From: Nitrososphaerota archaeon
GTDB taxonomy: Archaea; Thermoproteota; Nitrososphaeria; Nitrososphaerales; Nitrosopumilaceae
Direction of reading: 5' to 3'
Length of the DNA stretch: 51,839 nucleotides
Assembly (NCBI GenBank): GCA_028867275.1
Contig: JAGWGU010000006.1
Span: forward strand, 1-51,839
Both the position numbers and the translations under genes were made by a program. Shown here in pieces: positions 1 to 51,839 of this stretch. Position 1 is the stretch's first letter, and every line of letters begins with the position of its first letter. The notes under the pieces were generated by a model. It did not search any database. It was given only the letters and a program-made list of their open reading frames with translations, and was not told the DNA's origin.

Positions 1-126
1 GAGAGTTCGCTGTTCAGTCCAGTGAGCTCGTTCTTTTGGTTTGAGAGTTCGCTGTTCAGTCCAGTGAGCTCGTTCTTTTGGTTTGAGAGTTCGCTGTTCA
101 GTCCAGTGAGCTCGTTCTTTTGGTTT
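1..126. repeat. 42-bp tandem repeat, three identical copies
   Basis: Positions 1-42, 43-84 and 85-126 are identical, and the next bases start a fourth, diverged copy. The unit is 14 codons long, so it stays in frame in the minus-strand gene covering it. There it encodes a 14-residue period (NSELSNQKNELTGL) with leucines spaced like two heptads, that is, coiled coil. The array runs off the left edge, so the total copy number is unknown. There are no spacers, so it is not CRISPR. Confidence 0.95.
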
Positions 127-729
127 GAGAGTTCAGATGAATTCTTTATAATATTACTTTTGTAATTATCGATTAATTCTTCATGAAGTTTCAAAGTTTT
201 GCTAACCTCGTTCAGGGTTTTTGCAGAATAAGCATTGTGTTGGATTTGTTTTCTAATTATAGGATCCAATGTAAATCGGATTTCAGACTGAATGATTTTT
301 CGTATCTTTAACGCCAACCAGCGAATAGCCTTATTTCTTCCTGACATAATTGGCTCTACGTGATTTATCTCAACCGATAAGTTTGCTTTATGAAGATTAT
401 GTTCTAGTTCTCGCCATTCAGTTTTCACAGATACTTTCGCCTCTTCGCTAATGAGATATTTCTTCACATCGTCATACTGAGAGGATTTTTCCCGTTCTGT
501 TACAAGTTTAGCTAAATAATTTTTACGTGTAGCGTTTGTAGTCATTAGAACATCTGGTTTAATTTGTCCAGACTGTGCCTTGGTTCTTATAGAATTCATT
601 ATTTTTTTTACATCAATGACTTCATTTTCTTTTTCCAAAATACTCGCTTCATTATCCAACTGAGGTTTATAATTTTTGGGAAAGACTATCTAAATAACCA
701 ACTAGGTTTGTAGTTTTCACATTTTTCAT
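1..729 (-). CDS. Coiled-coil protein of the polysaccharide cluster, frameshifted near its start, truncated by the window edge
   Basis: The C-terminus lies outside the window. An ATG at 727-729 sits 2 nt after the gmd stop and gives MKNVKTTNLVGYLDSLSQKL, then a stop at 667-669. A second frame, open from 689 down to the edge, continues with YKPQLDNEAS and EVIDVKKIMNSIRTK. That resembles the IDVxxIMxxIR segment I know from the N-termini of some surface-glycan methyltransferases. The two frames overlap only at 670-689, which holds short A and C runs, so one frameshift joins them. Without it, the first ATG in the main frame is at 599. The middle is basic and helical, and the part nearest the edge is the 14-residue coiled-coil repeat. 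The catalytic domain, if any, is not visible, so the methyltransferase link is inference. Confidence 0.6.
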
Positions 730-731
730 TA

Positions 732-1778
732 TTAGAATTGAGTTTTATTTCTCATTACTATATGAGAATCATCACCCGATGTTGCTGCATCCCAAGGAAA
801 ATGTTCTCCCTTCAACCATCTCTGCCATCTAATAATGTCTTCTTCCACCATTATTTTCACCAATTTCTTGAAGGTGGTATTGGGTTTCCATCCTAGTTTT
901 TTCTTTGCTTTCAAGTAATCTCCTTTAAGATCTAAAACATCAAAGGGGCGAAAGTTTACTTTTGATGATATTATTTTAGATGATGAAACCCCTGCAACTC
1001 TGCATGCTTCATCCACTAAATCTTTTACAGTATGTGATTCGTTGGTTGCCAAAACATAATCACTTGGTCTCTTTTGTTGCAATATCATCCACATTCCTTC
1101 TACATACTCTGGTGCATATCCCCAATCTCTTTTTGCTTCCAAATTTCCTAATTTCAGATTATCTGATAATCCAAGCGAGATTTTTGCTACCCCATTTGAT
1201 ATCTTTCTTGTAACAAATTCCAAGCCTCGTATAGGGGACTCGTGATTAAACAGAATGCCATTGGATGCATGTATTCCATAAGCTTCTCTATACAAATTAA
1301 TCATCCAATAGCTATAAAGTTTGGCAATTGCATAGGGGCTTGAAGGATGAAACGGAGTATCCTCATTTTTTAGTTTTGTTTTAACATTACCATACATTTC
1401 ACTTGAAGATGCCTGGTAAATTTTGATCTCTTGGTTGTATTTTTTTACCTCTTCAAGAAGTCTTACTGTGCCAAAACCGGTGATGTCACTTGTATACAGA
1501 GGCTGATCAAATGATGCGCCAACGAAACTTTGTGCTGCTAGGTGGTATATCTCATCAGGATTTGATTTTTTTAATGCTTCAGAAATTGATCTTGCATCCA
1601 TTATATCAGCAGAAATGAGTGTTATCTTGTCATATACATCAAGATAATGTAATCGCCAAAAGTTTGGAGTAGATAGCCTCCTATAAGTGCCAAATACCTT
1701 GTAACCTTTTCCTAACAAAAATTTTGCTAGATATGCACCATCTTGTCCAGTAATTCCTGTAATGAGTGCTACTTTAAT
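732..1778 (-). CDS. gmd: GDP-mannose 4,6-dehydratase
   Basis: A short-chain dehydrogenase/reductase that converts GDP-mannose to GDP-4-keto-6-deoxymannose, the entry to fucose, rhamnose and related deoxysugars. The protein is 348 aa, the normal family length. The Rossmann motif GITGQDG lies at residues 8-14. SSSEMYG, the active-site YAIAK, FNHESPIRG, and LGNLEAKRDWGYAPEYVEGMW are all characteristic of Gmd. No ATG, GTG or TTG precedes the Rossmann motif: after an in-frame stop at 1788-1790 the frame reads GAG ATT AAA ATT AAA GTA GCA. The second ATT (1776-1778) lies 6 nt after an AGGAG and exactly where homologues have MKVALITG, so I take it as an AUU start. It is divergent from the epimerase at 1852, and its stop is 2 nt before the next gene's ATG. 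Confidence 0.93.
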   Translation of the reverse strand: MKVALITGITGQDGAYLAKFLLGKGYKVFGTYRRLSTPNFWRLHYLDVYDKITLISADIMDARSISEALKKSNPDEIYHLAAQSFVGASFDQPLYTSDITGFGTVRLLEEVKKYNQEIKIYQASSSEMYGNVKTKLKNEDTPFHPSSPYAIAKLYSYWMINLYREAYGIHASNGILFNHESPIRGLEFVTRKISNGVAKISLGLSDNLKLGNLEAKRDWGYAPEYVEGMWMILQQKRPSDYVLATNESHTVKDLVDEACRVAGVSSSKIISSKVNFRPFDVLDLKGDYLKAKKKLGWKPNTTFKKLVKIMVEEDIIRWQRWLKGEHFPWDAATSGDDSHIVMRNKTQF

Positions 1779-1789
1779 TTTAATCTCCT
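1776..1789 (-). promoter_or_regulatory. Shine-Dalgarno and AUU start of gmd
   Basis: On the minus strand AGGAG (1785-1789) is followed by six bases and then ATT (1776-1778). The spacing is ideal for a Shine-Dalgarno, and the in-frame TAG just upstream overlaps it (1788-1790). No canonical start codon exists in this frame before the essential Rossmann motif, so the site determines the start call. Confidence 0.6.
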
Positions 1790-1851
1790 AGTTGTTAAAA
1801 TCTATTTGATATTAAAAAGATTCCTGAGGCAATAAAATATAACCTATTATA

Positions 1852-2760
1852 TTGATTACAAATTATTTGAATAACATACTAATTACAGGATATGGGGGAT
1901 TCATAGGATCACATCTAGTTAACAAACTTTCAAGGAAATCAAACATTGTTGGAGTTTCTAATAAGATCATTAGAAATCCTTACGTTAAAAAATGTATAAA
2001 AAAAGACATACGTAGTATCTCTGTTAGTGACGTTAAAGAAGACATTCATGATGTTGTACATTTAGCTGCAATAACTGATGTTCAATATTGTCAACTAAAT
2101 CCTGGTATCTGTTTTGAAGTAAATGTAATGGGAACTCAAAAAATGCTTGAATTTGCAAGAAAAAAAGATAGTAAATTTATCTATGTTAGTACTAGCCACG
2201 TCTATGGAATCCCAAAACTAATCCCAATTAAAGAGGACCATCCTAAAAATCCAACATCTATCTATGCTGGAAGTAAATTAGCTGGAGAAATTTGTTGCGA
2301 ATCTTATGCAAAAACATACGGAATGGATGTTTCAATATTGAGATTATTTTCAGTTTATGGTGCAAACAGCCCACAACACTTGGTAATATCCAGAATCATA
2401 ACTCAATTAAAATCTCAAACGGAAATTAATCTTGGAAATTTAAGTTCAAAAAGAGATTTTGTATATATTGATGATGTAATAAAAGCAATTGAATTAGTAA
2501 TAAGAAAATCAAAAGGATTTGAGACATTCAATGTAGGAACTGGAGAAAGTATCTCCATATACGATGTATGTAAAATTATCCAAAATATAACCAAGAAAAA
2601 CTTTACAATAAAATCAATTCCATCTTTAAAAAGAAAAGTAGATGTGAAAAACCTTGTATCAAATACTCGTAAAATTAGAAAACTTGGATGGAAACCATGT
2701 ATTGACATACACACGGGATTGGCCATGACTCTTCAAAACCATTCAGAGGTATTGACTTGA
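1852..2760 (+). CDS. NAD-dependent nucleotide-sugar epimerase/dehydratase
   Basis: Extended SDR of about 300 aa, related to UDP-glucose 4-epimerases and similar sugar-nucleotide enzymes. It carries an N-terminal GYGGFIGSH Rossmann motif, STSHVYG, a catalytic YAGSK (Tyr-x-x-x-Lys), RLFSVYG, a KRDFVYIDDV segment and a C-terminal NVGTGESISI region. All are standard for the family and the length is normal. The TTG at 1852 is used; a second TTG at 1867 lies closer to the Rossmann strand and is also possible. The stop overlaps the next gene's start (TTGA, 2757-2760), indicating translational coupling to the glycosyltransferase. The substrate sugar cannot be read from sequence. Confidence 0.9.
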   Translation: MITNYLNNILITGYGGFIGSHLVNKLSRKSNIVGVSNKIIRNPYVKKCIKKDIRSISVSDVKEDIHDVVHLAAITDVQYCQLNPGICFEVNVMGTQKMLEFARKKDSKFIYVSTSHVYGIPKLIPIKEDHPKNPTSIYAGSKLAGEICCESYAKTYGMDVSILRLFSVYGANSPQHLVISRIITQLKSQTEINLGNLSSKRDFVYIDDVIKAIELVIRKSKGFETFNVGTGESISIYDVCKIIQNITKKNFTIKSIPSLKRKVDVKNLVSNTRKIRKLGWKPCIDIHTGLAMTLQNHSEVLT

Positions 2761-3944
2761 AAATTGCATGTGTTATTCAACGGTTTTTTCCAGCTATGGG
2801 CGGAGCGGAACAAATACTTGAAAGGCTCATGGATTACTTGACCCCCAGACATGAAATCACGGTTTATACTTCTAATGCAATTAATCTTGAATCGTTTTGG
2901 AATGACAAATTAAAAACTGCAAATGATCTACAAACCAAAAAATATTCCATAAAAAGATTTGATGTTCTACAACCACATCTAGTATCTGATGATCTAATCC
3001 AACATCCACTATCAGTATCATATCCTGGGCCTTTCTGCCCCCAGATGTGGAATGATCTATTAGATATGAGGGATAAAACTGACCTCATGATTGCAAGCTC
3101 ATTTCCATATGACCATATGATCCCTGCGTTTGTTGCATCAAAAAAATACAAAATCCCATTTGTAGTAATTCCATTTCTACACCTACAATATCCGGAATAC
3201 TATTTTACTGGAACCAAATTGGCAATTCTAAATGATTCTGATGCTATTATAGTAATGACAAATGTTGAAAAACAGGCACTACTTGATCATAATATTTCTG
3301 AAGAAAAAATTCACATCATCCCTGGAATGATTGATATGAATGATCATGGGCAAAGAAAAGATTTACGAAATGAACTGAAGATTGATCAAGATTCGGTTTT
3401 AGTTTTATTTGCAGGTACCATGTCTTATGCAAAAGGTGTGATTCATCTAGTAGAGGCTCTGAAAAAACTATGGGCAAAATCACCTAAATTCGATCTTGTT
3501 TTACTTGGAACTAACACTGTTGAATTTAATGAATATATTAAAAAACAATCTGAGAGTATTCTTTTACATATACACAATCTTGGCGTGGTATCAGATGATG
3601 TAAAATGGGATGCTTTTTTTTCATGTGATGTATTTGCAATGCCATCACAAAGTGAATCCCTAGGACTTGTTTACCTTGAGGCTTGGAAATTCAAAAAGCC
3701 TGTGATAGGATGTAATATTCCGTCTGTCAGTGAAGTAATAGATGATAATGTAAACGGCATGCTGATTCCATTTGGAGATGTTGTAAAACTTTATAACTCA
3801 ATTGAAAAATTACAAGATGACGCATTAAGACAACAAATGGGACAAAAAGGGTATGAAAAATTGAAAAATTTTTATGATGCAAACATGACATGTGACAAGT
3901 TTGAGAGTCTTTGTACAAAAATACAGACCAAAAAATTACTCTAG
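2757..3944 (+). CDS. Glycosyltransferase family 4
   Basis: GT-B-fold glycosyltransferase of 395 aa. The N-terminal domain opens with MKIACVIQRFFPAMGGAEQ, the GGAE acceptor-side loop typical of GT4. The C-terminal donor-binding domain begins with VLFAGTMSYAKGV near residue 220 and carries MPSQSESLGLVYLEAWKFKKPV, the E-x7-E nucleotide-sugar motif. It starts on a TTG overlapping the upstream epimerase stop, so the two form an operon. Its 3' end overlaps by 9 bp the end of the convergent gene at 3936. It probably transfers a sugar to a lipid-linked glycan in the cytoplasm. Donor and acceptor are not predictable. Confidence 0.92.
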   Translation: MKIACVIQRFFPAMGGAEQILERLMDYLTPRHEITVYTSNAINLESFWNDKLKTANDLQTKKYSIKRFDVLQPHLVSDDLIQHPLSVSYPGPFCPQMWNDLLDMRDKTDLMIASSFPYDHMIPAFVASKKYKIPFVVIPFLHLQYPEYYFTGTKLAILNDSDAIIVMTNVEKQALLDHNISEEKIHIIPGMIDMNDHGQRKDLRNELKIDQDSVLVLFAGTMSYAKGVIHLVEALKKLWAKSPKFDLVLLGTNTVEFNEYIKKQSESILLHIHNLGVVSDDVKWDAFFSCDVFAMPSQSESLGLVYLEAWKFKKPVIGCNIPSVSEVIDDNVNGMLIPFGDVVKLYNSIEKLQDDALRQQMGQKGYEKLKNFYDANMTCDKFESLCTKIQTKKLL

Positions 3945-4556
3945 CGAAATTCTTAACACGCCTATGCCCACAGGAAAATCAGGTAATTTATCATCTAGGT
4001 AGTTTGGAGTCCAGCATTTGTCTATAACTATACTAATCTTTGATGTGATACCTTGAATTAATGATGGATCAATTTTAACAAAAATCCTATGTTTGGTCAG
4101 GGTATTGATCTTAAAAGATGATATCATAGTTTTTTCCACAAAAATTTTACCTGAAGTCTTTGGTATAGATAATACATCTATAATCAGATTATAGTCATGT
4201 CCTTTTTTTGTTTTAAAGTAAAATGATCCATTTTTTTGTGTGACTATAATCAAATTGCCAAAAAGAGCATGAGTAATAAAGCAACCTAAACCTATTCTAT
4301 CAAATCCTGATTTTTTATCCAAATCTATTAAATTAACATCAGGTGTTTTCTCAACATATCTTCGGATGGATTCTTCTAGTATTTCTTCACCCAAGGAAAT
4401 ATTTTTTGATTCAAAACTAGTATTTGTTTTTTGAACATTGTAGATCTTTCCAGTTATTTCTCCAATTTTTAATTTTAGGAAATACACTAAGAAAACGCTA
4501 AGTGATTTGTTATTGTGTCGCTCTTGATAGTATTTGTATAGAGTAGTTATTTCCAT
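3936..4556 (-). CDS. Hypothetical protein, possible glycan-associated beta domain
   Basis: 206 aa with no confident family. The first 75 residues are polar and helical. The rest reads as alternating beta strands and ends with IDKCWTPNYLDDKLPDFPVGIGV. That resembles a short C-terminal signature (W-x-P ... GIGV) I recall from beta-rich modules on bacterial polysaccharide proteins; the assignment is tentative. No signal peptide or membrane segment is apparent. An ATG preceded by GGAG at 7 nt supports the start. It lies downstream of the Wzt-type ATPase on the same strand after a 277-bp gap and converges on the GT4 gene. It could be a substrate-recognition or accessory part for export. Confidence 0.65.
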   Translation of the reverse strand: MEITTLYKYYQERHNNKSLSVFLVYFLKLKIGEITGKIYNVQKTNTSFESKNISLGEEILEESIRRYVEKTPDVNLIDLDKKSGFDRIGLGCFITHALFGNLIIVTQKNGSFYFKTKKGHDYNLIIDVLSIPKTSGKIFVEKTMISSFKINTLTKHRIFVKIDPSLIQGITSKISIVIDKCWTPNYLDDKLPDFPVGIGVLRISLE

Positions 4557-4833
4557 TGATATTCTCCATCACTATGAGAGTTCAGATTTAGATACATATG
4601 ACTAGCAAGTACATGCCTGTGATATGATGATATCGAGAACATGGTTTTTGTATTAATAAAGAGTTAAAAAAGTATTTTTCTCCTTATTAAGAACTAGATG
4701 CAAAAATGGGCTTAAATTTTAATGGAGGAATTCTTCCATATCATTTATTCTACTATGATCAATGTATTTTCTACTACAATAGGCAAGTTGAAAAAAGTTA
4801 TTGAAACTTTAATTGATTTTTTTATTTTCGAAA

Positions 4834-5754
4834 TCAAAATGGGGTTTTTTCGGAATATTCTTGTGAATTCTTTATTATCTCAGGAACATCTTCTATTGCT
4901 AGTTTACCAGATTTGATCTTTAGTACAAAATCGACTAACCCTGCTTTATCGGGCTCTCTTCCTAACATGGTTTTGTAAAATTCGGTAATCTTTTCCACAA
5001 TCCAAATATCTTTGTCATTGATTGAAGATTCTATGATATCTTTGTATTTTGAGATTACTTCTTTAGATTCTCCAAAGGCTTCTAGTCTACCATCATTCAA
5101 TAAAGCCACCTTGTCGCATAATTTTTCTACCTCTGATAAATTATGTGATACATATACAATTGTCTTACCGTTACCTCTTAAGGACAAAAACGTTTGATAA
5201 CTTTTTTTCTGGAAAGATAAATCTCCTACTGCAAGTACTTCATCCAGAACTAAAATATCCGGTTCTACCTGAATTGCCGTAGCAAACGCTAATCTTACAA
5301 ACATACCTGTAGAATAATGTTTTACTGGAATATAGGCAAATCTTTCTAATTCTGAATATCTTAACACTTCCTCTATTTTTGACTCGATCTCTTTTTTCTT
5401 TAAACCCAAAATAACTCCATGCATTCTAATATTATCTATAGCATTGAACTCTCCCTGAAAACCAGATCCTAGTTGAAGAAATGGTATTACCCTTCCATTG
5501 ATCAAAATCTTCCCTTTGGTGGGAGATGTGATCTGTGTGATGATCTTAAGAAGTGTAGTTTTACCACTTCCATTGTGACCTATTATTCCAACCATTTCTC
5601 CCATCTTTACTGAGAGGGAAATGTCATCAAGTGCCACTATCTCCTTAGAACTTCTTCTCTTGTTAATTTTAGACATGTGTTCATAAATACTATCTCGTTT
5701 ATCACTTCTAATCTTGTAAATCTTGCTCACGTTTGTTAGTTCTATTGCATTCAT
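4834..5754 (-). CDS. Polysaccharide-export ABC ATPase (Wzt-type) with a C-terminal DUF4214-like domain
   Basis: Energises export of lipid-linked polysaccharide through the permease encoded just upstream. Walker A GHNGSGKTTL lies near residues 59-68. FLQLGSGFQGEFNA is the Wzt/TagH-type Q-loop region. HYSTGMFVRLAFA is the signature, DILVLDEVLAVGD the Walker B and the switch His is in YVSHNL. After a short linker, residues 253-306 read EKITEFYKTMLGREPDKAGL and SGKLAIEDVPEIIKNSQEY. This is the DUF4214 pattern often seen in bacterial surface proteins, sitting where Wzt normally carries its glycan-binding domain. It follows the permease after 9 nt, forming an operon. The domain's role in substrate recognition is inference. 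Confidence 0.9.
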   Translation of the reverse strand: MNAIELTNVSKIYKIRSDKRDSIYEHMSKINKRRSSKEIVALDDISLSVKMGEMVGIIGHNGSGKTTLLKIITQITSPTKGKILINGRVIPFLQLGSGFQGEFNAIDNIRMHGVILGLKKKEIESKIEEVLRYSELERFAYIPVKHYSTGMFVRLAFATAIQVEPDILVLDEVLAVGDLSFQKKSYQTFLSLRGNGKTIVYVSHNLSEVEKLCDKVALLNDGRLEAFGESKEVISKYKDIIESSINDKDIWIVEKITEFYKTMLGREPDKAGLVDFVLKIKSGKLAIEDVPEIIKNSQEYSEKTPF

Positions 5755-5763
5755 AGTTATTTC

Positions 5764-6543
5764 CTAAAGTTCATCAGATATATTTTTCTCATTCTTTGCA
5801 AATATTGCAAGACCCGCAAAAAATATTGTTACTGATATAAGTGCAGTATAAGCTAAATCTTGCGCATGTGGCGATATTCCATATATGACTGCATCATGTG
5901 ACATATTGATAATTTGGGCCATCGGATTTATTAATAAAATCTCTCCTACTTGATTCGGGAAAACATCAAGATTATAGATTACTGGGGTCAAAAAGAAACC
6001 GGCATACGTTATAACTTGCCAAATATATCCTATATCTTTGTACTTTATACTTGCTATGGATAGAGGTAATGCTATTCCCACATTAATTAAAAATACAAAG
6101 AACAGAAAAATTGGAAATAATAAAATTGTAATAGGCGGAACAAATTGAAACAAAACCATAAAGAAACCAAAAATTAATAACTCAAAACACGTCATTAATG
6201 TGGAAGTTATTACTGCTGCTACGGGTAATGTAATTTTTGGGAAAAAAATTGTTACTACAATTCCTTTTCTTGCTTGTATACTTTGCATTCCAAAAGAAGT
6301 ACTTCGCGTGAAAAAATTCCACATTATTATTCCTAGAAGAAGATATAATGGATAGTGAGGTATTTTGGATGGAAATACAAAATTAAAGATAAAGTATAAT
6401 ACTGCCAACATGGATAATGGTTCTAAAAATGACCAAAGAATACCTAATATGGAATTCTTGTATCTAATTCTAAGATCGGTCATGGCAAAAGTCCATAACA
6501 ATGATTTTCGATGACATAACTGCCGAATTTGTTCTATGAGCAA
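5764..6543 (-). CDS. Polysaccharide-export ABC permease (Wzm-type, ABC-2 family)
   Basis: 259-aa integral membrane protein with about six hydrophobic segments. The amphipathic N-terminus and LLWTFAMTDLRIRYKNSILG followed by ILWSFLEPLSML are the hallmark of ABC-2 polysaccharide and teichoate exporters. The C-terminal segments contain YAGFFLTPVIYNL and INPMAQIINM, also diagnostic. The start is a TTG at 6541-6543. The ATPase partner begins 9 nt after its stop. The pair would flip or export the glycan assembled by the neighbouring glycosyltransferases. Confidence 0.92.
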   Translation of the reverse strand: MLIEQIRQLCHRKSLLWTFAMTDLRIRYKNSILGILWSFLEPLSMLAVLYFIFNFVFPSKIPHYPLYLLLGIIMWNFFTRSTSFGMQSIQARKGIVVTIFFPKITLPVAAVITSTLMTCFELLIFGFFMVLFQFVPPITILLFPIFLFFVFLINVGIALPLSIASIKYKDIGYIWQVITYAGFFLTPVIYNLDVFPNQVGEILLINPMAQIINMSHDAVIYGISPHAQDLAYTALISVTIFFAGLAIFAKNEKNISDEL

Positions 6544-7224
6544 GTTATTTTATTTTGACTCTATATGCGTATTAAAATACACTGGTTTAAAATTTACTCA
6601 ATATTGACCACAAACATGGAAAATTATGATTGAAAATAGTTTAATTGAATACATTTCTCAATGCTTTGGAGTATTTTACATCATGACCTAATGAAACAAC
6701 ACTCTTGATATTCTAAAAAGTGATAGATATGACTAATTTAGATGAGGATTCTACTAATATCCAAAATTAACGAAACTAATATTTTACACTTTTACATGAT
6801 TCCATTAAATAGCACAATCATACTAGGTCCAAAAGAAGAGTTAAGTGATCATATGGGGATATATTTTTCGATTCATAGAAAATTTACAAAATGATTCCTC
6901 CATATGCAAATGAAATATTGTTAGAAATAGACTCTAATCCTTATTTCGTCACAGCATTATTCAAAAAATTCTGTAAACTAGAACTACATAGTAAAAATTC
7001 CTTTTCAATAAGCACAAGGAGAATAAATCACACGCCTACAAGTTAATCACAATATAGATGTAAGATTCAACAAGCATGAAAAATTGTTTCTAGGCATGAT
7101 TCTAAAGTAACTATATAATTACCAAAAATCCAAAACATATGATTGAATCGTACATAATGCCCTCATTTCCAAATCAGTATTAATTAAGCCATCTTAGTAT
7201 AGACATAATACAAATTTGAAAAAT
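6544..7224. other. Gene-poor AT-rich gap with two tiny overlapping frames
   Basis: About 680 bp between the permease and the next GT4. I see no recognisable gene. Two short plus-strand frames, 6742-6894 (50 aa, starting MRILLISKI like many glycosyltransferases) and 6891-7046 (51 aa), overlap through ATGA. Neither matches a family I know. They could be decayed remnants of a glycan gene or chance. Promoters for the flanking genes must also lie here. Confidence 0.4.
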
Positions 7225-8397
7225 ATGAAAATACTTTTACTCACACAGTTTTTTTCAACCACCAAAGGCGGTGGTGAATATGTATTTAGTTTGATGGCAA
7301 AAATGCTTGCAGATCGTGGCAATAAAGTATGGGTTATAACCAATCAGATCAAAGGTGAAACGTACTCTTCCCATAAAAACATCAAGATCATGTTTGTACC
7401 CCCACTTCTGGAATACAAAGGTGGTCTTCCTCCTGGATTTAGAGATAATCTTGGATATTCTTTGAGTACACTACGAAAAGGAATTTCCATAATAAAAAAA
7501 GAAAAAATAGATATAATTCACTCAAATAATTTTGCGCCAGCATTAGCCGGTTCCATGCTATCAACCATAACTAGCAAGCCACATATTACAACAGTTCATG
7601 ATGTATTTTCATTATGTGGTAAAAATTACTGGAAGTTATGGGGTAAACAAAGTAATATTTCAAGATTAAATGTTAGATTAGCCCCTTATTTTGAAAAAAT
7701 GATTGTCAAATTACGATACGATGCAATTCATACTGTTAGTGATGCATCCAAAGACGATTTATTAAAAATTGGAGCAAAAAAACCCATTTATGTAATTCCA
7801 AATACAATCGAAATTAGTGTCAATAAAATATTAGAATATAATCCATATCAATTCGTTTATGTGGGCAGACTTGTTTTTTACAAAAATCTCGAAGTAATTA
7901 TAAAAGCAGTAGATATAGTCAGACGAAAATATCCAAAGGTTAAATTATTTATCATAGGAGATGGCCCACATAGAAAAAATTTAGAAGAATTAGTGAACCA
8001 ATTGAATTTGCAGGAAAACGTTAAATTTACTGGGTTTGTATCAAACGATGAAAAATTACGAATAATATCTAATTCTCAGGCACTTGTTTTTCCCAGCTTA
8101 TGTGAGGGTTTTGGACTAGTAATCCTGGAGGCGTTTTCCCAAGAAAGGCCAGTACTGGTTTCAAACATCAGACCAATGTCAGACATTGTAACCCATGAGA
8201 ACAATGGTTATGCCTTGGATCCACATGATGAAAATATCTGGGCAAAGCACTTGATAAAAATTATGGAAAATCCTTCAGAGGCATTCACAATGGGAAAAAA
8301 TGGTAACAAATTGCTTGCAGAATCATATAGCCAAGAATCCATGTATCTAAAAGTCACAAGTATGTATGACAACGTGTTAAGAAAGAGTATAACATAG
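7225..8397 (+). CDS. Glycosyltransferase family 4
   Basis: 390-aa GT-B enzyme. The N-terminal domain begins MKILLLTQFF and has the glycine loop TKGGGEYVFSLM. HSNNFAPALAG and TTVHDVFSLCG form the acceptor domain. The donor domain has VYVGRLVFYKNLEVII, IIGDGPHRKNL and the E-x7-E motif in FPSLCEGFGLVILEAFSQERPV. An in-frame TTG at 7216 precedes the chosen ATG at 7225; the ATG fits the usual start of the first beta strand. It stands alone on the plus strand, converging with the PGI/PMI gene 11 bp away. It is probably part of the same glycan assembly line. Confidence 0.92.
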   Translation: MKILLLTQFFSTTKGGGEYVFSLMAKMLADRGNKVWVITNQIKGETYSSHKNIKIMFVPPLLEYKGGLPPGFRDNLGYSLSTLRKGISIIKKEKIDIIHSNNFAPALAGSMLSTITSKPHITTVHDVFSLCGKNYWKLWGKQSNISRLNVRLAPYFEKMIVKLRYDAIHTVSDASKDDLLKIGAKKPIYVIPNTIEISVNKILEYNPYQFVYVGRLVFYKNLEVIIKAVDIVRRKYPKVKLFIIGDGPHRKNLEELVNQLNLQENVKFTGFVSNDEKLRIISNSQALVFPSLCEGFGLVILEAFSQERPVLVSNIRPMSDIVTHENNGYALDPHDENIWAKHLIKIMENPSEAFTMGKNGNKLLAESYSQESMYLKVTSMYDNVLRKSIT

Positions 8398-8408
8398 TTA
8401 GAATAATA

Positions 8409-9416
8409 CTAGAGCTTATTTTTTATAAAATCAATAGACTTGACAGGGGTGGGATCCATCTTTGACAGAACAGCACGATAAATGGATACGTAATCCAACA
8501 AGTATACAAGATTTACAATTTTAGAAAGTATATTGCCATTTACTGAGTGCACTTCTCTGTATTCAATCTTATTTTTTACGAAGTATTCTTTGATTACTTT
8601 CCACAGCTCTTTGGTTTTGATGTAGTCGTCTTTTCCCTGTAATAAAATTGGCTTTACCACAGATGGTTTTTCCCATGCAACTATACCATTATGACATGCT
8701 TCAATTACATCCTCTGCAATTGCATGTAACTTAGCATTCTCTTGTAGAGAATTTTTAAACCTAATTGCAGCAGCCTGTAGACCAGATGGATAATAAATCA
8801 TAGGGATTCCAGACAACCATTTAGCCAGCACTAGTGCAGAATTGTCATCAATATTTGAAGATTGAATTTGTTTTTGTGTCTTTTTAAGAAGCATAATTGA
8901 TTCTAGAATATCATTTTTTTTTATAGGAATTAGATTTTCTAAAACATTCAAAATAGAATACAAGTAAGCAGGATATGAAGATCTTGGAGAATTTAACATC
9001 GGTATATGTACGTATTTTATTTTATTTTTTGTACAATATTTTTCCATTTTCCCTCCAGAGGAAAAAGCAACTAGTTTACATCCCATTTTTTTTGCATTGT
9101 CAAGAACAGTAAGTGTTTCTATCGTATTTCCAGAGACGCTTGTTGCAACAACTAGAGTTCTAGAATCAGCAGTTTTTGGAAGATGGTATCCCTTTACTAT
9201 AGACAGATGTAGGTTAGTTTTTGACACAATAGCTGAAAGTGTATCACCTATGGCTCCCGAACCTCCCATTCCGGTAAAAATAATCTGATTAATTCCTCCA
9301 AATTCAACTTTATCATAGTTTTTCATGTAGAATTCTTTTGCAATATTAGGCCAAGTATCATAGATTTTGTGTATACCGCTTTTGTCATATTTATCCAAAG
9401 TAGAAAGGTTAAACAA
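8409..9416 (-). CDS. Bifunctional phosphoglucose/phosphomannose isomerase
   Basis: 335-aa SIS-fold isomerase of the archaeal PGI/PMI family, interconverting glucose-6-P, fructose-6-P and mannose-6-P. The first SIS domain has FTGMGGSGAIGDTL near residue 48 and SVSGNTIETL near residue 94, the sugar-phosphate-binding serines. SPRSSYPAYLYSILNVL is typical of this family rather than of classical Pgi. The C-terminal SIS domain contains CHNGIVAWE. It supplies mannose-6-P for GDP-mannose and therefore for the gmd product, which explains its presence next to the glycan genes. The ATG start is conventional. Confidence 0.9.
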   Translation of the reverse strand: MFNLSTLDKYDKSGIHKIYDTWPNIAKEFYMKNYDKVEFGGINQIIFTGMGGSGAIGDTLSAIVSKTNLHLSIVKGYHLPKTADSRTLVVATSVSGNTIETLTVLDNAKKMGCKLVAFSSGGKMEKYCTKNKIKYVHIPMLNSPRSSYPAYLYSILNVLENLIPIKKNDILESIMLLKKTQKQIQSSNIDDNSALVLAKWLSGIPMIYYPSGLQAAAIRFKNSLQENAKLHAIAEDVIEACHNGIVAWEKPSVVKPILLQGKDDYIKTKELWKVIKEYFVKNKIEYREVHSVNGNILSKIVNLVYLLDYVSIYRAVLSKMDPTPVKSIDFIKNKL

Positions 9417-10015
9417 TGTTAGATCCTTGAAAAATTTGTTGTAATATAATGATTTATCATGACCCTAATGATAGAAATGTAAAGAAAAAATGAATATGGG
9501 TCATTAGAATTAGTAGAAATACAGAATCAAATACAGTTCCCAATATTTGCTAGTTGTATACAATTATTTTATACATCATATCGCTTGTTCTACAACAATT
9601 TTCTGGATATCACACGATTAACAAATATTTTCTTTATCATTGAAGATTTTCCACATTTTATTGGGTTACATGTTTTAGTAGAAAATCAAATTCCAGCATA
9701 TTTTGATATAATCTATGTGTGTAGTGTTCCCTCAATTGCATTAGGAGATGACAAGGTATCAAAAATGGCAATTTATAAGCAGATTTTTTTCATTTTTAAA
9801 CAATTTAAAAACAAATCGATGCATGAAACGTGATCTAAATCAATTTTTTTTTATTTTCCTACATTTAATAGAATTAACAATCATAAAACATTCAATTATT
9901 GAAAAAAATATAAAAATTTCACAAACGTCATCATAATTGATAAATATACTATTTTTGAAGAATGGTAGATTGAATAAACAAAATATTTCTGTTCTTACTA
10001 AGGGAGAATAAATTC
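9417..10015. other. AT-rich gap with promoter of the secreted protease and a possible gene remnant
   Basis: About 600 bp. The right end holds a TATA-like AAATATAC near 9942-9949 and a GGGAG 9 nt before the ATG at 10016. A plus-strand frame at 9585-9833 (82 aa, TTG start) contains FIGLHVLVENQIPAYFD, vaguely like the FGLHVLEAQ donor-site motif of GT4 enzymes. It has no rest of the fold, so it may be a relic of a glycosyltransferase or chance. I see no other gene. Confidence 0.4.
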
Positions 10016-13000
10016 ATGAAAATACCCTACAGGTATATAGTATTTCTTTTTATGGCAACAATTTTTGGTTGTTATCTGTTAGAAAATCACTCTTATGCCA
10101 CTGCAGTGTCTAATTTACCCTTTGACAACCAGACTTATTTTTATGATCATGATTTTACACTTACTATAAACGATCCAAATTCTGCAAGTGCAGGAATTAA
10201 GACTATCAAAGTTCTTGTGACTTCAGATGTAGACAGCCATCAATATCCACTTGATTTTGATTCCGCTTCTGGTAGCTACAAGAGTCTGCCAATAAATTTT
10301 ACAACTGTTAATAGTAGTACTAATTCAACATTAAAGATACCAGATCCTTCCACATCCCCGGTCATCAAAGCCTTCTATCCCAGTACAACTTTACTTGCAC
10401 AATCAACTATAATTGGTAGCAATTATGGAGCAGTTTGGCCTCCCACTCCCATGAGCCCACAACCTCTCTGGGGTAAAAACATTTACGACTGTTCCACATA
10501 TGGCGGAGATTCTGATAATGACGGAATATGTGATAATTGGGAAAACCAGACAAATTTTCATGGACTCCAAATTCCTTTCTTGGCTGGTGATACCGGATTT
10601 TGGACATTGCCATGTGATACTAGTGCAAACTATTCAAATGACCCATCTGGAGACCGCGTATGTCCAGGAAATGATATGCCAGATGTTTATGTCGAAGTTG
10701 ACTGGATGAAAGGACATGTTCCAGACCAAACTGCAATCAATGATGTTGTAAGAGCATTTACAAATGCACCTGTAAAAACATGTAATGCTGCAGGCATATG
10801 TAAGACAGGAGTAAGATTACATGTAATGATGGGTGAAGAAATTCCCTATCACAGAGATACTATAAGCGTGCCACAGGCTGCTCTGGCAGGAGGTTCAGGA
10901 GTACTCAATCCAACAGAGTTCGACCAAATAAAACAGGCATATTTTGGAACTGCTGCTGAACGAACCATTCCCGCAGGTTCTGGGTGGACATATAATGAAT
11001 ATCTGACATCAAAGAAACAAGTATTTCATTACGCATTATTTGCTCATTCACAAGCTGATGTCCCTACTTCTTCAGGAATTTCCGAGGCACCAGGAAATGA
11101 CATGGTAATATCATTGGGCAGATTTACAGGTGCAATTGGCAGCACTGACCAGCAAGAAGGAACATTCATGCATGAATTAGGCCACAACTTGGGATTACAA
11201 CATGGAGGTAATGTTCAACCTACTTCTACAAATCTTGATCCTGACAACTGCAAACCCAATTATCTGAGTGTAATGAATTATCTATTCCAATACAATGAAT
11301 CATTTCCAGTAAATAGACCGCTTGATTATTCTCATAACAAACTTACCACAATAAATGAAGGAAACATCAATGAAGAAACAGGGATAGGACCCAGCATTCC
11401 TCCTGATCTACAAACAGTTTACGGAGTTTCCAATGGTCAAATATACAAAATTACTAAAACTGATACATCAGGATATCAAAAATTATGGCTAACATTTGAT
11501 GGCAATCCTCTAGACAGCAGCGGAAATGGCCACAATGGAAATATCATAGGAAATGCTGCATACTCGACCACATCCAAGGTAGGCAGACAGTCATTTAGTT
11601 TTGATACTCAAACCAGGGTAGATTCTGGAAATCTTGGCTCATTTCCTGTACAAGGAACTATTTCTTTTTGGATGAATCCAGCAACTGTTGAAAACTATCG
11701 TAATCCTCTGACTACAAATTATAATGGGGGCAATGCCGGCGTCAGATTTGAAGAGTCAGGAACAGGAAATTTTGTAGTAGTAGTTGCAAATGATGCAGGC
11801 ACGTATGGGATCCATTCCTTTACAACAAATGGAATAGCTGCAAACACATGGTATCATGTTGTCTTGACATGGGACGCAACTACAAACAATGTCAAAGGAT
11901 ATCTGAATAATGTCAAGGTGTTTGATGAATCTCAAGTGTATTGGCCTACAACAATTCCAGACTTTGCAGTGGGTACTGGATTTAATACAGATTCCATAAG
12001 GCAATGGAACGGTTTGATAGATGATGTGCAGATGTGGAATTACCCATTATCACAAACCGATGTAACTAACATGTTCAATGGACAGCAAAAAGGAATTGAT
12101 GCCGATAATAATGGTATCATAAATACCAACACATCTACTACCGTATTTGACATCAACAAAATAGCACAAAGCGGATGCGATGGAACAGAACTCAATCCAA
12201 ACATTTTAACAGGTTTTGATGATTGGAGCAATCTCCAATACAACTCAAAGACAGTTTCAAGTTGGTTAGATGGAATACGAGTGTATACTTCAGATACCAC
12301 AAACACCTCAGAAACTATCCCAGTAGTTACACATGAAACTGTCCCCCAAGTGAGATTCATTGATTTCTCAGATTCCAATGCCACCATGATCACCCCCCAA
12401 ACATTTGACAATCTTTTATCCCAAACGCCAACCTCAAAACCATACGGAATATTTGAATACAACAAACCACACCTTCAGCCAACTAAGGAATTATCAGACA
12501 GATTGGAACAGTGGCTACAAACATGGGGATGGAAACTAAAGAGCCATGGAGTATACTACCTTCCAAAGGAAGTCACTTTGGGTGATGTCAAGGGATTCCG
12601 TCAGGACAGGGTCTCAAATATAGATTATAGTATCCAAAACCTACCAGACTCTGTATTTTACAATGCAGCTGACAATAAACTCGTCTTACACAATGACCTA
12701 ACTACAGTTATTGGACACATTATGAACGACAGTTTGTATGATGCCTTGCATAAACTACTTGATACAAAGAACGACGTACAACAATTCATAATTGATCCAA
12801 GCTCAAAATCTTTCATAGTATCAAAAATAGATTCAGACATACAGTCATTGAAGATAGCTTCAACAGTATCAGCGCCACTGTCTTGTCCTGCTACAATAGA
12901 ATTAGACAAGAAAGTATACACATGGACTGACCGTGTCTACATTACCGTAGTAGCACCATGTCACAACTTTGATCCAAACCTTATTGATACAATTGGAGAC

Positions 13001-13999
13001 AATAATGAAAACAAGGTTACTGTATCAACTAGAGGCAACAGTCTCAGCCCATACAAATTGGTTGAGACTGGAGTCGACACAGGCATCTTCACTGGATACG
13101 TCATCCTACAAGGTGACAAGTCCATCAAGGATGCAGGTGGAGTTGACGGAAGCGGCTTACAGCCAACAGGACAACAAGGTGTAGTCTCGGGTAGCGGTCC
13201 AACAGACGGATTCTTACCAGCAACCGAACAGGACGGTGTATCAGTATCATTTGAATTTGCAAAAGATCAAACGGTTACAGCATCAGCTTTGATCCGATGG
13301 AACATTGGTGAAATCAAGTGGTTAGAGGCAAGCTACCCAGCCAACGGCCAAGGAGTATTGCAGATAGTTGACCCAGACATGAATCTTAATCCAAAGGCAG
13401 TTGACAAGTTTGACACCAACGTATGGTCTGATTCTGATTCCGGCGGCATCAAGCTAACTATGACAGAGACTGGTGAAGATACAGGAATCTTCCAAGGTAC
13501 AGTGTACTTTACCACAAACTTCCAGTCATCTGGAAACAGACTCCATGTTGCTGATGGAGATACAGTTACAGGAGAATACAAGGATAGAACCTTGCCACCG
13601 CCATACACACCATCTGATCAGTTACGTTTAACAGCATCAACCATCATAGGCGTACCAAAGATATCAACAAACAATCCAAGAATTGTTGATAGTGTTGGAA
13701 ATGCAGTAACACTGCCACAGCTTGGTCATCAAATTAACATAGTATATGACATGACAAATAATCAGACATCTGATCAATCATTTGCACGTCTGGTACAGAT
13801 ACAAGATGAAAACGGCGTGACTGTATCAAGTTCTTGGATTACAGGCACCTTGACTGCAGGTCAAACCCTAAATCCAGCAACATCGTGGACACCACAAGCA
13901 TCTGGTACATACATGGTTACAATTTTCACGTATAAAGATCAAACTAATTCAATCTTGCTTAGTTCGCCTCTAACACTCAAAGTCATGGTATCAAAATGA
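10016..13999 (+). CDS. Large secreted metzincin-like metalloprotease with an inserted LamG domain
   Basis: 1327 aa with an N-terminal signal peptide or anchor (MKIPYRYIVFLFMATIFGCYL). A zinc site HELGHNLGLQHGG lies near residues 386-398, with a Met-turn SVMNYL near 418-423: the metzincin layout HExxHxxGxxH plus Met. Upstream DSDNDGICD looks like a calcium loop. A concanavalin/LamG-like module occupies about residues 490-680 (LTFDGNPLDSSGNGHNG, ISFWMNPATV, DDVQMWNYPLS). The sequence then resumes with GFDDWSNLQYN, which I believe belongs to the peptidase region, so LamG looks inserted. Near residues 1021 and 1155 the repeats ETGVDTGIFTG and ETGEDTGIFQG are shared with the next gene. The C-terminus resembles a CARDB/Ig-like domain. 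It probably acts on surface or extracellular protein. A Shine-Dalgarno GGGAG precedes the ATG. Confidence 0.88.
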   Translation: MKIPYRYIVFLFMATIFGCYLLENHSYATAVSNLPFDNQTYFYDHDFTLTINDPNSASAGIKTIKVLVTSDVDSHQYPLDFDSASGSYKSLPINFTTVNSSTNSTLKIPDPSTSPVIKAFYPSTTLLAQSTIIGSNYGAVWPPTPMSPQPLWGKNIYDCSTYGGDSDNDGICDNWENQTNFHGLQIPFLAGDTGFWTLPCDTSANYSNDPSGDRVCPGNDMPDVYVEVDWMKGHVPDQTAINDVVRAFTNAPVKTCNAAGICKTGVRLHVMMGEEIPYHRDTISVPQAALAGGSGVLNPTEFDQIKQAYFGTAAERTIPAGSGWTYNEYLTSKKQVFHYALFAHSQADVPTSSGISEAPGNDMVISLGRFTGAIGSTDQQEGTFMHELGHNLGLQHGGNVQPTSTNLDPDNCKPNYLSVMNYLFQYNESFPVNRPLDYSHNKLTTINEGNINEETGIGPSIPPDLQTVYGVSNGQIYKITKTDTSGYQKLWLTFDGNPLDSSGNGHNGNIIGNAAYSTTSKVGRQSFSFDTQTRVDSGNLGSFPVQGTISFWMNPATVENYRNPLTTNYNGGNAGVRFEESGTGNFVVVVANDAGTYGIHSFTTNGIAANTWYHVVLTWDATTNNVKGYLNNVKVFDESQVYWPTTIPDFAVGTGFNTDSIRQWNGLIDDVQMWNYPLSQTDVTNMFNGQQKGIDADNNGIINTNTSTTVFDINKIAQSGCDGTELNPNILTGFDDWSNLQYNSKTVSSWLDGIRVYTSDTTNTSETIPVVTHETVPQVRFIDFSDSNATMITPQTFDNLLSQTPTSKPYGIFEYNKPHLQPTKELSDRLEQWLQTWGWKLKSHGVYYLPKEVTLGDVKGFRQDRVSNIDYSIQNLPDSVFYNAADNKLVLHNDLTTVIGHIMNDSLYDALHKLLDTKNDVQQFIIDPSSKSFIVSKIDSDIQSLKIASTVSAPLSCPATIELDKKVYTWTDRVYITVVAPCHNFDPNLIDTIGDNNENKVTVSTRGNSLSPYKLVETGVDTGIFTGYVILQGDKSIKDAGGVDGSGLQPTGQQGVVSGSGPTDGFLPATEQDGVSVSFEFAKDQTVTASALIRWNIGEIKWLEASYPANGQGVLQIVDPDMNLNPKAVDKFDTNVWSDSDSGGIKLTMTETGEDTGIFQGTVYFTTNFQSSGNRLHVADGDTVTGEYKDRTLPPPYTPSDQLRLTASTIIGVPKISTNNPRIVDSVGNAVTLPQLGHQINIVYDMTNNQTSDQSFARLVQIQDENGVTVSSSWITGTLTAGQTLNPATSWTPQASGTYMVTIFTYKDQTNSILLSSPLTLKVMVSK

Positions 14000-14044
14000 G
14001 ATGAGTTCATAGCTGGATGCAAAATACAATTCATAATTTTATAC

Positions 14045-14069
14045 TTTACTTTCATATAATGAAAGTAAA
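14045..14069. terminator. Perfect 11-bp inverted repeat with 3-nt loop between two secreted-protein genes
   Basis: TTTACTTTCAT (14045-14055), ATA, then ATGAAAGTAAA (14059-14069). It lies 46 nt after the protease stop and 50 nt before the next start. It could end the first transcript as a hairpin, although archaeal termination mostly relies on U-tracts. It could equally be an operator for the second gene. Confidence 0.5.
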
Positions 14070-14118
14070 TTATTAACAGTACAATCTATTATTATCATTC
14101 ATGGTAAAGTGAGATTAA

Positions 14119-15867
14119 ATGACTAGTTCAACGAACATAAGAAAGGTAATCAGTTATTGTACAATTTCAGTTTTAGTCTATGCTATAATTTTATTTACCA
14201 ACGCACCAACAGCAAAGGCAGATCCGCTAAATGTTGTCGAGTTTACATCCCCTGGCGGTGTAACATTAAATGACAATGCATTTTTTGACGTAAAAGAATC
14301 TGGTGCAGATATAGATTGTTCTGAAAAAGGAGCTGGACCAATCTCTGTTACAATAAAATCCATCAAGCCAGATACCACTGTTAGAGACACCATCACACTT
14401 CAGGCAATAGAGATTAATGATCCAACACCAGGTCTTAGAACCCCAACCAGCAACACATGCATATTTGGGAACACGTTTCTCTATTTCTCACCAGATAATC
14501 AACGGTTTCCAATAGAATCAACTGTAACAATAACACAAACAGACACAAGTGGAGGAAAGGCTACTAATGGAGTTGTTGACACCATATCAGTGACAGTAAC
14601 ATCTACATCAACTCCTGGTGGAACATCACTTACACTAACAGAGACAGGTACTAACACAGGAATATTTCAAGGAAAGATCAAGTTTACTGCAGGAGCTACC
14701 GTAACAAATAGTGCACTCCATGTTTCAGCGGGAGACATCATTACAATAAATTACCATTCAATTTTATCATACGGTCAAATCCAGCCAAGCCCCAATGGTA
14801 GTGCAGGTTTGCTTGTAGCAGATGTTGGTGATACAATCCAAGCTACATACAACGGATTTTCAGGAACCACTACGGTATGTGTTTGTAGCGGACCAGGTGG
14901 AGGCGGTGGAGGATTGATTCGTCCAGGCCTTGTACTGGATATAGTAGCAGCATTGGGATCCATTGGAGGCTCGCCGTATGTAGTACAGCCTCCCTCGTTT
15001 GGAGGCCTTGGATACCATTTTTCTGATGGCCTTACATTTACCCAAGGGAACAACAAGACCATACACGACATTTCACACTACAACCAGGAGCTGCCAAGAC
15101 AGGTAATGGTTGCAGGAGACAAGGTCAACATGACATTCAAGACGTATGAGAGCTATTATTCCGAGGGTGTCATCCACATGGGATTGTACCTCATTCCAAG
15201 AGGACATGACATGATAACTCCAAAAAGTATCGCCTCTATAGAGTGGGACAAGGGAGAGCCTGCCAAGATCAAGGATCCTAACCACATATTGTCTAATGTC
15301 AATGCATCTTCAAGCTCCGACGGCAAGTTCCAGTATACACAATTTGTATTTACTCCAGCAAAGTCATATGATAAAATGTCATTTCTTGTAAGGGCATGGA
15401 ATGATCACCGGTATGATACAGATACCAGGATACATGATGCAATGGAAACACCGCAGATCATAAACTCCACTTTACCGTATGGTACCATCAAGTATGACAA
15501 CTTTTCAGATTTACAGCAAGCATTGTACAAGGACCAGTTTTACAAGCCAGAGATTTTGTCCCACATTCATGACACAGGTTCAGTCTTTTCTAGTCAGCAA
15601 GGAAAGGTCTATTGGTTGTACGATACAGTAAACCATTTTGTAACGCTAGTCATATCAGATGAAAATGACAACGAGCTGTTTTCCCACAAGTCACCGCTCC
15701 AGCCCTATGATATCGAAAAGAAAGGTGACTATCAATTCATGTACTTTACAGTCAAACAGCTGAATAGATGGGACACAAATCAAATACAAAAGGCAATGAA
15801 GACAGAGGAAGAAAAGGCATTGTCAGTGGCTATAGAAAAAAGAATAATGCCACAGAGCAATTGGTAA
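14119..15867 (+). CDS. Secreted cell-surface protein with TGIFQG-type repeat domain
   Basis: 582 aa. The N-terminal hydrophobic stretch ends at PTAKADPLN and looks like a signal peptide with an AxA site. Residues about 30-250 are beta-rich and contain LTETGTNTGIFQGKI, the same domain signature as in the C-terminus of the upstream protease. A glycine-rich hinge (PGGGGGG, about residue 258) separates this from a roughly 300-residue C-terminal region. That region has GLGYHFSDGLTFTQGN and SFLVRAWNDHRYDTDTRIH, which I cannot assign. It ends in a charged helix with no membrane anchor. It probably associates with the S-layer or cell surface; the pairing with the protease suggests a common process. 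Downstream it converges with the regulatory genes. Confidence 0.85.
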   Translation: MTSSTNIRKVISYCTISVLVYAIILFTNAPTAKADPLNVVEFTSPGGVTLNDNAFFDVKESGADIDCSEKGAGPISVTIKSIKPDTTVRDTITLQAIEINDPTPGLRTPTSNTCIFGNTFLYFSPDNQRFPIESTVTITQTDTSGGKATNGVVDTISVTVTSTSTPGGTSLTLTETGTNTGIFQGKIKFTAGATVTNSALHVSAGDIITINYHSILSYGQIQPSPNGSAGLLVADVGDTIQATYNGFSGTTTVCVCSGPGGGGGGLIRPGLVLDIVAALGSIGGSPYVVQPPSFGGLGYHFSDGLTFTQGNNKTIHDISHYNQELPRQVMVAGDKVNMTFKTYESYYSEGVIHMGLYLIPRGHDMITPKSIASIEWDKGEPAKIKDPNHILSNVNASSSSDGKFQYTQFVFTPAKSYDKMSFLVRAWNDHRYDTDTRIHDAMETPQIINSTLPYGTIKYDNFSDLQQALYKDQFYKPEILSHIHDTGSVFSSQQGKVYWLYDTVNHFVTLVISDENDNELFSHKSPLQPYDIEKKGDYQFMYFTVKQLNRWDTNQIQKAMKTEEEKALSVAIEKRIMPQSNW

Positions 15868-15914
15868 CTAGTCTACCATCCAGTATAATATCCCAAGTAA
15901 ATTTCAAAGATTGT

Positions 15915-16154
15915 TCAATAAACAAGAATTGGAGAAGAGATCAGTGTAGTTGTGGCACGAATCTTTTCTATACTTCTTATCTTGGAAGAAATGACTTCCC
16001 GCAAGGACTCGGCAGAGTCTGCTACTATCTTTACAATGACGTCATAGTTTCCACAGGTGGGCTGGACTTCTTTTACCTCAGATATGGATCTTAGCGAGTC
16101 CACCAATGATTCGGTACAGTCTTCGCATGTTATCATCACAAATGCACTCTCCAT
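15915..16154 (-). CDS. Stand-alone Lrp/AsnC ligand-binding (RAM) domain protein
   Basis: 79 aa from the chosen ATG: MESAFVMITCEDC ... SEVKEVQPTCGNYDVIVKI ... SIEKIRATTTLI. This is the complete alpha-beta RAM fold of Lrp/AsnC regulators without any DNA-binding helix-turn-helix. Such proteins form oligomers that bind amino acids or modulate full-length Lrp paralogues. The open frame extends upstream to a TTG at 16247, 1 nt after the cyclase stop, but the extra 31 residues do not look like the fold. Alternative ATGs at 16181 and 16205 exist and no clear Shine-Dalgarno decides. Probably cotranscribed with the cyclase homologue. Confidence 0.82.
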   Translation of the reverse strand: MESAFVMITCEDCTESLVDSLRSISEVKEVQPTCGNYDVIVKIVADSAESLREVISSKIRSIEKIRATTTLISSPILVY

Positions 16155-16248
16155 GTATCTTGGAATATCAGATGATTCCATGCATATAGTTCCAGTCCAT
16201 GACATATTGCTACGCCTTGTAATTCCAGCTAAGTATTTTCCATCCAAG

Positions 16249-16977
16249 CTAACTCATCTCTTTTCTGCAAAGAGAATACACCGGATAGTCAAGCCTTACG
16301 CCAACAGAAAAGCCAACCAGAGAATGAAACCCATATCCCTTGAACTGTCTTGCTATCTGGTACAGGTCTCCACCTACAACAGTACTGTTTGGCATGGCAA
16401 TTCCGTTTATCTTGGCACATGTGTTTACAGTTGGACCAAATATGTCCTCACATGCAGAGACAGAAGACTTTGCGATTGTCAATTTTCCATAGTCAGAGCT
16501 TACCCTGTAACTTACAGGTGGCAGACCATACTCTGCCATGAGCCTGTTTATCTCTCCATATGATTCCACCATGGCAAGGCTGCACTCTAGGGAAGTTTGT
16601 ACCGAGGTTGTATCCTCTGCATCACAAGTGTCAGGAAAATAATACAGTATACTGTCCCCAATGTTTTTTATCACAACTGCGCCAAACTCTTTTGCAATCT
16701 CTGCCATGGAATTTAGGTAAATCCTATAATATTCACACATTCTGGAATTTTCCAGGTTTGCAGTAATCTTGGTCGAGTTTACCATGTCGACAATTCCCAT
16801 GCAGTAGCTCCTCTGGGTGCCGCAAAATGATATCTCTCCATGCACTGCAGCCCTGATCTTTGCTATAATACCCTCGATTCTGAACCGCTCAATCTTGTTT
16901 CCAAAGGGCACATTAAGAGTACTCATCAATGGTATGGAGGGTATCTTGACAGATATTGTTGATTTAGCTTGTATCAC
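16249..16977 (-). CDS. Class III adenylate/guanylate cyclase homology-domain protein
   Basis: 242 aa. After a roughly 50-residue N-terminal extension, the catalytic domain shows IVDMVNSTK (first metal Asp), KNIGDSILYYFP (second metal Asp) and EDIFGPTVNTCAKI, the GPxVNxAxR region. There the transition-state Asn is kept but Arg is replaced by Lys. No receiver, HAMP or transmembrane segment is present, so it is cytoplasmic. GTG start at 16975-16977, with a TATA-like CCTATTTTAG about 27 nt upstream fitting a leaderless transcript. It precedes the RAM-domain gene on the same strand. Whether it makes cAMP or cGMP, or has become a nucleotide sensor, is undetermined. Confidence 0.82.
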   Translation of the reverse strand: MIQAKSTISVKIPSIPLMSTLNVPFGNKIERFRIEGIIAKIRAAVHGEISFCGTQRSYCMGIVDMVNSTKITANLENSRMCEYYRIYLNSMAEIAKEFGAVVIKNIGDSILYYFPDTCDAEDTTSVQTSLECSLAMVESYGEINRLMAEYGLPPVSYRVSSDYGKLTIAKSSVSACEDIFGPTVNTCAKINGIAMPNSTVVGGDLYQIARQFKGYGFHSLVGFSVGVRLDYPVYSLCRKEMS

Positions 16978-17209
16978 AAATGCTTAGCTAAATCGTCTAG
17001 TCTTTCTAAAATAGGATTCTGGGTATAACAATGCATGAAAAAAGTGCTTGCAACGGAGTGTCAGGGTTGCGGTTCAAGAGACGCCCAGATTATTTTCATT
17101 CCCCAATACAGGGGATTTAGGGGATTTTGTTTTCGTTGCGACACCAACTGGCCCGAGTCGTGATGGTACCGTGATAACCTTTAGATTGTTACAATGCAAA
17201 GACACCATA

Positions 17210-18016
17210 ATGAAACCAGGATATGAAAAGACTGCAAATGATTTTCTAGAACTTGCAAGCGAGCAGCGCCTGGCAATTTTACTAAAACTACAAGACGGAC
17301 CTGTCAAGGTATCTTTCATAGCAAAAGAGTTAGAGGCAACAGTGCCAGAGGTGTACAGAAACTTTGAGAGGCTAGTCAAGGCAGACCTGATTGAAAAAAA
17401 CCCAGACGGCAGCTATGGCATCACAACCACAGGAAAGATACTGTGCTCCCAGGTGTCACTCATTGGTTTTCTGTCTGCAAACAAGAAGTATTTCAAAAAC
17501 CACGATCTTGACTTGCTGCCGCAAAAGTACATCCAAAGGATGGGCGCACTGGAAAAAGGCGACACCGTAAAAGGCTTTGTCAAGGTTCAGGAAAAGTGGA
17601 AGGAGATCTATAGTGATGCAGAAAAATACATTTACAATATTTTATTTGAGGTTCCCTATACGCCTGACCTCATGGAGTTGCTTGTCAAAAAGATTAATTC
17701 CGGAGTAAAGGTCCAGTCAATATTTTCAGAATCGGCAGTCATACCAAAGGAGAGAAAGCAAGCATTTGACAGGCTGGGATTTAAGGACCTGATACAGCAG
17801 GGAAAGATTGAGCGAAAGATGCAGCAGGATACAAAGACCATAGTAATACTAAACGAAAAAGAAGCTGGAGTCATGTTTCCCTCTTCAGGCGGAGATGTAG
17901 ACATGAGTGAGGCATTTTTCTCAACGGACAAGGAATTTCACGAGTGGTGCCTTGATTATTTCAAGGACTGTTGGGAACATGCAGGACCATTTCGGGAAAC
18001 AAAGCTAAAAGAATAA
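17210..18016 (+). CDS. Winged-helix transcriptional regulator with DUF1724 (FilR1-type) domain
   Basis: 268 aa. Residues 1-75 form an ArsR-like winged helix (NDFLELASEQRLAILLKL, KVSFIAKELEATVPEVYRNFERL, DGSYGITTTGK). Residues about 100-260 match the DUF1724/FilR1-type C-terminal domain found with archaeal HTH regulators (YIYNILFEVPY, VKVQSIFSE, TDKEFHEWCLDYFKDCWEHA). The frame is open back to a TTG at 17048, but that extension is low-complexity and not family-like. A TATA-like CCTTTAGATT about 27 nt before the ATG at 17210 supports the shorter, leaderless form. Divergent from the cyclase gene; ends 14 bp from the convergent MEDS gene. Target genes unknown. Confidence 0.85.
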   Translation: MKPGYEKTANDFLELASEQRLAILLKLQDGPVKVSFIAKELEATVPEVYRNFERLVKADLIEKNPDGSYGITTTGKILCSQVSLIGFLSANKKYFKNHDLDLLPQKYIQRMGALEKGDTVKGFVKVQEKWKEIYSDAEKYIYNILFEVPYTPDLMELLVKKINSGVKVQSIFSESAVIPKERKQAFDRLGFKDLIQQGKIERKMQQDTKTIVILNEKEAGVMFPSSGGDVDMSEAFFSTDKEFHEWCLDYFKDCWEHAGPFRETKLKE

Positions 18017-18030
18017 TTTATTTAAAAAAA

Positions 18031-18618
18031 TTATCGTGGACAGAGCACTCCGCCCTGGCCAAACTGTGTTGCATGTATTACAGTGTGGTGCGTCTGGCGA
18101 AGATTCTCCATCCATGTCTTTCTTCTTGTCTTTTCAATTGCAGATATATCATATGTGCACATGACAGAGCCACGGAAGTCCTCAAAGCAAGAATGTGTCT
18201 TTCTCTCAATCTCCAGCTGGACTGATATTCCATCAATGGTACTTATGTTTGGCACAATCCTTCCAACTATTCGATATGGCGGTATAAGACCGTCAAGTAT
18301 TCCCTCTACATCCTTTTTTGATTTTTCAAGCATTGCTTCACCGGTACAGCATGTCTCATGCATCTGTATCACCCGAAGCTTGCCGCTCTGGAAATATTGC
18401 AGCGGTATCCCATAGTTTAGGAATTTCAGTACGATAGAACCCGAGTCCTCGTGTGTCACATACACACATGTCTCGCCGTCTGCCAGCCCATTTTTTATGA
18501 ACCGGAACTCGATCAGTCTTGCATAGGCAGGGTCCTCATAGAGCAACAGGATGTGCTGCTTGTGCTCAATCGAGTCCACATACCGAAATGGTACCGACAA
18601 TGTCTCGTAAATGCTCAT
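18031..18618 (-). CDS. MEDS-domain sensor protein
   Basis: 195 aa. The MEDS (methanogen/methylotroph DcmR sensory) fold is recognisable from HILLLYEDPAYARLIEFRFIKNG, ETCVYVTHED, LNYGIPLQYF and the later CTYDISAIE strand. MEDS is a RecA-like domain lacking an ATP-binding P-loop, proposed to sense small molecules or redox. No kinase, DNA-binding or transmembrane part is fused. Six cysteines, including a CC pair in HETCC, are notable. ATG start. Repeats immediately upstream (18635-18689) may be operators. Together with the DUF1724 regulator, RAM and cyclase genes it forms a signalling patch. Confidence 0.82.
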   Translation of the reverse strand: MSIYETLSVPFRYVDSIEHKQHILLLYEDPAYARLIEFRFIKNGLADGETCVYVTHEDSGSIVLKFLNYGIPLQYFQSGKLRVIQMHETCCTGEAMLEKSKKDVEGILDGLIPPYRIVGRIVPNISTIDGISVQLEIERKTHSCFEDFRGSVMCTYDISAIEKTRRKTWMENLRQTHHTVIHATQFGQGGVLCPR

Positions 18619-18634
18619 GATTCATCTAGTCCCA

Positions 18635-18689
18635 TGTTGCATATCACACCTAGTTTGCAACACAGCTAACTGGTTGCAGTTACAGCTAA
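18635..18689. promoter_or_regulatory. Nested inverted and direct repeats upstream of the MEDS gene
   Basis: TGTTGCA (18635-18641) and TGCAACA (18656-18662) form a 7-bp inverted repeat with 14-bp spacer. ACAGCTAA occurs at 18662-18669 and again at 18682-18689, exactly 20 bp apart. Between them AACTG-GTTG-CAGTT (18668-18681) is a further dyad. The helical spacing suggests binding by a dimeric regulator in the region shared by the MEDS gene and the divergent gene at 18735. Confidence 0.45.
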
Positions 18690-18734
18690 TTAGGATTTAT
18701 CATATCTCAGTACAAATGTAGTGAGAGGATATAG

Positions 18735-19025
18735 TTGCCACTGGGAACCAAGACCTGGCTTTACACAAAAAGTATAGCAGAGCTAGAACGTGACGAGTAT
18801 GGGGTCTATGAGCTGCTTGACGGCTCTCACAATATCATATACATTTACCATGGAAAGATACGAAGTTGTCTTTTGAAGCACTTTGAAGATGGGACACATC
18901 CAATTGCAGGAGCACGCTTGTTTAGTGTAGAATACACATGGACCAGAGAAAAATCAGAACAGAGATACAAAAAAGAGCTTGCAAAATACCGCCAAGAGTA
19001 TGGGATACATCCCAAGTTTAACTAG
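18735..19025 (+). CDS. GIY-YIG-like small protein
   Basis: 96 aa. YGVYELLDGSHNIIYIYHGKIRSCLLKHF has the shape of the GIY-YIG core (G-V-Y then Y-I-x-H-G). It is followed by FSVEYTWTREKSEQRYKKELAKYRQEYG, the conserved late helix, and a PKFN terminus. Key catalytic residues of true GIY-YIG nucleases, a late Arg and Glu, may be present (R976-type assignment is not possible here), so nuclease activity is open. TTG start; AGAGG lies about 8 nt upstream. No transmembrane segment. Divergent from the MEDS gene. Confidence 0.65.
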   Translation: MPLGTKTWLYTKSIAELERDEYGVYELLDGSHNIIYIYHGKIRSCLLKHFEDGTHPIAGARLFSVEYTWTREKSEQRYKKELAKYRQEYGIHPKFN

Positions 19026-19163
19026 ATAGCATAACCACATATCTAAATTCAATGAAGGTTCTAGTCCTGTAAGACTCTCACAAGCTTGAACCAGAAAATT
19101 GAGCATTCAATCATTTTGAAATTTAGTTTTGTTAATCTACAGGATTTGACAACATTTTTCAAT

Positions 19164-19601
19164 TTATCTTCGAGAATATTTTCCCATCAATTTAGATTCA
19201 GCCAAAACATGTCCTACCATTGCTTTTTCAAGATCTGCCTTTGATGAGCCTTCTTTAAGATTTAAAATAAGATCAAGAGCGTAAAGCTTGAAAAAATATC
19301 TGTGCGTTCCACCAGGGGGACATGGCCCTCCATAAGACTTGTGACCAAAACTTGTCTTGCCTTGGGGAAATGAAATCTTTTCTCCTTTTGTAAACTGTAT
19401 TTTTTGTGGCGATATGTTCCAGACAACCCAATGTGTAAATGTACCCATTGGTGCATCGGGGTCGTCCATGATAATTGCCAAGCTCTTTGCTTCCATTGGT
19501 ATATCAGATATTGCTAGTGGAGGAGAGACATCAGAACCATCACAAGTATATTCTGATGGTATCATACCATTGTTTTCAAAAGCAGAGCTTGAGATCTTCA
19601 C
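19164..19601 (-). CDS. PEBP-family protein (YbhB/YbcL, Raf-kinase-inhibitor-like)
   Basis: 145 aa. The ligand-binding signature is complete: CDGSDVSPPL, DDPDAPMGTFTHWVVWNI and YGGPCPPGGTHRYFFKLYALD. This small cytoplasmic fold binds phosphate-like anions. Prokaryotic members have no firmly established role, and some inhibit proteases. The GTG start at 19599-19601 gives MKISSSAFENNGMIPSEYTC, the usual N-terminus. It stands alone between the GIY-YIG-like gene and the tRNA. Confidence 0.9.
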   Translation of the reverse strand: MKISSSAFENNGMIPSEYTCDGSDVSPPLAISDIPMEAKSLAIIMDDPDAPMGTFTHWVVWNISPQKIQFTKGEKISFPQGKTSFGHKSYGGPCPPGGTHRYFFKLYALDLILNLKEGSSKADLEKAMVGHVLAESKLMGKYSRR

Positions 19602-19947
19602 AACATTAGTGTGAATTTGAATTTATTTTATCTGTTTTGGCGATTATCAGATTTGGCATCTTAACAATCTTTTAGATAGTTATCACCAATTTTGTTTGGT
19701 ACAAGTCCTGTAACTGGTTGAATTTGCAGCTTAGAGAACAATCGACAGAGATGTATCATCCATGAACATATCTTAGAAGGGGTTGCAAAAGTTCTGCAAT
19801 CCCAGTTGGACTTTCAGACGAAAAGGGAAACTTGGGTGATATAATGCCAATAATCCTTCATGGAAGCAAGTTGGGTGTGAAGGCGCAAGTCCTAAACTTG
19901 ACAGAAACTGTAACATTATAAAGGAATAGAAATCAAGGTTCCAAAGA
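19602..19947. other. Gap upstream of tRNA-Gln
   Basis: About 345 bp. Its right end holds the tRNA promoter. No convincing gene is seen. A plus-strand frame ending with KVLQSQLDFQTKRETWVI lacks a start codon and matches no family, so it is not called. Confidence 0.4.
19916..19923 (+). promoter_or_regulatory. TATA box of tRNA-Gln
   Basis: TTATAAAG centred about 28 nt before the first tRNA base, the archaeal box A spacing. Confidence 0.7.
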
Positions 19948-20020
19948 AGCCCGGTAGTGTAGCGGTCAAGCATAGGGGCCTTTGGAGCCCTTGACCCCAG
20001 TTCGAATCTGGGCCGGGCTA
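19948..20020 (+). tRNA. tRNA-Gln (anticodon TTG)
   Basis: The cloverleaf closes: acceptor AGCCCGG with CCGGGCT plus discriminator A; D stem GTGT/GCAT with two G-U pairs; anticodon stem GGGGC/GCCCT; loop CTTTGGA with TTG at 19982-19984; T stem CCCAG/CTGGG with loop TTCGAAT. 73 nt, no intron, CCA not encoded. Toxin-antitoxin genes follow directly downstream, a typical setting for accessory DNA beside a tRNA, but I find no integrase or repeated tRNA 3' end. Confidence 0.95.
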
Positions 20021-20060
20021 TCTATTAAAATATCATTGAGTTAAAGGATAAAATTCTAGT

Positions 20061-20285
20061 TTACAAAAGATCTGTAAATTCTTGGACTGTCAATCCTGCC
20101 TCTTCAAGTATAACCTTTAGAGTACCTCGGGCTATCTCTTTGTGGTTTGGAACTGTCAATCTTTTGTGTGGCGTTTCTTTGTGTCTTAAAATAATGTGAC
20201 TTCCAGTTTGATGATCTGCTTCATAGCCAATCTTTGACAACACCTTGATAACCTTGATTGCAGAAACTATTGGAATTTTAGGCAC
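20061..20285 (-). CDS. hicA: HicA-type mRNA interferase toxin
   Basis: 74 aa, double-stranded-RNA-binding-like fold. The family core is clear: VIKVLSKIGYEADHQTGSHI with the catalytic His in GSH, then HKRLTVPNHKEIARGTLKVI and a C-terminal EEAGLTVQEF. It would cleave mRNA when free of HicB. It is downstream of and overlaps hicB by 8 bp, with the antitoxin translated first. Length and motifs are intact, so probably functional. Confidence 0.9.
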   Translation of the reverse strand: MPKIPIVSAIKVIKVLSKIGYEADHQTGSHIILRHKETPHKRLTVPNHKEIARGTLKVILEEAGLTVQEFTDLL

Positions 20286-20487
20286 TTACTTCTACAAGTT
20301 CTTCTTCTATATGGGGAAGGGGCTCGTTGTGTTTTTTTAGACTTTGTAGATATCCGTTCACTGCATCTTTAATGTTAGCTAATGATTCTTCTCGTGTCTT
20401 TCCTTGTGATATACAACCAGGTAATGACGGACACTTGGCTACAAACATCCCATCTTCGTCTTGCTGTATCAAAACTCGATATTTCAT
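20278..20487 (-). CDS. hicB: HicB-type antitoxin
   Basis: 69 aa from the ATG at 20487 (MKYRVLIQQDEDGMFVAKCP, SLPGCISQGKTREESL, NIKDAVNGYL), the RNase H-like partial fold of HicB. An in-frame ATG at 20505 would add six residues. A TATA-like TTTAAGTAAATAA just upstream places a leaderless start at the inner ATG. No DNA-binding domain follows, so autoregulation would need another protein or the complex. Overlaps hicA. Confidence 0.88.
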   Translation of the reverse strand: MKYRVLIQQDEDGMFVAKCPSLPGCISQGKTREESLANIKDAVNGYLQSLKKHNEPLPHIEEELVEVSA

Positions 20488-20550
20488 CAATATTATTTTG
20501 ATCATTTATTTACTTAAACGTTTTAACTGGTACACAAATTTTTCCATATT

Positions 20551-20793
20551 TTACACATAATGCATACCTGGTACTACAGGCGGACCCATGTGAGGAATCA
20601 GTGTAATTCCAACCAGTATCGGTACAACAATCAGCAGCAAAGGTATCGCGGCAAGTATTATTCCAAGGTATAGACAGTTTCGTGCCTTTTTTGGGTCGTC
20701 CTCTCTTATAACAAAAAACGCAATTATCCCCCCAATGACATTAAACAAAATAGGAAGCAAAAACCAGAAACTGCTGCGTCTTTTTACCTGCAT
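20551..20793 (-). CDS. Small two-helix membrane protein
   Basis: 80 aa. SSFWFLLPILFNVIGGIIAFF and LGIILAAIPLLLIVVPILVG are two membrane helices joined by a charged loop (REDDPKKARNC). This architecture is common among thaumarchaeal small membrane proteins of unknown role. A TATA-like AATTTAAAGG about 27 nt before the ATG supports expression as a leaderless mRNA. Located between two toxin-antitoxin pairs; no functional link visible. Confidence 0.7.
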   Translation of the reverse strand: MQVKRRSSFWFLLPILFNVIGGIIAFFVIREDDPKKARNCLYLGIILAAIPLLLIVVPILVGITLIPHMGPPVVPGMHYV

Positions 20794-20954
20794 GGTAGTA
20801 TGAATACGTCAAGGACCAATTTAAAGGAAATTCCAAGATAGTACACATCATGTATGATAACAGTGTTGGTGTATACACAGCCTTTTGATGGTACAATAGA
20901 AAATAGACACTTTAATCTTTAAATGATATATAGAACTAGAGCCATAATCACATC

Positions 20955-21110
20955 ATGCAACCAGCGGTAAAGAATCATACAGATAAGAAATTGAGTTCAG
21001 ATCTTGAATCTCTTTTAAAACGAGTAGAGTCTGGAAAAGAACCAATGACAAGACGCAAGAATATTGATGAGTTTTTAGAAGACGTTGATAAAATTACTTC
21101 AGAAGAATAA
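20955..21110 (+). CDS. Putative antitoxin of the RelE-type pair
   Basis: 51 aa: acidic and basic helices (SDLESLLKRVESGKEPMTRR, NIDEFLEDVDKI) and no hydrophobic core, like the toxin-wrapping parts of antitoxins. Its stop is 3 nt before the toxin start, the canonical antitoxin-toxin order. No DNA-binding fold is recognisable. The assignment rests on position and composition. Confidence 0.65.
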   Translation: MQPAVKNHTDKKLSSDLESLLKRVESGKEPMTRRKNIDEFLEDVDKITSEE

Positions 21111-21113
21111 ATT

Positions 21114-21401
21114 TTGAGCAGAAAAATAGAATATTCCAATACATTAGAGAAGAAATTAAGAAAATACAAAGGCAATCATCCCGTAATTGAGGGCTTTAAG
21201 AAAAAAGCTAAGGAGCTTGAAAAGTTTCAGGATCCTTCAAAATATGGAAAACTACTACATGGAAGCTGGAAAGGTTTCCAAGAAGAGCACATCACTAGCG
21301 CGGTCATTTTTATTTTTAGATGGTTACCAGAACATAATCTTATCCAGTTTATTGATTTGGATGACCACAAGAACTTGTATGGCAGAGATAACAAGGTATA
21401 A
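21114..21401 (+). CDS. RelE/ParE-superfamily toxin
   Basis: 95 aa with a TTG start. IEYSNTLEKKLRKY, FKKKAKELEKFQDPSKYGKLLHGSWKGFQ, EEHITSAVIFIFRWL and FIDLDDHKNLYG follow the RelE/YafQ-type strand order, ending in a D-H-x-x-L-Y-G tail. It probably inhibits translation by ribosome-dependent mRNA cleavage, but the exact catalytic residues cannot be confirmed by eye. Cotranscribed with the putative antitoxin at 20955. Confidence 0.75.
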   Translation: MSRKIEYSNTLEKKLRKYKGNHPVIEGFKKKAKELEKFQDPSKYGKLLHGSWKGFQEEHITSAVIFIFRWLPEHNLIQFIDLDDHKNLYGRDNKV

Positions 21402-21435
21402 CAAATATTTGACTATGTCCACCATCTAGAAAATT

Positions 21436-22197
21436 CTACAGTTCCAGTTTTGACAACAGTTTTGTTGCAACCAAGAACAGTACAGCAGCGCCTATTCCAA
21501 GGACTATCATCTCTGTTGCAACCATTCCATTAAAGTATCCAAATATTCCAGCACGGACAACATCTACAAGATACGTCAATGGGTTGAAATAAAACGCAGT
21601 GGACAAGATCGGCGGAGCCCCCTGTGCTGGATAAAATGCAGTACTGACAAATGCAAAGAACAGAAATACCGTATTGATTACGACGTTAAAGCCCTCACTT
21701 GATTTCAGCCTTGTCGATATGATTGACGCAATGGAGCCAAATAGTATAGAGCCTGTAATTGATGCAAATACAACAAGCGGCACTGTCAATACATTAAACT
21801 CGACCTGCTTGAAAAACAACGGATACCCTACTGCAGTAATCATTGCAGCGCTGACAAGCCCAATTATTCCAATTGTATAAACATTTGACAAGATATACTG
21901 CGCACGGGTAAATGGCCCCACCAGAATCTGCTCAAACATCCCATGTCTTCTGTCGTTCCAGATTATTACTCCTGAGATCAGTGTGCTGTTCATTATGTTG
22001 AATCCAATCATCCCTGTTGCAATAAAGGCGGGATAGTCAAGTGTCTTGTTTCCAAACGGAACTTGGTGTATTAACGCAGTATACGCAAAGCCCGCAACAA
22101 AGATGTAGATCAAGGGAAAGACAATCTGCCATATTACAAATCCCATGTTAAGGGATATGGTCAGATTCCTATTGACCAGGCGAATTATTGGATTCAT
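21436..22197 (-). CDS. ABC-2 type permease of a drug/lipid exporter
   Basis: 253 aa with six hydrophobic segments. WQIVFPLIYIFVAGFAYTAL, YPAFIATGMIGFNIMNSTL, DRRHGMFEQILVGPFTRAQYI and a late FYPAQGAPPILSTAFYFNPLTYLVDVVR region are typical of DrrB/NodJ-type permeases. The start overlaps the ATPase gene's 3' end by 29 bp, showing translational coupling. The substrate is not predictable. Confidence 0.9.
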   Translation of the reverse strand: MNPIIRLVNRNLTISLNMGFVIWQIVFPLIYIFVAGFAYTALIHQVPFGNKTLDYPAFIATGMIGFNIMNSTLISGVIIWNDRRHGMFEQILVGPFTRAQYILSNVYTIGIIGLVSAAMITAVGYPLFFKQVEFNVLTVPLVVFASITGSILFGSIASIISTRLKSSEGFNVVINTVFLFFAFVSTAFYPAQGAPPILSTAFYFNPLTYLVDVVRAGIFGYFNGMVATEMIVLGIGAAVLFLVATKLLSKLEL

Positions 22198-23119
22198 TAG
22201 AATTTTTCACCACTGAAAGAAATATCTCTTCCAAGCTTGTTGGAACGACGCTGAGGTCTTCTACTAGGATATGATTTGATGCAAGTATCTTCAATATGTC
22301 TTGGAGTACCTGCTCTGACTGGCTTGAATGGACTGTAATGATACAACCAGTGTCATATTCCATGGTACAGTCTGGTATTCCATCCAAGAGAGAGGAAATG
22401 TTTTCCTGCTGCCCAACGTGAATTTTTATGGTCTTTTGCCTCCCAAACTTGTTTTTTAGCTCATCAGGCGTATCGACTGCAATTATCTTTCCCTTGTTGA
22501 TTATCGCAATGTCATCACAGAGGTATTCAGCTTCCTCCAGAATATGTGTAGTAAAAAATATCGTAAGGCCGTCCTTTACTTTTCCTTTTATAAAATCAAG
22601 CAAGCCCCTTCTTGCAGACGGGTCAAGGCCCACCGTTGGCTCGTCCAGAAACAACAGGTCCATGTCATGCATGAATTCACGTGCAACCTGTACCCTTCGC
22701 CTCTGACCTATTGACAGGTCGTCGTTTTTCTTTTTTCTTATATCTACAAGATCAAATGCAACCAAGAGTTCTTCCACACGATTCTTTCGTATTTTTTTAT
22801 CAACATTCCACATCATGCCATATTTTTCAAGTGATTTTTCAACACTTAGTGTGGGCTCATAGCTTGGCTGCTGCAGCACCACTCCAATCTTTTTTCGTAT
22901 CTCAAGCGGTGACTTGATAGCATCAATTCCCAAGATGCTCATCTTGCCAGAACTTGGAGGAATCAGTGTAGTCAACATCTTCATGGTTGTTGTCTTGCCT
23001 GCACCATTTGGTCCCAGAAATCCAAAGATCTTCCCCTGCTCTACCTTTAGATCGATACCATCTACTGCGGTGAAATTACCATATGACTTTGAAAGCGAGT
23101 TTACCTCGATACCATACAT
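22169..23119 (-). CDS. ABC transporter ATPase (DrrA-type)
   Basis: 316 aa from the ATG at 23119. Walker A GPNGAGKTTTM, a Q-loop in VVLQQPSYEP, signature SIGQRRRVQVA, Walker B LLFLDEPTVGLDP and switch His in FTTHILEEAEYL are all intact. The C-terminal region after residue 225 matches the DrrA-type extension. An ATG at 23143 would add eight residues unlike the family. Partner of the overlapping permease; exporter of a hydrophobic compound or lipid, unspecified. Confidence 0.92.
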   Translation of the reverse strand: MYGIEVNSLSKSYGNFTAVDGIDLKVEQGKIFGFLGPNGAGKTTTMKMLTTLIPPSSGKMSILGIDAIKSPLEIRKKIGVVLQQPSYEPTLSVEKSLEKYGMMWNVDKKIRKNRVEELLVAFDLVDIRKKKNDDLSIGQRRRVQVAREFMHDMDLLFLDEPTVGLDPSARRGLLDFIKGKVKDGLTIFFTTHILEEAEYLCDDIAIINKGKIIAVDTPDELKNKFGRQKTIKIHVGQQENISSLLDGIPDCTMEYDTGCIITVHSSQSEQVLQDILKILASNHILVEDLSVVPTSLEEIFLSVVKNSNESNNSPGQ

Positions 23120-23218
23120 ATACAACAATCTTTTTTCCCTCACTAATCTAGGTACCGGAATGATAGTATCAAACCAACATGCCCAAATTTTTTAATACCA
23201 AATCAATATGATACCATC

Positions 23219-24616
23219 ATGTCATTTAGTGTAGGTTCCAAGTTTTTTGTTGGCATTAATCAAGGCTGGTTTGAAGACAAGTATGGTTATGACTTGGGAC
23301 GCTCTGAGTTTAGCGATGTTCCATTATGGACATATCCACCCACAGCACCAATAACAATGAATCTTGGAGTACCAAACATTCCCCAGGACAAACCATATCT
23401 ATCACAGCATCCTGAGGCCATTGAAAATTATTTTTCAAAGGTCAATGGCGTAAATATCGTAAGGCTCTGGCTGTTTGAGCAGCTGGAAGGACTGGTCTTT
23501 ACAAAAGATGGCAACAACAATCTTTCAGGTGTAGATCCAGAATTTATCAACAATCTTCTTGCCGTACTGGATTCTGCAAATAATCACAACATCAAGATAT
23601 ATTTTACATTCTTTAATTCATGGGATACCAACAGCTCACAGCCTTCAGGGATAGACCCATCAAGGATTCCAAAATACCAAGAATTGTTTTCTGCAAGAAA
23701 GCAGATCATACTGAAAATAATGCAGGATCCAGGCGACTTTTGCAACAACGTACTTGTTCCATTGGCAAATGCAATCAAGGACAAGCCGGCACTTTTTGCA
23801 ATTGACATCATGAATGAGCCAGAAGGTATCACAGAGGCAAACATGATTCCACTTCAGCAATTGAAGATCTTTGTAGAAAAAGTTGCCCAGACAATAAGCC
23901 CATACGGGATCAAAGTTTCCCTTGGCTGCCTGCGAAAAAACATATCCATGTCGTTTTCTTCTTTTGTAGATTTTTCTGATTTTCATGTATACAACAGCCC
24001 TGCAGTCCCAAACAGTACTCCAACCTCAAGCATCCAAGTAAATCTTGATCCATACAATTTGTCCGACTTTTCAGGCAAGCCTTGCATACTGGGCGAATGT
24101 GGATATCATCCAAGTACAACCCCGTATGATTCCAGCCAAGAGACTGTAGTCCTGCAAAACCTGCTCCAATCTTCAAATAGTCTGGGATATGCAGGCGCTC
24201 TTGCCTGGCGTTACCAAGATTACAAAAACCCAGATGCTGTATTGCAGACAGTCTTGGCTTTTGCAAGTACAGGACCCACAATTTTAGCAAACCAAGGAAC
24301 TACAAATACAACAAATACAGGAAATACAAATCCAACAACCAAAAAAGGCTGCTTTATTGCAACTGCTGCACTGGATTCTGAGATACATCCACATGTCCAG
24401 TTCTTGCGAGAGTACAGAGACAAGATTTTGTTAAAGTCATCGCACAAGAAACAGTTTGAAAATATACTGGATTCGTATTACAGATACAGTCCTCCGGTTG
24501 CAGAGGCAATGAACAGGGACAAGAATCTAAAGCGTGTGATAAAATACATGATCGTATACCCAATAGTTCTTTCATTGAAGATACTGGTAAAATTGCTTGG
24601 AAATGATCTAAAATAA
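23219..24616 (+). CDS. GH5-like glycoside hydrolase with C-terminal CFI-box domain
   Basis: 465 aa. The first 360 residues form a TIM-barrel with cellulase-like motifs: NIVRLWLFEQLEG, DIMNEPEG (acid/base Glu near residue 200), FSDFHVYNSP and LGECGYH (nucleophile Glu near 292), then GALAWRYQDY. A Thr/Asn-rich linker leads to GCFIATAALDSE near 377 and a tail with LREYRDKILL, YYRYSPPVAEAM and a hydrophobic YMIVYPIVLSLKILV. This is the CFI-box C-terminal module I know from other prokaryotic proteins. No N-terminal signal peptide is seen. A TATA-like TTTTTAATACC 25 nt before the ATG suggests a leaderless mRNA. Substrate unknown; a glycan-trimming role is inference. Confidence 0.85.
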   Translation: MSFSVGSKFFVGINQGWFEDKYGYDLGRSEFSDVPLWTYPPTAPITMNLGVPNIPQDKPYLSQHPEAIENYFSKVNGVNIVRLWLFEQLEGLVFTKDGNNNLSGVDPEFINNLLAVLDSANNHNIKIYFTFFNSWDTNSSQPSGIDPSRIPKYQELFSARKQIILKIMQDPGDFCNNVLVPLANAIKDKPALFAIDIMNEPEGITEANMIPLQQLKIFVEKVAQTISPYGIKVSLGCLRKNISMSFSSFVDFSDFHVYNSPAVPNSTPTSSIQVNLDPYNLSDFSGKPCILGECGYHPSTTPYDSSQETVVLQNLLQSSNSLGYAGALAWRYQDYKNPDAVLQTVLAFASTGPTILANQGTTNTTNTGNTNPTTKKGCFIATAALDSEIHPHVQFLREYRDKILLKSSHKKQFENILDSYYRYSPPVAEAMNRDKNLKRVIKYMIVYPIVLSLKILVKLLGNDLK

Positions 24617-24671
24617 TTCAAAGTTTCATAATTTGTTAACGGAACAAGATTCTAGTTTAACACCTAGAAAT

Positions 24672-24887
24672 TTATAGCAAACTAAGAAATTCTTTCTTTG
24701 TAATACTACAATCAGACATTATTTTCAATAGCAATCCTTTACCCAATTCATTTTTTCTTGGAATTGCGGTCCACAAACCTTCTCCATTTTCTACTATTAT
24801 ATGGCTGCCAGATTGTCTTGTTGCGTAAAATCCCTTTTTTCGTAATGCTTTCAGTACCTCTTTCCAACCTAGTACAGGAAGACTCAA
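24672..24887 (-). CDS. hicA: HicA-type toxin (second pair)
   Basis: 71 aa: WKEVLKALRKKGFYATRQSGSHIIV with the catalytic GSH His, WTAIPRKNELGKGLLLKIM and a C-terminal ITKKEF helix. TTG start overlapping the hicB stop by 4 bp (TTGA). Clearly diverged from the copy at 20061, so not a recent duplication. Complete and probably active. Confidence 0.88.
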   Translation of the reverse strand: MSLPVLGWKEVLKALRKKGFYATRQSGSHIIVENGEGLWTAIPRKNELGKGLLLKIMSDCSITKKEFLSLL

Positions 24888-25093
24888 ACTGAAACAGTTA
24901 CCAGTTTAGAAGAAGACTTTCTTTTTTTATCTTCCAAATATGATAGACATAGTTTGATAGCTTCTTTTGTATCGTTTATTGCCTCAGCTTTAGTGTTTCC
25001 TTGTCCCCTAGCTTGAGGAATTTCAAGGCAATATCCAACATAAAATTTACCGTCTTTTTTTATCAATATGTTATAATCTCTTCTTAGTGTCAT
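24884..25093 (-). CDS. hicB: HicB-type antitoxin (second pair)
   Basis: 69 aa: YNILIKKDGKFYVGYCLEIP, ARGQGNTKAEAINDTKEAIKLCLSYL, the HicB core without a DNA-binding tail. A TATA-like TCTTATATG lies about 20-25 nt upstream of the ATG. Antitoxin is translated first, then hicA by overlap. Confidence 0.87.
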   Translation of the reverse strand: MTLRRDYNILIKKDGKFYVGYCLEIPQARGQGNTKAEAINDTKEAIKLCLSYLEDKKRKSSSKLVTVSV

Positions 25094-25199
25094 GAGTTAT
25101 TGTACATGGCACATCATATAAGATTAATTCATCAGTTGTTCATTATCATACTCTCATGGTAACATGATATCATCAAAAAATGATCGCTATTCTAAAACA

Positions 25200-25209
25200 A
25201 TTTTTATAT
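25200..25209 (+). promoter_or_regulatory. TATA box of the RPA gene
   Basis: TTTTTATATC centred about 30 nt upstream of the TTG at 25234. It lies inside the longer reading frame that starts at 25180, so it argues for the shorter leaderless start. Confidence 0.6.
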
Positions 25210-25233
25210 CATACACATTCCATCAGGTTTCCA

Positions 25234-26631
25234 TTGTCAGAATTTGATTCATTGTTAAGCAAACTATTGGAGCAGAGGCCCGATATTACCAAGGCACAGA
25301 TAGATGAGCTGATCCAAAAGAAGAAGGAAAAGATCGGTGCAGGTTATCTGACAGACCAGGGTGCCTTATTTCTGATAGCATCAGACCTTGGAGTATCACT
25401 AAACGAGCCCCTAAAAGTAGAGATGGGCCTCAAGGACCTCTATGTCGGTGCAAAGGAGATAACACTTGCAACAAGAGTGATGAATGTTTATCCAGTAAAG
25501 CAATTTTCCCGCAAGGACGGTTCCCAGTTTTTGCTGCGTACCATGACAGTCTATGACGGTGACTCGAGAGCGCAGGTAAAGTTGTGGGACGAAAAGGCAA
25601 ACTTGCCAGGAATTGAGAACCTAAAGCCAGGTGACCTGGTCAAGATAATCAAGGCCTATGTAAAATCAGACATGAAGGGAAATCCAATAATCAATGTGGG
25701 CTCGGGTTCCAACATCGAGCCAAATGGAACTACTAGCACCATACCGTCCTTAGATGCAATAACAGATGATGTAAGCAATGTAAAAGAGAACCAGCAAAAC
25801 CTAGTGGTTACAGGAATTCTTGACGGAAACCTCAGAACAACAGAATTTACAAACTTCAAGGGAGAGCCAGGAAAATCTCTGCAGCTTAGACTAAAGGGAA
25901 AGGATGGAAACACAATGCGAGTTGTCTTGTGGAACAAGGATGAAAGCACAATTCCAAAAGTTGTAACATCAGGTGCAAAGACAAGACTGATTGGAGTCAA
26001 GACAAAGATGGGTCAGATGGGCCTTGAGATCCACGGTGATGAAGGAACCGTACTAGAGATAGAGGGAGCAGCAGAGATCCAGCCAATTACAATCAGAATT
26101 TTATCCATGACAAAAAGTGATTCTGGAAATACACTGATTCTTGGTGCAACACAGGACAAGAAGCTTGTAAGCATCGCAGACTCGGCACAGGTAACAAAAG
26201 ATCTTGTGTCAGGAGATGTAGTGGAATGCATGCCGTCAAAGATGTATGGAAAATCAATCATGCTAGAGGGCGACTCGTTTGTAAGAAAAGTAGACAATCA
26301 AGGCATTCCAACATTATCAGAGGTTAGAACAAAAATCAAGGACATAACACCAGCCGAGACGTTATACTGTGTAGAAGCAATAATTCTAAAGGCTCCAGAA
26401 AAGCGCGAGATTCAGACAAAGACTGGTGAGACTGTCTTGCTTTCTGAGACATTTATTGAAGATGACACTGGACAGATTTGGCTCAAGGGTTGGAGATCAC
26501 AGGCAAGACTACTAGAGCAGTTCACCCAAGGGGAAATCATCACAGTTACTGCAGTAAATGCAAAAGCAGGCCTTGAAAACAGGACAGAGTTGTTCTTGAC
26601 TGCCTATTCAGTAATTACACGAAAGAACTAG
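25234..26631 (+). CDS. Replication protein A (ssDNA-binding, OB-fold)
   Basis: 465 aa. Binds single-stranded DNA in replication and repair. After an N-terminal helical part (LTDQGALFLIASDLGVSL) come successive OB folds: near residue 75 (ATRVMNVYPVKQFSRKDGSQ, VKLWDEKANLPGIENLKPGD), near 195 (VVTGILDGNLRTTEFTNFKG, VVLWNKDEST) and further ones to the end (IWLKGWRSQARLLEQF). No zinc knuckle is seen. An ATG at 25180 is in frame, but the TTG at 25234 gives MSEFDSLLSKLL, more like homologues, and a TATA box sits 30 nt before it. The stop codon overlaps the convergent helicase stop in CTAG. Confidence 0.9.
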   Translation: MSEFDSLLSKLLEQRPDITKAQIDELIQKKKEKIGAGYLTDQGALFLIASDLGVSLNEPLKVEMGLKDLYVGAKEITLATRVMNVYPVKQFSRKDGSQFLLRTMTVYDGDSRAQVKLWDEKANLPGIENLKPGDLVKIIKAYVKSDMKGNPIINVGSGSNIEPNGTTSTIPSLDAITDDVSNVKENQQNLVVTGILDGNLRTTEFTNFKGEPGKSLQLRLKGKDGNTMRVVLWNKDESTIPKVVTSGAKTRLIGVKTKMGQMGLEIHGDEGTVLEIEGAAEIQPITIRILSMTKSDSGNTLILGATQDKKLVSIADSAQVTKDLVSGDVVECMPSKMYGKSIMLEGDSFVRKVDNQGIPTLSEVRTKIKDITPAETLYCVEAIILKAPEKREIQTKTGETVLLSETFIEDDTGQIWLKGWRSQARLLEQFTQGEIITVTAVNAKAGLENRTELFLTAYSVITRKN

Positions 26632-29330
26632 TCCCAGAATCCCCTGGTTGTAACATACTGCCTTTCTGCTTCGTAGATCTGCTTGTAGAGTTCTTCTTCT
26701 CCCACCATGTTTCGAAGTATCCTTGCAGCAGTGTCAGCACCCACACCATATCCAGATATGACAACAAGTGCAGTCTTGCCAAAGTTTGCAAGAAGCGATG
26801 AGACCTTCCAGGCCCGAGTAAACTTGTGGTTCTCTTCAGTTGTTATCTTTTTTCCTGCAATCTTTTTCTGCACTATCTTTGGCAAGTCATAGTCAGAGTA
26901 AAACGTTGCAGATATCTGGCGCGACTTGCAGTATGGACATGACGGAATTTCATTTACCTGTCCTGTCTCGACTACTTTTTCCCACTTGCCGCACCTTACA
27001 CACACCAACCTATGTCGGGTCTTCATCAGTCTTGACTTGACAAGGTCCAGTATACCCTTGTCCATGTTTGCTGGAGATGCATAGTATTTTGTGGTATGGT
27101 CTAGTATTGGTTCAGCAAGTTTTGAAAAACCATCAACTTCAACCCATGTAATTTTTACCTGATTTGATTTTATCTTTTGCAGCAGCTCTGTTGTGTTTTG
27201 GATGTCATACTTGTCATGGTATAGTTCCCGCAGCGCCTCTTTTGCAAGCGCAGTCTTGGAATATTTTTCATACAAGAATCTTGCAGATTTTCTGTCATAT
27301 ACTGCCTCCCTTCCTACGATTCCAAATTTTTTTGCAACACACCAAGTTCTCCAGTTTACATTATGCGTTCCAGCAATAGACGCCTGCACTATATTTTGTA
27401 GATCATAGTCATCTGCGATAATATCGCGCACAGATTGTTCCAGGATGCGTCCGTTTGATGAGAGCATTATCCTATATGCATCAGACCGTGAATCAACCAA
27501 GTATCCACTCTTTGCAGATATCATAGAAGATAACAACATTGCAAGAGTAGCATTGATTCTGGTTCCAAAGCAGGAATGAATAACGATAGTATTTCGCACC
27601 CTCTGCGATTCAACTAGGATATTTTTCTCGTCTGGAATGGTTCCAAGTTTTAGGTTGTCAAGTACCTTATTTGTAAAAGGAGCAATGATGGTCTTGGTTC
27701 TTACCATGCCAACTTTTTTTGCAGTGGTATAGTCAACAGGAATGTTCTCACCTTCCCAGTATGGCACGTTTATGCCAGCAGACTGGATTGGCTCCACATT
27801 TACCTTAAGGGAACTGTCATCAACGTTTAGTATTCTCCACTGCATTCCCCGCAGTACAAAGACACTCCCCTGCTCCCCATTGTCTCCAACAAATCTCTGG
27901 TCAAGGCTACCTATGATTTTTTTGGATGCAGTGTCAAATACCTTAAATTTTAAAATGTCTGGAATTGTGGACAGGTTCTCAAAGTGGTACCTAAACGAGC
28001 GCCCTCTTTTTGTAAAGGTCATCTCTTCCTTGTCCAAGAAAACAATGTTTCCTTTATGCAAAACTTCAAGCACTTCGATTAGTTCTTCTATTGTAACATT
28101 TCGAAACGAATAGGCCTGCCTTATCATGTCCAATGCCATCTCAATAGATACTTTGCCAAACTGCATGCTCATTCCAACGAGATGGTGTGCAAGAACATCT
28201 AGTGCACCATCATGAACTATCTGGTCTTCAATAGATTTTTCCTTGACACGCTCCAATATGGCAAGTGCTTCTATCTCATCATCAGGATTATTTGTCACAA
28301 TCAGCCCCTTTGCAGAAGACCCGCGGGTATGTCTGCTTCGCCCGATTCTTTGCATAAGTTTTGAGACTTGTCTTGGAGAACCATAATGGATAACAAGCTC
28401 AACAGAGCCAATGTCAAGACCCAGCTCAAGCGATGATGTGCATACAACTATTCCTGGCCTGCCAGCTCGTAGGGTGTCTTCAGTCTCTTCACGAACCTGT
28501 TGTGAAAGAGATCCGTGGTGTAATTCAATTGCAATGCTTGAGCGCTCCTTTAGTACTGATGCAATATACTCTGATTCACCTCTAGTATTTGTAAACAACA
28601 AGACAGGAGATGACGGATAGTTTTTTGTCACATATTCAATGACATGGTCCACAACATCGGTGATGGTACCTTCGATGTATTTTACCTCAACATCATATTT
28701 TCGAATCGAGTGGTCCTCAATTATTTTGCACTTTCTTTTTGTCCCAACTACAAACTTGGCAGCTTCTGCAGTGTTGCCTACCGTTGCAGATAACCCTACT
28801 CTTGTGATTTGGTATTTTGTGTTTGCCTGGAGCCTTTCAAGGCTAAGTGATAGCTGGGCACCTCTTTCGTTGCCCAACAGTTCATGGACCTCATCTATTA
28901 CCATCCATTCAATCTCGTCAAGTGCCTTTAGCATTATAGGCTGTGTAAGAAGTATGATCAGAGTTTCAGGTGTTGTTATCAAGATGTCAGGCGGAGAGAG
29001 ATTTATCTTGCGCCTCATTGCCTGTGACGTATCCCCGTGTCTTACCTCAATTCTGAGGCCCTCGTTTTCAGCATACTTGATAATTCTCTTGAAGACATCC
29101 CGATTTAGTGCACGAAGCGGAGTGATGTACAGTACCTTGATCTTGTCCTCTTTTTTAGAGCGTGAAACTCTAGAGAATATTGGAATTACTGCAGTCTCTG
29201 TCTTTCCAGAACCTGTGGGCGCAACTACCAGAGAATCAATTTTTTGAAATATTACTGGAACGGCCTTTTGCTGTATCTCGGTCAGGTGCTCAAAACCAAG
29301 ATTGCGAAACTTTTCTTCTAACTCAAGCAG
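26628..29330 (-). CDS. Lhr-like superfamily 2 helicase
   Basis: About 900 aa. Motif I APTGSGKTETAVIP, Ia TPLRALNRDVF, II DEVHELLGNERG (DEVH), III GLSATVGN, and VI QRIGRSRH place it with Lhr-type 3'-5' helicases. A winged-helix region and a C-terminal zinc site (CVRCGKWE ... CPYCKS) follow. The frame is open from 29381, but there is no ATG, GTG or TTG until 29018, which lies after motif I. Since the ATP site must be included, a non-canonical start is needed. CTG at 29328-29330 precedes LELEEKFRNLGFEHLTEIQ, the usual N-terminus, and overlaps the end of the upstream microprotein gene. This start is inferred. Probably acts in DNA repair or RNA processing. Confidence 0.85.
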   Translation of the reverse strand: MLELEEKFRNLGFEHLTEIQQKAVPVIFQKIDSLVVAPTGSGKTETAVIPIFSRVSRSKKEDKIKVLYITPLRALNRDVFKRIIKYAENEGLRIEVRHGDTSQAMRRKINLSPPDILITTPETLIILLTQPIMLKALDEIEWMVIDEVHELLGNERGAQLSLSLERLQANTKYQITRVGLSATVGNTAEAAKFVVGTKRKCKIIEDHSIRKYDVEVKYIEGTITDVVDHVIEYVTKNYPSSPVLLFTNTRGESEYIASVLKERSSIAIELHHGSLSQQVREETEDTLRAGRPGIVVCTSSLELGLDIGSVELVIHYGSPRQVSKLMQRIGRSRHTRGSSAKGLIVTNNPDDEIEALAILERVKEKSIEDQIVHDGALDVLAHHLVGMSMQFGKVSIEMALDMIRQAYSFRNVTIEELIEVLEVLHKGNIVFLDKEEMTFTKRGRSFRYHFENLSTIPDILKFKVFDTASKKIIGSLDQRFVGDNGEQGSVFVLRGMQWRILNVDDSSLKVNVEPIQSAGINVPYWEGENIPVDYTTAKKVGMVRTKTIIAPFTNKVLDNLKLGTIPDEKNILVESQRVRNTIVIHSCFGTRINATLAMLLSSMISAKSGYLVDSRSDAYRIMLSSNGRILEQSVRDIIADDYDLQNIVQASIAGTHNVNWRTWCVAKKFGIVGREAVYDRKSARFLYEKYSKTALAKEALRELYHDKYDIQNTTELLQKIKSNQVKITWVEVDGFSKLAEPILDHTTKYYASPANMDKGILDLVKSRLMKTRHRLVCVRCGKWEKVVETGQVNEIPSCPYCKSRQISATFYSDYDLPKIVQKKIAGKKITTEENHKFTRAWKVSSLLANFGKTALVVISGYGVGADTAARILRNMVGEEELYKQIYEAERQYVTTRGFWD

Positions 29331-29448
29331 TTGATTCGGGTTCTTTGCTTTGTCTTGTTCTAGATCGTTCGTATACCATTACACCAACTAAACCAATACC
29401 AAATAAGGCAGCAGCGATGATTGGTATATAGTCAAAAATTCCTGCCAT
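29323..29448 (-). CDS. 41-aa single-helix membrane microprotein
   Basis: MAGIFDYIPIIAAALFGIGL followed by a basic tail (ERSRTRQSKEP). One membrane helix, positively charged cytoplasmic end. ATG at 29446-29448. Its last codons overlap the inferred helicase start, so the two may be translationally coupled. No family known to me. Confidence 0.55.
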   Translation of the reverse strand: MAGIFDYIPIIAAALFGIGLVGVMVYERSRTRQSKEPESTA

Positions 29449-29481
29449 AATATCTTGAGTATCATCAGAGTGATAAATAGG

Positions 29482-30141
29482 TTAAGATGCTTCTACCAAT
29501 CCCGCTTCGGTTATGGTATACGATATCTCTTTTCTTTTTCCAAACGAGGGCAACACTTGGGCCTTGAACATTTTTCCATCTTTTTCCAGTTTTATTTTCT
29601 TGTGGGTAAACATGCTAATTGACTTGGACAGGCTTTCAATTTCTTGACCATCCACGCTTCGTATCATATTGGTTACAACAACAGGAATCTTTGTACCAAT
29701 TGATACCATACTAATATCATGCATGTACTGCATGAATTTCACATGTTTTTCAAGCAGGCTTGTCTCCCTGGAATATTCAAATGTGAACAAGTCTGTGATG
29801 TTCTCAATTACAACAAGTTTGGGCTTGAGTTCAGAAATTTTTTTCACATAGTCCAGTTGCTCTGCAGTATTTCTCATCCTTGCCACAATGACATCGTCTA
29901 AAAGTGACGGTTCCAAACCTTGCAGCTTGATTAACTGTAGCATCCTTTCAGGTCTAAATCCACCAGTGGCGTCCTGGTATAGCACAGTTCCACCTTGCAA
30001 CGAATTTAGAGAAATTTGCATGGCAAGTTGTGTTTTGCCACTACCACCGGGTCCAAAAATATCGATTATCGTACCAGGTTTTATGCCACCACCCAAAAGA
30101 TCATCAAGACCCAAAAGACCAGTGGAAATCAATCTAATCAA
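29482..30141 (-). CDS. RadB/RadA-like RecA-family ATPase
   Basis: 219 aa, the RadB size. Walker A GPGGSGKTQL near residue 31, LYQDATGGFRPERM equivalent to the RadA SEGTFRPER segment, Walker B LVVIENITDLF and a later VVVTNMIRS strand. It lacks the N-terminal HhH domain of RadA. The frame runs back to 30249, but a TTATACT box about 25 nt before the TTG at 30141 fits a leaderless start that gives MIRLISTGLLGLDDLLGGGI. Likely a recombination mediator. It could also be a more distant KaiC/RecA relative. Confidence 0.8.
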   Translation of the reverse strand: MIRLISTGLLGLDDLLGGGIKPGTIIDIFGPGGSGKTQLAMQISLNSLQGGTVLYQDATGGFRPERMLQLIKLQGLEPSLLDDVIVARMRNTAEQLDYVKKISELKPKLVVIENITDLFTFEYSRETSLLEKHVKFMQYMHDISMVSIGTKIPVVVTNMIRSVDGQEIESLSKSISMFTHKKIKLEKDGKMFKAQVLPSFGKRKEISYTITEAGLVEAS

Positions 30142-30227
30142 AGAATTATCACAAATCGCAGAGTATAAGTGATGATCTGAAACGCTTTTATTCCCTATTT
30201 TAAGCAGTGGTGACAAGTGATGTGTGA

Positions 30228-30473
30228 TTGTCACAAGCAGCAACTCCAAAAAGACCTTTAACTACACTGCAAAAAGGCATTAACAAAAAAGTTACAGTCC
30301 GACTAAAAAGTGAAATTGAATACAAAGGTAAGATGAACAACGTAGATTCTTACATGAATCTAATCATGACAGATGCAGAAGAAATAAGCAATGGCAAAAT
30401 AATTGCAAATTATGGCCGAGTCATCGTACGAGGAAATAACGTTCTTTTCATAAAATTAGAAAATGAGTTATAG
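30228..30473 (+). CDS. Archaeal LSm (Sm-like) RNA-binding protein
   Basis: 81 aa. Sm1 motif [28 protein letters not shown] and Sm2 motif [16 protein letters not shown] are textbook. It forms heptameric rings on U-rich RNA. TTG start giving [16 protein letters not shown]. 11 bp upstream of metK on the same strand, so probably cotranscribed. Confidence 0.93.
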
Positions 30474-30484
30474 GAAATCATATC

Positions 30485-31648
30485 ATGGCCTCTCCTAGAA
30501 GCTATCTTTTTACTTCAGAATCAGTTACAGAGGGACATCCAGACAAGATCTGCGACCAGATATCTGATGCAATCTTGGATGAATTTCTAAAGCAAGACCC
30601 AGACTCTAGGGTTGCAGTTGAAACGTTAACCACCACTGGTGTTGTGGTGGTGGCTGGTGAGGTCACCTCAAAGGCAAGATTTGACATACAGGACATAGTT
30701 AGAAAAACAATCAAAGAAATTGGATATGACAATCCTATGTATGGTTTTGATTCCGAGTCCTGCAGTGTTTTGGTGTCACTTCACGCACAAAGCCCAGACA
30801 TATCCATGGGAGTTACCGCTAATGATAACAAAGATCAAGGAGCAGGTGATCAAGGCCTCATGTTTGGATACGCAACAAATGAGACAGAGGACCTTATGCC
30901 CATGCCAATTTTGCTTGCACACAAGCTTACAAAGCGTCTTGCAGATGCAAGAAAGAAAAAGGAACTTCCCTGGGCAAGACCAGACGGCAAGTCCCAGGTT
31001 ACAGTGGAGTATGAGGGTGGCAAGCCAAAGCGCATAGATGCAATTGTCATTTCAACCCAGCATTCTCCAGAGATTACAAATGAACAGATCAGAAAAGAGA
31101 TAATCGACAAGGTGATCAAGCCAGTTTGCGGACCATTATGGAATGAAAAGATAAAGATTCACATAAACCCAACAGGCAGATTTGTCATAGGCGGTCCACC
31201 AGGGGATGCAGGGCTCACTGGAAGAAAAATAATTGTGGATACATATGGTGGCATGGGAAGACATGGAGGCGGTGCATTTTCTGGCAAGGATCCATCAAAG
31301 GTGGACAGGTCAGCATGCTACATGTGCAGATACATAGCAAAGAACGTTGTTGCAGCAGGCCTTGCAGACAAGTGTGAGGTCCAAGTTGCATATGCGATTG
31401 GAGTGGCAGAGCCAGTCTCCCTCACTGTCAACACATTTGACACAAGCAAGATCCCCGAAGAGCAGATTGAAAACATAGTAAGAAAGCACTTTGACATGCG
31501 CCCCTCGGCTATTATTTCTCAGCTAAAACTAAAGAATGCAATATACAGAAAGACTGCAGCATATGGCCATTTTGGGCGAACCGAGCCAGAGTTTAGCTGG
31601 GAAAAAACAGACAAGGCAGCAGTACTAAGACAAGCCTCTGGACTTTAA
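30485..31648 (+). CDS. metK: S-adenosylmethionine synthetase, bacterial type
   Basis: 387 aa; makes SAM from methionine and [71 protein letters not shown] and the C-terminal YGHFGR are bacterial/eukaryotic MetK motifs, not the divergent archaeal MAT. ATG start 11 bp after the LSm gene. Its last 24 bp overlap the convergent SDR gene. SAM supply is relevant to the methyltransferase-rich cobalamin block nearby. Confidence 0.96.
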
Positions 31649-32479
31649 GACTTTTTCATATCTTGTAAATCTCATCTGTGCAAGACTAGCAAGTTTTTTG
31701 TGGTTTCCGATATAGTCACCTACCATAATGCTCAGATCATCGACGCCAAATGGCCCCTTGTTATGCAAGGCATCATGATATACAGTCTCAAAGTTTATTT
31801 TTTTTATCTTGATTTTTTTTCCGTGCAAAAATTCCTTTACAAATGTATCATAACTTACTACTTGTGGTCCCACAAGGTCGATTATTTTATTTGAGAATTT
31901 TTCTTCCATCACAGATTTTATGATTACATGGGATACATCGTCTATGAAAATTGGCTGGAATCTATATTTGCCAGAGCCAGGAATTACCATCTGGCCTTTT
32001 TTCATCTGTTGTTGAAGATTCTTTGACAGCGGATCATCTTTTCCTATGATATAGGATGCCCTGAAAATGGTATAATCAAGTCCAGAGTGAATTATTTCCT
32101 GCTCTGCCTTGTATTTTGAAATAAAATATCCAAGAGTGGTATGCTTGTCAACTCCAAGACCGCTGATGTAGACTATTTTTTTTATTTTTGCCTTTTTACA
32201 CAGGGCAACTGCATTTTTAGCAAGAGAGACGTTTACTGTACCATAGTCAGAATCGACAGTTTGTCTTCCCTGGCCTATAAAATGCAGCAGTGCATCAGAG
32301 CCTTTAATTTTTGATGCAAGGCTGTTTTCAGAAAGGTCAGCAGTTGTTATCGTCTTGCCAAAGTTTACAGTCTTTCCCTTGCGTACAAGACTGGTAGTTT
32401 GAAATCCATTCTTTGAGAGAAACATGCCGACGTTTCTTCCGACAAAGCCACTTGCCCCTGTTATCACAACTGATGGACA
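31625..32479 (-). CDS. NAD(P)-binding SDR of the NDUFA9/NmrA-like type
   Basis: 284 aa from the ATG at 32479. [16 protein letters not shown] Rossmann motif at the N-terminus, [22 protein letters not shown] and [10 protein letters not shown] (Lys retained, classical catalytic Tyr replaced), then FRPxI-like [15 protein letters not shown]. This atypical SDR group includes NDUFA9 and sugar or quinone-linked proteins. An in-frame start at 32530 would add 17 unrelated residues. It converges with metK, overlapping its end. Confidence 0.85.
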
Positions 32480-32530
32480 CATGAAAAAACACAGATTGTT
32501 CCGACAAATTAATTTTGGTCTCCATGCCAT

Positions 32531-32983
32531 ATGGTATCATACTTGAATACATCAGACTGCCACCAGATCTTAGGCGTCCAAGTAGGAGCATCCCAAAAGG
32601 AGATAAAAAATGCATACAGGCAGCTTTCTTTGAAATATCATCCAGACAGGAACAAGGATGATACCAACGGCGAGAGATTCAAGAAGGTAACAGAGGCATA
32701 TCAACAGCTAAGAAGTGAGGAAAAGAAAAAGGACAGGATCTCAGAAAGTGAAGTGGCTACCAAGTATTCAGACTTTTGGAAAAAATATGACAAGACAGTA
32801 AATGAAGAGTTTCATTTTGGCCCAAACTTTGCAGAGTTTAGACGAGACTTTGGAGCCAAGGCAACTCAGGATTATGAACACAACCAAGAAAAGGAGGGCT
32901 CTCCAATGATCACCCACATCATACTTTATGGAGGGCTTGGGGCAATGGCCCTCTGGATAATTTTGTCAACCATACTGAAATAA
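32531..32983 (+). CDS. DnaJ-domain protein with C-terminal membrane anchor
   Basis: 150 aa. The J domain (CHQILGVQVGASQKEIKNAY, KYHPDRNKDD with intact HPD, FKKVTEAYQQL) occupies residues 9-70. A charged linker and a hydrophobic helix near 126-148 (ITHIILYGGLGAMALWIILS) follow. There is no G/F region or zinc finger, so it is a type III J-protein that could recruit DnaK to the membrane. ATG start, with a TATA-like TTAATTTTGG about 27 nt upstream. Confidence 0.88.
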   Translation: MVSYLNTSDCHQILGVQVGASQKEIKNAYRQLSLKYHPDRNKDDTNGERFKKVTEAYQQLRSEEKKKDRISESEVATKYSDFWKKYDKTVNEEFHFGPNFAEFRRDFGAKATQDYEHNQEKEGSPMITHIILYGGLGAMALWIILSTILK

Positions 32984-33022
32984 CATCAACGGATTAATAC
33001 GCAAAGAAGCTTAAGTCATTTC

Positions 33023-34123
33023 ATGTCAGAAGAAGACAAGCCAAAAGGAAAGATGAGGACAGGCTTTACCACAGGAACATGCGCAACAGCTGGCGCAAAG
33101 GCGGCACTGCTTTCAATCATGAACCAAACTAAGACAGATCTTGTAAATGTAACACTACCAAAAAAATCACAGATTAAAATAAAAATTGCGGATTGCAAAT
33201 TTTCAAACCATACCGCTACCTGCACAGTAATAAAAGATGGAGGGGACGACCCAGACGTAACTCACGGAGCAGAAATAATAACTCTAGTCACACTGACTGA
33301 AAAGGCAGGAGAGATAGAAATTGATGGTGGTGAGGGAGTCGGCAGGGTTACAAAACCAGGACTGGGACTAGACATTGGTGCTGCTGCAATAAACCCAACA
33401 CCAAAAAAAATGATCAGAGAAAACATTTTGGAGATAGCAAAGAATCTCCTTGCAAAAAACGGCATCAAGGTATTGGTGTCTGTTCCAAAGGGAAGAGATC
33501 TTGCCACAAAGACAGACAACCCAAGGCTTGGAATTATCGGAGGCATCTCAATACTTGGCACCAGTGGCATAGTGGTACCATACTCCACAGCGTCTTTTGC
33601 AGCATCAATTAGGCAGAGCATCGAGGTTACAAGAGCAATGGGTGATGACACCGTTGTCTTGACAACAGGCGGAAGAAGTGAGGATTTTACAAGAAAGATA
33701 TTTGATCTGCCAGACCATTGTTTTGTTCAGATGGGGGACTTTTCAGGATATACTGTTCAGGTTTGTGCAAAGAAGGGAATCAAAAAGGCCTATGTTGCAG
33801 GATTCATAGGAAAACTTGCAAAGATGTCAATGGGCGTAAAGCAGACCCACGTAAAAGGCTCAAAGGTTGACATGGAATTTCTTGCAGGACTCGCAAAAAG
33901 GTGCGGAGCTCCACAAGATGTACAGGATGCCATAAAAAAAGCAAACACAGCAAGGCACGTATTTGAAATAATAAATGAAAAAAACATTTCTGGCTATTTT
34001 GATGTCATATGTGCAGAGGCCCACAAACAGCTAGGAAAATATTCTGATAACAAGTTTGAGATTGAAGTGATAATGTTTGATTTTGATGGCAAGGTAATTG
34101 GCATTTTTCCAAAAAAAGAGTAA
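33023..34123 (+). CDS. cbiD: Cobalt-precorrin-5B C1-methyltransferase
   Basis: 366 aa. RTGFTTGTCATAGAKAAL at the N-terminus, DGGDDPDVTHGAEI, GVGRVTKPGL and TTGGRSEDF are CbiD signatures. It methylates C1 of the corrin ring in anaerobic cobalamin synthesis using SAM. ATG start, TATA-like GATTAATACG about 27 nt upstream, indicating a leaderless mRNA and the head of the cbiD-cbiG-cbiX-cbiC run. Confidence 0.96.
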   Translation: MSEEDKPKGKMRTGFTTGTCATAGAKAALLSIMNQTKTDLVNVTLPKKSQIKIKIADCKFSNHTATCTVIKDGGDDPDVTHGAEIITLVTLTEKAGEIEIDGGEGVGRVTKPGLGLDIGAAAINPTPKKMIRENILEIAKNLLAKNGIKVLVSVPKGRDLATKTDNPRLGIIGGISILGTSGIVVPYSTASFAASIRQSIEVTRAMGDDTVVLTTGGRSEDFTRKIFDLPDHCFVQMGDFSGYTVQVCAKKGIKKAYVAGFIGKLAKMSMGVKQTHVKGSKVDMEFLAGLAKRCGAPQDVQDAIKKANTARHVFEIINEKNISGYFDVICAEAHKQLGKYSDNKFEIEVIMFDFDGKVIGIFPKKE

Positions 34124-34154
34124 CAATTATCTTGAGACCTAGCAAGACAAATTT

Positions 34155-35219
34155 GTGGATAACGTAGCAATAATTGCAATAACAAAAAACGGTATTGATA
34201 CAGCAGTTTTGCTCAAGGGACATTTTCCAGCATGGAAGATATTTTCTCCCTCAAAGCTCCGCCAAGATAAAAAAGACATCCAGTGGTTTGACGAGTCAAC
34301 CACTCTGAAAGTAAGAGAGTTGTTTGAGAATAATGAAGCTCTAGTGTGCATTTTCTCACTTGGTGCAGTGATAAGATTAATTGCACCTCACATGAAGGAC
34401 AAAAAGACAGACCCCGCAGTAGTGGTCATAGATGACACCGCAAAGTTTGTCATAAGCACACTCTCAGGCCATCTGGGTGGTGCAAACGAGCTTGCAGAAA
34501 AAATATCTTCCACCCTTGGTGCTATCCCGGTAATTACCACAGCAGCAGACGTAAACAAGACAATTGCAGTCGACCTTCTTGGAAAGGAGTTTGGTTGGGA
34601 GATTGATGAGAGTTCTAGTGTGACAAAAGTTAGTGCATTTATGGTAAACGAAGAAAAAATCGGTGTCTTCCAAGACGCAGGAGAAAAGGATTGGTGGATG
34701 CCAAAAAAAGAGCTTCCAAAAAATGTCCACATTTACAAATCATTTGACGAGATGATATCGTCTGACTGTAAGGGATTTTTGATTATTTCAGACAAGATAA
34801 TAGAAAATAAAGATATCCAAGGTCGTGTCGTCATTTACAGGCCAAAGACACTGGTCATAGGAGTGGGCCTGCACTGGGATACCACAAGTGATACAATCAA
34901 GGAAGGAATGAATTTTTGCATATCAAAATTCAAGTTAAGCCCCAAGTCAGTTGCCAAGTTTGCGTCAATTAAAAAGGAAGCTGACGTCAAGGGATTGCAG
35001 CAATTATCAGGTGAGATGAAGGTGCCACTGGAATATTTTGACAAGACAGATCTTTCAGGAATCAGCATACCCAACCCTTCAGATGTTGTACAAACGTTTG
35101 AGGGCACACCAAGTGTATCAGAGGCCTCCGCAATCAAGGCCTCAGGGGGGGAGCTTATTGTCCAGAAACATAAATTTCCTCCAAATCTTACAATTGCAAT
35201 AGCAAGGAGATTAAATTGA
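34155..35219 (+). CDS. cbiG: Cobalt-precorrin-5A hydrolase
   Basis: 354 aa. Opens the delta-lactone of cobalt-precorrin-5A, releasing acetaldehyde. FSLGAVIRLIAPHMKDKKTDPAVVVID, STLSGHLGGANELAEKI and TTAADVNKTIAVD are the central CbiG domain; VIGVGLHWDTTSDTI and ASIKKEADVKGL the C-terminal domain. GTG start at 34155. The stop overlaps the next start (TTGA). Confidence 0.95.
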   Translation: MDNVAIIAITKNGIDTAVLLKGHFPAWKIFSPSKLRQDKKDIQWFDESTTLKVRELFENNEALVCIFSLGAVIRLIAPHMKDKKTDPAVVVIDDTAKFVISTLSGHLGGANELAEKISSTLGAIPVITTAADVNKTIAVDLLGKEFGWEIDESSSVTKVSAFMVNEEKIGVFQDAGEKDWWMPKKELPKNVHIYKSFDEMISSDCKGFLIISDKIIENKDIQGRVVIYRPKTLVIGVGLHWDTTSDTIKEGMNFCISKFKLSPKSVAKFASIKKEADVKGLQQLSGEMKVPLEYFDKTDLSGISIPNPSDVVQTFEGTPSVSEASAIKASGGELIVQKHKFPPNLTIAIARRLN

Positions 35220-35962
35220 AGCGAGGCCTGTTGCTAATAGACAGAGGAAGTAAGGAAAGGGAAGCAAGCGAAGAGCTTGAAATAATCTGCAAGGAAGTAA
35301 AGAAGAAAGGCGGCTATGCTTTTGCCGAGTATTGTTTTTTGGAGGTAACATTGCCATACATCGATGACGGAATTAAAAAGTGTCTAAAAAGTGACATTGA
35401 CTCTCTCACCATTGTGCCATATTTTTTGTATCCAGGAAAAAAGGTAAAGGCAGCTGTTACAGAAGCCATGAAACACCAATCAACAACTGATGTAAAATTT
35501 CTTGTCACAAAACCCATGTCCATGCACATGACTCTTGTAAAACTAGTCCAGAGCAGAATCAAGTCAGCACTTGATAAAGGAGGAGTAACATTGCCAGACA
35601 ACAAGATAGATGTCTTGGTGATTGGGCATGGAAGTAAAGATCCTCATGCAAAGATGTCCATACAGTATGTTGTAGATGAGCTTGGCCACTTGTACAGAAA
35701 CGTAGATTATTGTTTTCTTGAAATAGAAGAGCCAAACATAGAACAAGGAATACAGGCCTGCAAAGAAAAAAATCCCGAGGTTCTAGTAGTTGTTTTTTAC
35801 TTTTTGCACGAGGGTGCACATGTAAAAACAGATATCAATGCTGACCTCAGGCCTGCATTAGAGAAGCACAAGTTGAACAAGGTCTTGATCACACAGCACA
35901 TAGGAACTGATCAAAAAATGATCGACCTCATCATAGAGAGGGCCCAAGAGGTAGAGACATGA
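35216..35962 (+). CDS. cbiX: Two-domain CbiX-type sirohydrochlorin cobaltochelatase
   Basis: 248 aa made of two tandem CbiX halves. The C-terminal half has the expected catalytic histidines in VIGHGSKDPHA and FLHEGAHVKTDI. In the N-terminal half the equivalent positions read LIDRGSKERE and FLYPGKKVKAAV: the first His is Arg and the second Lys, so it looks catalytically dead but structurally kept (CFLEVTLPYI matches CFLEIEEPNI). It inserts Co2+ into sirohydrochlorin. Overlaps cbiG and cbiC by 4 bp each. Confidence 0.9.
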   Translation: MKRGLLLIDRGSKEREASEELEIICKEVKKKGGYAFAEYCFLEVTLPYIDDGIKKCLKSDIDSLTIVPYFLYPGKKVKAAVTEAMKHQSTTDVKFLVTKPMSMHMTLVKLVQSRIKSALDKGGVTLPDNKIDVLVIGHGSKDPHAKMSIQYVVDELGHLYRNVDYCFLEIEEPNIEQGIQACKEKNPEVLVVVFYFLHEGAHVKTDINADLRPALEKHKLNKVLITQHIGTDQKMIDLIIERAQEVET

Positions 35963-36597
35963 TCACCCAAAAGGGCCAGTCAATTGAAGACAAGAGCATG
36001 GAGATAATAGATAGTGAGATAGGCTCACACCCATACTCACCTGACGAGTGGACCATAGTAAAAAGGATAATCCACTCTACTGCAGATTTTGATTTTGCAA
36101 GAGAGAACAAGGTGGTATTTCACAAAAATGCAATACAAAGCGCCATAGATGCACTGCAAAAGGGTTGTAACATCGTAGTTGATGTCAATGGCGTCATAGG
36201 TGGTTTGAACAAAGACAATATGAAAAAGTTTGGAAATCAAGTGATTTGTAACATATCAGATCCTCTGGTAGTGGAGGAGGCAAAAAAACACAACAAGACA
36301 CGCGCCCAGACATCAATGAGGCTTGCTGCAAAACAGATGGACCATGGAATTGTGGCCATAGGAAATGCACCAACTGCACTTGTCGAGGTGATACAGATGA
36401 TAAAGGAAGGAGTAACGTCTCCAGCTCTTGTAATTGGAATTCCAGTTGGATTTGTCTGCGCAGTAGAGTCAAAGGACGAGCTTCGTGCCATTAATGTTCC
36501 ACATATCACAAACATTGGCAGAAAGGGAGGCAGTCCATGTGCTTCTGCAATCATCAATGCACTGTACAAAATTCTTGTAGCAAGATCAAAATCTTAG
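35959..36597 (+). CDS. cbiC: Cobalt-precorrin-8 methylmutase
   Basis: 212 aa. HPYSPDEWTIVKRIIHSTADFDF carries the active-site His of the family; VDVNGVIGGLN, IGNAPTAL and IPVGFVCAVESKDEL complete it. It migrates the C11 methyl to C12, giving cobyrinate. ATGA overlap with cbiX; convergent with cbiA, 1 bp between stops. Confidence 0.96.
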   Translation: MITQKGQSIEDKSMEIIDSEIGSHPYSPDEWTIVKRIIHSTADFDFARENKVVFHKNAIQSAIDALQKGCNIVVDVNGVIGGLNKDNMKKFGNQVICNISDPLVVEEAKKHNKTRAQTSMRLAAKQMDHGIVAIGNAPTALVEVIQMIKEGVTSPALVIGIPVGFVCAVESKDELRAINVPHITNIGRKGGSPCASAIINALYKILVARSKS

Positions 36598-36598
36598 T

Positions 36599-37954
36599 TT
36601 ATTTTCTCGAGTAAGAGATACATGACTTGACAAAGTTTTTAGCAATTGGCGAGTTGGCAAAATGCACATGCATGTATGATGCAAGCGTATTGTGTATGGT
36701 CAGACCATCCTTTTTGTCCTTGATACCAATGCCAATCGATAGGTCATATGCAAATCTTGAATCCTTTGGCAACAGATCAAGTTCAGAATAATGAAACTCG
36801 TGGCCCTTGACAGTTTTTGACTGTAATGAGAACGGAGACTGGGGCCCAATCTTGGCACGTGTATAATTGAGTTTTAGTTTCTTTTCCATTACAGTGACTG
36901 CATCATAAAGCCCAACCATCCCAAATTTTCCAGACTTGTAGCTTATGGATTTTGTTAGATACATCAGTCCACCACATTCTGCATAAATTGGCATGTCATC
37001 TTGGGCATGTTTTTTTACCAGTTTCTTCATGGTGTCGTTTCTTTGAAGCAGGTTTGCCTTGACTTCGGGAAATCCACCTCCAATGTAGATTCCATCACAG
37101 GAGGGCATTTTTTTGTCCGAGACTGGGCTAAAGAACACAAGTTCTGCACCTAGATTTCTTAGCGAGTCCAGATTGTCCTGATAATAGAAATTAAAGGACT
37201 CATCAAGGGCAACTGCTATCCTAGTTTGTGTCTTTTTGTTTTTTCTGTCAGCAACTTTTGGTAGGCAAGGAACATTTTTGGCAAGTTTGAGTATCTTTTC
37301 AATTTCAATAAAACCAGAGAGTGATTTTGCAATTGACTTGATTTTTTTATCAAGTGATTTCTTTTCCTGTACAGGTATCAGGCCAAGATGTCTTGATTGT
37401 AGGCTAATATCATCGTCCCGCGGAATGACCCCAAGTATTGGAAGCCCGACTTTTTTTAGCGCATCCCTGCACAGTGTTTCATGTTTTTTGCTTCCAATTT
37501 TGTTCAGAATGACACCACATATTCTGGAATGTTTCTCAAAATTTTTGAACCCAAGTGCTGTTGCTGCAACAGAGCGAGCAGCCTTGCTTGCATCTAGTAC
37601 CAGGACAACATTTGATTTTATAATATTTGCAACATCATATGTGCTTGCAAAGCTTGACTTGCCACTAAATCCATCATAGTACCCCATTACACCCTCAATC
37701 ACGGAAATGTCTTTTTGTGAATTTTGTACAAAATTTGTCAGGACTCCATTTCTTCCCATCATCCAAGAATCAAGGTTGTGGGCAATATTCCCTGAGACAG
37801 AGCTGAGATAACTTGGATCTATAAAGTCAGGCCCAACCTTGAATGGCTGGACCGAGTATCCCTTTTCCTTTAGGCCATGTATTATTGCAGTTGTTATAGA
37901 CGTCTTGCCCACTCCGCTTGTGACACCTGCAAGAACAATTCTTGGAATCTTCAT
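36599..37954 (-). CDS. cbiA: Cobyrinic acid a,c-diamide synthase
   Basis: 451 aa. P-loop GVTSGVGKTSIT near residue 10, FKVGPDFIDPSYLS, then a class I glutamine amidotransferase domain with the nucleophile Cys in YAECGGLMYL and GGGFPEVKANLL. It amidates carboxylates a and c of cobyrinate using glutamine and ATP. It is downstream of the reductase gene, which overlaps it by 4 bp. Confidence 0.96.
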   Translation of the reverse strand: MKIPRIVLAGVTSGVGKTSITTAIIHGLKEKGYSVQPFKVGPDFIDPSYLSSVSGNIAHNLDSWMMGRNGVLTNFVQNSQKDISVIEGVMGYYDGFSGKSSFASTYDVANIIKSNVVLVLDASKAARSVAATALGFKNFEKHSRICGVILNKIGSKKHETLCRDALKKVGLPILGVIPRDDDISLQSRHLGLIPVQEKKSLDKKIKSIAKSLSGFIEIEKILKLAKNVPCLPKVADRKNKKTQTRIAVALDESFNFYYQDNLDSLRNLGAELVFFSPVSDKKMPSCDGIYIGGGFPEVKANLLQRNDTMKKLVKKHAQDDMPIYAECGGLMYLTKSISYKSGKFGMVGLYDAVTVMEKKLKLNYTRAKIGPQSPFSLQSKTVKGHEFHYSELDLLPKDSRFAYDLSIGIGIKDKKDGLTIHNTLASYMHVHFANSPIAKNFVKSCISYSRK

Positions 37955-39177
37955 TCTTCGTCTTTTCCAGAGTTTTTTATTATTTGAAAAAGCTGGCGTA
38001 GTGCAAGTTTTGGGTGGTGTGCTGCAAGTTTTAGCATGCTTGTCATGCCAAAGTCTGCCTTGATAAAATCAAGAAATTCTTCAGCAGACAGTTCTCCAAT
38101 TATTTCAATTTCTTTGTCCCATTCTTGATCATTGAGATTGAGCCACCTGTACTGCACTTTTACTGCAGCTGCTATCTTGGAACCTATTGCTTTCTTCATT
38201 ACTCCCTCATAGGATTTCAAAGATTCCTTGGATGTATCCCCTTGAAGTATGGACTCTCCGCCAATTCTTCCTGCTGCTCTGCCAAACTCAATTGCATATC
38301 TAATTCCCTCGAGGACCAATGGGTTTGCCTGTCCTGCAGAATCTCCCACCATTATGAGATTGTCATCAATGGTAGATTCCCTGAGCCCTTCGTTTGGAAT
38401 CAATCCATAGTGAAACTCTACAGGAACAATTCTGCCGAGATCATTTAGCGGTCTTGGTCTTTTTTCAAGCAATTCAATCAAAAGTTTGCTGGCATCTGCT
38501 TGAGAGTTGGGTTTTCCAACACCTACTCCTATGCGAACCTTGTTTTTTCCCAAAGGAAAAACCCATGCATAGCCTGCAGGAGAGTACTGTGAGCCCACCA
38601 TGAGATACCAAGTATCAGAATCAACTTTATCCACATAGGCCTCATACTCTGCACCTGCCCCAAATCTTTTCCACGGCAAGACAATTCCAAGAGATCTTCC
38701 AACAACAGAATAGAAACCACTTGCATCTATGACAAGTTTTGAATTAAAAACAAGTTCTTCTTTTTGCGAAGTTGCCTTTACTCCACCTAGTTTTCCCTTG
38801 TCATTTTTTACCACATCAGTTACGTTAGTTCTCAGGAAAATGTCTGCACCTTCACTTGCTGCCTGGTATGCAAGAAATTGGTATGTCTTTCTCACATCCA
38901 AAACTGCTGCTTGAGCAGTCTCACTTTTTTTTATCACATAATTATTTGGAGAATAAAAAGCATAGTTGCTTATTTCGTTGTAACATTCAGGTGGGATCCC
39001 AAATAATTTTGCCTCCTTTATCCATGTTACACCACTTGTCCTGACATTTTGCCCTATTGCCTCATCTCTTTCAAGCACTGCAACACGGAGGCCTTTTTTT
39101 GCTGCACCCCATGCTGCCGACAGGCCTGCTGGACCTCCTCCTACAACTACTACATCATAATCATAACTTTTTGCCAT
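37951..39177 (-). CDS. FAD-dependent geranylgeranyl reductase family protein
   Basis: 408 aa. N-terminal FAD motif VVGGGPAGLSAAWGAAKKG, the family motif YSPAGYAWVFPLGKNKVRIGVG (YxWxFP) and MVGDSAGQANPLVLEGIRYA for FAD phosphates. The family saturates isoprenoid chains of archaeal lipids or quinones. It overlaps cbiA by 4 bp and so is cotranscribed with a corrin gene, so a role in corrinoid chemistry cannot be excluded, but lipid saturation is the safer call. Confidence 0.88.
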   Translation of the reverse strand: MAKSYDYDVVVVGGGPAGLSAAWGAAKKGLRVAVLERDEAIGQNVRTSGVTWIKEAKLFGIPPECYNEISNYAFYSPNNYVIKKSETAQAAVLDVRKTYQFLAYQAASEGADIFLRTNVTDVVKNDKGKLGGVKATSQKEELVFNSKLVIDASGFYSVVGRSLGIVLPWKRFGAGAEYEAYVDKVDSDTWYLMVGSQYSPAGYAWVFPLGKNKVRIGVGVGKPNSQADASKLLIELLEKRPRPLNDLGRIVPVEFHYGLIPNEGLRESTIDDNLIMVGDSAGQANPLVLEGIRYAIEFGRAAGRIGGESILQGDTSKESLKSYEGVMKKAIGSKIAAAVKVQYRWLNLNDQEWDKEIEIIGELSAEEFLDFIKADFGMTSMLKLAAHHPKLALRQLFQIIKNSGKDEE

Positions 39178-39274
39178 GTTTTATTACTCAAATTTTTGTC
39201 ATGCAACATTTTAAGCTGTGGTTTTGCCAACTCTTTTGAACCCAATCTTTTTACCTAGCACATAAAAAATATTC

Positions 39275-39808
39275 TTGTTGACAAAGGGCCTTGTCATAGT
39301 TTACACGGGAAAGGGAAAAGGGAAGACAACAGCAGCTCTTGGAATGGCTCTTCGTGCAGTAGGCTATAGCCACAAAGTTTGCATGATACAGTTCATCAAG
39401 GGTTCATGGCATTATGGTGAGATGACATCATCAAAGAGATTAGAGCCAGAGTTTGAGCTTACCGCAATTGGCAAGGGCTTTGTCGGAATAATAGACGACA
39501 AGAGCCCTATTGAGGATCACAAAAAAATTGCCCAGGAAGCACTCAAAGTTGCACAAGAAAAAATTAATTCAAAAACATACAACATTGTGATACTAGACGA
39601 GATAAATTATGCAATAAATCTTGGCTTGATAAATCTAAAAGATGTCTTGGGGATCATTTCAAACAAACCAGATGATGTCAACTTGGTCCTAACTGGAAAT
39701 CACGCAAAAGACGAAGTGATAGAAAAAGCAGATCTAGTTACTGAAATGAGGGAGATAAAACACCCATTCAAATCCGGAATAAAAGCAAAAAAAGGAATCG
39801 ACTTTTAA
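39275..39808 (+). CDS. cobO: Cob(I)yrinic acid a,c-diamide adenosyltransferase
   Basis: 177 aa, CobA/CobO/BtuR type. P-loop YTGKGKGKTTAALGMALRA near residue 10, QFIKGSWHYGEM, ILDEINYAINLGL and TGNHAKDEVIEKADLVTEM. It transfers adenosyl from ATP to Co(I). TTG at 39275, or a second TTG immediately after; a TATA-like CATAAAAAATA lies too close for a leaderless start, so the exact start is uncertain. Stands alone, divergent from the reductase. Confidence 0.93.
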   Translation: MLTKGLVIVYTGKGKGKTTAALGMALRAVGYSHKVCMIQFIKGSWHYGEMTSSKRLEPEFELTAIGKGFVGIIDDKSPIEDHKKIAQEALKVAQEKINSKTYNIVILDEINYAINLGLINLKDVLGIISNKPDDVNLVLTGNHAKDEVIEKADLVTEMREIKHPFKSGIKAKKGIDF

Positions 39809-39880
39809 TCAGAATATTCTGTCAGGTCAACGATACGAAACATCAACAACATTAAATTATGTATAATAAATTTGAAAGTC

Positions 39881-40678
39881 ATGACGACAACTGTCCAAGA
39901 TTTTCCCGAGGTGGGAGAGATTGTTATTGCTACAGTAACAAGGATAGTGGACCAAGGAGCATATGTCTCCCTTGATGAATTCAACAACATCCAGGGGTTC
40001 TTGCATGTTTCAGAAATTGCTACTGGTTGGATAAGAAACGTAGCAAAGTTTCTCAAGATAGGAGAAAAAAAAGTCTTACTTGTAAAACGTGTAGACATGC
40101 GAAGATCCGAAATAGACTTGTCATTAAAACAGGTATCATCTGATCAAAAAAAGAAGAAACTTTTAGAGATAAAGCGAGGCGAAAAAGAAGAAGCCCTAAT
40201 TGAAAACCTGAAATCTCGCGTTAGCTTGTCTGCGTCAGAGATGACAAAACTAGAAAATGTTCTAGTGGACAAATTTGGCTCTGTATATGATGCATTTTCT
40301 GAAGTTTCAGCAAAAGGTGTATCCATTTTAGATAATCTCAGTATTCCTGCAAAGGCACTAACCATAATTGCAGAGCTTGGTTCAAAGATTCAGGTTCCCC
40401 ATGTTGAGATACGTGGCATTTTTGAGCTTACCTGCAACAAGTCAAATGGAATTGATATAATCAAGAATGCGTTAATTGAATCTACAGCAAACAAGAAGGA
40501 GATCTCTGTGACATACATTGGCGCCCCCAAGTACCGCATTACCCTTACTGCGCCAAACTTTAAGGAGGCTGAAAAGGAGCTAAAACCAATCCTTTCCTCA
40601 GTCCAGGATGCCATAGAAAAGAAGGGCGGCACCTTCAAGTTTACAAGAGAAGAATCAAAGAAGACAAGAGAAGGTTAG
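39881..40678 (+). CDS. Translation initiation factor aIF2 subunit alpha
   Basis: 265 aa. S1 domain near residues 10-85 (GEIVIATVTRIVDQGAYVSL, GFLHVSEI), a helical domain and a C-terminal alpha-beta domain (VPHVEIRGIFELTC, EISVTYIGAPKYRITLTAPN). It positions initiator tRNA with the gamma subunit encoded at 44711. ATG at 39881 chosen over TTG at 39872 because TATAATAAA lies about 15-20 nt upstream. Nop10 follows after 2 nt. Confidence 0.95.
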   Translation: MTTTVQDFPEVGEIVIATVTRIVDQGAYVSLDEFNNIQGFLHVSEIATGWIRNVAKFLKIGEKKVLLVKRVDMRRSEIDLSLKQVSSDQKKKKLLEIKRGEKEEALIENLKSRVSLSASEMTKLENVLVDKFGSVYDAFSEVSAKGVSILDNLSIPAKALTIIAELGSKIQVPHVEIRGIFELTCNKSNGIDIIKNALIESTANKKEISVTYIGAPKYRITLTAPNFKEAEKELKPILSSVQDAIEKKGGTFKFTREESKKTREG

Positions 40679-40680
40679 AA

Positions 40681-40836
40681 ATGCACTTTCAGATGAGAAA
40701 ATGTACAGATTGTAAAAGATATACCCTGAAAGAAGACTGCCCCAAGTGTGGACATCAGACTGTTACTGTACATCCAGGAAAATATTCCCCAGATGACAAG
40801 TATGCAAGATATCGTATTTCGGATAGATACAAGTAG
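40681..40836 (+). CDS. H/ACA RNP component Nop10
   Basis: 51 aa: MRKCTDCKRYTLKEDCPKCG zinc ribbon followed by PGKYSPDDKYARYRI, the conserved Nop10 tail that wraps Cbf5. Guides pseudouridylation of rRNA. 2 nt downstream of aIF2 alpha, the common archaeal pairing. Confidence 0.95.
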   Translation: MHFQMRKCTDCKRYTLKEDCPKCGHQTVTVHPGKYSPDDKYARYRISDRYK

Positions 40837-40846
40837 TAAACAAGTT

Positions 40847-43630
40847 TTATTTTGTCGTACTGTTTGACTCTATACTAATTTTTGACACTCGTGCAGCATC
40901 AGCATCAACTGGCTGGTTATTGTCAGGATTTGTCTTCAATGCTGCTATTTTATCTACAACATCTTGGCCAGATATGACCTCACCAAATAGTGTATACTGA
41001 TCATTTAACCATGGAGCATCACCAAGTGTGATAAAGAATTGGGAACTTCCACTGTTGACATCAGAGCCTCGTGCCATGCCCACCATGTATTTTGTAAAAT
41101 TCATGCTGGTGCTAAATTCTGGCGGAATTGTATATCCTGCATCTCCAAGACCCCAAGTGCTTCTATCACCTTTTATTGTATTGGGATCACCGCCCTGTAT
41201 TACAAATCCTGGCATTATCCTATGAAATATGGTTCCATCATAGAAACCAGAGTTGGCAAGTTTAACAAAGTTTGATGCTGTCTTTGGTGCAATATCACCA
41301 AATAATCTGAATTTTATTTCTCCAAACTTTGTATTGATCACTGCAATGTTTCCACTGCTACTTGTAGTGGTTGTTGGTTTTACTGTTGTGCCTGATCTAT
41401 TTTCCTGAGTTATGCCATAAGCAGGTGTGGATATAGTTTGAGATTTGTAATCTGGATTGACCTGATAAATCAATACCCCAGAAAATACACCAGAGTCAGT
41501 CCTATTCAAGCTTGGAGACGAGTACACTAGGCGTAGTGGCCCAGCGCCATTTGCTGGATACTTTACAGTCTTAGAGTAAATTGCAGTATAACCCGTATTA
41601 TAGGTAGGAGATTCGTTGTGAGTATTTGGATCATAGTATGTTATAGGAGTAAACGGAAACATTTGTCCAAGCAAGGTATTTTGCCAGAAATAGTTAGTCG
41701 GTGTAAATGAGTCATCTTGCAAGAATTTGGAGGAATCAAGGCCGCCTATTTTCATGAACCACTGTTTCTTACTTTCATCTCCTCCGCCCCCAAGTATGTA
41801 GAGATCCTGACCGTTTGAAACAAACTTTTGGCCTACAACATATACTAGAACATAATTTGCACCTGCGTGGTTTAACATCTTCCATGCTTCATCAGGTGAA
41901 CTCAAAAACATTCTTGCAATGTTTGCTATGGTGCTTGTATCAAGAGTAGCATTGTCAGCAAGTGTCTTTCTTTCTCCCAGAGTCTGTACCCAGTATCCAT
42001 AGTCCCACCATGATGCAACTACAGAATTCTTTGGAGTGTTATTTTTAAGCCAGTTCAGAGCATCTGGCCAGTCATTAGTGGAGATGGCAAAGTTTGATCC
42101 CCCATTAAGAATTGTAGGTGGAGATTTTGTTACCGAGATCCAGTTGGCATTCACAGGATACAAAGCTGGAACAAGCAGTAATGCCACGATCACAGCAACA
42201 AATGCTATCTTTGGAATTCTCCCAAGTAAATAGAGTGTTTTCTTTGTTGGAACTTCCTTCCTTGAGCTGGTTCCTTTCTTGGGTTCGGTAAATTGGACCT
42301 GTTTGTTTTCTCGTTTCAGAATATCTGATACAAGAATGGCAAGACCTATTGATGAGAGTACTATTACAGAAGTTGCTGTGAGCAACTCTAATCTAGAGAA
42401 GGTTGAACCTGCATATGCTCCAATGATTCCTATTATCAAGGCAAATACAACCATCTCATTTTTAAGAGAGAATCTTGACGCATTTTGGTCTCCATTCTTT
42501 TTTCTAAACACGAGCCAAATTCCAAGGCCTGCAAACAGCATAAGCACAGAGAAATAGCTAAAGTTTTGTGCAAGTGTTGGAGTGGCATGTTCTGCAACTG
42601 AATCAACCAAAGGATCTTCAGAAGTCAAAAATGGGTTTATCGCATTAAGATAACGAAAGCTTACTGAATGGAAAGCACTAGCAGATAAGAGTACAACACC
42701 AATTACGACTAGTGCAGCCAAAATCAACAAGCTGTTGCGTAGGCGATACTGTTCTTTGCTATACTTTTGAATGAAAATTATTATGACAAGCAGTATTGCA
42801 GGTCCGATCATTACCAATCCCCTTACACCAAATACAAAAGATGGACCCGGTCTTGCAAATAACCCTCCAGATATTATCATGGTTACGGCTACAAACAATG
42901 GAACTGCCCAGAGCAGGAAATTGTGATCCTTTCGTATAAAAGGCAGAGCAATAAAGAACAAGCCCAGTGGAAGAAGGAAGAACTCTATTCCACCCCAAGA
43001 TGCAAAACCTATAGCAAGAAAGAATCCTCCTCCTACCAATTTTGATATGGCAATTTTCTTGTTTTCTGATTTTAATCCACTGAGAAACAGGTATACTCCT
43101 AACAATCCATAAAACAGACCAAGGGGTTCAGACTTGAACCATCCAATTGTTCCCCTGACTATGATGGGTGGAGATATAGCAAAGAAAAGTGAGGCAAAGA
43201 GTCCTGCACTAGTACCTCCCAAAACACGCACTAGAGCAAATATGATTATTGTAGTAAGAGAACCAAAAACTACTGGAAAGATTATAGTAAAATCATAGAG
43301 ACTTGTTCCGCCACCAAATATTTTGTACAGAATTGCATCCGTTACATGCAATGGAACTTGAGAGGTGGAAAAAATATCTCGCCCAGTTGGATACCAACTC
43401 ATGTCATCGTGCCAATGAACATATGCATTTAGTCCATTATCGAGCAAGTATTGTGTTGCTCTATAATTGAAGAATGGATCAAATTCGTTTAGTTGGAAAC
43501 CATAATCAGCAGCCTGAGATCTGACCATTGCAGAAACGGAAAATGAAATTGCAAGAATTCCAATTACAAGCAGATGTCTCAGATGAAAATCAAATCTTCG
43601 TACCGTGAATAGTTTAGCGTCTTGTATCAA
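40847..43630 (-). CDS. Oligosaccharyltransferase Stt3/AglB fused to a cyclophilin domain
   Basis: 927 aa. The first 490 residues carry about 11-13 membrane helices, with the catalytic Asp in NEFDPFFNYRATQYL and DDMSWYPTGRD. The extracellular domain has WWDYGYWVQTLGERKTLADN near residue 541, the sequon-recognition motif. After a Thr/Ser linker, residues about 757-920 are a cyclophilin: VINTKFGEIKFRLF, TIFHRIMPGFVIQGGD (catalytic Arg, Phe, Gln), SSQFFITLGDAPWLNDQYTLFGEV. The key PPIase residues are kept. The fusion would place a proline isomerase at the site of N-glycan transfer outside the membrane. The fusion is continuous in one frame with no stop. Confidence 0.95.
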   Translation of the reverse strand: MIQDAKLFTVRRFDFHLRHLLVIGILAISFSVSAMVRSQAADYGFQLNEFDPFFNYRATQYLLDNGLNAYVHWHDDMSWYPTGRDIFSTSQVPLHVTDAILYKIFGGGTSLYDFTIIFPVVFGSLTTIIIFALVRVLGGTSAGLFASLFFAISPPIIVRGTIGWFKSEPLGLFYGLLGVYLFLSGLKSENKKIAISKLVGGGFFLAIGFASWGGIEFFLLPLGLFFIALPFIRKDHNFLLWAVPLFVAVTMIISGGLFARPGPSFVFGVRGLVMIGPAILLVIIIFIQKYSKEQYRLRNSLLILAALVVIGVVLLSASAFHSVSFRYLNAINPFLTSEDPLVDSVAEHATPTLAQNFSYFSVLMLFAGLGIWLVFRKKNGDQNASRFSLKNEMVVFALIIGIIGAYAGSTFSRLELLTATSVIVLSSIGLAILVSDILKRENKQVQFTEPKKGTSSRKEVPTKKTLYLLGRIPKIAFVAVIVALLLVPALYPVNANWISVTKSPPTILNGGSNFAISTNDWPDALNWLKNNTPKNSVVASWWDYGYWVQTLGERKTLADNATLDTSTIANIARMFLSSPDEAWKMLNHAGANYVLVYVVGQKFVSNGQDLYILGGGGDESKKQWFMKIGGLDSSKFLQDDSFTPTNYFWQNTLLGQMFPFTPITYYDPNTHNESPTYNTGYTAIYSKTVKYPANGAGPLRLVYSSPSLNRTDSGVFSGVLIYQVNPDYKSQTISTPAYGITQENRSGTTVKPTTTTSSSGNIAVINTKFGEIKFRLFGDIAPKTASNFVKLANSGFYDGTIFHRIMPGFVIQGGDPNTIKGDRSTWGLGDAGYTIPPEFSTSMNFTKYMVGMARGSDVNSGSSQFFITLGDAPWLNDQYTLFGEVISGQDVVDKIAALKTNPDNNQPVDADAARVSKISIESNSTTK

Positions 43631-43660
43631 GCTAGTTTTTGATTGAATTTACTCTGTTTA

Positions 43661-44317
43661 TTACTCTTTTGCGAGGATTTGAACCTCACATGATTTTACC
43701 AGTTGTTCAAAGTCACGAGCATCTTTTTCGCTGCCAACAATTACACCATAATGCATTGGAATTGCAATCTTTGGTTTTATCTTTTCTACTGCCTTGGCCG
43801 CTTCCTGTGCTGTCATGACATATGTCCCACTAACAGGTACAAGAGCAATGTCAGGTTTTAGATCAGACATGTCAGGAATCAAGTCAGTGTCTCCAGTGTG
43901 GTATATTGTGATACCGTTTAATTCAAACAGAAAACCTACTTTGTTGTCTTCTTTTGGATGGAAGGGCTTTTTGGTATCTGGGTTTATCTTGTCCAAGTTA
44001 TATGCACGAACAGACTTGATCTTGATTCCCTTCACAGTTTTCTCTTGGCCTGGAGAGATGCCAATCTTTTCTTTAAAGGCAAATCCTTTCAGCATATCAA
44101 TGCATTCGTTTGCAGCAACAATGCTTGTATCTCCTGTTGAGACATTTTTGAGATCATCCACACTTAGGTGATCAAAATGATTATGTGAGATCAGAATCAA
44201 GTCTGCCTTTTCTTGTTTTGTTATCTTGTATGGATCAATTATTATTTTGACATTTCCAGCAAGACTGAAAGAGTCATGGCCAAGCCATTTTATCTTTATT
44301 CCCTGGTATTCAAACAT
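43661..44317 (-). CDS. Metallo-beta-lactamase-fold hydrolase (UPF0173 type)
   Basis: 218 aa. Metal motif HNHFDHLSVDD near residue 46, YHTGDTDLIPDM and PMHYGVIVGS supply the remaining ligands. Cytoplasmic, substrate unknown; the family includes UlaG-like enzymes. ATG start. It follows the PIN gene and precedes the Stt3 fusion on the same strand, 24 and 30 bp apart. Confidence 0.88.
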   Translation of the reverse strand: MFEYQGIKIKWLGHDSFSLAGNVKIIIDPYKITKQEKADLILISHNHFDHLSVDDLKNVSTGDTSIVAANECIDMLKGFAFKEKIGISPGQEKTVKGIKIKSVRAYNLDKINPDTKKPFHPKEDNKVGFLFELNGITIYHTGDTDLIPDMSDLKPDIALVPVSGTYVMTAQEAAKAVEKIKPKIAIPMHYGVIVGSEKDARDFEQLVKSCEVQILAKE

Positions 44318-44341
44318 AACTCAGATTTTGTTCTGCCAAAA

Positions 44342-44718
44342 TTAAAGATTACTTGGCTCAAGAACAATCTTGTCACTTGAGACAGAAAGAACAGCGCCGC
44401 CACTTTGTTTTATTCTTGCTTTGAGCTCAGCATCAATTGTAGCCACTATTCCTCCATTTTCTTTTACATAAGAAACTAGGGCATCATCAACAGATTTTCC
44501 AGATATTGAAACTGTTTGAAAATCTTTTATAATTTGTAGTGCACGTTGGGCAGAGCTTTTTTTTTATCGTTTCCAGATATTTTTTCCAATTCTTTTACAA
44601 CCATATCTGGCACAACATATTCCAATGCACCAATTTCTGTCTCAACATTTGAGATATTTTTTATTCTCTTTGAAGCAAGAAGCATTAGAAAACTTGAATC
44701 ACAGACTACCTTAACCAC
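44342..44718 (-). CDS. PIN-domain protein, Fcf1/Utp24-like, frameshifted at an A9 run
   Basis: Two frames form one PIN protein. From the GTG at 44716-44718 the first reads MVKVVCDSSFLMLLASKRI ... VPDMVVKELEKISGNDKKK, including the first PIN aspartate, then goes out of frame and stops at 44527. The other frame continues SSAQRALQIIKDFQTVSISG ... VATIDAELKARIKQSGG and stops at 44342, with the later PIN acidic residues. The join is a run of nine A (plus-strand T, 44557-44565). The span is 377 nt, so a -1 shift or one extra A gives 125 aa, a normal length. The start overlaps the aIF2 gamma stop, the same order seen in other archaea (S6e, aIF2 gamma, PIN). Could be real slippage, a mutation or a sequence error. 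Confidence 0.75.
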
Positions 44719-45982
44719 TTGCAACACCAGCACCAATCAGTCGCCATCTTTCAGATATTCTTCGACTTATTGCCACTTTGCTGTTCTCAAATATACATAC
44801 AGGCCGTTTGAATTGCAATTCCACAGTCTTACCCCTCACACTTGTCACCTTGGACAAAAGTGGTGCAGTTCCAAGGCTCAATCTCAGGGATTCACCTGTC
44901 TGTATTGCAGAGACCTTGATCTCTTCTCCTGAGCCGACTGCAGTGTCAAACAGACTTACCTCAATTTTTGCATTGTAAGAATTTTCTGGCAGAGTATCCG
45001 GTTTTCCTATCACAGAACCAATCAGCGAATCGCTTCGGGTCATGGTAGGATCAAGTTTTGTTGCGAGTGCTATCAGTCCTCCAGCCTTTACCTCTTTTAC
45101 TATGCCTGCACCAGTTCCAAGGGATGCAATTTCTGTAAAGATTGACTCGTATTTGCCAGTTTTTTCATTTGGTAGACCAGGCTTTATCTCAATTTCATCT
45201 CCTACCTTGAATGTTCCCTGAATGATACTACCTCCAATAACACCACCTTTGATGTCTTTTATCTTGGTTCCAGGCTTGTTAATGTCAAATGATCTTAAAA
45301 CATGCATAACAGTATCTTTTTTATCATCACGCTCAGGAGTTGGTATCGAACTTTCAATTGCACCTATTAGTGCATCAATGTTTAGTTTTGACTGCGCAGA
45401 GATTGGAATTATTGGGGCTTTGGCAGCACTTGTTCCCTTGACAAACTTTACAATGTCTGCATAGTTTTCCATGGCTTGCTCATATGATATCAAATCGACT
45501 TTATTTTGAACTATAACAACTTGCTTTATCCCAAGTGTCTGTAATGCAAGCAAGTGTTCCTTTGTCTGTGGTTGTGGAACTTTTTCATTGGCTGCAACTA
45601 GAAGCATTGCGCCATCTATCAGGGCAGACCCTGACAGCATGTTTGCCATCAGGCTTTCGTGTCCAGGACTGTCTACAAAACTTACAACACGAGATAACTC
45701 GCTTTCCTTTCCACAATTGTTGCACGTTGGTGTTACAGAATAACCTAGTGGAACTTCACAGCTCTTACATTTGTAAAATGCAGCATCAGCATATCCAACT
45801 TTAATCGTAATTCCTCGTTTAAGTTCTTCACTGTGTGCGCTGGTCCAGACACCAGTTAAGGCTTGGATTAGAGTAGTCTTTCCATGATCAACATGACCTG
45901 CAGTTCCAATGTTTACACAAGGTTGATAACCATATTTTTTTACATACCAGTCCGGAAGAGTTTCTTTCCAGTGCACGTACAA
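44711..45982 (-). CDS. Translation initiation factor aIF2 subunit gamma
   Basis: 423 aa GTPase that delivers initiator tRNA. G1 GHVDHGKTT near residue 29, G3 VDSPGHESL, G4 QNKVDLI and a zinc knuckle CKSCEVPLGYSVTPTCNNCG between them are diagnostic for gamma rather than EF-Tu. TTG at 45982 is used; a GTG two codons later is possible. Located 25 bp after S6e and overlapping the PIN gene. Confidence 0.97.
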   Translation of the reverse strand: MYVHWKETLPDWYVKKYGYQPCVNIGTAGHVDHGKTTLIQALTGVWTSAHSEELKRGITIKVGYADAAFYKCKSCEVPLGYSVTPTCNNCGKESELSRVVSFVDSPGHESLMANMLSGSALIDGAMLLVAANEKVPQPQTKEHLLALQTLGIKQVVIVQNKVDLISYEQAMENYADIVKFVKGTSAAKAPIIPISAQSKLNIDALIGAIESSIPTPERDDKKDTVMHVLRSFDINKPGTKIKDIKGGVIGGSIIQGTFKVGDEIEIKPGLPNEKTGKYESIFTEIASLGTGAGIVKEVKAGGLIALATKLDPTMTRSDSLIGSVIGKPDTLPENSYNAKIEVSLFDTAVGSGEEIKVSAIQTGESLRLSLGTAPLLSKVTSVRGKTVELQFKRPVCIFENSKVAISRRISERWRLIGAGVASG

Positions 45983-46007
45983 AACTTAAAAAAGCGGATA
46001 TGTTAAC

Positions 46008-46409
46008 CTATGCCTTTTTCTCGGCAGATTCTTTTTCTTGTCCTTCAGCTGGTTTTTCTTCTACCTTGAGCTCTCCATCAAAAGAGCAGTTCAGTTGATA
46101 GACTTCTTCTGTTATGGTATTGCCTCTTACAAGTTTACGAATTCGTTGTCCGTTTTCAGCATCTCGCAATCCAACACCTTTTGATAACAAAATATATTTT
46201 CGTGCACCGCCGTGGATGTCTTCTCTTAGTGGAACTCCTGACTTGTCACTGCCACCAGTTATCTTTAGCTTGCCTGCTTCGCCTATCAATGCAGCATCAA
46301 GTTCAGTGCCTACTGTCAAGCCCAAGAATGGTCCAGCTTCTTTTTCTTTTACCTCTTTGGTAATGGTTCTTCCTTTCTTGTCAGATATGTTTAGCTTGAA
46401 CGTGGCCAA
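46008..46409 (-). CDS. rps6e: Small ribosomal subunit protein S6e
   Basis: 133 aa: MATFKLNISDKKGRTITKEV, KITGGSDKSGVPLREDIHGG and GARKYILLSKGVG are the S6e core. The C-terminus is a short acidic and basic tail rich in Glu and Lys. TTG start. Heads the S6e, aIF2 gamma, PIN operon; TATA-like TTAATTAATAG lies about 25 nt upstream. Confidence 0.96.
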   Translation of the reverse strand: MATFKLNISDKKGRTITKEVKEKEAGPFLGLTVGTELDAALIGEAGKLKITGGSDKSGVPLREDIHGGARKYILLSKGVGLRDAENGQRIRKLVRGNTITEEVYQLNCSFDGELKVEEKPAEGQEKESAEKKA

Positions 46410-46488
46410 GTAGTAAAAAAAATCTCTGAACTATTAATTAACCTTTGGCACCCTAATCTTTTAAAAATGCAAAAACGTTGCTATACCA

Positions 46489-46611
46489 TTGAACGAATCC
46501 ATCAAATGTCCACGTTGTGACAAGATAATGGTTTCAATGCAAGCCTGTCACATGGTATGCACAAACTGCGGCGCACACTTGGACTGCTCGGACAAGGGAT
46601 CGTTTTGGTAA
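46489..46611 (+). CDS. 40-aa zinc-ribbon microprotein
   Basis: MNESIKCPRCDKIMVSMQAC with CPRC and, 17 residues on, CTNCG, then HLDCSDKGSFW. Four cysteines form a ribbon and two more flank them. TTG start at 46489 with TTTTAAAAAT about 25 nt upstream, fitting a leaderless mRNA. Its TAA abuts the convergent stop at 46612. Function unknown; a similar short protein seems widespread in thaumarchaea as far as I recall. Confidence 0.7.
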   Translation: MNESIKCPRCDKIMVSMQACHMVCTNCGAHLDCSDKGSFW

Positions 46612-46785
46612 CTAAAAACCAGGTTTGTCAAACTGAAAGTTTTCTGCCATGTCCCCAACCTTTTGCCTCATGATATCAAGATAGTCATCATATTTTGCCT
46701 CAAATCCACAGTGGGGACACTTGACAGTTGTTACTTCATCATCAAGCACTGCAACTTTGTCACATTCAGGACATTTTGCATCCAT
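46612..46785 (-). CDS. 57-aa zinc-ribbon protein
   Basis: MDAKCPECDKVAVLDDEVTT then VKCPHCGFEAKYDDYLDIM: two CxxC pairs of a zinc ribbon, then an amphipathic helix. ATG at 46783-46785 with TATA-like CATTATATAG about 25 nt upstream. Convergent stop-to-stop with the other zinc microprotein. Could be a LysW-like or transcription-related ribbon, but this cannot be settled from sequence. Confidence 0.75.
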   Translation of the reverse strand: MDAKCPECDKVAVLDDEVTTVKCPHCGFEAKYDDYLDIMRQKVGDMAENFQFDKPGF

Positions 46786-46792
46786 GAATCAA

Positions 46793-46837
46793 TTTGTTAA
46801 CTAAACTATATAATGTTCGCTTGGTTTGTTAATTAAA
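46793..46837 (-). promoter_or_regulatory. TATA box flanked by direct repeats
   Basis: TTTGTTAACTAAA (46793-46805) and TTTGTTAATTAAA (46825-46837) match at 12 of 13 positions and lie 32 bp apart, on either side of the TATA box of the 46785 gene. They could bind a regulator that blocks or recruits TBP. Confidence 0.4.
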
Positions 46838-47055
46838 TTTACGAATGAAAATACCGGCTTTGTCTTGTTTACGTCTGGATTCTTAAATGATATTATCATC
46901 ACTGTCTAACTTTTCAATATACAGTACAGGATAATAAATTTTAGGTGACGTTTGATGATGAACGGCCGATGGAATCCATGAAAACAGTACTAGTGCACCA
47001 ACTGCATTTTTATCAAATGATATAAAGTTATGAAAAATTATTATTTTGGTTTTGT

Positions 47056-47352
47056 TTATTGCATTGGTTTTGCCCAACCACGTTCAACAAGTATTTTCGA
47101 TGTATCCGGTTTTACACATGCTGGATGTCCATTTTCAGCTTTAATTACTAAGATAAAATAATTAGGTTGACATTGAATATCATGCGTTTTAATACCTGAT
47201 CTATATTGTTCTAGTGGCAACGGCAGTCCCATTATCCAACCTTTTCCGATTCCTCCAAATTGTTCTAACGAAGGTTTTCCAATTTGCCCAAATGCTGATG
47301 CATTAGATCCAATTGCTAGGATAAATATAATTACAACATGAATGATCTTCAT
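47056..47352 (-). CDS. Small secreted protein with thaumarchaeal CVKP...RGWA motif
   Basis: 98 aa. Signal peptide MKIIHVVIIFILAIGSNASA. The mature part ends with THDIQCQPNYFILVIKAENG and HPACVKPDTSKILVERGWA. This C-terminal module, with a conserved cysteine pair (Cys in IQC and AC), recurs in many thaumarchaeal secreted proteins in my experience; its role is unknown. TATA-like TTTAAATTGG about 25 nt before the ATG. A GTACAGTA motif sits between the two. Confidence 0.82.
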   Translation of the reverse strand: MKIIHVVIIFILAIGSNASAFGQIGKPSLEQFGGIGKGWIMGLPLPLEQYRSGIKTHDIQCQPNYFILVIKAENGHPACVKPDTSKILVERGWAKPMQ

Positions 47353-47502
47353 CTTTTATACGTACAGTATACCAATTTAAAAAAATTATGTATGTTTTTG
47401 ACGATAATCTCAAATCGGACATTTACAATTTTTCATCAATAAATCCATCTATTGAATCCAACAAATCTTTCTCTATGTTCGGTCTAAAAATAAAAAGGAA
47501 GG

Positions 47503-48393
47503 TTAAGGCCAGAGTTGTGTTCCTGCTGGCACATGTGTACCTGATTCATACCACTGTACAGTTCCTGCTGCAAATGTGTTGTCTATGAGTTTAGAATGTG
47601 CATTGGCTTGTGTGTATGTGGAGAGTCCAACTGGATATGCATTGTTATTCACATATGTAATCCAAGAACCAGTTTGTTGGTTATTGTTATCATCTGTTGT
47701 TGCAGTTGTTTGAGTATTGTAGGAATTGATTCCTTGATATGTTAGATCATACTCTTTTGCAAACCATGTAGAAGTAAGAGGATCTCCGCTCTCAACACCA
47801 AACTGGAAAAATTTAATCGGTGTATTGCTTACTGTTTTTGTCCCAGTTGCAAAATCATTAGAATTATCTCCAGTTTGTCTAGGTGCTACGTTGTATGGAT
47901 AACTAACTATTCCACCATTGTTTTGATGGTTTTCATAGTAGAAATCAATATTATTTCTAGCTGAATCCCAGAAGAATGTGTGATACACAAAACTTATGTC
48001 AGTAGATCCAGTCCCAAAGTGACCTATATCGGTTACTTGGCTGTTTAAACAATTGAACTTACATACGTTGGTGTACCATATTTCTGGTGTTCCATACACC
48101 TCATTATTTGTTGCAAGTTGAACACCATCTTGATCTATCCAACCAGTAGGATCGGTAGAACTAGTGCTCTGGAATCCTGCCGTTGAAAACACTTGTGCCA
48201 AGGCTTGATTTCTTGGACCCGTTGTTCCACTAAAATCACTTTTCATAGTATATTGATTATGGATAGTGATCGTCGATGTGGTAGGATATCCTGCAGTATA
48301 TGGATTTGTTGACGCAAATGCAGCCTGATCTAGCAGTCCAAAAGATAGAATCATCATAACAGATAATGTGAAAAGAGATTTTCTGGTTGTCAT
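47503..48393 (-). CDS. Secreted protein of unknown family
   Basis: 296 aa. Signal peptide ending LLDQAAFAST. The mature protein is rich in Asn, Thr, Tyr and Gln, predicted beta-rich, with one cysteine pair (VCKFNCLNSQ), suggesting a disulfide and stable extracellular life. Many NxS/T sequons are possible glycan sites. No catalytic motif is recognised. It follows the 48396 gene after 2 nt, so the two form an operon. Confidence 0.75.
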   Translation of the reverse strand: MTTRKSLFTLSVMMILSFGLLDQAAFASTNPYTAGYPTTSTITIHNQYTMKSDFSGTTGPRNQALAQVFSTAGFQSTSSTDPTGWIDQDGVQLATNNEVYGTPEIWYTNVCKFNCLNSQVTDIGHFGTGSTDISFVYHTFFWDSARNNIDFYYENHQNNGGIVSYPYNVAPRQTGDNSNDFATGTKTVSNTPIKFFQFGVESGDPLTSTWFAKEYDLTYQGINSYNTQTTATTDDNNNQQTGSWITYVNNNAYPVGLSTYTQANAHSKLIDNTFAAGTVQWYESGTHVPAGTQLWP

Positions 48394-48395
48394 TT

Positions 48396-49049
48396 TTATC
48401 CCATCACATGTATTGTTATTCTACCATTTTCCCATGCTACAGTACCAGAATTTCCATCACTGTCTGTGACTTGGATTGGCACGGTAATGGATAAGCTATT
48501 TCCAATCAATTCGTTCGGTGCATCTTTTGGTATAGAGATGTGCATCATAATGTCTTGTTCATTATTTGGGGAAATTTTGTTTGGATTTACATCAGAATAT
48601 GAAACAAGACTGTTTAGATTGATGCTGCCTGCTATCAATGTACCAGTTTCCATTGCATTCATTCGTTGTTCTGGGGTTGTAGAAGAAGCTACCATTGGGG
48701 GATAATAAATTCCAACAGGTGGAACCAGTTTTGCAACTACAAAAGGATATGAATTTGTACCTGCTATGTATTTTATATGAACACTAACATCAGCAGAGTT
48801 ACCTCTGTTTACAGTTATTTCATTTACAGGAATTTCAACTTTAACTGCTGATCCTTTCCCACTGGCAATGACACTATCAGGTGTTTGCAATAGTTTCATT
48901 GATATGCCAGATTGAAAAATCATTTTTTCAGTTGATGCAATGCCTTGTGCAGTGGGTAGTTTTTCTACAGAAGAGAACGATACGACTGCAATTACCGCTA
49001 TTGTTGCAGCTATTCCGTACAGAAGTTTTTTGTCGTTGAATCTAGTCAT
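48396..49049 (-). CDS. Membrane-anchored or secreted protein of unknown family
   Basis: 217 aa from the ATG at 49049 (MTRFNDKKLLYGIAATIAVI), an uncleaved anchor or signal. The rest is beta-rich with VKVEIPVNEITVNRGNSADV and LIGNSLSITVPIQVTDSDGN, Ig-like in feel. No cysteine. The longer frame starts on a TTG at 49061 lying within a palindrome. First gene of a two-gene operon with the secreted protein at 47503. Confidence 0.75.
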   Translation of the reverse strand: MTRFNDKKLLYGIAATIAVIAVVSFSSVEKLPTAQGIASTEKMIFQSGISMKLLQTPDSVIASGKGSAVKVEIPVNEITVNRGNSADVSVHIKYIAGTNSYPFVVAKLVPPVGIYYPPMVASSTTPEQRMNAMETGTLIAGSINLNSLVSYSDVNPNKISPNNEQDIMMHISIPKDAPNELIGNSLSITVPIQVTDSDGNSGTVAWENGRITIHVMG

Positions 49050-49117
49050 TGTACTGTACAATACAAATCAAGTAGATAAGCCGCACTTACCACTGTGGTA
49101 CGTACTGCTGCGGTACG
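49048..49117 (-). promoter_or_regulatory. Palindrome and direct repeats around the 49049 promoter
   Basis: ATTGTAC-T-GTACAAT (49048-49062) is a perfect 7-bp dyad overlapping the start codon. CTGTGGTACG (49093-49102) and CTGCGGTACG (49108-49117) are direct repeats with one mismatch, 15 bp apart, next to a TTTAAAAATA box at about 49121-49130 on the minus strand. Probable operator sites. Confidence 0.5.
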
Positions 49118-49153
49118 CAATATTTTTAAATCAACAAAAAAGTTCTCGTTAAA

Positions 49154-49426
49154 TTAGATTACAATCTTCTGAAGAGTCTTGTATTTTCTTTCATATAGTT
49201 TGCTTCCTGTATCACTTAATCTTATCAATTCAGATCCATCAATGTCAATTTCTTTTCTTATCAGATCCATCATTTCTAACCAGTCAAGGTATAGAACGCA
49301 TTTAGCGTAGCTCATATTAGCTTTCATAGATAGACGAGTTTTGTTTATTCCACCATCATAATATAGTAACATAAGAAGCCGTTTAACAATATCCCAGTCT
49401 ATTCTTTTGAGTTCTTTTTTCTTCAT
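49154..49426 (-). CDS. Small winged-helix DNA-binding protein
   Basis: 90 aa. Archaeal one-domain winged helix: WDIVKRLLMLLYYDGGINKTRLSMKANMSYAKCVLYLDWLEM, then DLIRKEIDIDGSELIRLSDTGSKLYER, the wing. The ATG at 49426 has GGAG 6 nt upstream and is preferred over the ATG at 49438. Adjacent to the 49049 operon, so a candidate regulator of it; target unproven. Confidence 0.78.
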   Translation of the reverse strand: MKKKELKRIDWDIVKRLLMLLYYDGGINKTRLSMKANMSYAKCVLYLDWLEMMDLIRKEIDIDGSELIRLSDTGSKLYERKYKTLQKIVI

Positions 49427-49438
49427 AAATAACTCCAT

Positions 49439-50011
49439 TTGTTATGTACCGTATAATGTCCCGGACACATACCATTTAAGGTTGACGAACAATATTTACC
49501 ATACAATATCAGCGATTCATAGGAACAAGTTTTCATTGATTTTTACCTGTAATTTATTGGCCATATCGTGCCATCTTGAGTCATATGTAATCAGATAATA
49601 TTTTTGGTTAAATCCAGATTGAATCAAAACTTAATAATCACCTTTTGAACCGTACACCAATTTATCAGAACTTGAATAGATACATGTCATTTTAGCGTTC
49701 ATCATATAATAAGAGAGGCCAGACGGGTTAGAGAGACGGGATGGTATGAGATATCACCAAGGTACAATTTATGGATGTTGATTATTTTCTTTCAAGTCAT
49801 CGTCATTTCAATTCCAAAAATAGTTGACAGGTTTTGGTGAAATTCAAATTTCACCTACCAATTTATTAACAAGATAAACGTAAGAAATTGGTTTTTGATT
49901 TACAAAAGATCAACGGTATATTTCTTTTTAGCATCAACTCCAACCTCTAATCAAATGATATCTCTAGTTTTAAAACAGGAAATGATCAAACAAGAGAATT
50001 AGGAGAAAAAC
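49439..50011. other. AT-rich intergenic gap
   Basis: 573 bp without a recognised gene. Features: GTACCGTATAA at 49446-49456, a TATA-like ATATAATAAG near 49707-49716, followed by a locally GC-rich stretch with two AGACGGG heptamers (about 49720-49740) that could start a small RNA, and an AGGAG before the gene at 50012. Nothing further supported. Confidence 0.4.
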
Positions 50012-50623
50012 ATGGACACAAATTCAAGATCGCATATAGTGATTCCTGACTCGAATGTATGCCTTGCATATTCGGTAAACCACAAGTACAGAACACCTAA
50101 CAAAAAGACGGTTCATGTACGAACTCCATACAGTGAGGCAGTCGAATACTATCTTGCTTCCGAGATACTAAAGAGATCCATCTATGTAATAAGAGCAGTA
50201 GATCTTGAGACACAAAGAATGATGTATCAGGTACTCAAAAGTGCGATACGCAAGGCAGGACTGCTAGTGCGAACCACAAAGCGCCTAATGGCACCATCAT
50301 TTTCAAGATTTCACAATCTGTACGATACCTTATCGCCAAGCTATTACGAATTGATCCCTGACGTTTGCATGTTTTATATTGACATATGGAAGGATCCATC
50401 AAAAGACACCAAAATGAAGACTTGGGAGTCCATCAAGAAAAAGCAGATAAGAGATGGGCCTCCAACTGGCAACGACCTGGTAATACTTGCAACTGCTGCA
50501 AAATTAGCAGAGCAATATGATGTAGAGATTCTTACCTTTGATCATGATTTTATTGTCTTTTCAGATGAGATCAAGAAAGTCTTCAATGTTAGTATAGTCA
50601 ATGCTGGAGCGATACCGCATTAA
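50012..50623 (+). CDS. PIN-like domain protein
   Basis: 203 aa. VIPDSNVCLAYSV at the N-terminus supplies the first metal Asp. GNDLVILATAAKLAEQYDVEILTFDHDFIVF has the second and third acidic positions of the PIN fold (D-x-x-I-x-A, T-x-D-x-D-F), and NVSIVNAGAI closes it. The middle (helical, about 90 residues) is larger than in VapC toxins. No antitoxin gene lies adjacent. AGGAG 6 nt before the ATG is a strong Shine-Dalgarno. Ribonuclease activity is likely, biological role unknown. Confidence 0.75.
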   Translation: MDTNSRSHIVIPDSNVCLAYSVNHKYRTPNKKTVHVRTPYSEAVEYYLASEILKRSIYVIRAVDLETQRMMYQVLKSAIRKAGLLVRTTKRLMAPSFSRFHNLYDTLSPSYYELIPDVCMFYIDIWKDPSKDTKMKTWESIKKKQIRDGPPTGNDLVILATAAKLAEQYDVEILTFDHDFIVFSDEIKKVFNVSIVNAGAIPH

Positions 50624-50883
50624 GATCATTTCATGGTTAACGATGCACATTGAATGGGTTTTGATATTTTACAAGTGTGGCGTGAATAATTCTGTACGTA
50701 GATGGAAAAAAGATGACATCAGATTGATAGAAAACAGGATGGAAAGGATACAAGTTAAATTCTAAAACTAGAAAAAAAGAATTCAAATGAAGATTAATAA
50801 TATAATAAATCAAAATAAGATTCTGATCGAAACCAAAAGATTACAATGAATTCAAATGTTAAAACTTTAGAAAAGTACAATCT

Positions 50884-50901
50884 AAAAACTATATGGTTTT
50901 C
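50884..50901. repeat. 18-bp inverted repeat, left copy
   Basis: AAAAACTATATGGTTTTC is the exact reverse complement of 51125-51142. The 16-bp core is itself a near palindrome (14 of 16). Confidence 0.6.
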
Positions 50902-51124
50902 AAGGAACAGAAAACTAGACAGAAAGTCTAGATGTTGAAACTACAAATAAAACAAAATAAAAAAATAATAATACGTATAATATGGCGGAAAGTAACATTT
51001 TGGACAGAAACAAGGAAATTTTTACGCATGATTCATTCGTGAATATCAGATTTCCTTACTCGTTTTGTGTCTTTCTTTGTGTAGTCGGTTCCAAAACTTG
51101 GTGCAGTCTGTATTACATCAACAA

Positions 51125-51166
51125 GAAAACCATATAGTTTTTGATACCAAAACCCTATAGTTTTTT
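51125..51166. repeat. 18-bp inverted repeat, right copy, plus a close direct copy
   Basis: 51125-51142 is the exact reverse complement of 50884-50901. AAAACCCTATAGTTTTTT at 51149-51166 is a near-identical direct copy, so three related sites occur within 283 bp. Confidence 0.6.
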
Positions 51167-51215
51167 CAGAAGTTTTGTATCAATACAGTTGTACAATGAG
51201 AACAGCAAAATGACC

Positions 51216-51839
51216 TCATGGCTGGTAGCTGCTAAAAAAGTCCCTGACTATCTTGTCTGTTATGCCGTACTTGCCACCAATCTTTTGAACTAAATCATAT
51301 TCTATCAATTTGGTTAGGAATTTGGGAAGACTTGTCATCTTAAGTGCGGTCTCCTCTGCAATATCAGATACAGTCTTTTGGCCTGTACCAAGGCAGACAA
51401 GTATCTTCCAGTATGCTGTGCCCTTGTAATCAGAACCCAGGTCTTCTGTTACAATATAGTTGACATAGATATACAGTGCACCAGTGGTACTTGTAAGCAA
51501 TTCTTTGTAGGTATCTGATAATGATACATCTTTTTTGTATGCATGTGATAACATTACTAGATAAAATGGATGCCCCCCTACAAGATCAAATGCTAATTGC
51601 GCATCCTGTTTGCTTGCAGCAGGCTGCGATTTTAGAAATAGATCTTCTGCATAGTTTCTTGCCAATTCCTTTATCTCAAGTATGACAAAATGACCAAAGA
51701 GCGGGCTGCCACCCTCTGCAAGAATGTTTCTTAGGTAATGTATTCTTGAGCCGCTTACTATGAACGAGACATTCTTTCTGCGTTCAAGTATTGCCCTGAT
51801 GACATCAAGTATGTTTTTGAGATCATTGAACTTTTTGTA
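51216..51839 (-). CDS. Archaeal AAA/STAND-type ATPase, C-terminal part
   Basis: Reading frame open to the window edge, so the N-terminus with the P-loop is missing. Visible: VSFIVSGSRIHYLRNIL, a sensor-1 strand of the archaeal ATPase family, PLFGHFVILEIKEL, FDLVGGHPFYLVMLSHAY (the glycine-His-Pro motif after the ATPase core) and a C-terminal winged helix (VSDIAEETALKMTSLPKFLTKLI, VQKIGGKYGITDKIVRDFF). The family is common in archaea; roles range from signalling to mobile-element functions. Confidence 0.85.
   Translation of the reverse strand, partial: YKKFNDLKNILDVIRAILERRKNVSFIVSGSRIHYLRNILAEGGSPLFGHFVILEIKELARNYAEDLFLKSQPAASKQDAQLAFDLVGGHPFYLVMLSHAYKKDVSLSDTYKELLTSTTGALYIYVNYIVTEDLGSDYKGTAYWKILVCLGTGQKTVSDIAEETALKMTSLPKFLTKLIEYDLVQKIGGKYGITDKIVRDFFSSYQP

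Follow-up and report, generated by a model that had tools for sequence, protein, structure and literature searches.

Whether a reading frame that runs from an Stt3/AglB oligosaccharyltransferase straight into a cyclophilin is a genuine archaeal protein, and what a prolyl isomerase would do in such a place, is the question raised by one locus in a 51,839-nucleotide stretch of DNA (here called the window) from an archaeon of the family Nitrosopumilaceae. The source genome is a 1.70 Mb draft (G000) in 73 contigs, 96% complete, and among named genomes the nearest to it are metagenome-assembled genomes of Candidatus Nitrosotalea, whose STT3 parts share 87-88% identity with that of the window. Whether N-glycosylation is coupled to folding at the translocon is being actively investigated, for the most part in the eukaryotic ER, whose large multi-subunit complexes make the coupling difficult to test. 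A covalent fusion of a catalytic oligosaccharyltransferase and a prolyl isomerase is a simple natural two-part system for this coupling. The ammonia-oxidising archaea (AOA) are moreover central to the nitrogen cycle, and their S-layer is thought to concentrate ammonium.

Architecture of the fusion gene

The open-frame listing gave 927 uninterrupted codons at positions 40847-43630 of the window on the minus strand, with the following features:

40847..43630, minus strand: AglB/STT3-cyclophilin fusion gene, 927 aa, TTG start (single open frame; Pfam STT3, STT3-PglB_core and Pro_isomerase)
41426..43630, minus strand: STT3/AglB part, approximately residues 1-735, a multi-pass membrane region followed by a C-terminal globular domain (Pfam, hydropathy, AlphaFold2, Foldseek, ends of unfused homologues)
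41996..42010, minus strand: WWDYG motif, residues 541-545 (sequence; conserved in 59/59 fused homologues)
41360..41428, minus strand: linker core, residues 735-757, predicted to be disordered and rich in S/T/N/P (pLDDT; linker-length variation among homologues)
40868..41347, minus strand: cyclophilin domain, residues 762-921 (PF00160, mapping to human CypA with conservation, fold, dN/dS)

The Pfam profile STT3 (PF02516) matched residues 42-375 (E 3e-26; 93.3 bits against a cut-off of 24.5) and STT3-PglB_core (PF21436) about residues 535-596 (26 bits; cut-off 23). Pro_isomerase (PF00160) matched residues 764-908 (E 2e-45; 155 bits; cut-off 21.7), covering profile positions 3-149 of 159 and so nearly its full length. 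The TIGR04154 profile of archaeosortase A-associated STT3 gave the fusion 125.5 bits, under its curated cut-off of 450. By sequence search of solved structures, residues 20-648 matched human STT3A and approximately residues 755-922 matched spliceosomal and bacterial cyclophilins. Since the aligned STT3 of unfused relatives stops at the equivalent of residue 724-730, the STT3/AglB part is complete. The original prediction, that one uninterrupted frame joins a complete Stt3/AglB to a C-terminal cyclophilin, was in this way confirmed by the open frame, the Pfam matches and the ends of the unfused proteins. The WWDYG at residues 541-545 is the motif of sequon recognition. The same STT3 membrane domain, WWDYG and C-terminal globular domain are found in AglB, eukaryotic STT3 and bacterial PglB, whereas the fusion adds a tethered cyclophilin past the C-terminal domain, before which its unfused relatives stop.

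An AlphaFold2 model of the fusion, built with 88 alignment rows, had a mean pLDDT of 89 and a pTM of 0.77. Most ten-residue blocks in both domains scored above 90, and residues 734-756, which make up the linker, scored below 50. The model of a homologue from G119 also had two domains in this arrangement (pTM 0.75); its linker was shorter and without secondary structure but of higher confidence than that of the window's protein. In Foldseek, the STT3 side matched human STT3A and yeast STT3 best, followed by Archaeoglobus AglB and PglB, and a separate match of the model to cyclophilins gave TM-scores mostly of 0.8-0.9 when normalised by the single-domain targets. The C-terminal domain is extracytoplasmic in solved STT3 homologues, and hydropathy revealed no hydrophobic segment after residue 500 of the fusion; on these grounds the cyclophilin would lie outside the cell membrane. 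The expectation that a prolyl isomerase sits beside N-glycosylation gains support from this predicted topology.

The genes around the fusion encode aIF2 alpha, aIF2 gamma, ribosomal protein S6e, a beta-lactamase-fold hydrolase and CobO. None of them bears on glycosylation, and an explanation from operon or neighbour logic was set aside.

An assembly or frameshift artefact joining two adjacent genes would produce a single frame of the same appearance, and one draft contig does carry the STT3 and cyclophilin parts in separate frames (L069). The single frame nevertheless recurs in many independent assemblies and different families, and it is intact in single-contig genomes from the window's genus (G035, G006), from its family (G061, G101) and from other families (G043, G092, G119). 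The linker also evolves as protein linkers do, ranging from 15 to 101 residues among the fused homologues and being rich in Ser, Thr, Asn and Pro. Separate genes in close relatives, which would have pointed to such a join, were looked for, and in these relatives too both domains share one frame. An assembly join is ruled out by these many assemblies and families, and we give an artefact of either kind practically no chance. The split copy of the single draft (L069:4998-7756) is a probable frameshift just past the start of the cyclophilin, either a sequencing error or an early loss.

Self-glycosylation of the linker was considered as well, given that the linkers of fused proteins contained 108 sequons against 70 in shuffles in a first, non-thinned comparison. 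Among 27 representatives with less than 75% identity the excess was gone (36 sequons against 27.7 expected, with 10 rows above and 10 below expectation), and the idea was rejected.

Distribution, origin and loss in ammonia-oxidising archaea

In the window's genus, which is the Nitrosotalea lineage, both domains were found in one frame in 30 of the 37 genomes; three others contained cut or fragmented pieces of the fusion, and four incomplete ones had no STT3 match. Among the loci with names, the fusion was present in Nitrosotalea, Nitrosotenuis, Nitrososphaera, Nitrosocosmicus and unnamed Nitrososphaeraceae, and absent from Nitrosopumilus, Nitrosarchaeum, Cenarchaeum and Nitrosopelagicus, where most STT3 proteins stop at the position corresponding to residue 728. 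Fused proteins also occurred in family f3 and in one genus of family f2. Nitrosopolaris and Nitrososphaera sp. AFS have an STT3 with a long S/T/P-rich tail and no cyclophilin, and because this tail remains they are taken to have lost the domain.

The fusion was confined to the AOA in our survey, which sampled the window's own phylum. Within the order, an STT3 without cyclophilin was found in twelve families (f4, f6, f7, f9-f17), whose tested members had no amoA; none of the 12 amoA-negative genomes of the order contained the fusion. All fused genomes tested carried amoA except the window's own draft, which had no amoA match. As amoA is present in 32 of the 37 genomes of the genus, this absence is probably a draft gap. 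No cyclophilin was found in 25 genomes from other orders of the class. In a sample of 299 genomes of the phylum, the matches listed (E to approximately 1e-19) included no cyclophilin from beyond the order in a frame of more than 646 residues. The fusion had at first seemed unfamiliar from other lineages and possibly unique; it turns out to be widespread in ammonia-oxidising archaea.

No description of an STT3-cyclophilin fusion was found in the open-access literature, to which the search was directed. The multidomain cyclophilins mentioned in a survey of archaeal PPIases all carry their isomerase N-terminally (PMC8530231). The fusion is a confirmed and conserved architecture that had apparently gone undescribed.

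The STT3 phylogenetic tree placed all AOA proteins in one group with a support of 100 and a long stem. This group had three main parts, f2 together with f3, f8 (Nitrososphaeraceae) and f1. Fused proteins occupied the early branches of each part, and the unfused ones were nested within f1 and f8. Because the early branches of all three main lineages are fused, the fusion was probably ancestral to the AOA, with one gain before their radiation and several later losses, among them those in Nitrosopumilus with its marine relatives and in Nitrosopolaris. The cyclophilin tree (171 columns) was weakly resolved and did not group all the fused domains. A constrained tree with the fused cyclophilins together fitted no worse than the unconstrained one (AU p 0.54), the tested group also taking in the Nitrosocosmicus exported cyclophilins and one exported copy from G139 (L152). 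A domain this short and weakly resolved neither proves nor rejects a single origin, and the cyclophilin tree was discarded as evidence on this point.

Several genomes departed from the general pattern. In family f2, the five near-complete genomes of genus g2 (G037, G053, G066, G075, G091) had neither an STT3 nor a cyclophilin match, an apparent loss of the whole N-glycosylation transferase; amoA was found in all three g2 genomes tested, and the sister genus (G083) is fused. Three contigs titled as Chitinophagaceae, an unnamed bacterium and SAR202 (L077, L104, L117) hold AOA-type STT3 genes and are probably mis-binned archaeal contigs. In G120, the frame that holds one cyclophilin is unusually long at 923 aa (G120:C134:1988-2452), and STT3 is encoded separately.

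The cyclophilin domain and its free exported counterparts

Conservation of the fused cyclophilin was counted over 59 fused proteins, with positions given in human CypA numbering. R55, F60, Q63, Q111, F113 and L122 were conserved in 57-59 of the 59 proteins and A101 was invariant; the corresponding PPIase site positions in the window's protein are R804, F809, Q812, A853, Q864, F866 and L875. A check of nine site residues found R55, F60, Q63, A101, F113 and L122 present, M61 replaced by Val, H126 replaced by a nearly invariant Tyr, and W121 variable (Phe or Trp, sometimes Ala, Asn or His). The claim that the catalytic residues had been kept was mostly right, with M61, H126 and W121 as the exceptions. 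From the conserved positions, the domain is expected to be active as a PPIase. With Val at M61, and with Ala, Asn or His at W121 in some relatives, the domain might have little activity, or might serve for binding alone. Compared with cyclophilin-type PPIases (PF00160; PpiA/PpiB, PPIL1-like), the fused domain has the same complete fold and most of the active-site residues, but is attached to a multi-pass membrane enzyme and carries Tyr at H126, Val at M61 and a variable W121.

The dN/dS of the cyclophilin part was 0.03-0.20, similar to that of the STT3 part, with synonymous sites saturated in several pairs. In pairs with a synonymous divergence below 1 for the given part, the values were 0.08-0.20 for the cyclophilin and 0.04-0.11 for STT3. 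Purifying selection acts on both domains.

Exported cyclophilins are also encoded as free proteins. Nitrosopumilus-type and Nitrosotenuis-like genomes encode an exported cyclophilin plus PsbP-like protein in open frames of approximately 505-594 aa. Members of this family (L141-L148, L156; e.g. L141:2146-3687; approximately 505-580 aa) begin with a signal-peptide-like stretch, which is followed by the cyclophilin and the PsbP-like domain, and have a hydrophobic segment at the C-terminus. By count from the survey table, a long cyclophilin frame of this kind was present in 34 of 35 unfused f1 genomes and in none of eight g1 and g25 genomes. In the g1 and g25 genomes examined, a Pfam-based search found only the fused copy and cytosolic-type cyclophilins, and within the genus of the window every cyclophilin other than the fused copy is of cytosolic type. 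Nitrosocosmicus-like genomes displayed a third arrangement of an exported cyclophilin. The proposal that the fusion is the only exported cyclophilin in all AOA proved false, as Nitrosotenuis-like genomes contain both forms and genus g55 has none.

The fused and free domains have exchanged sequence. In G043, the fused copy (L024:5930-8887, plus strand) and the free exported cyclophilin (L044:1149-2552, plus strand) are identical at 406 of 407 bases, in the domain only; the equivalent two copies in G085 share 81% identity. Because the near-identity is confined to the cyclophilin domain, this is a recent gene conversion between the two paralogues, and it suggests that fused and free domains are functionally interchangeable.

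A probable folding factor beside the glycosylating enzyme

The reading that we favour, and consider rather probable, is that AglB anchors a tethered cyclophilin folding factor for exported chains, with a single ancestral origin and several losses. AglB would glycosylate exported proteins, such as S-layer proteins, on their leaving the translocon, and the cyclophilin prolyl isomerase tethered at its extracytoplasmic C-terminus would then isomerise prolyl bonds in the same chains, or chaperone them, between membrane and S-layer. The cyclophilin would be a largely separable module and AglB its anchor and locator, and glycosyl transfer would not need the cyclophilin. This presupposes PPIase activity and substrates shared between the two parts, both of which we infer. 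The fused domain resembles a transferable PPIase module more than a component on which AglB depends, because relatives have lost it, often having free exported cyclophilins instead, and because of the gene conversion in G043. The architecture suggests that sugar attachment and folding occur at one station outside the cell membrane. Against the favoured reading, members of g55 have lost the domain without having any cyclophilin, which means that its function is not essential everywhere. In this genus of family f8 (G148, G157), AglB is kept with no cyclophilin found anywhere in the genomes, and the AglB of G157 has a linker-like tail.

Alternatively, the cyclophilin might serve glycosylation itself by isomerising prolines near sequons or keeping chains unfolded, and AglB would need it for some substrates. 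The physical coupling has been kept for long in many lineages, as this would predict. The terrestrial Ns. viennensis has one aglB, its AglB has been detected by proteomics, and it N-glycosylates its S-layer protein and multicopper oxidases at N-X-S/T; in the marine Np. piranensis AglB was less abundant and N-glycosylation was not detected (PMC12153357, in which neither a cyclophilin nor an isomerase is mentioned). Nitrosopumilus is unfused, in line with such a role, yet many other factors could account for the contrast between two species. A strict requirement for the cyclophilin in glycosyl transfer is opposed by the fact that STT3/AglB works without one in derived AOA and in every other lineage, by the unconstrained length of the linker and by a gene conversion that points to a generic function. 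The earlier suggestion that the cyclophilin exposes sequons found no support for the same reasons, since the enzymes of sister lineages are without the domain. We regard a service to glycosylation as unlikely.

A prolyl-isomerase-fold protein is also found beside STT3 at the export site in the human OST-A translocon (FKBP11; PDB 9n9j; PMC12804085). FKBP11 differs from the fused domain in having the FKBP fold, in being a separate protein and in that its catalytic site is buried by CCDC134, for which it is viewed as an adaptor (PMC12804085). This precedent keeps alive the idea that the fused cyclophilin is a non-catalytic binding domain bringing AglB to the translocon or to S-layer proteins, and the M61 and W121 substitutions in some members fit it. 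The near invariance of R55, F60, Q63, F113 and the Tyr at 126 in 59 proteins, however, goes beyond what a pure scaffold needs, and a solely adapting role is quite improbable.

A more ambitious form of the folding-factor reading would be that in the AOA a "glycosylate and fold" station consisting of one polypeptide evolved at the translocon, with the cyclophilin working on the chain under modification by AglB and each activity depending on the other, and that the marine loss accompanied a change in the making or glycosylation of the S-layer. We hold this to be speculative and, on balance, unlikely to be right. The repeated losses and the exchange between fused and free cyclophilins are natural controls for the proposed coupling.

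The proposed placing of a prolyl isomerase between membrane and S-layer has a counterpart in another ammonia-oxidising archaeon. NmPin of Nitrosopumilus maritimus is a membrane-associated parvulin proposed to fold S-layer proteins; in contrast to the fusion it belongs to a different PPIase family and is a free protein, bound to lipid by a lysine patch (PMC4922055). The window's genome also encodes a small parvulin-family protein, perhaps NmPin-like, and the fused cyclophilin may therefore not be the sole prolyl isomerase outside the membrane.
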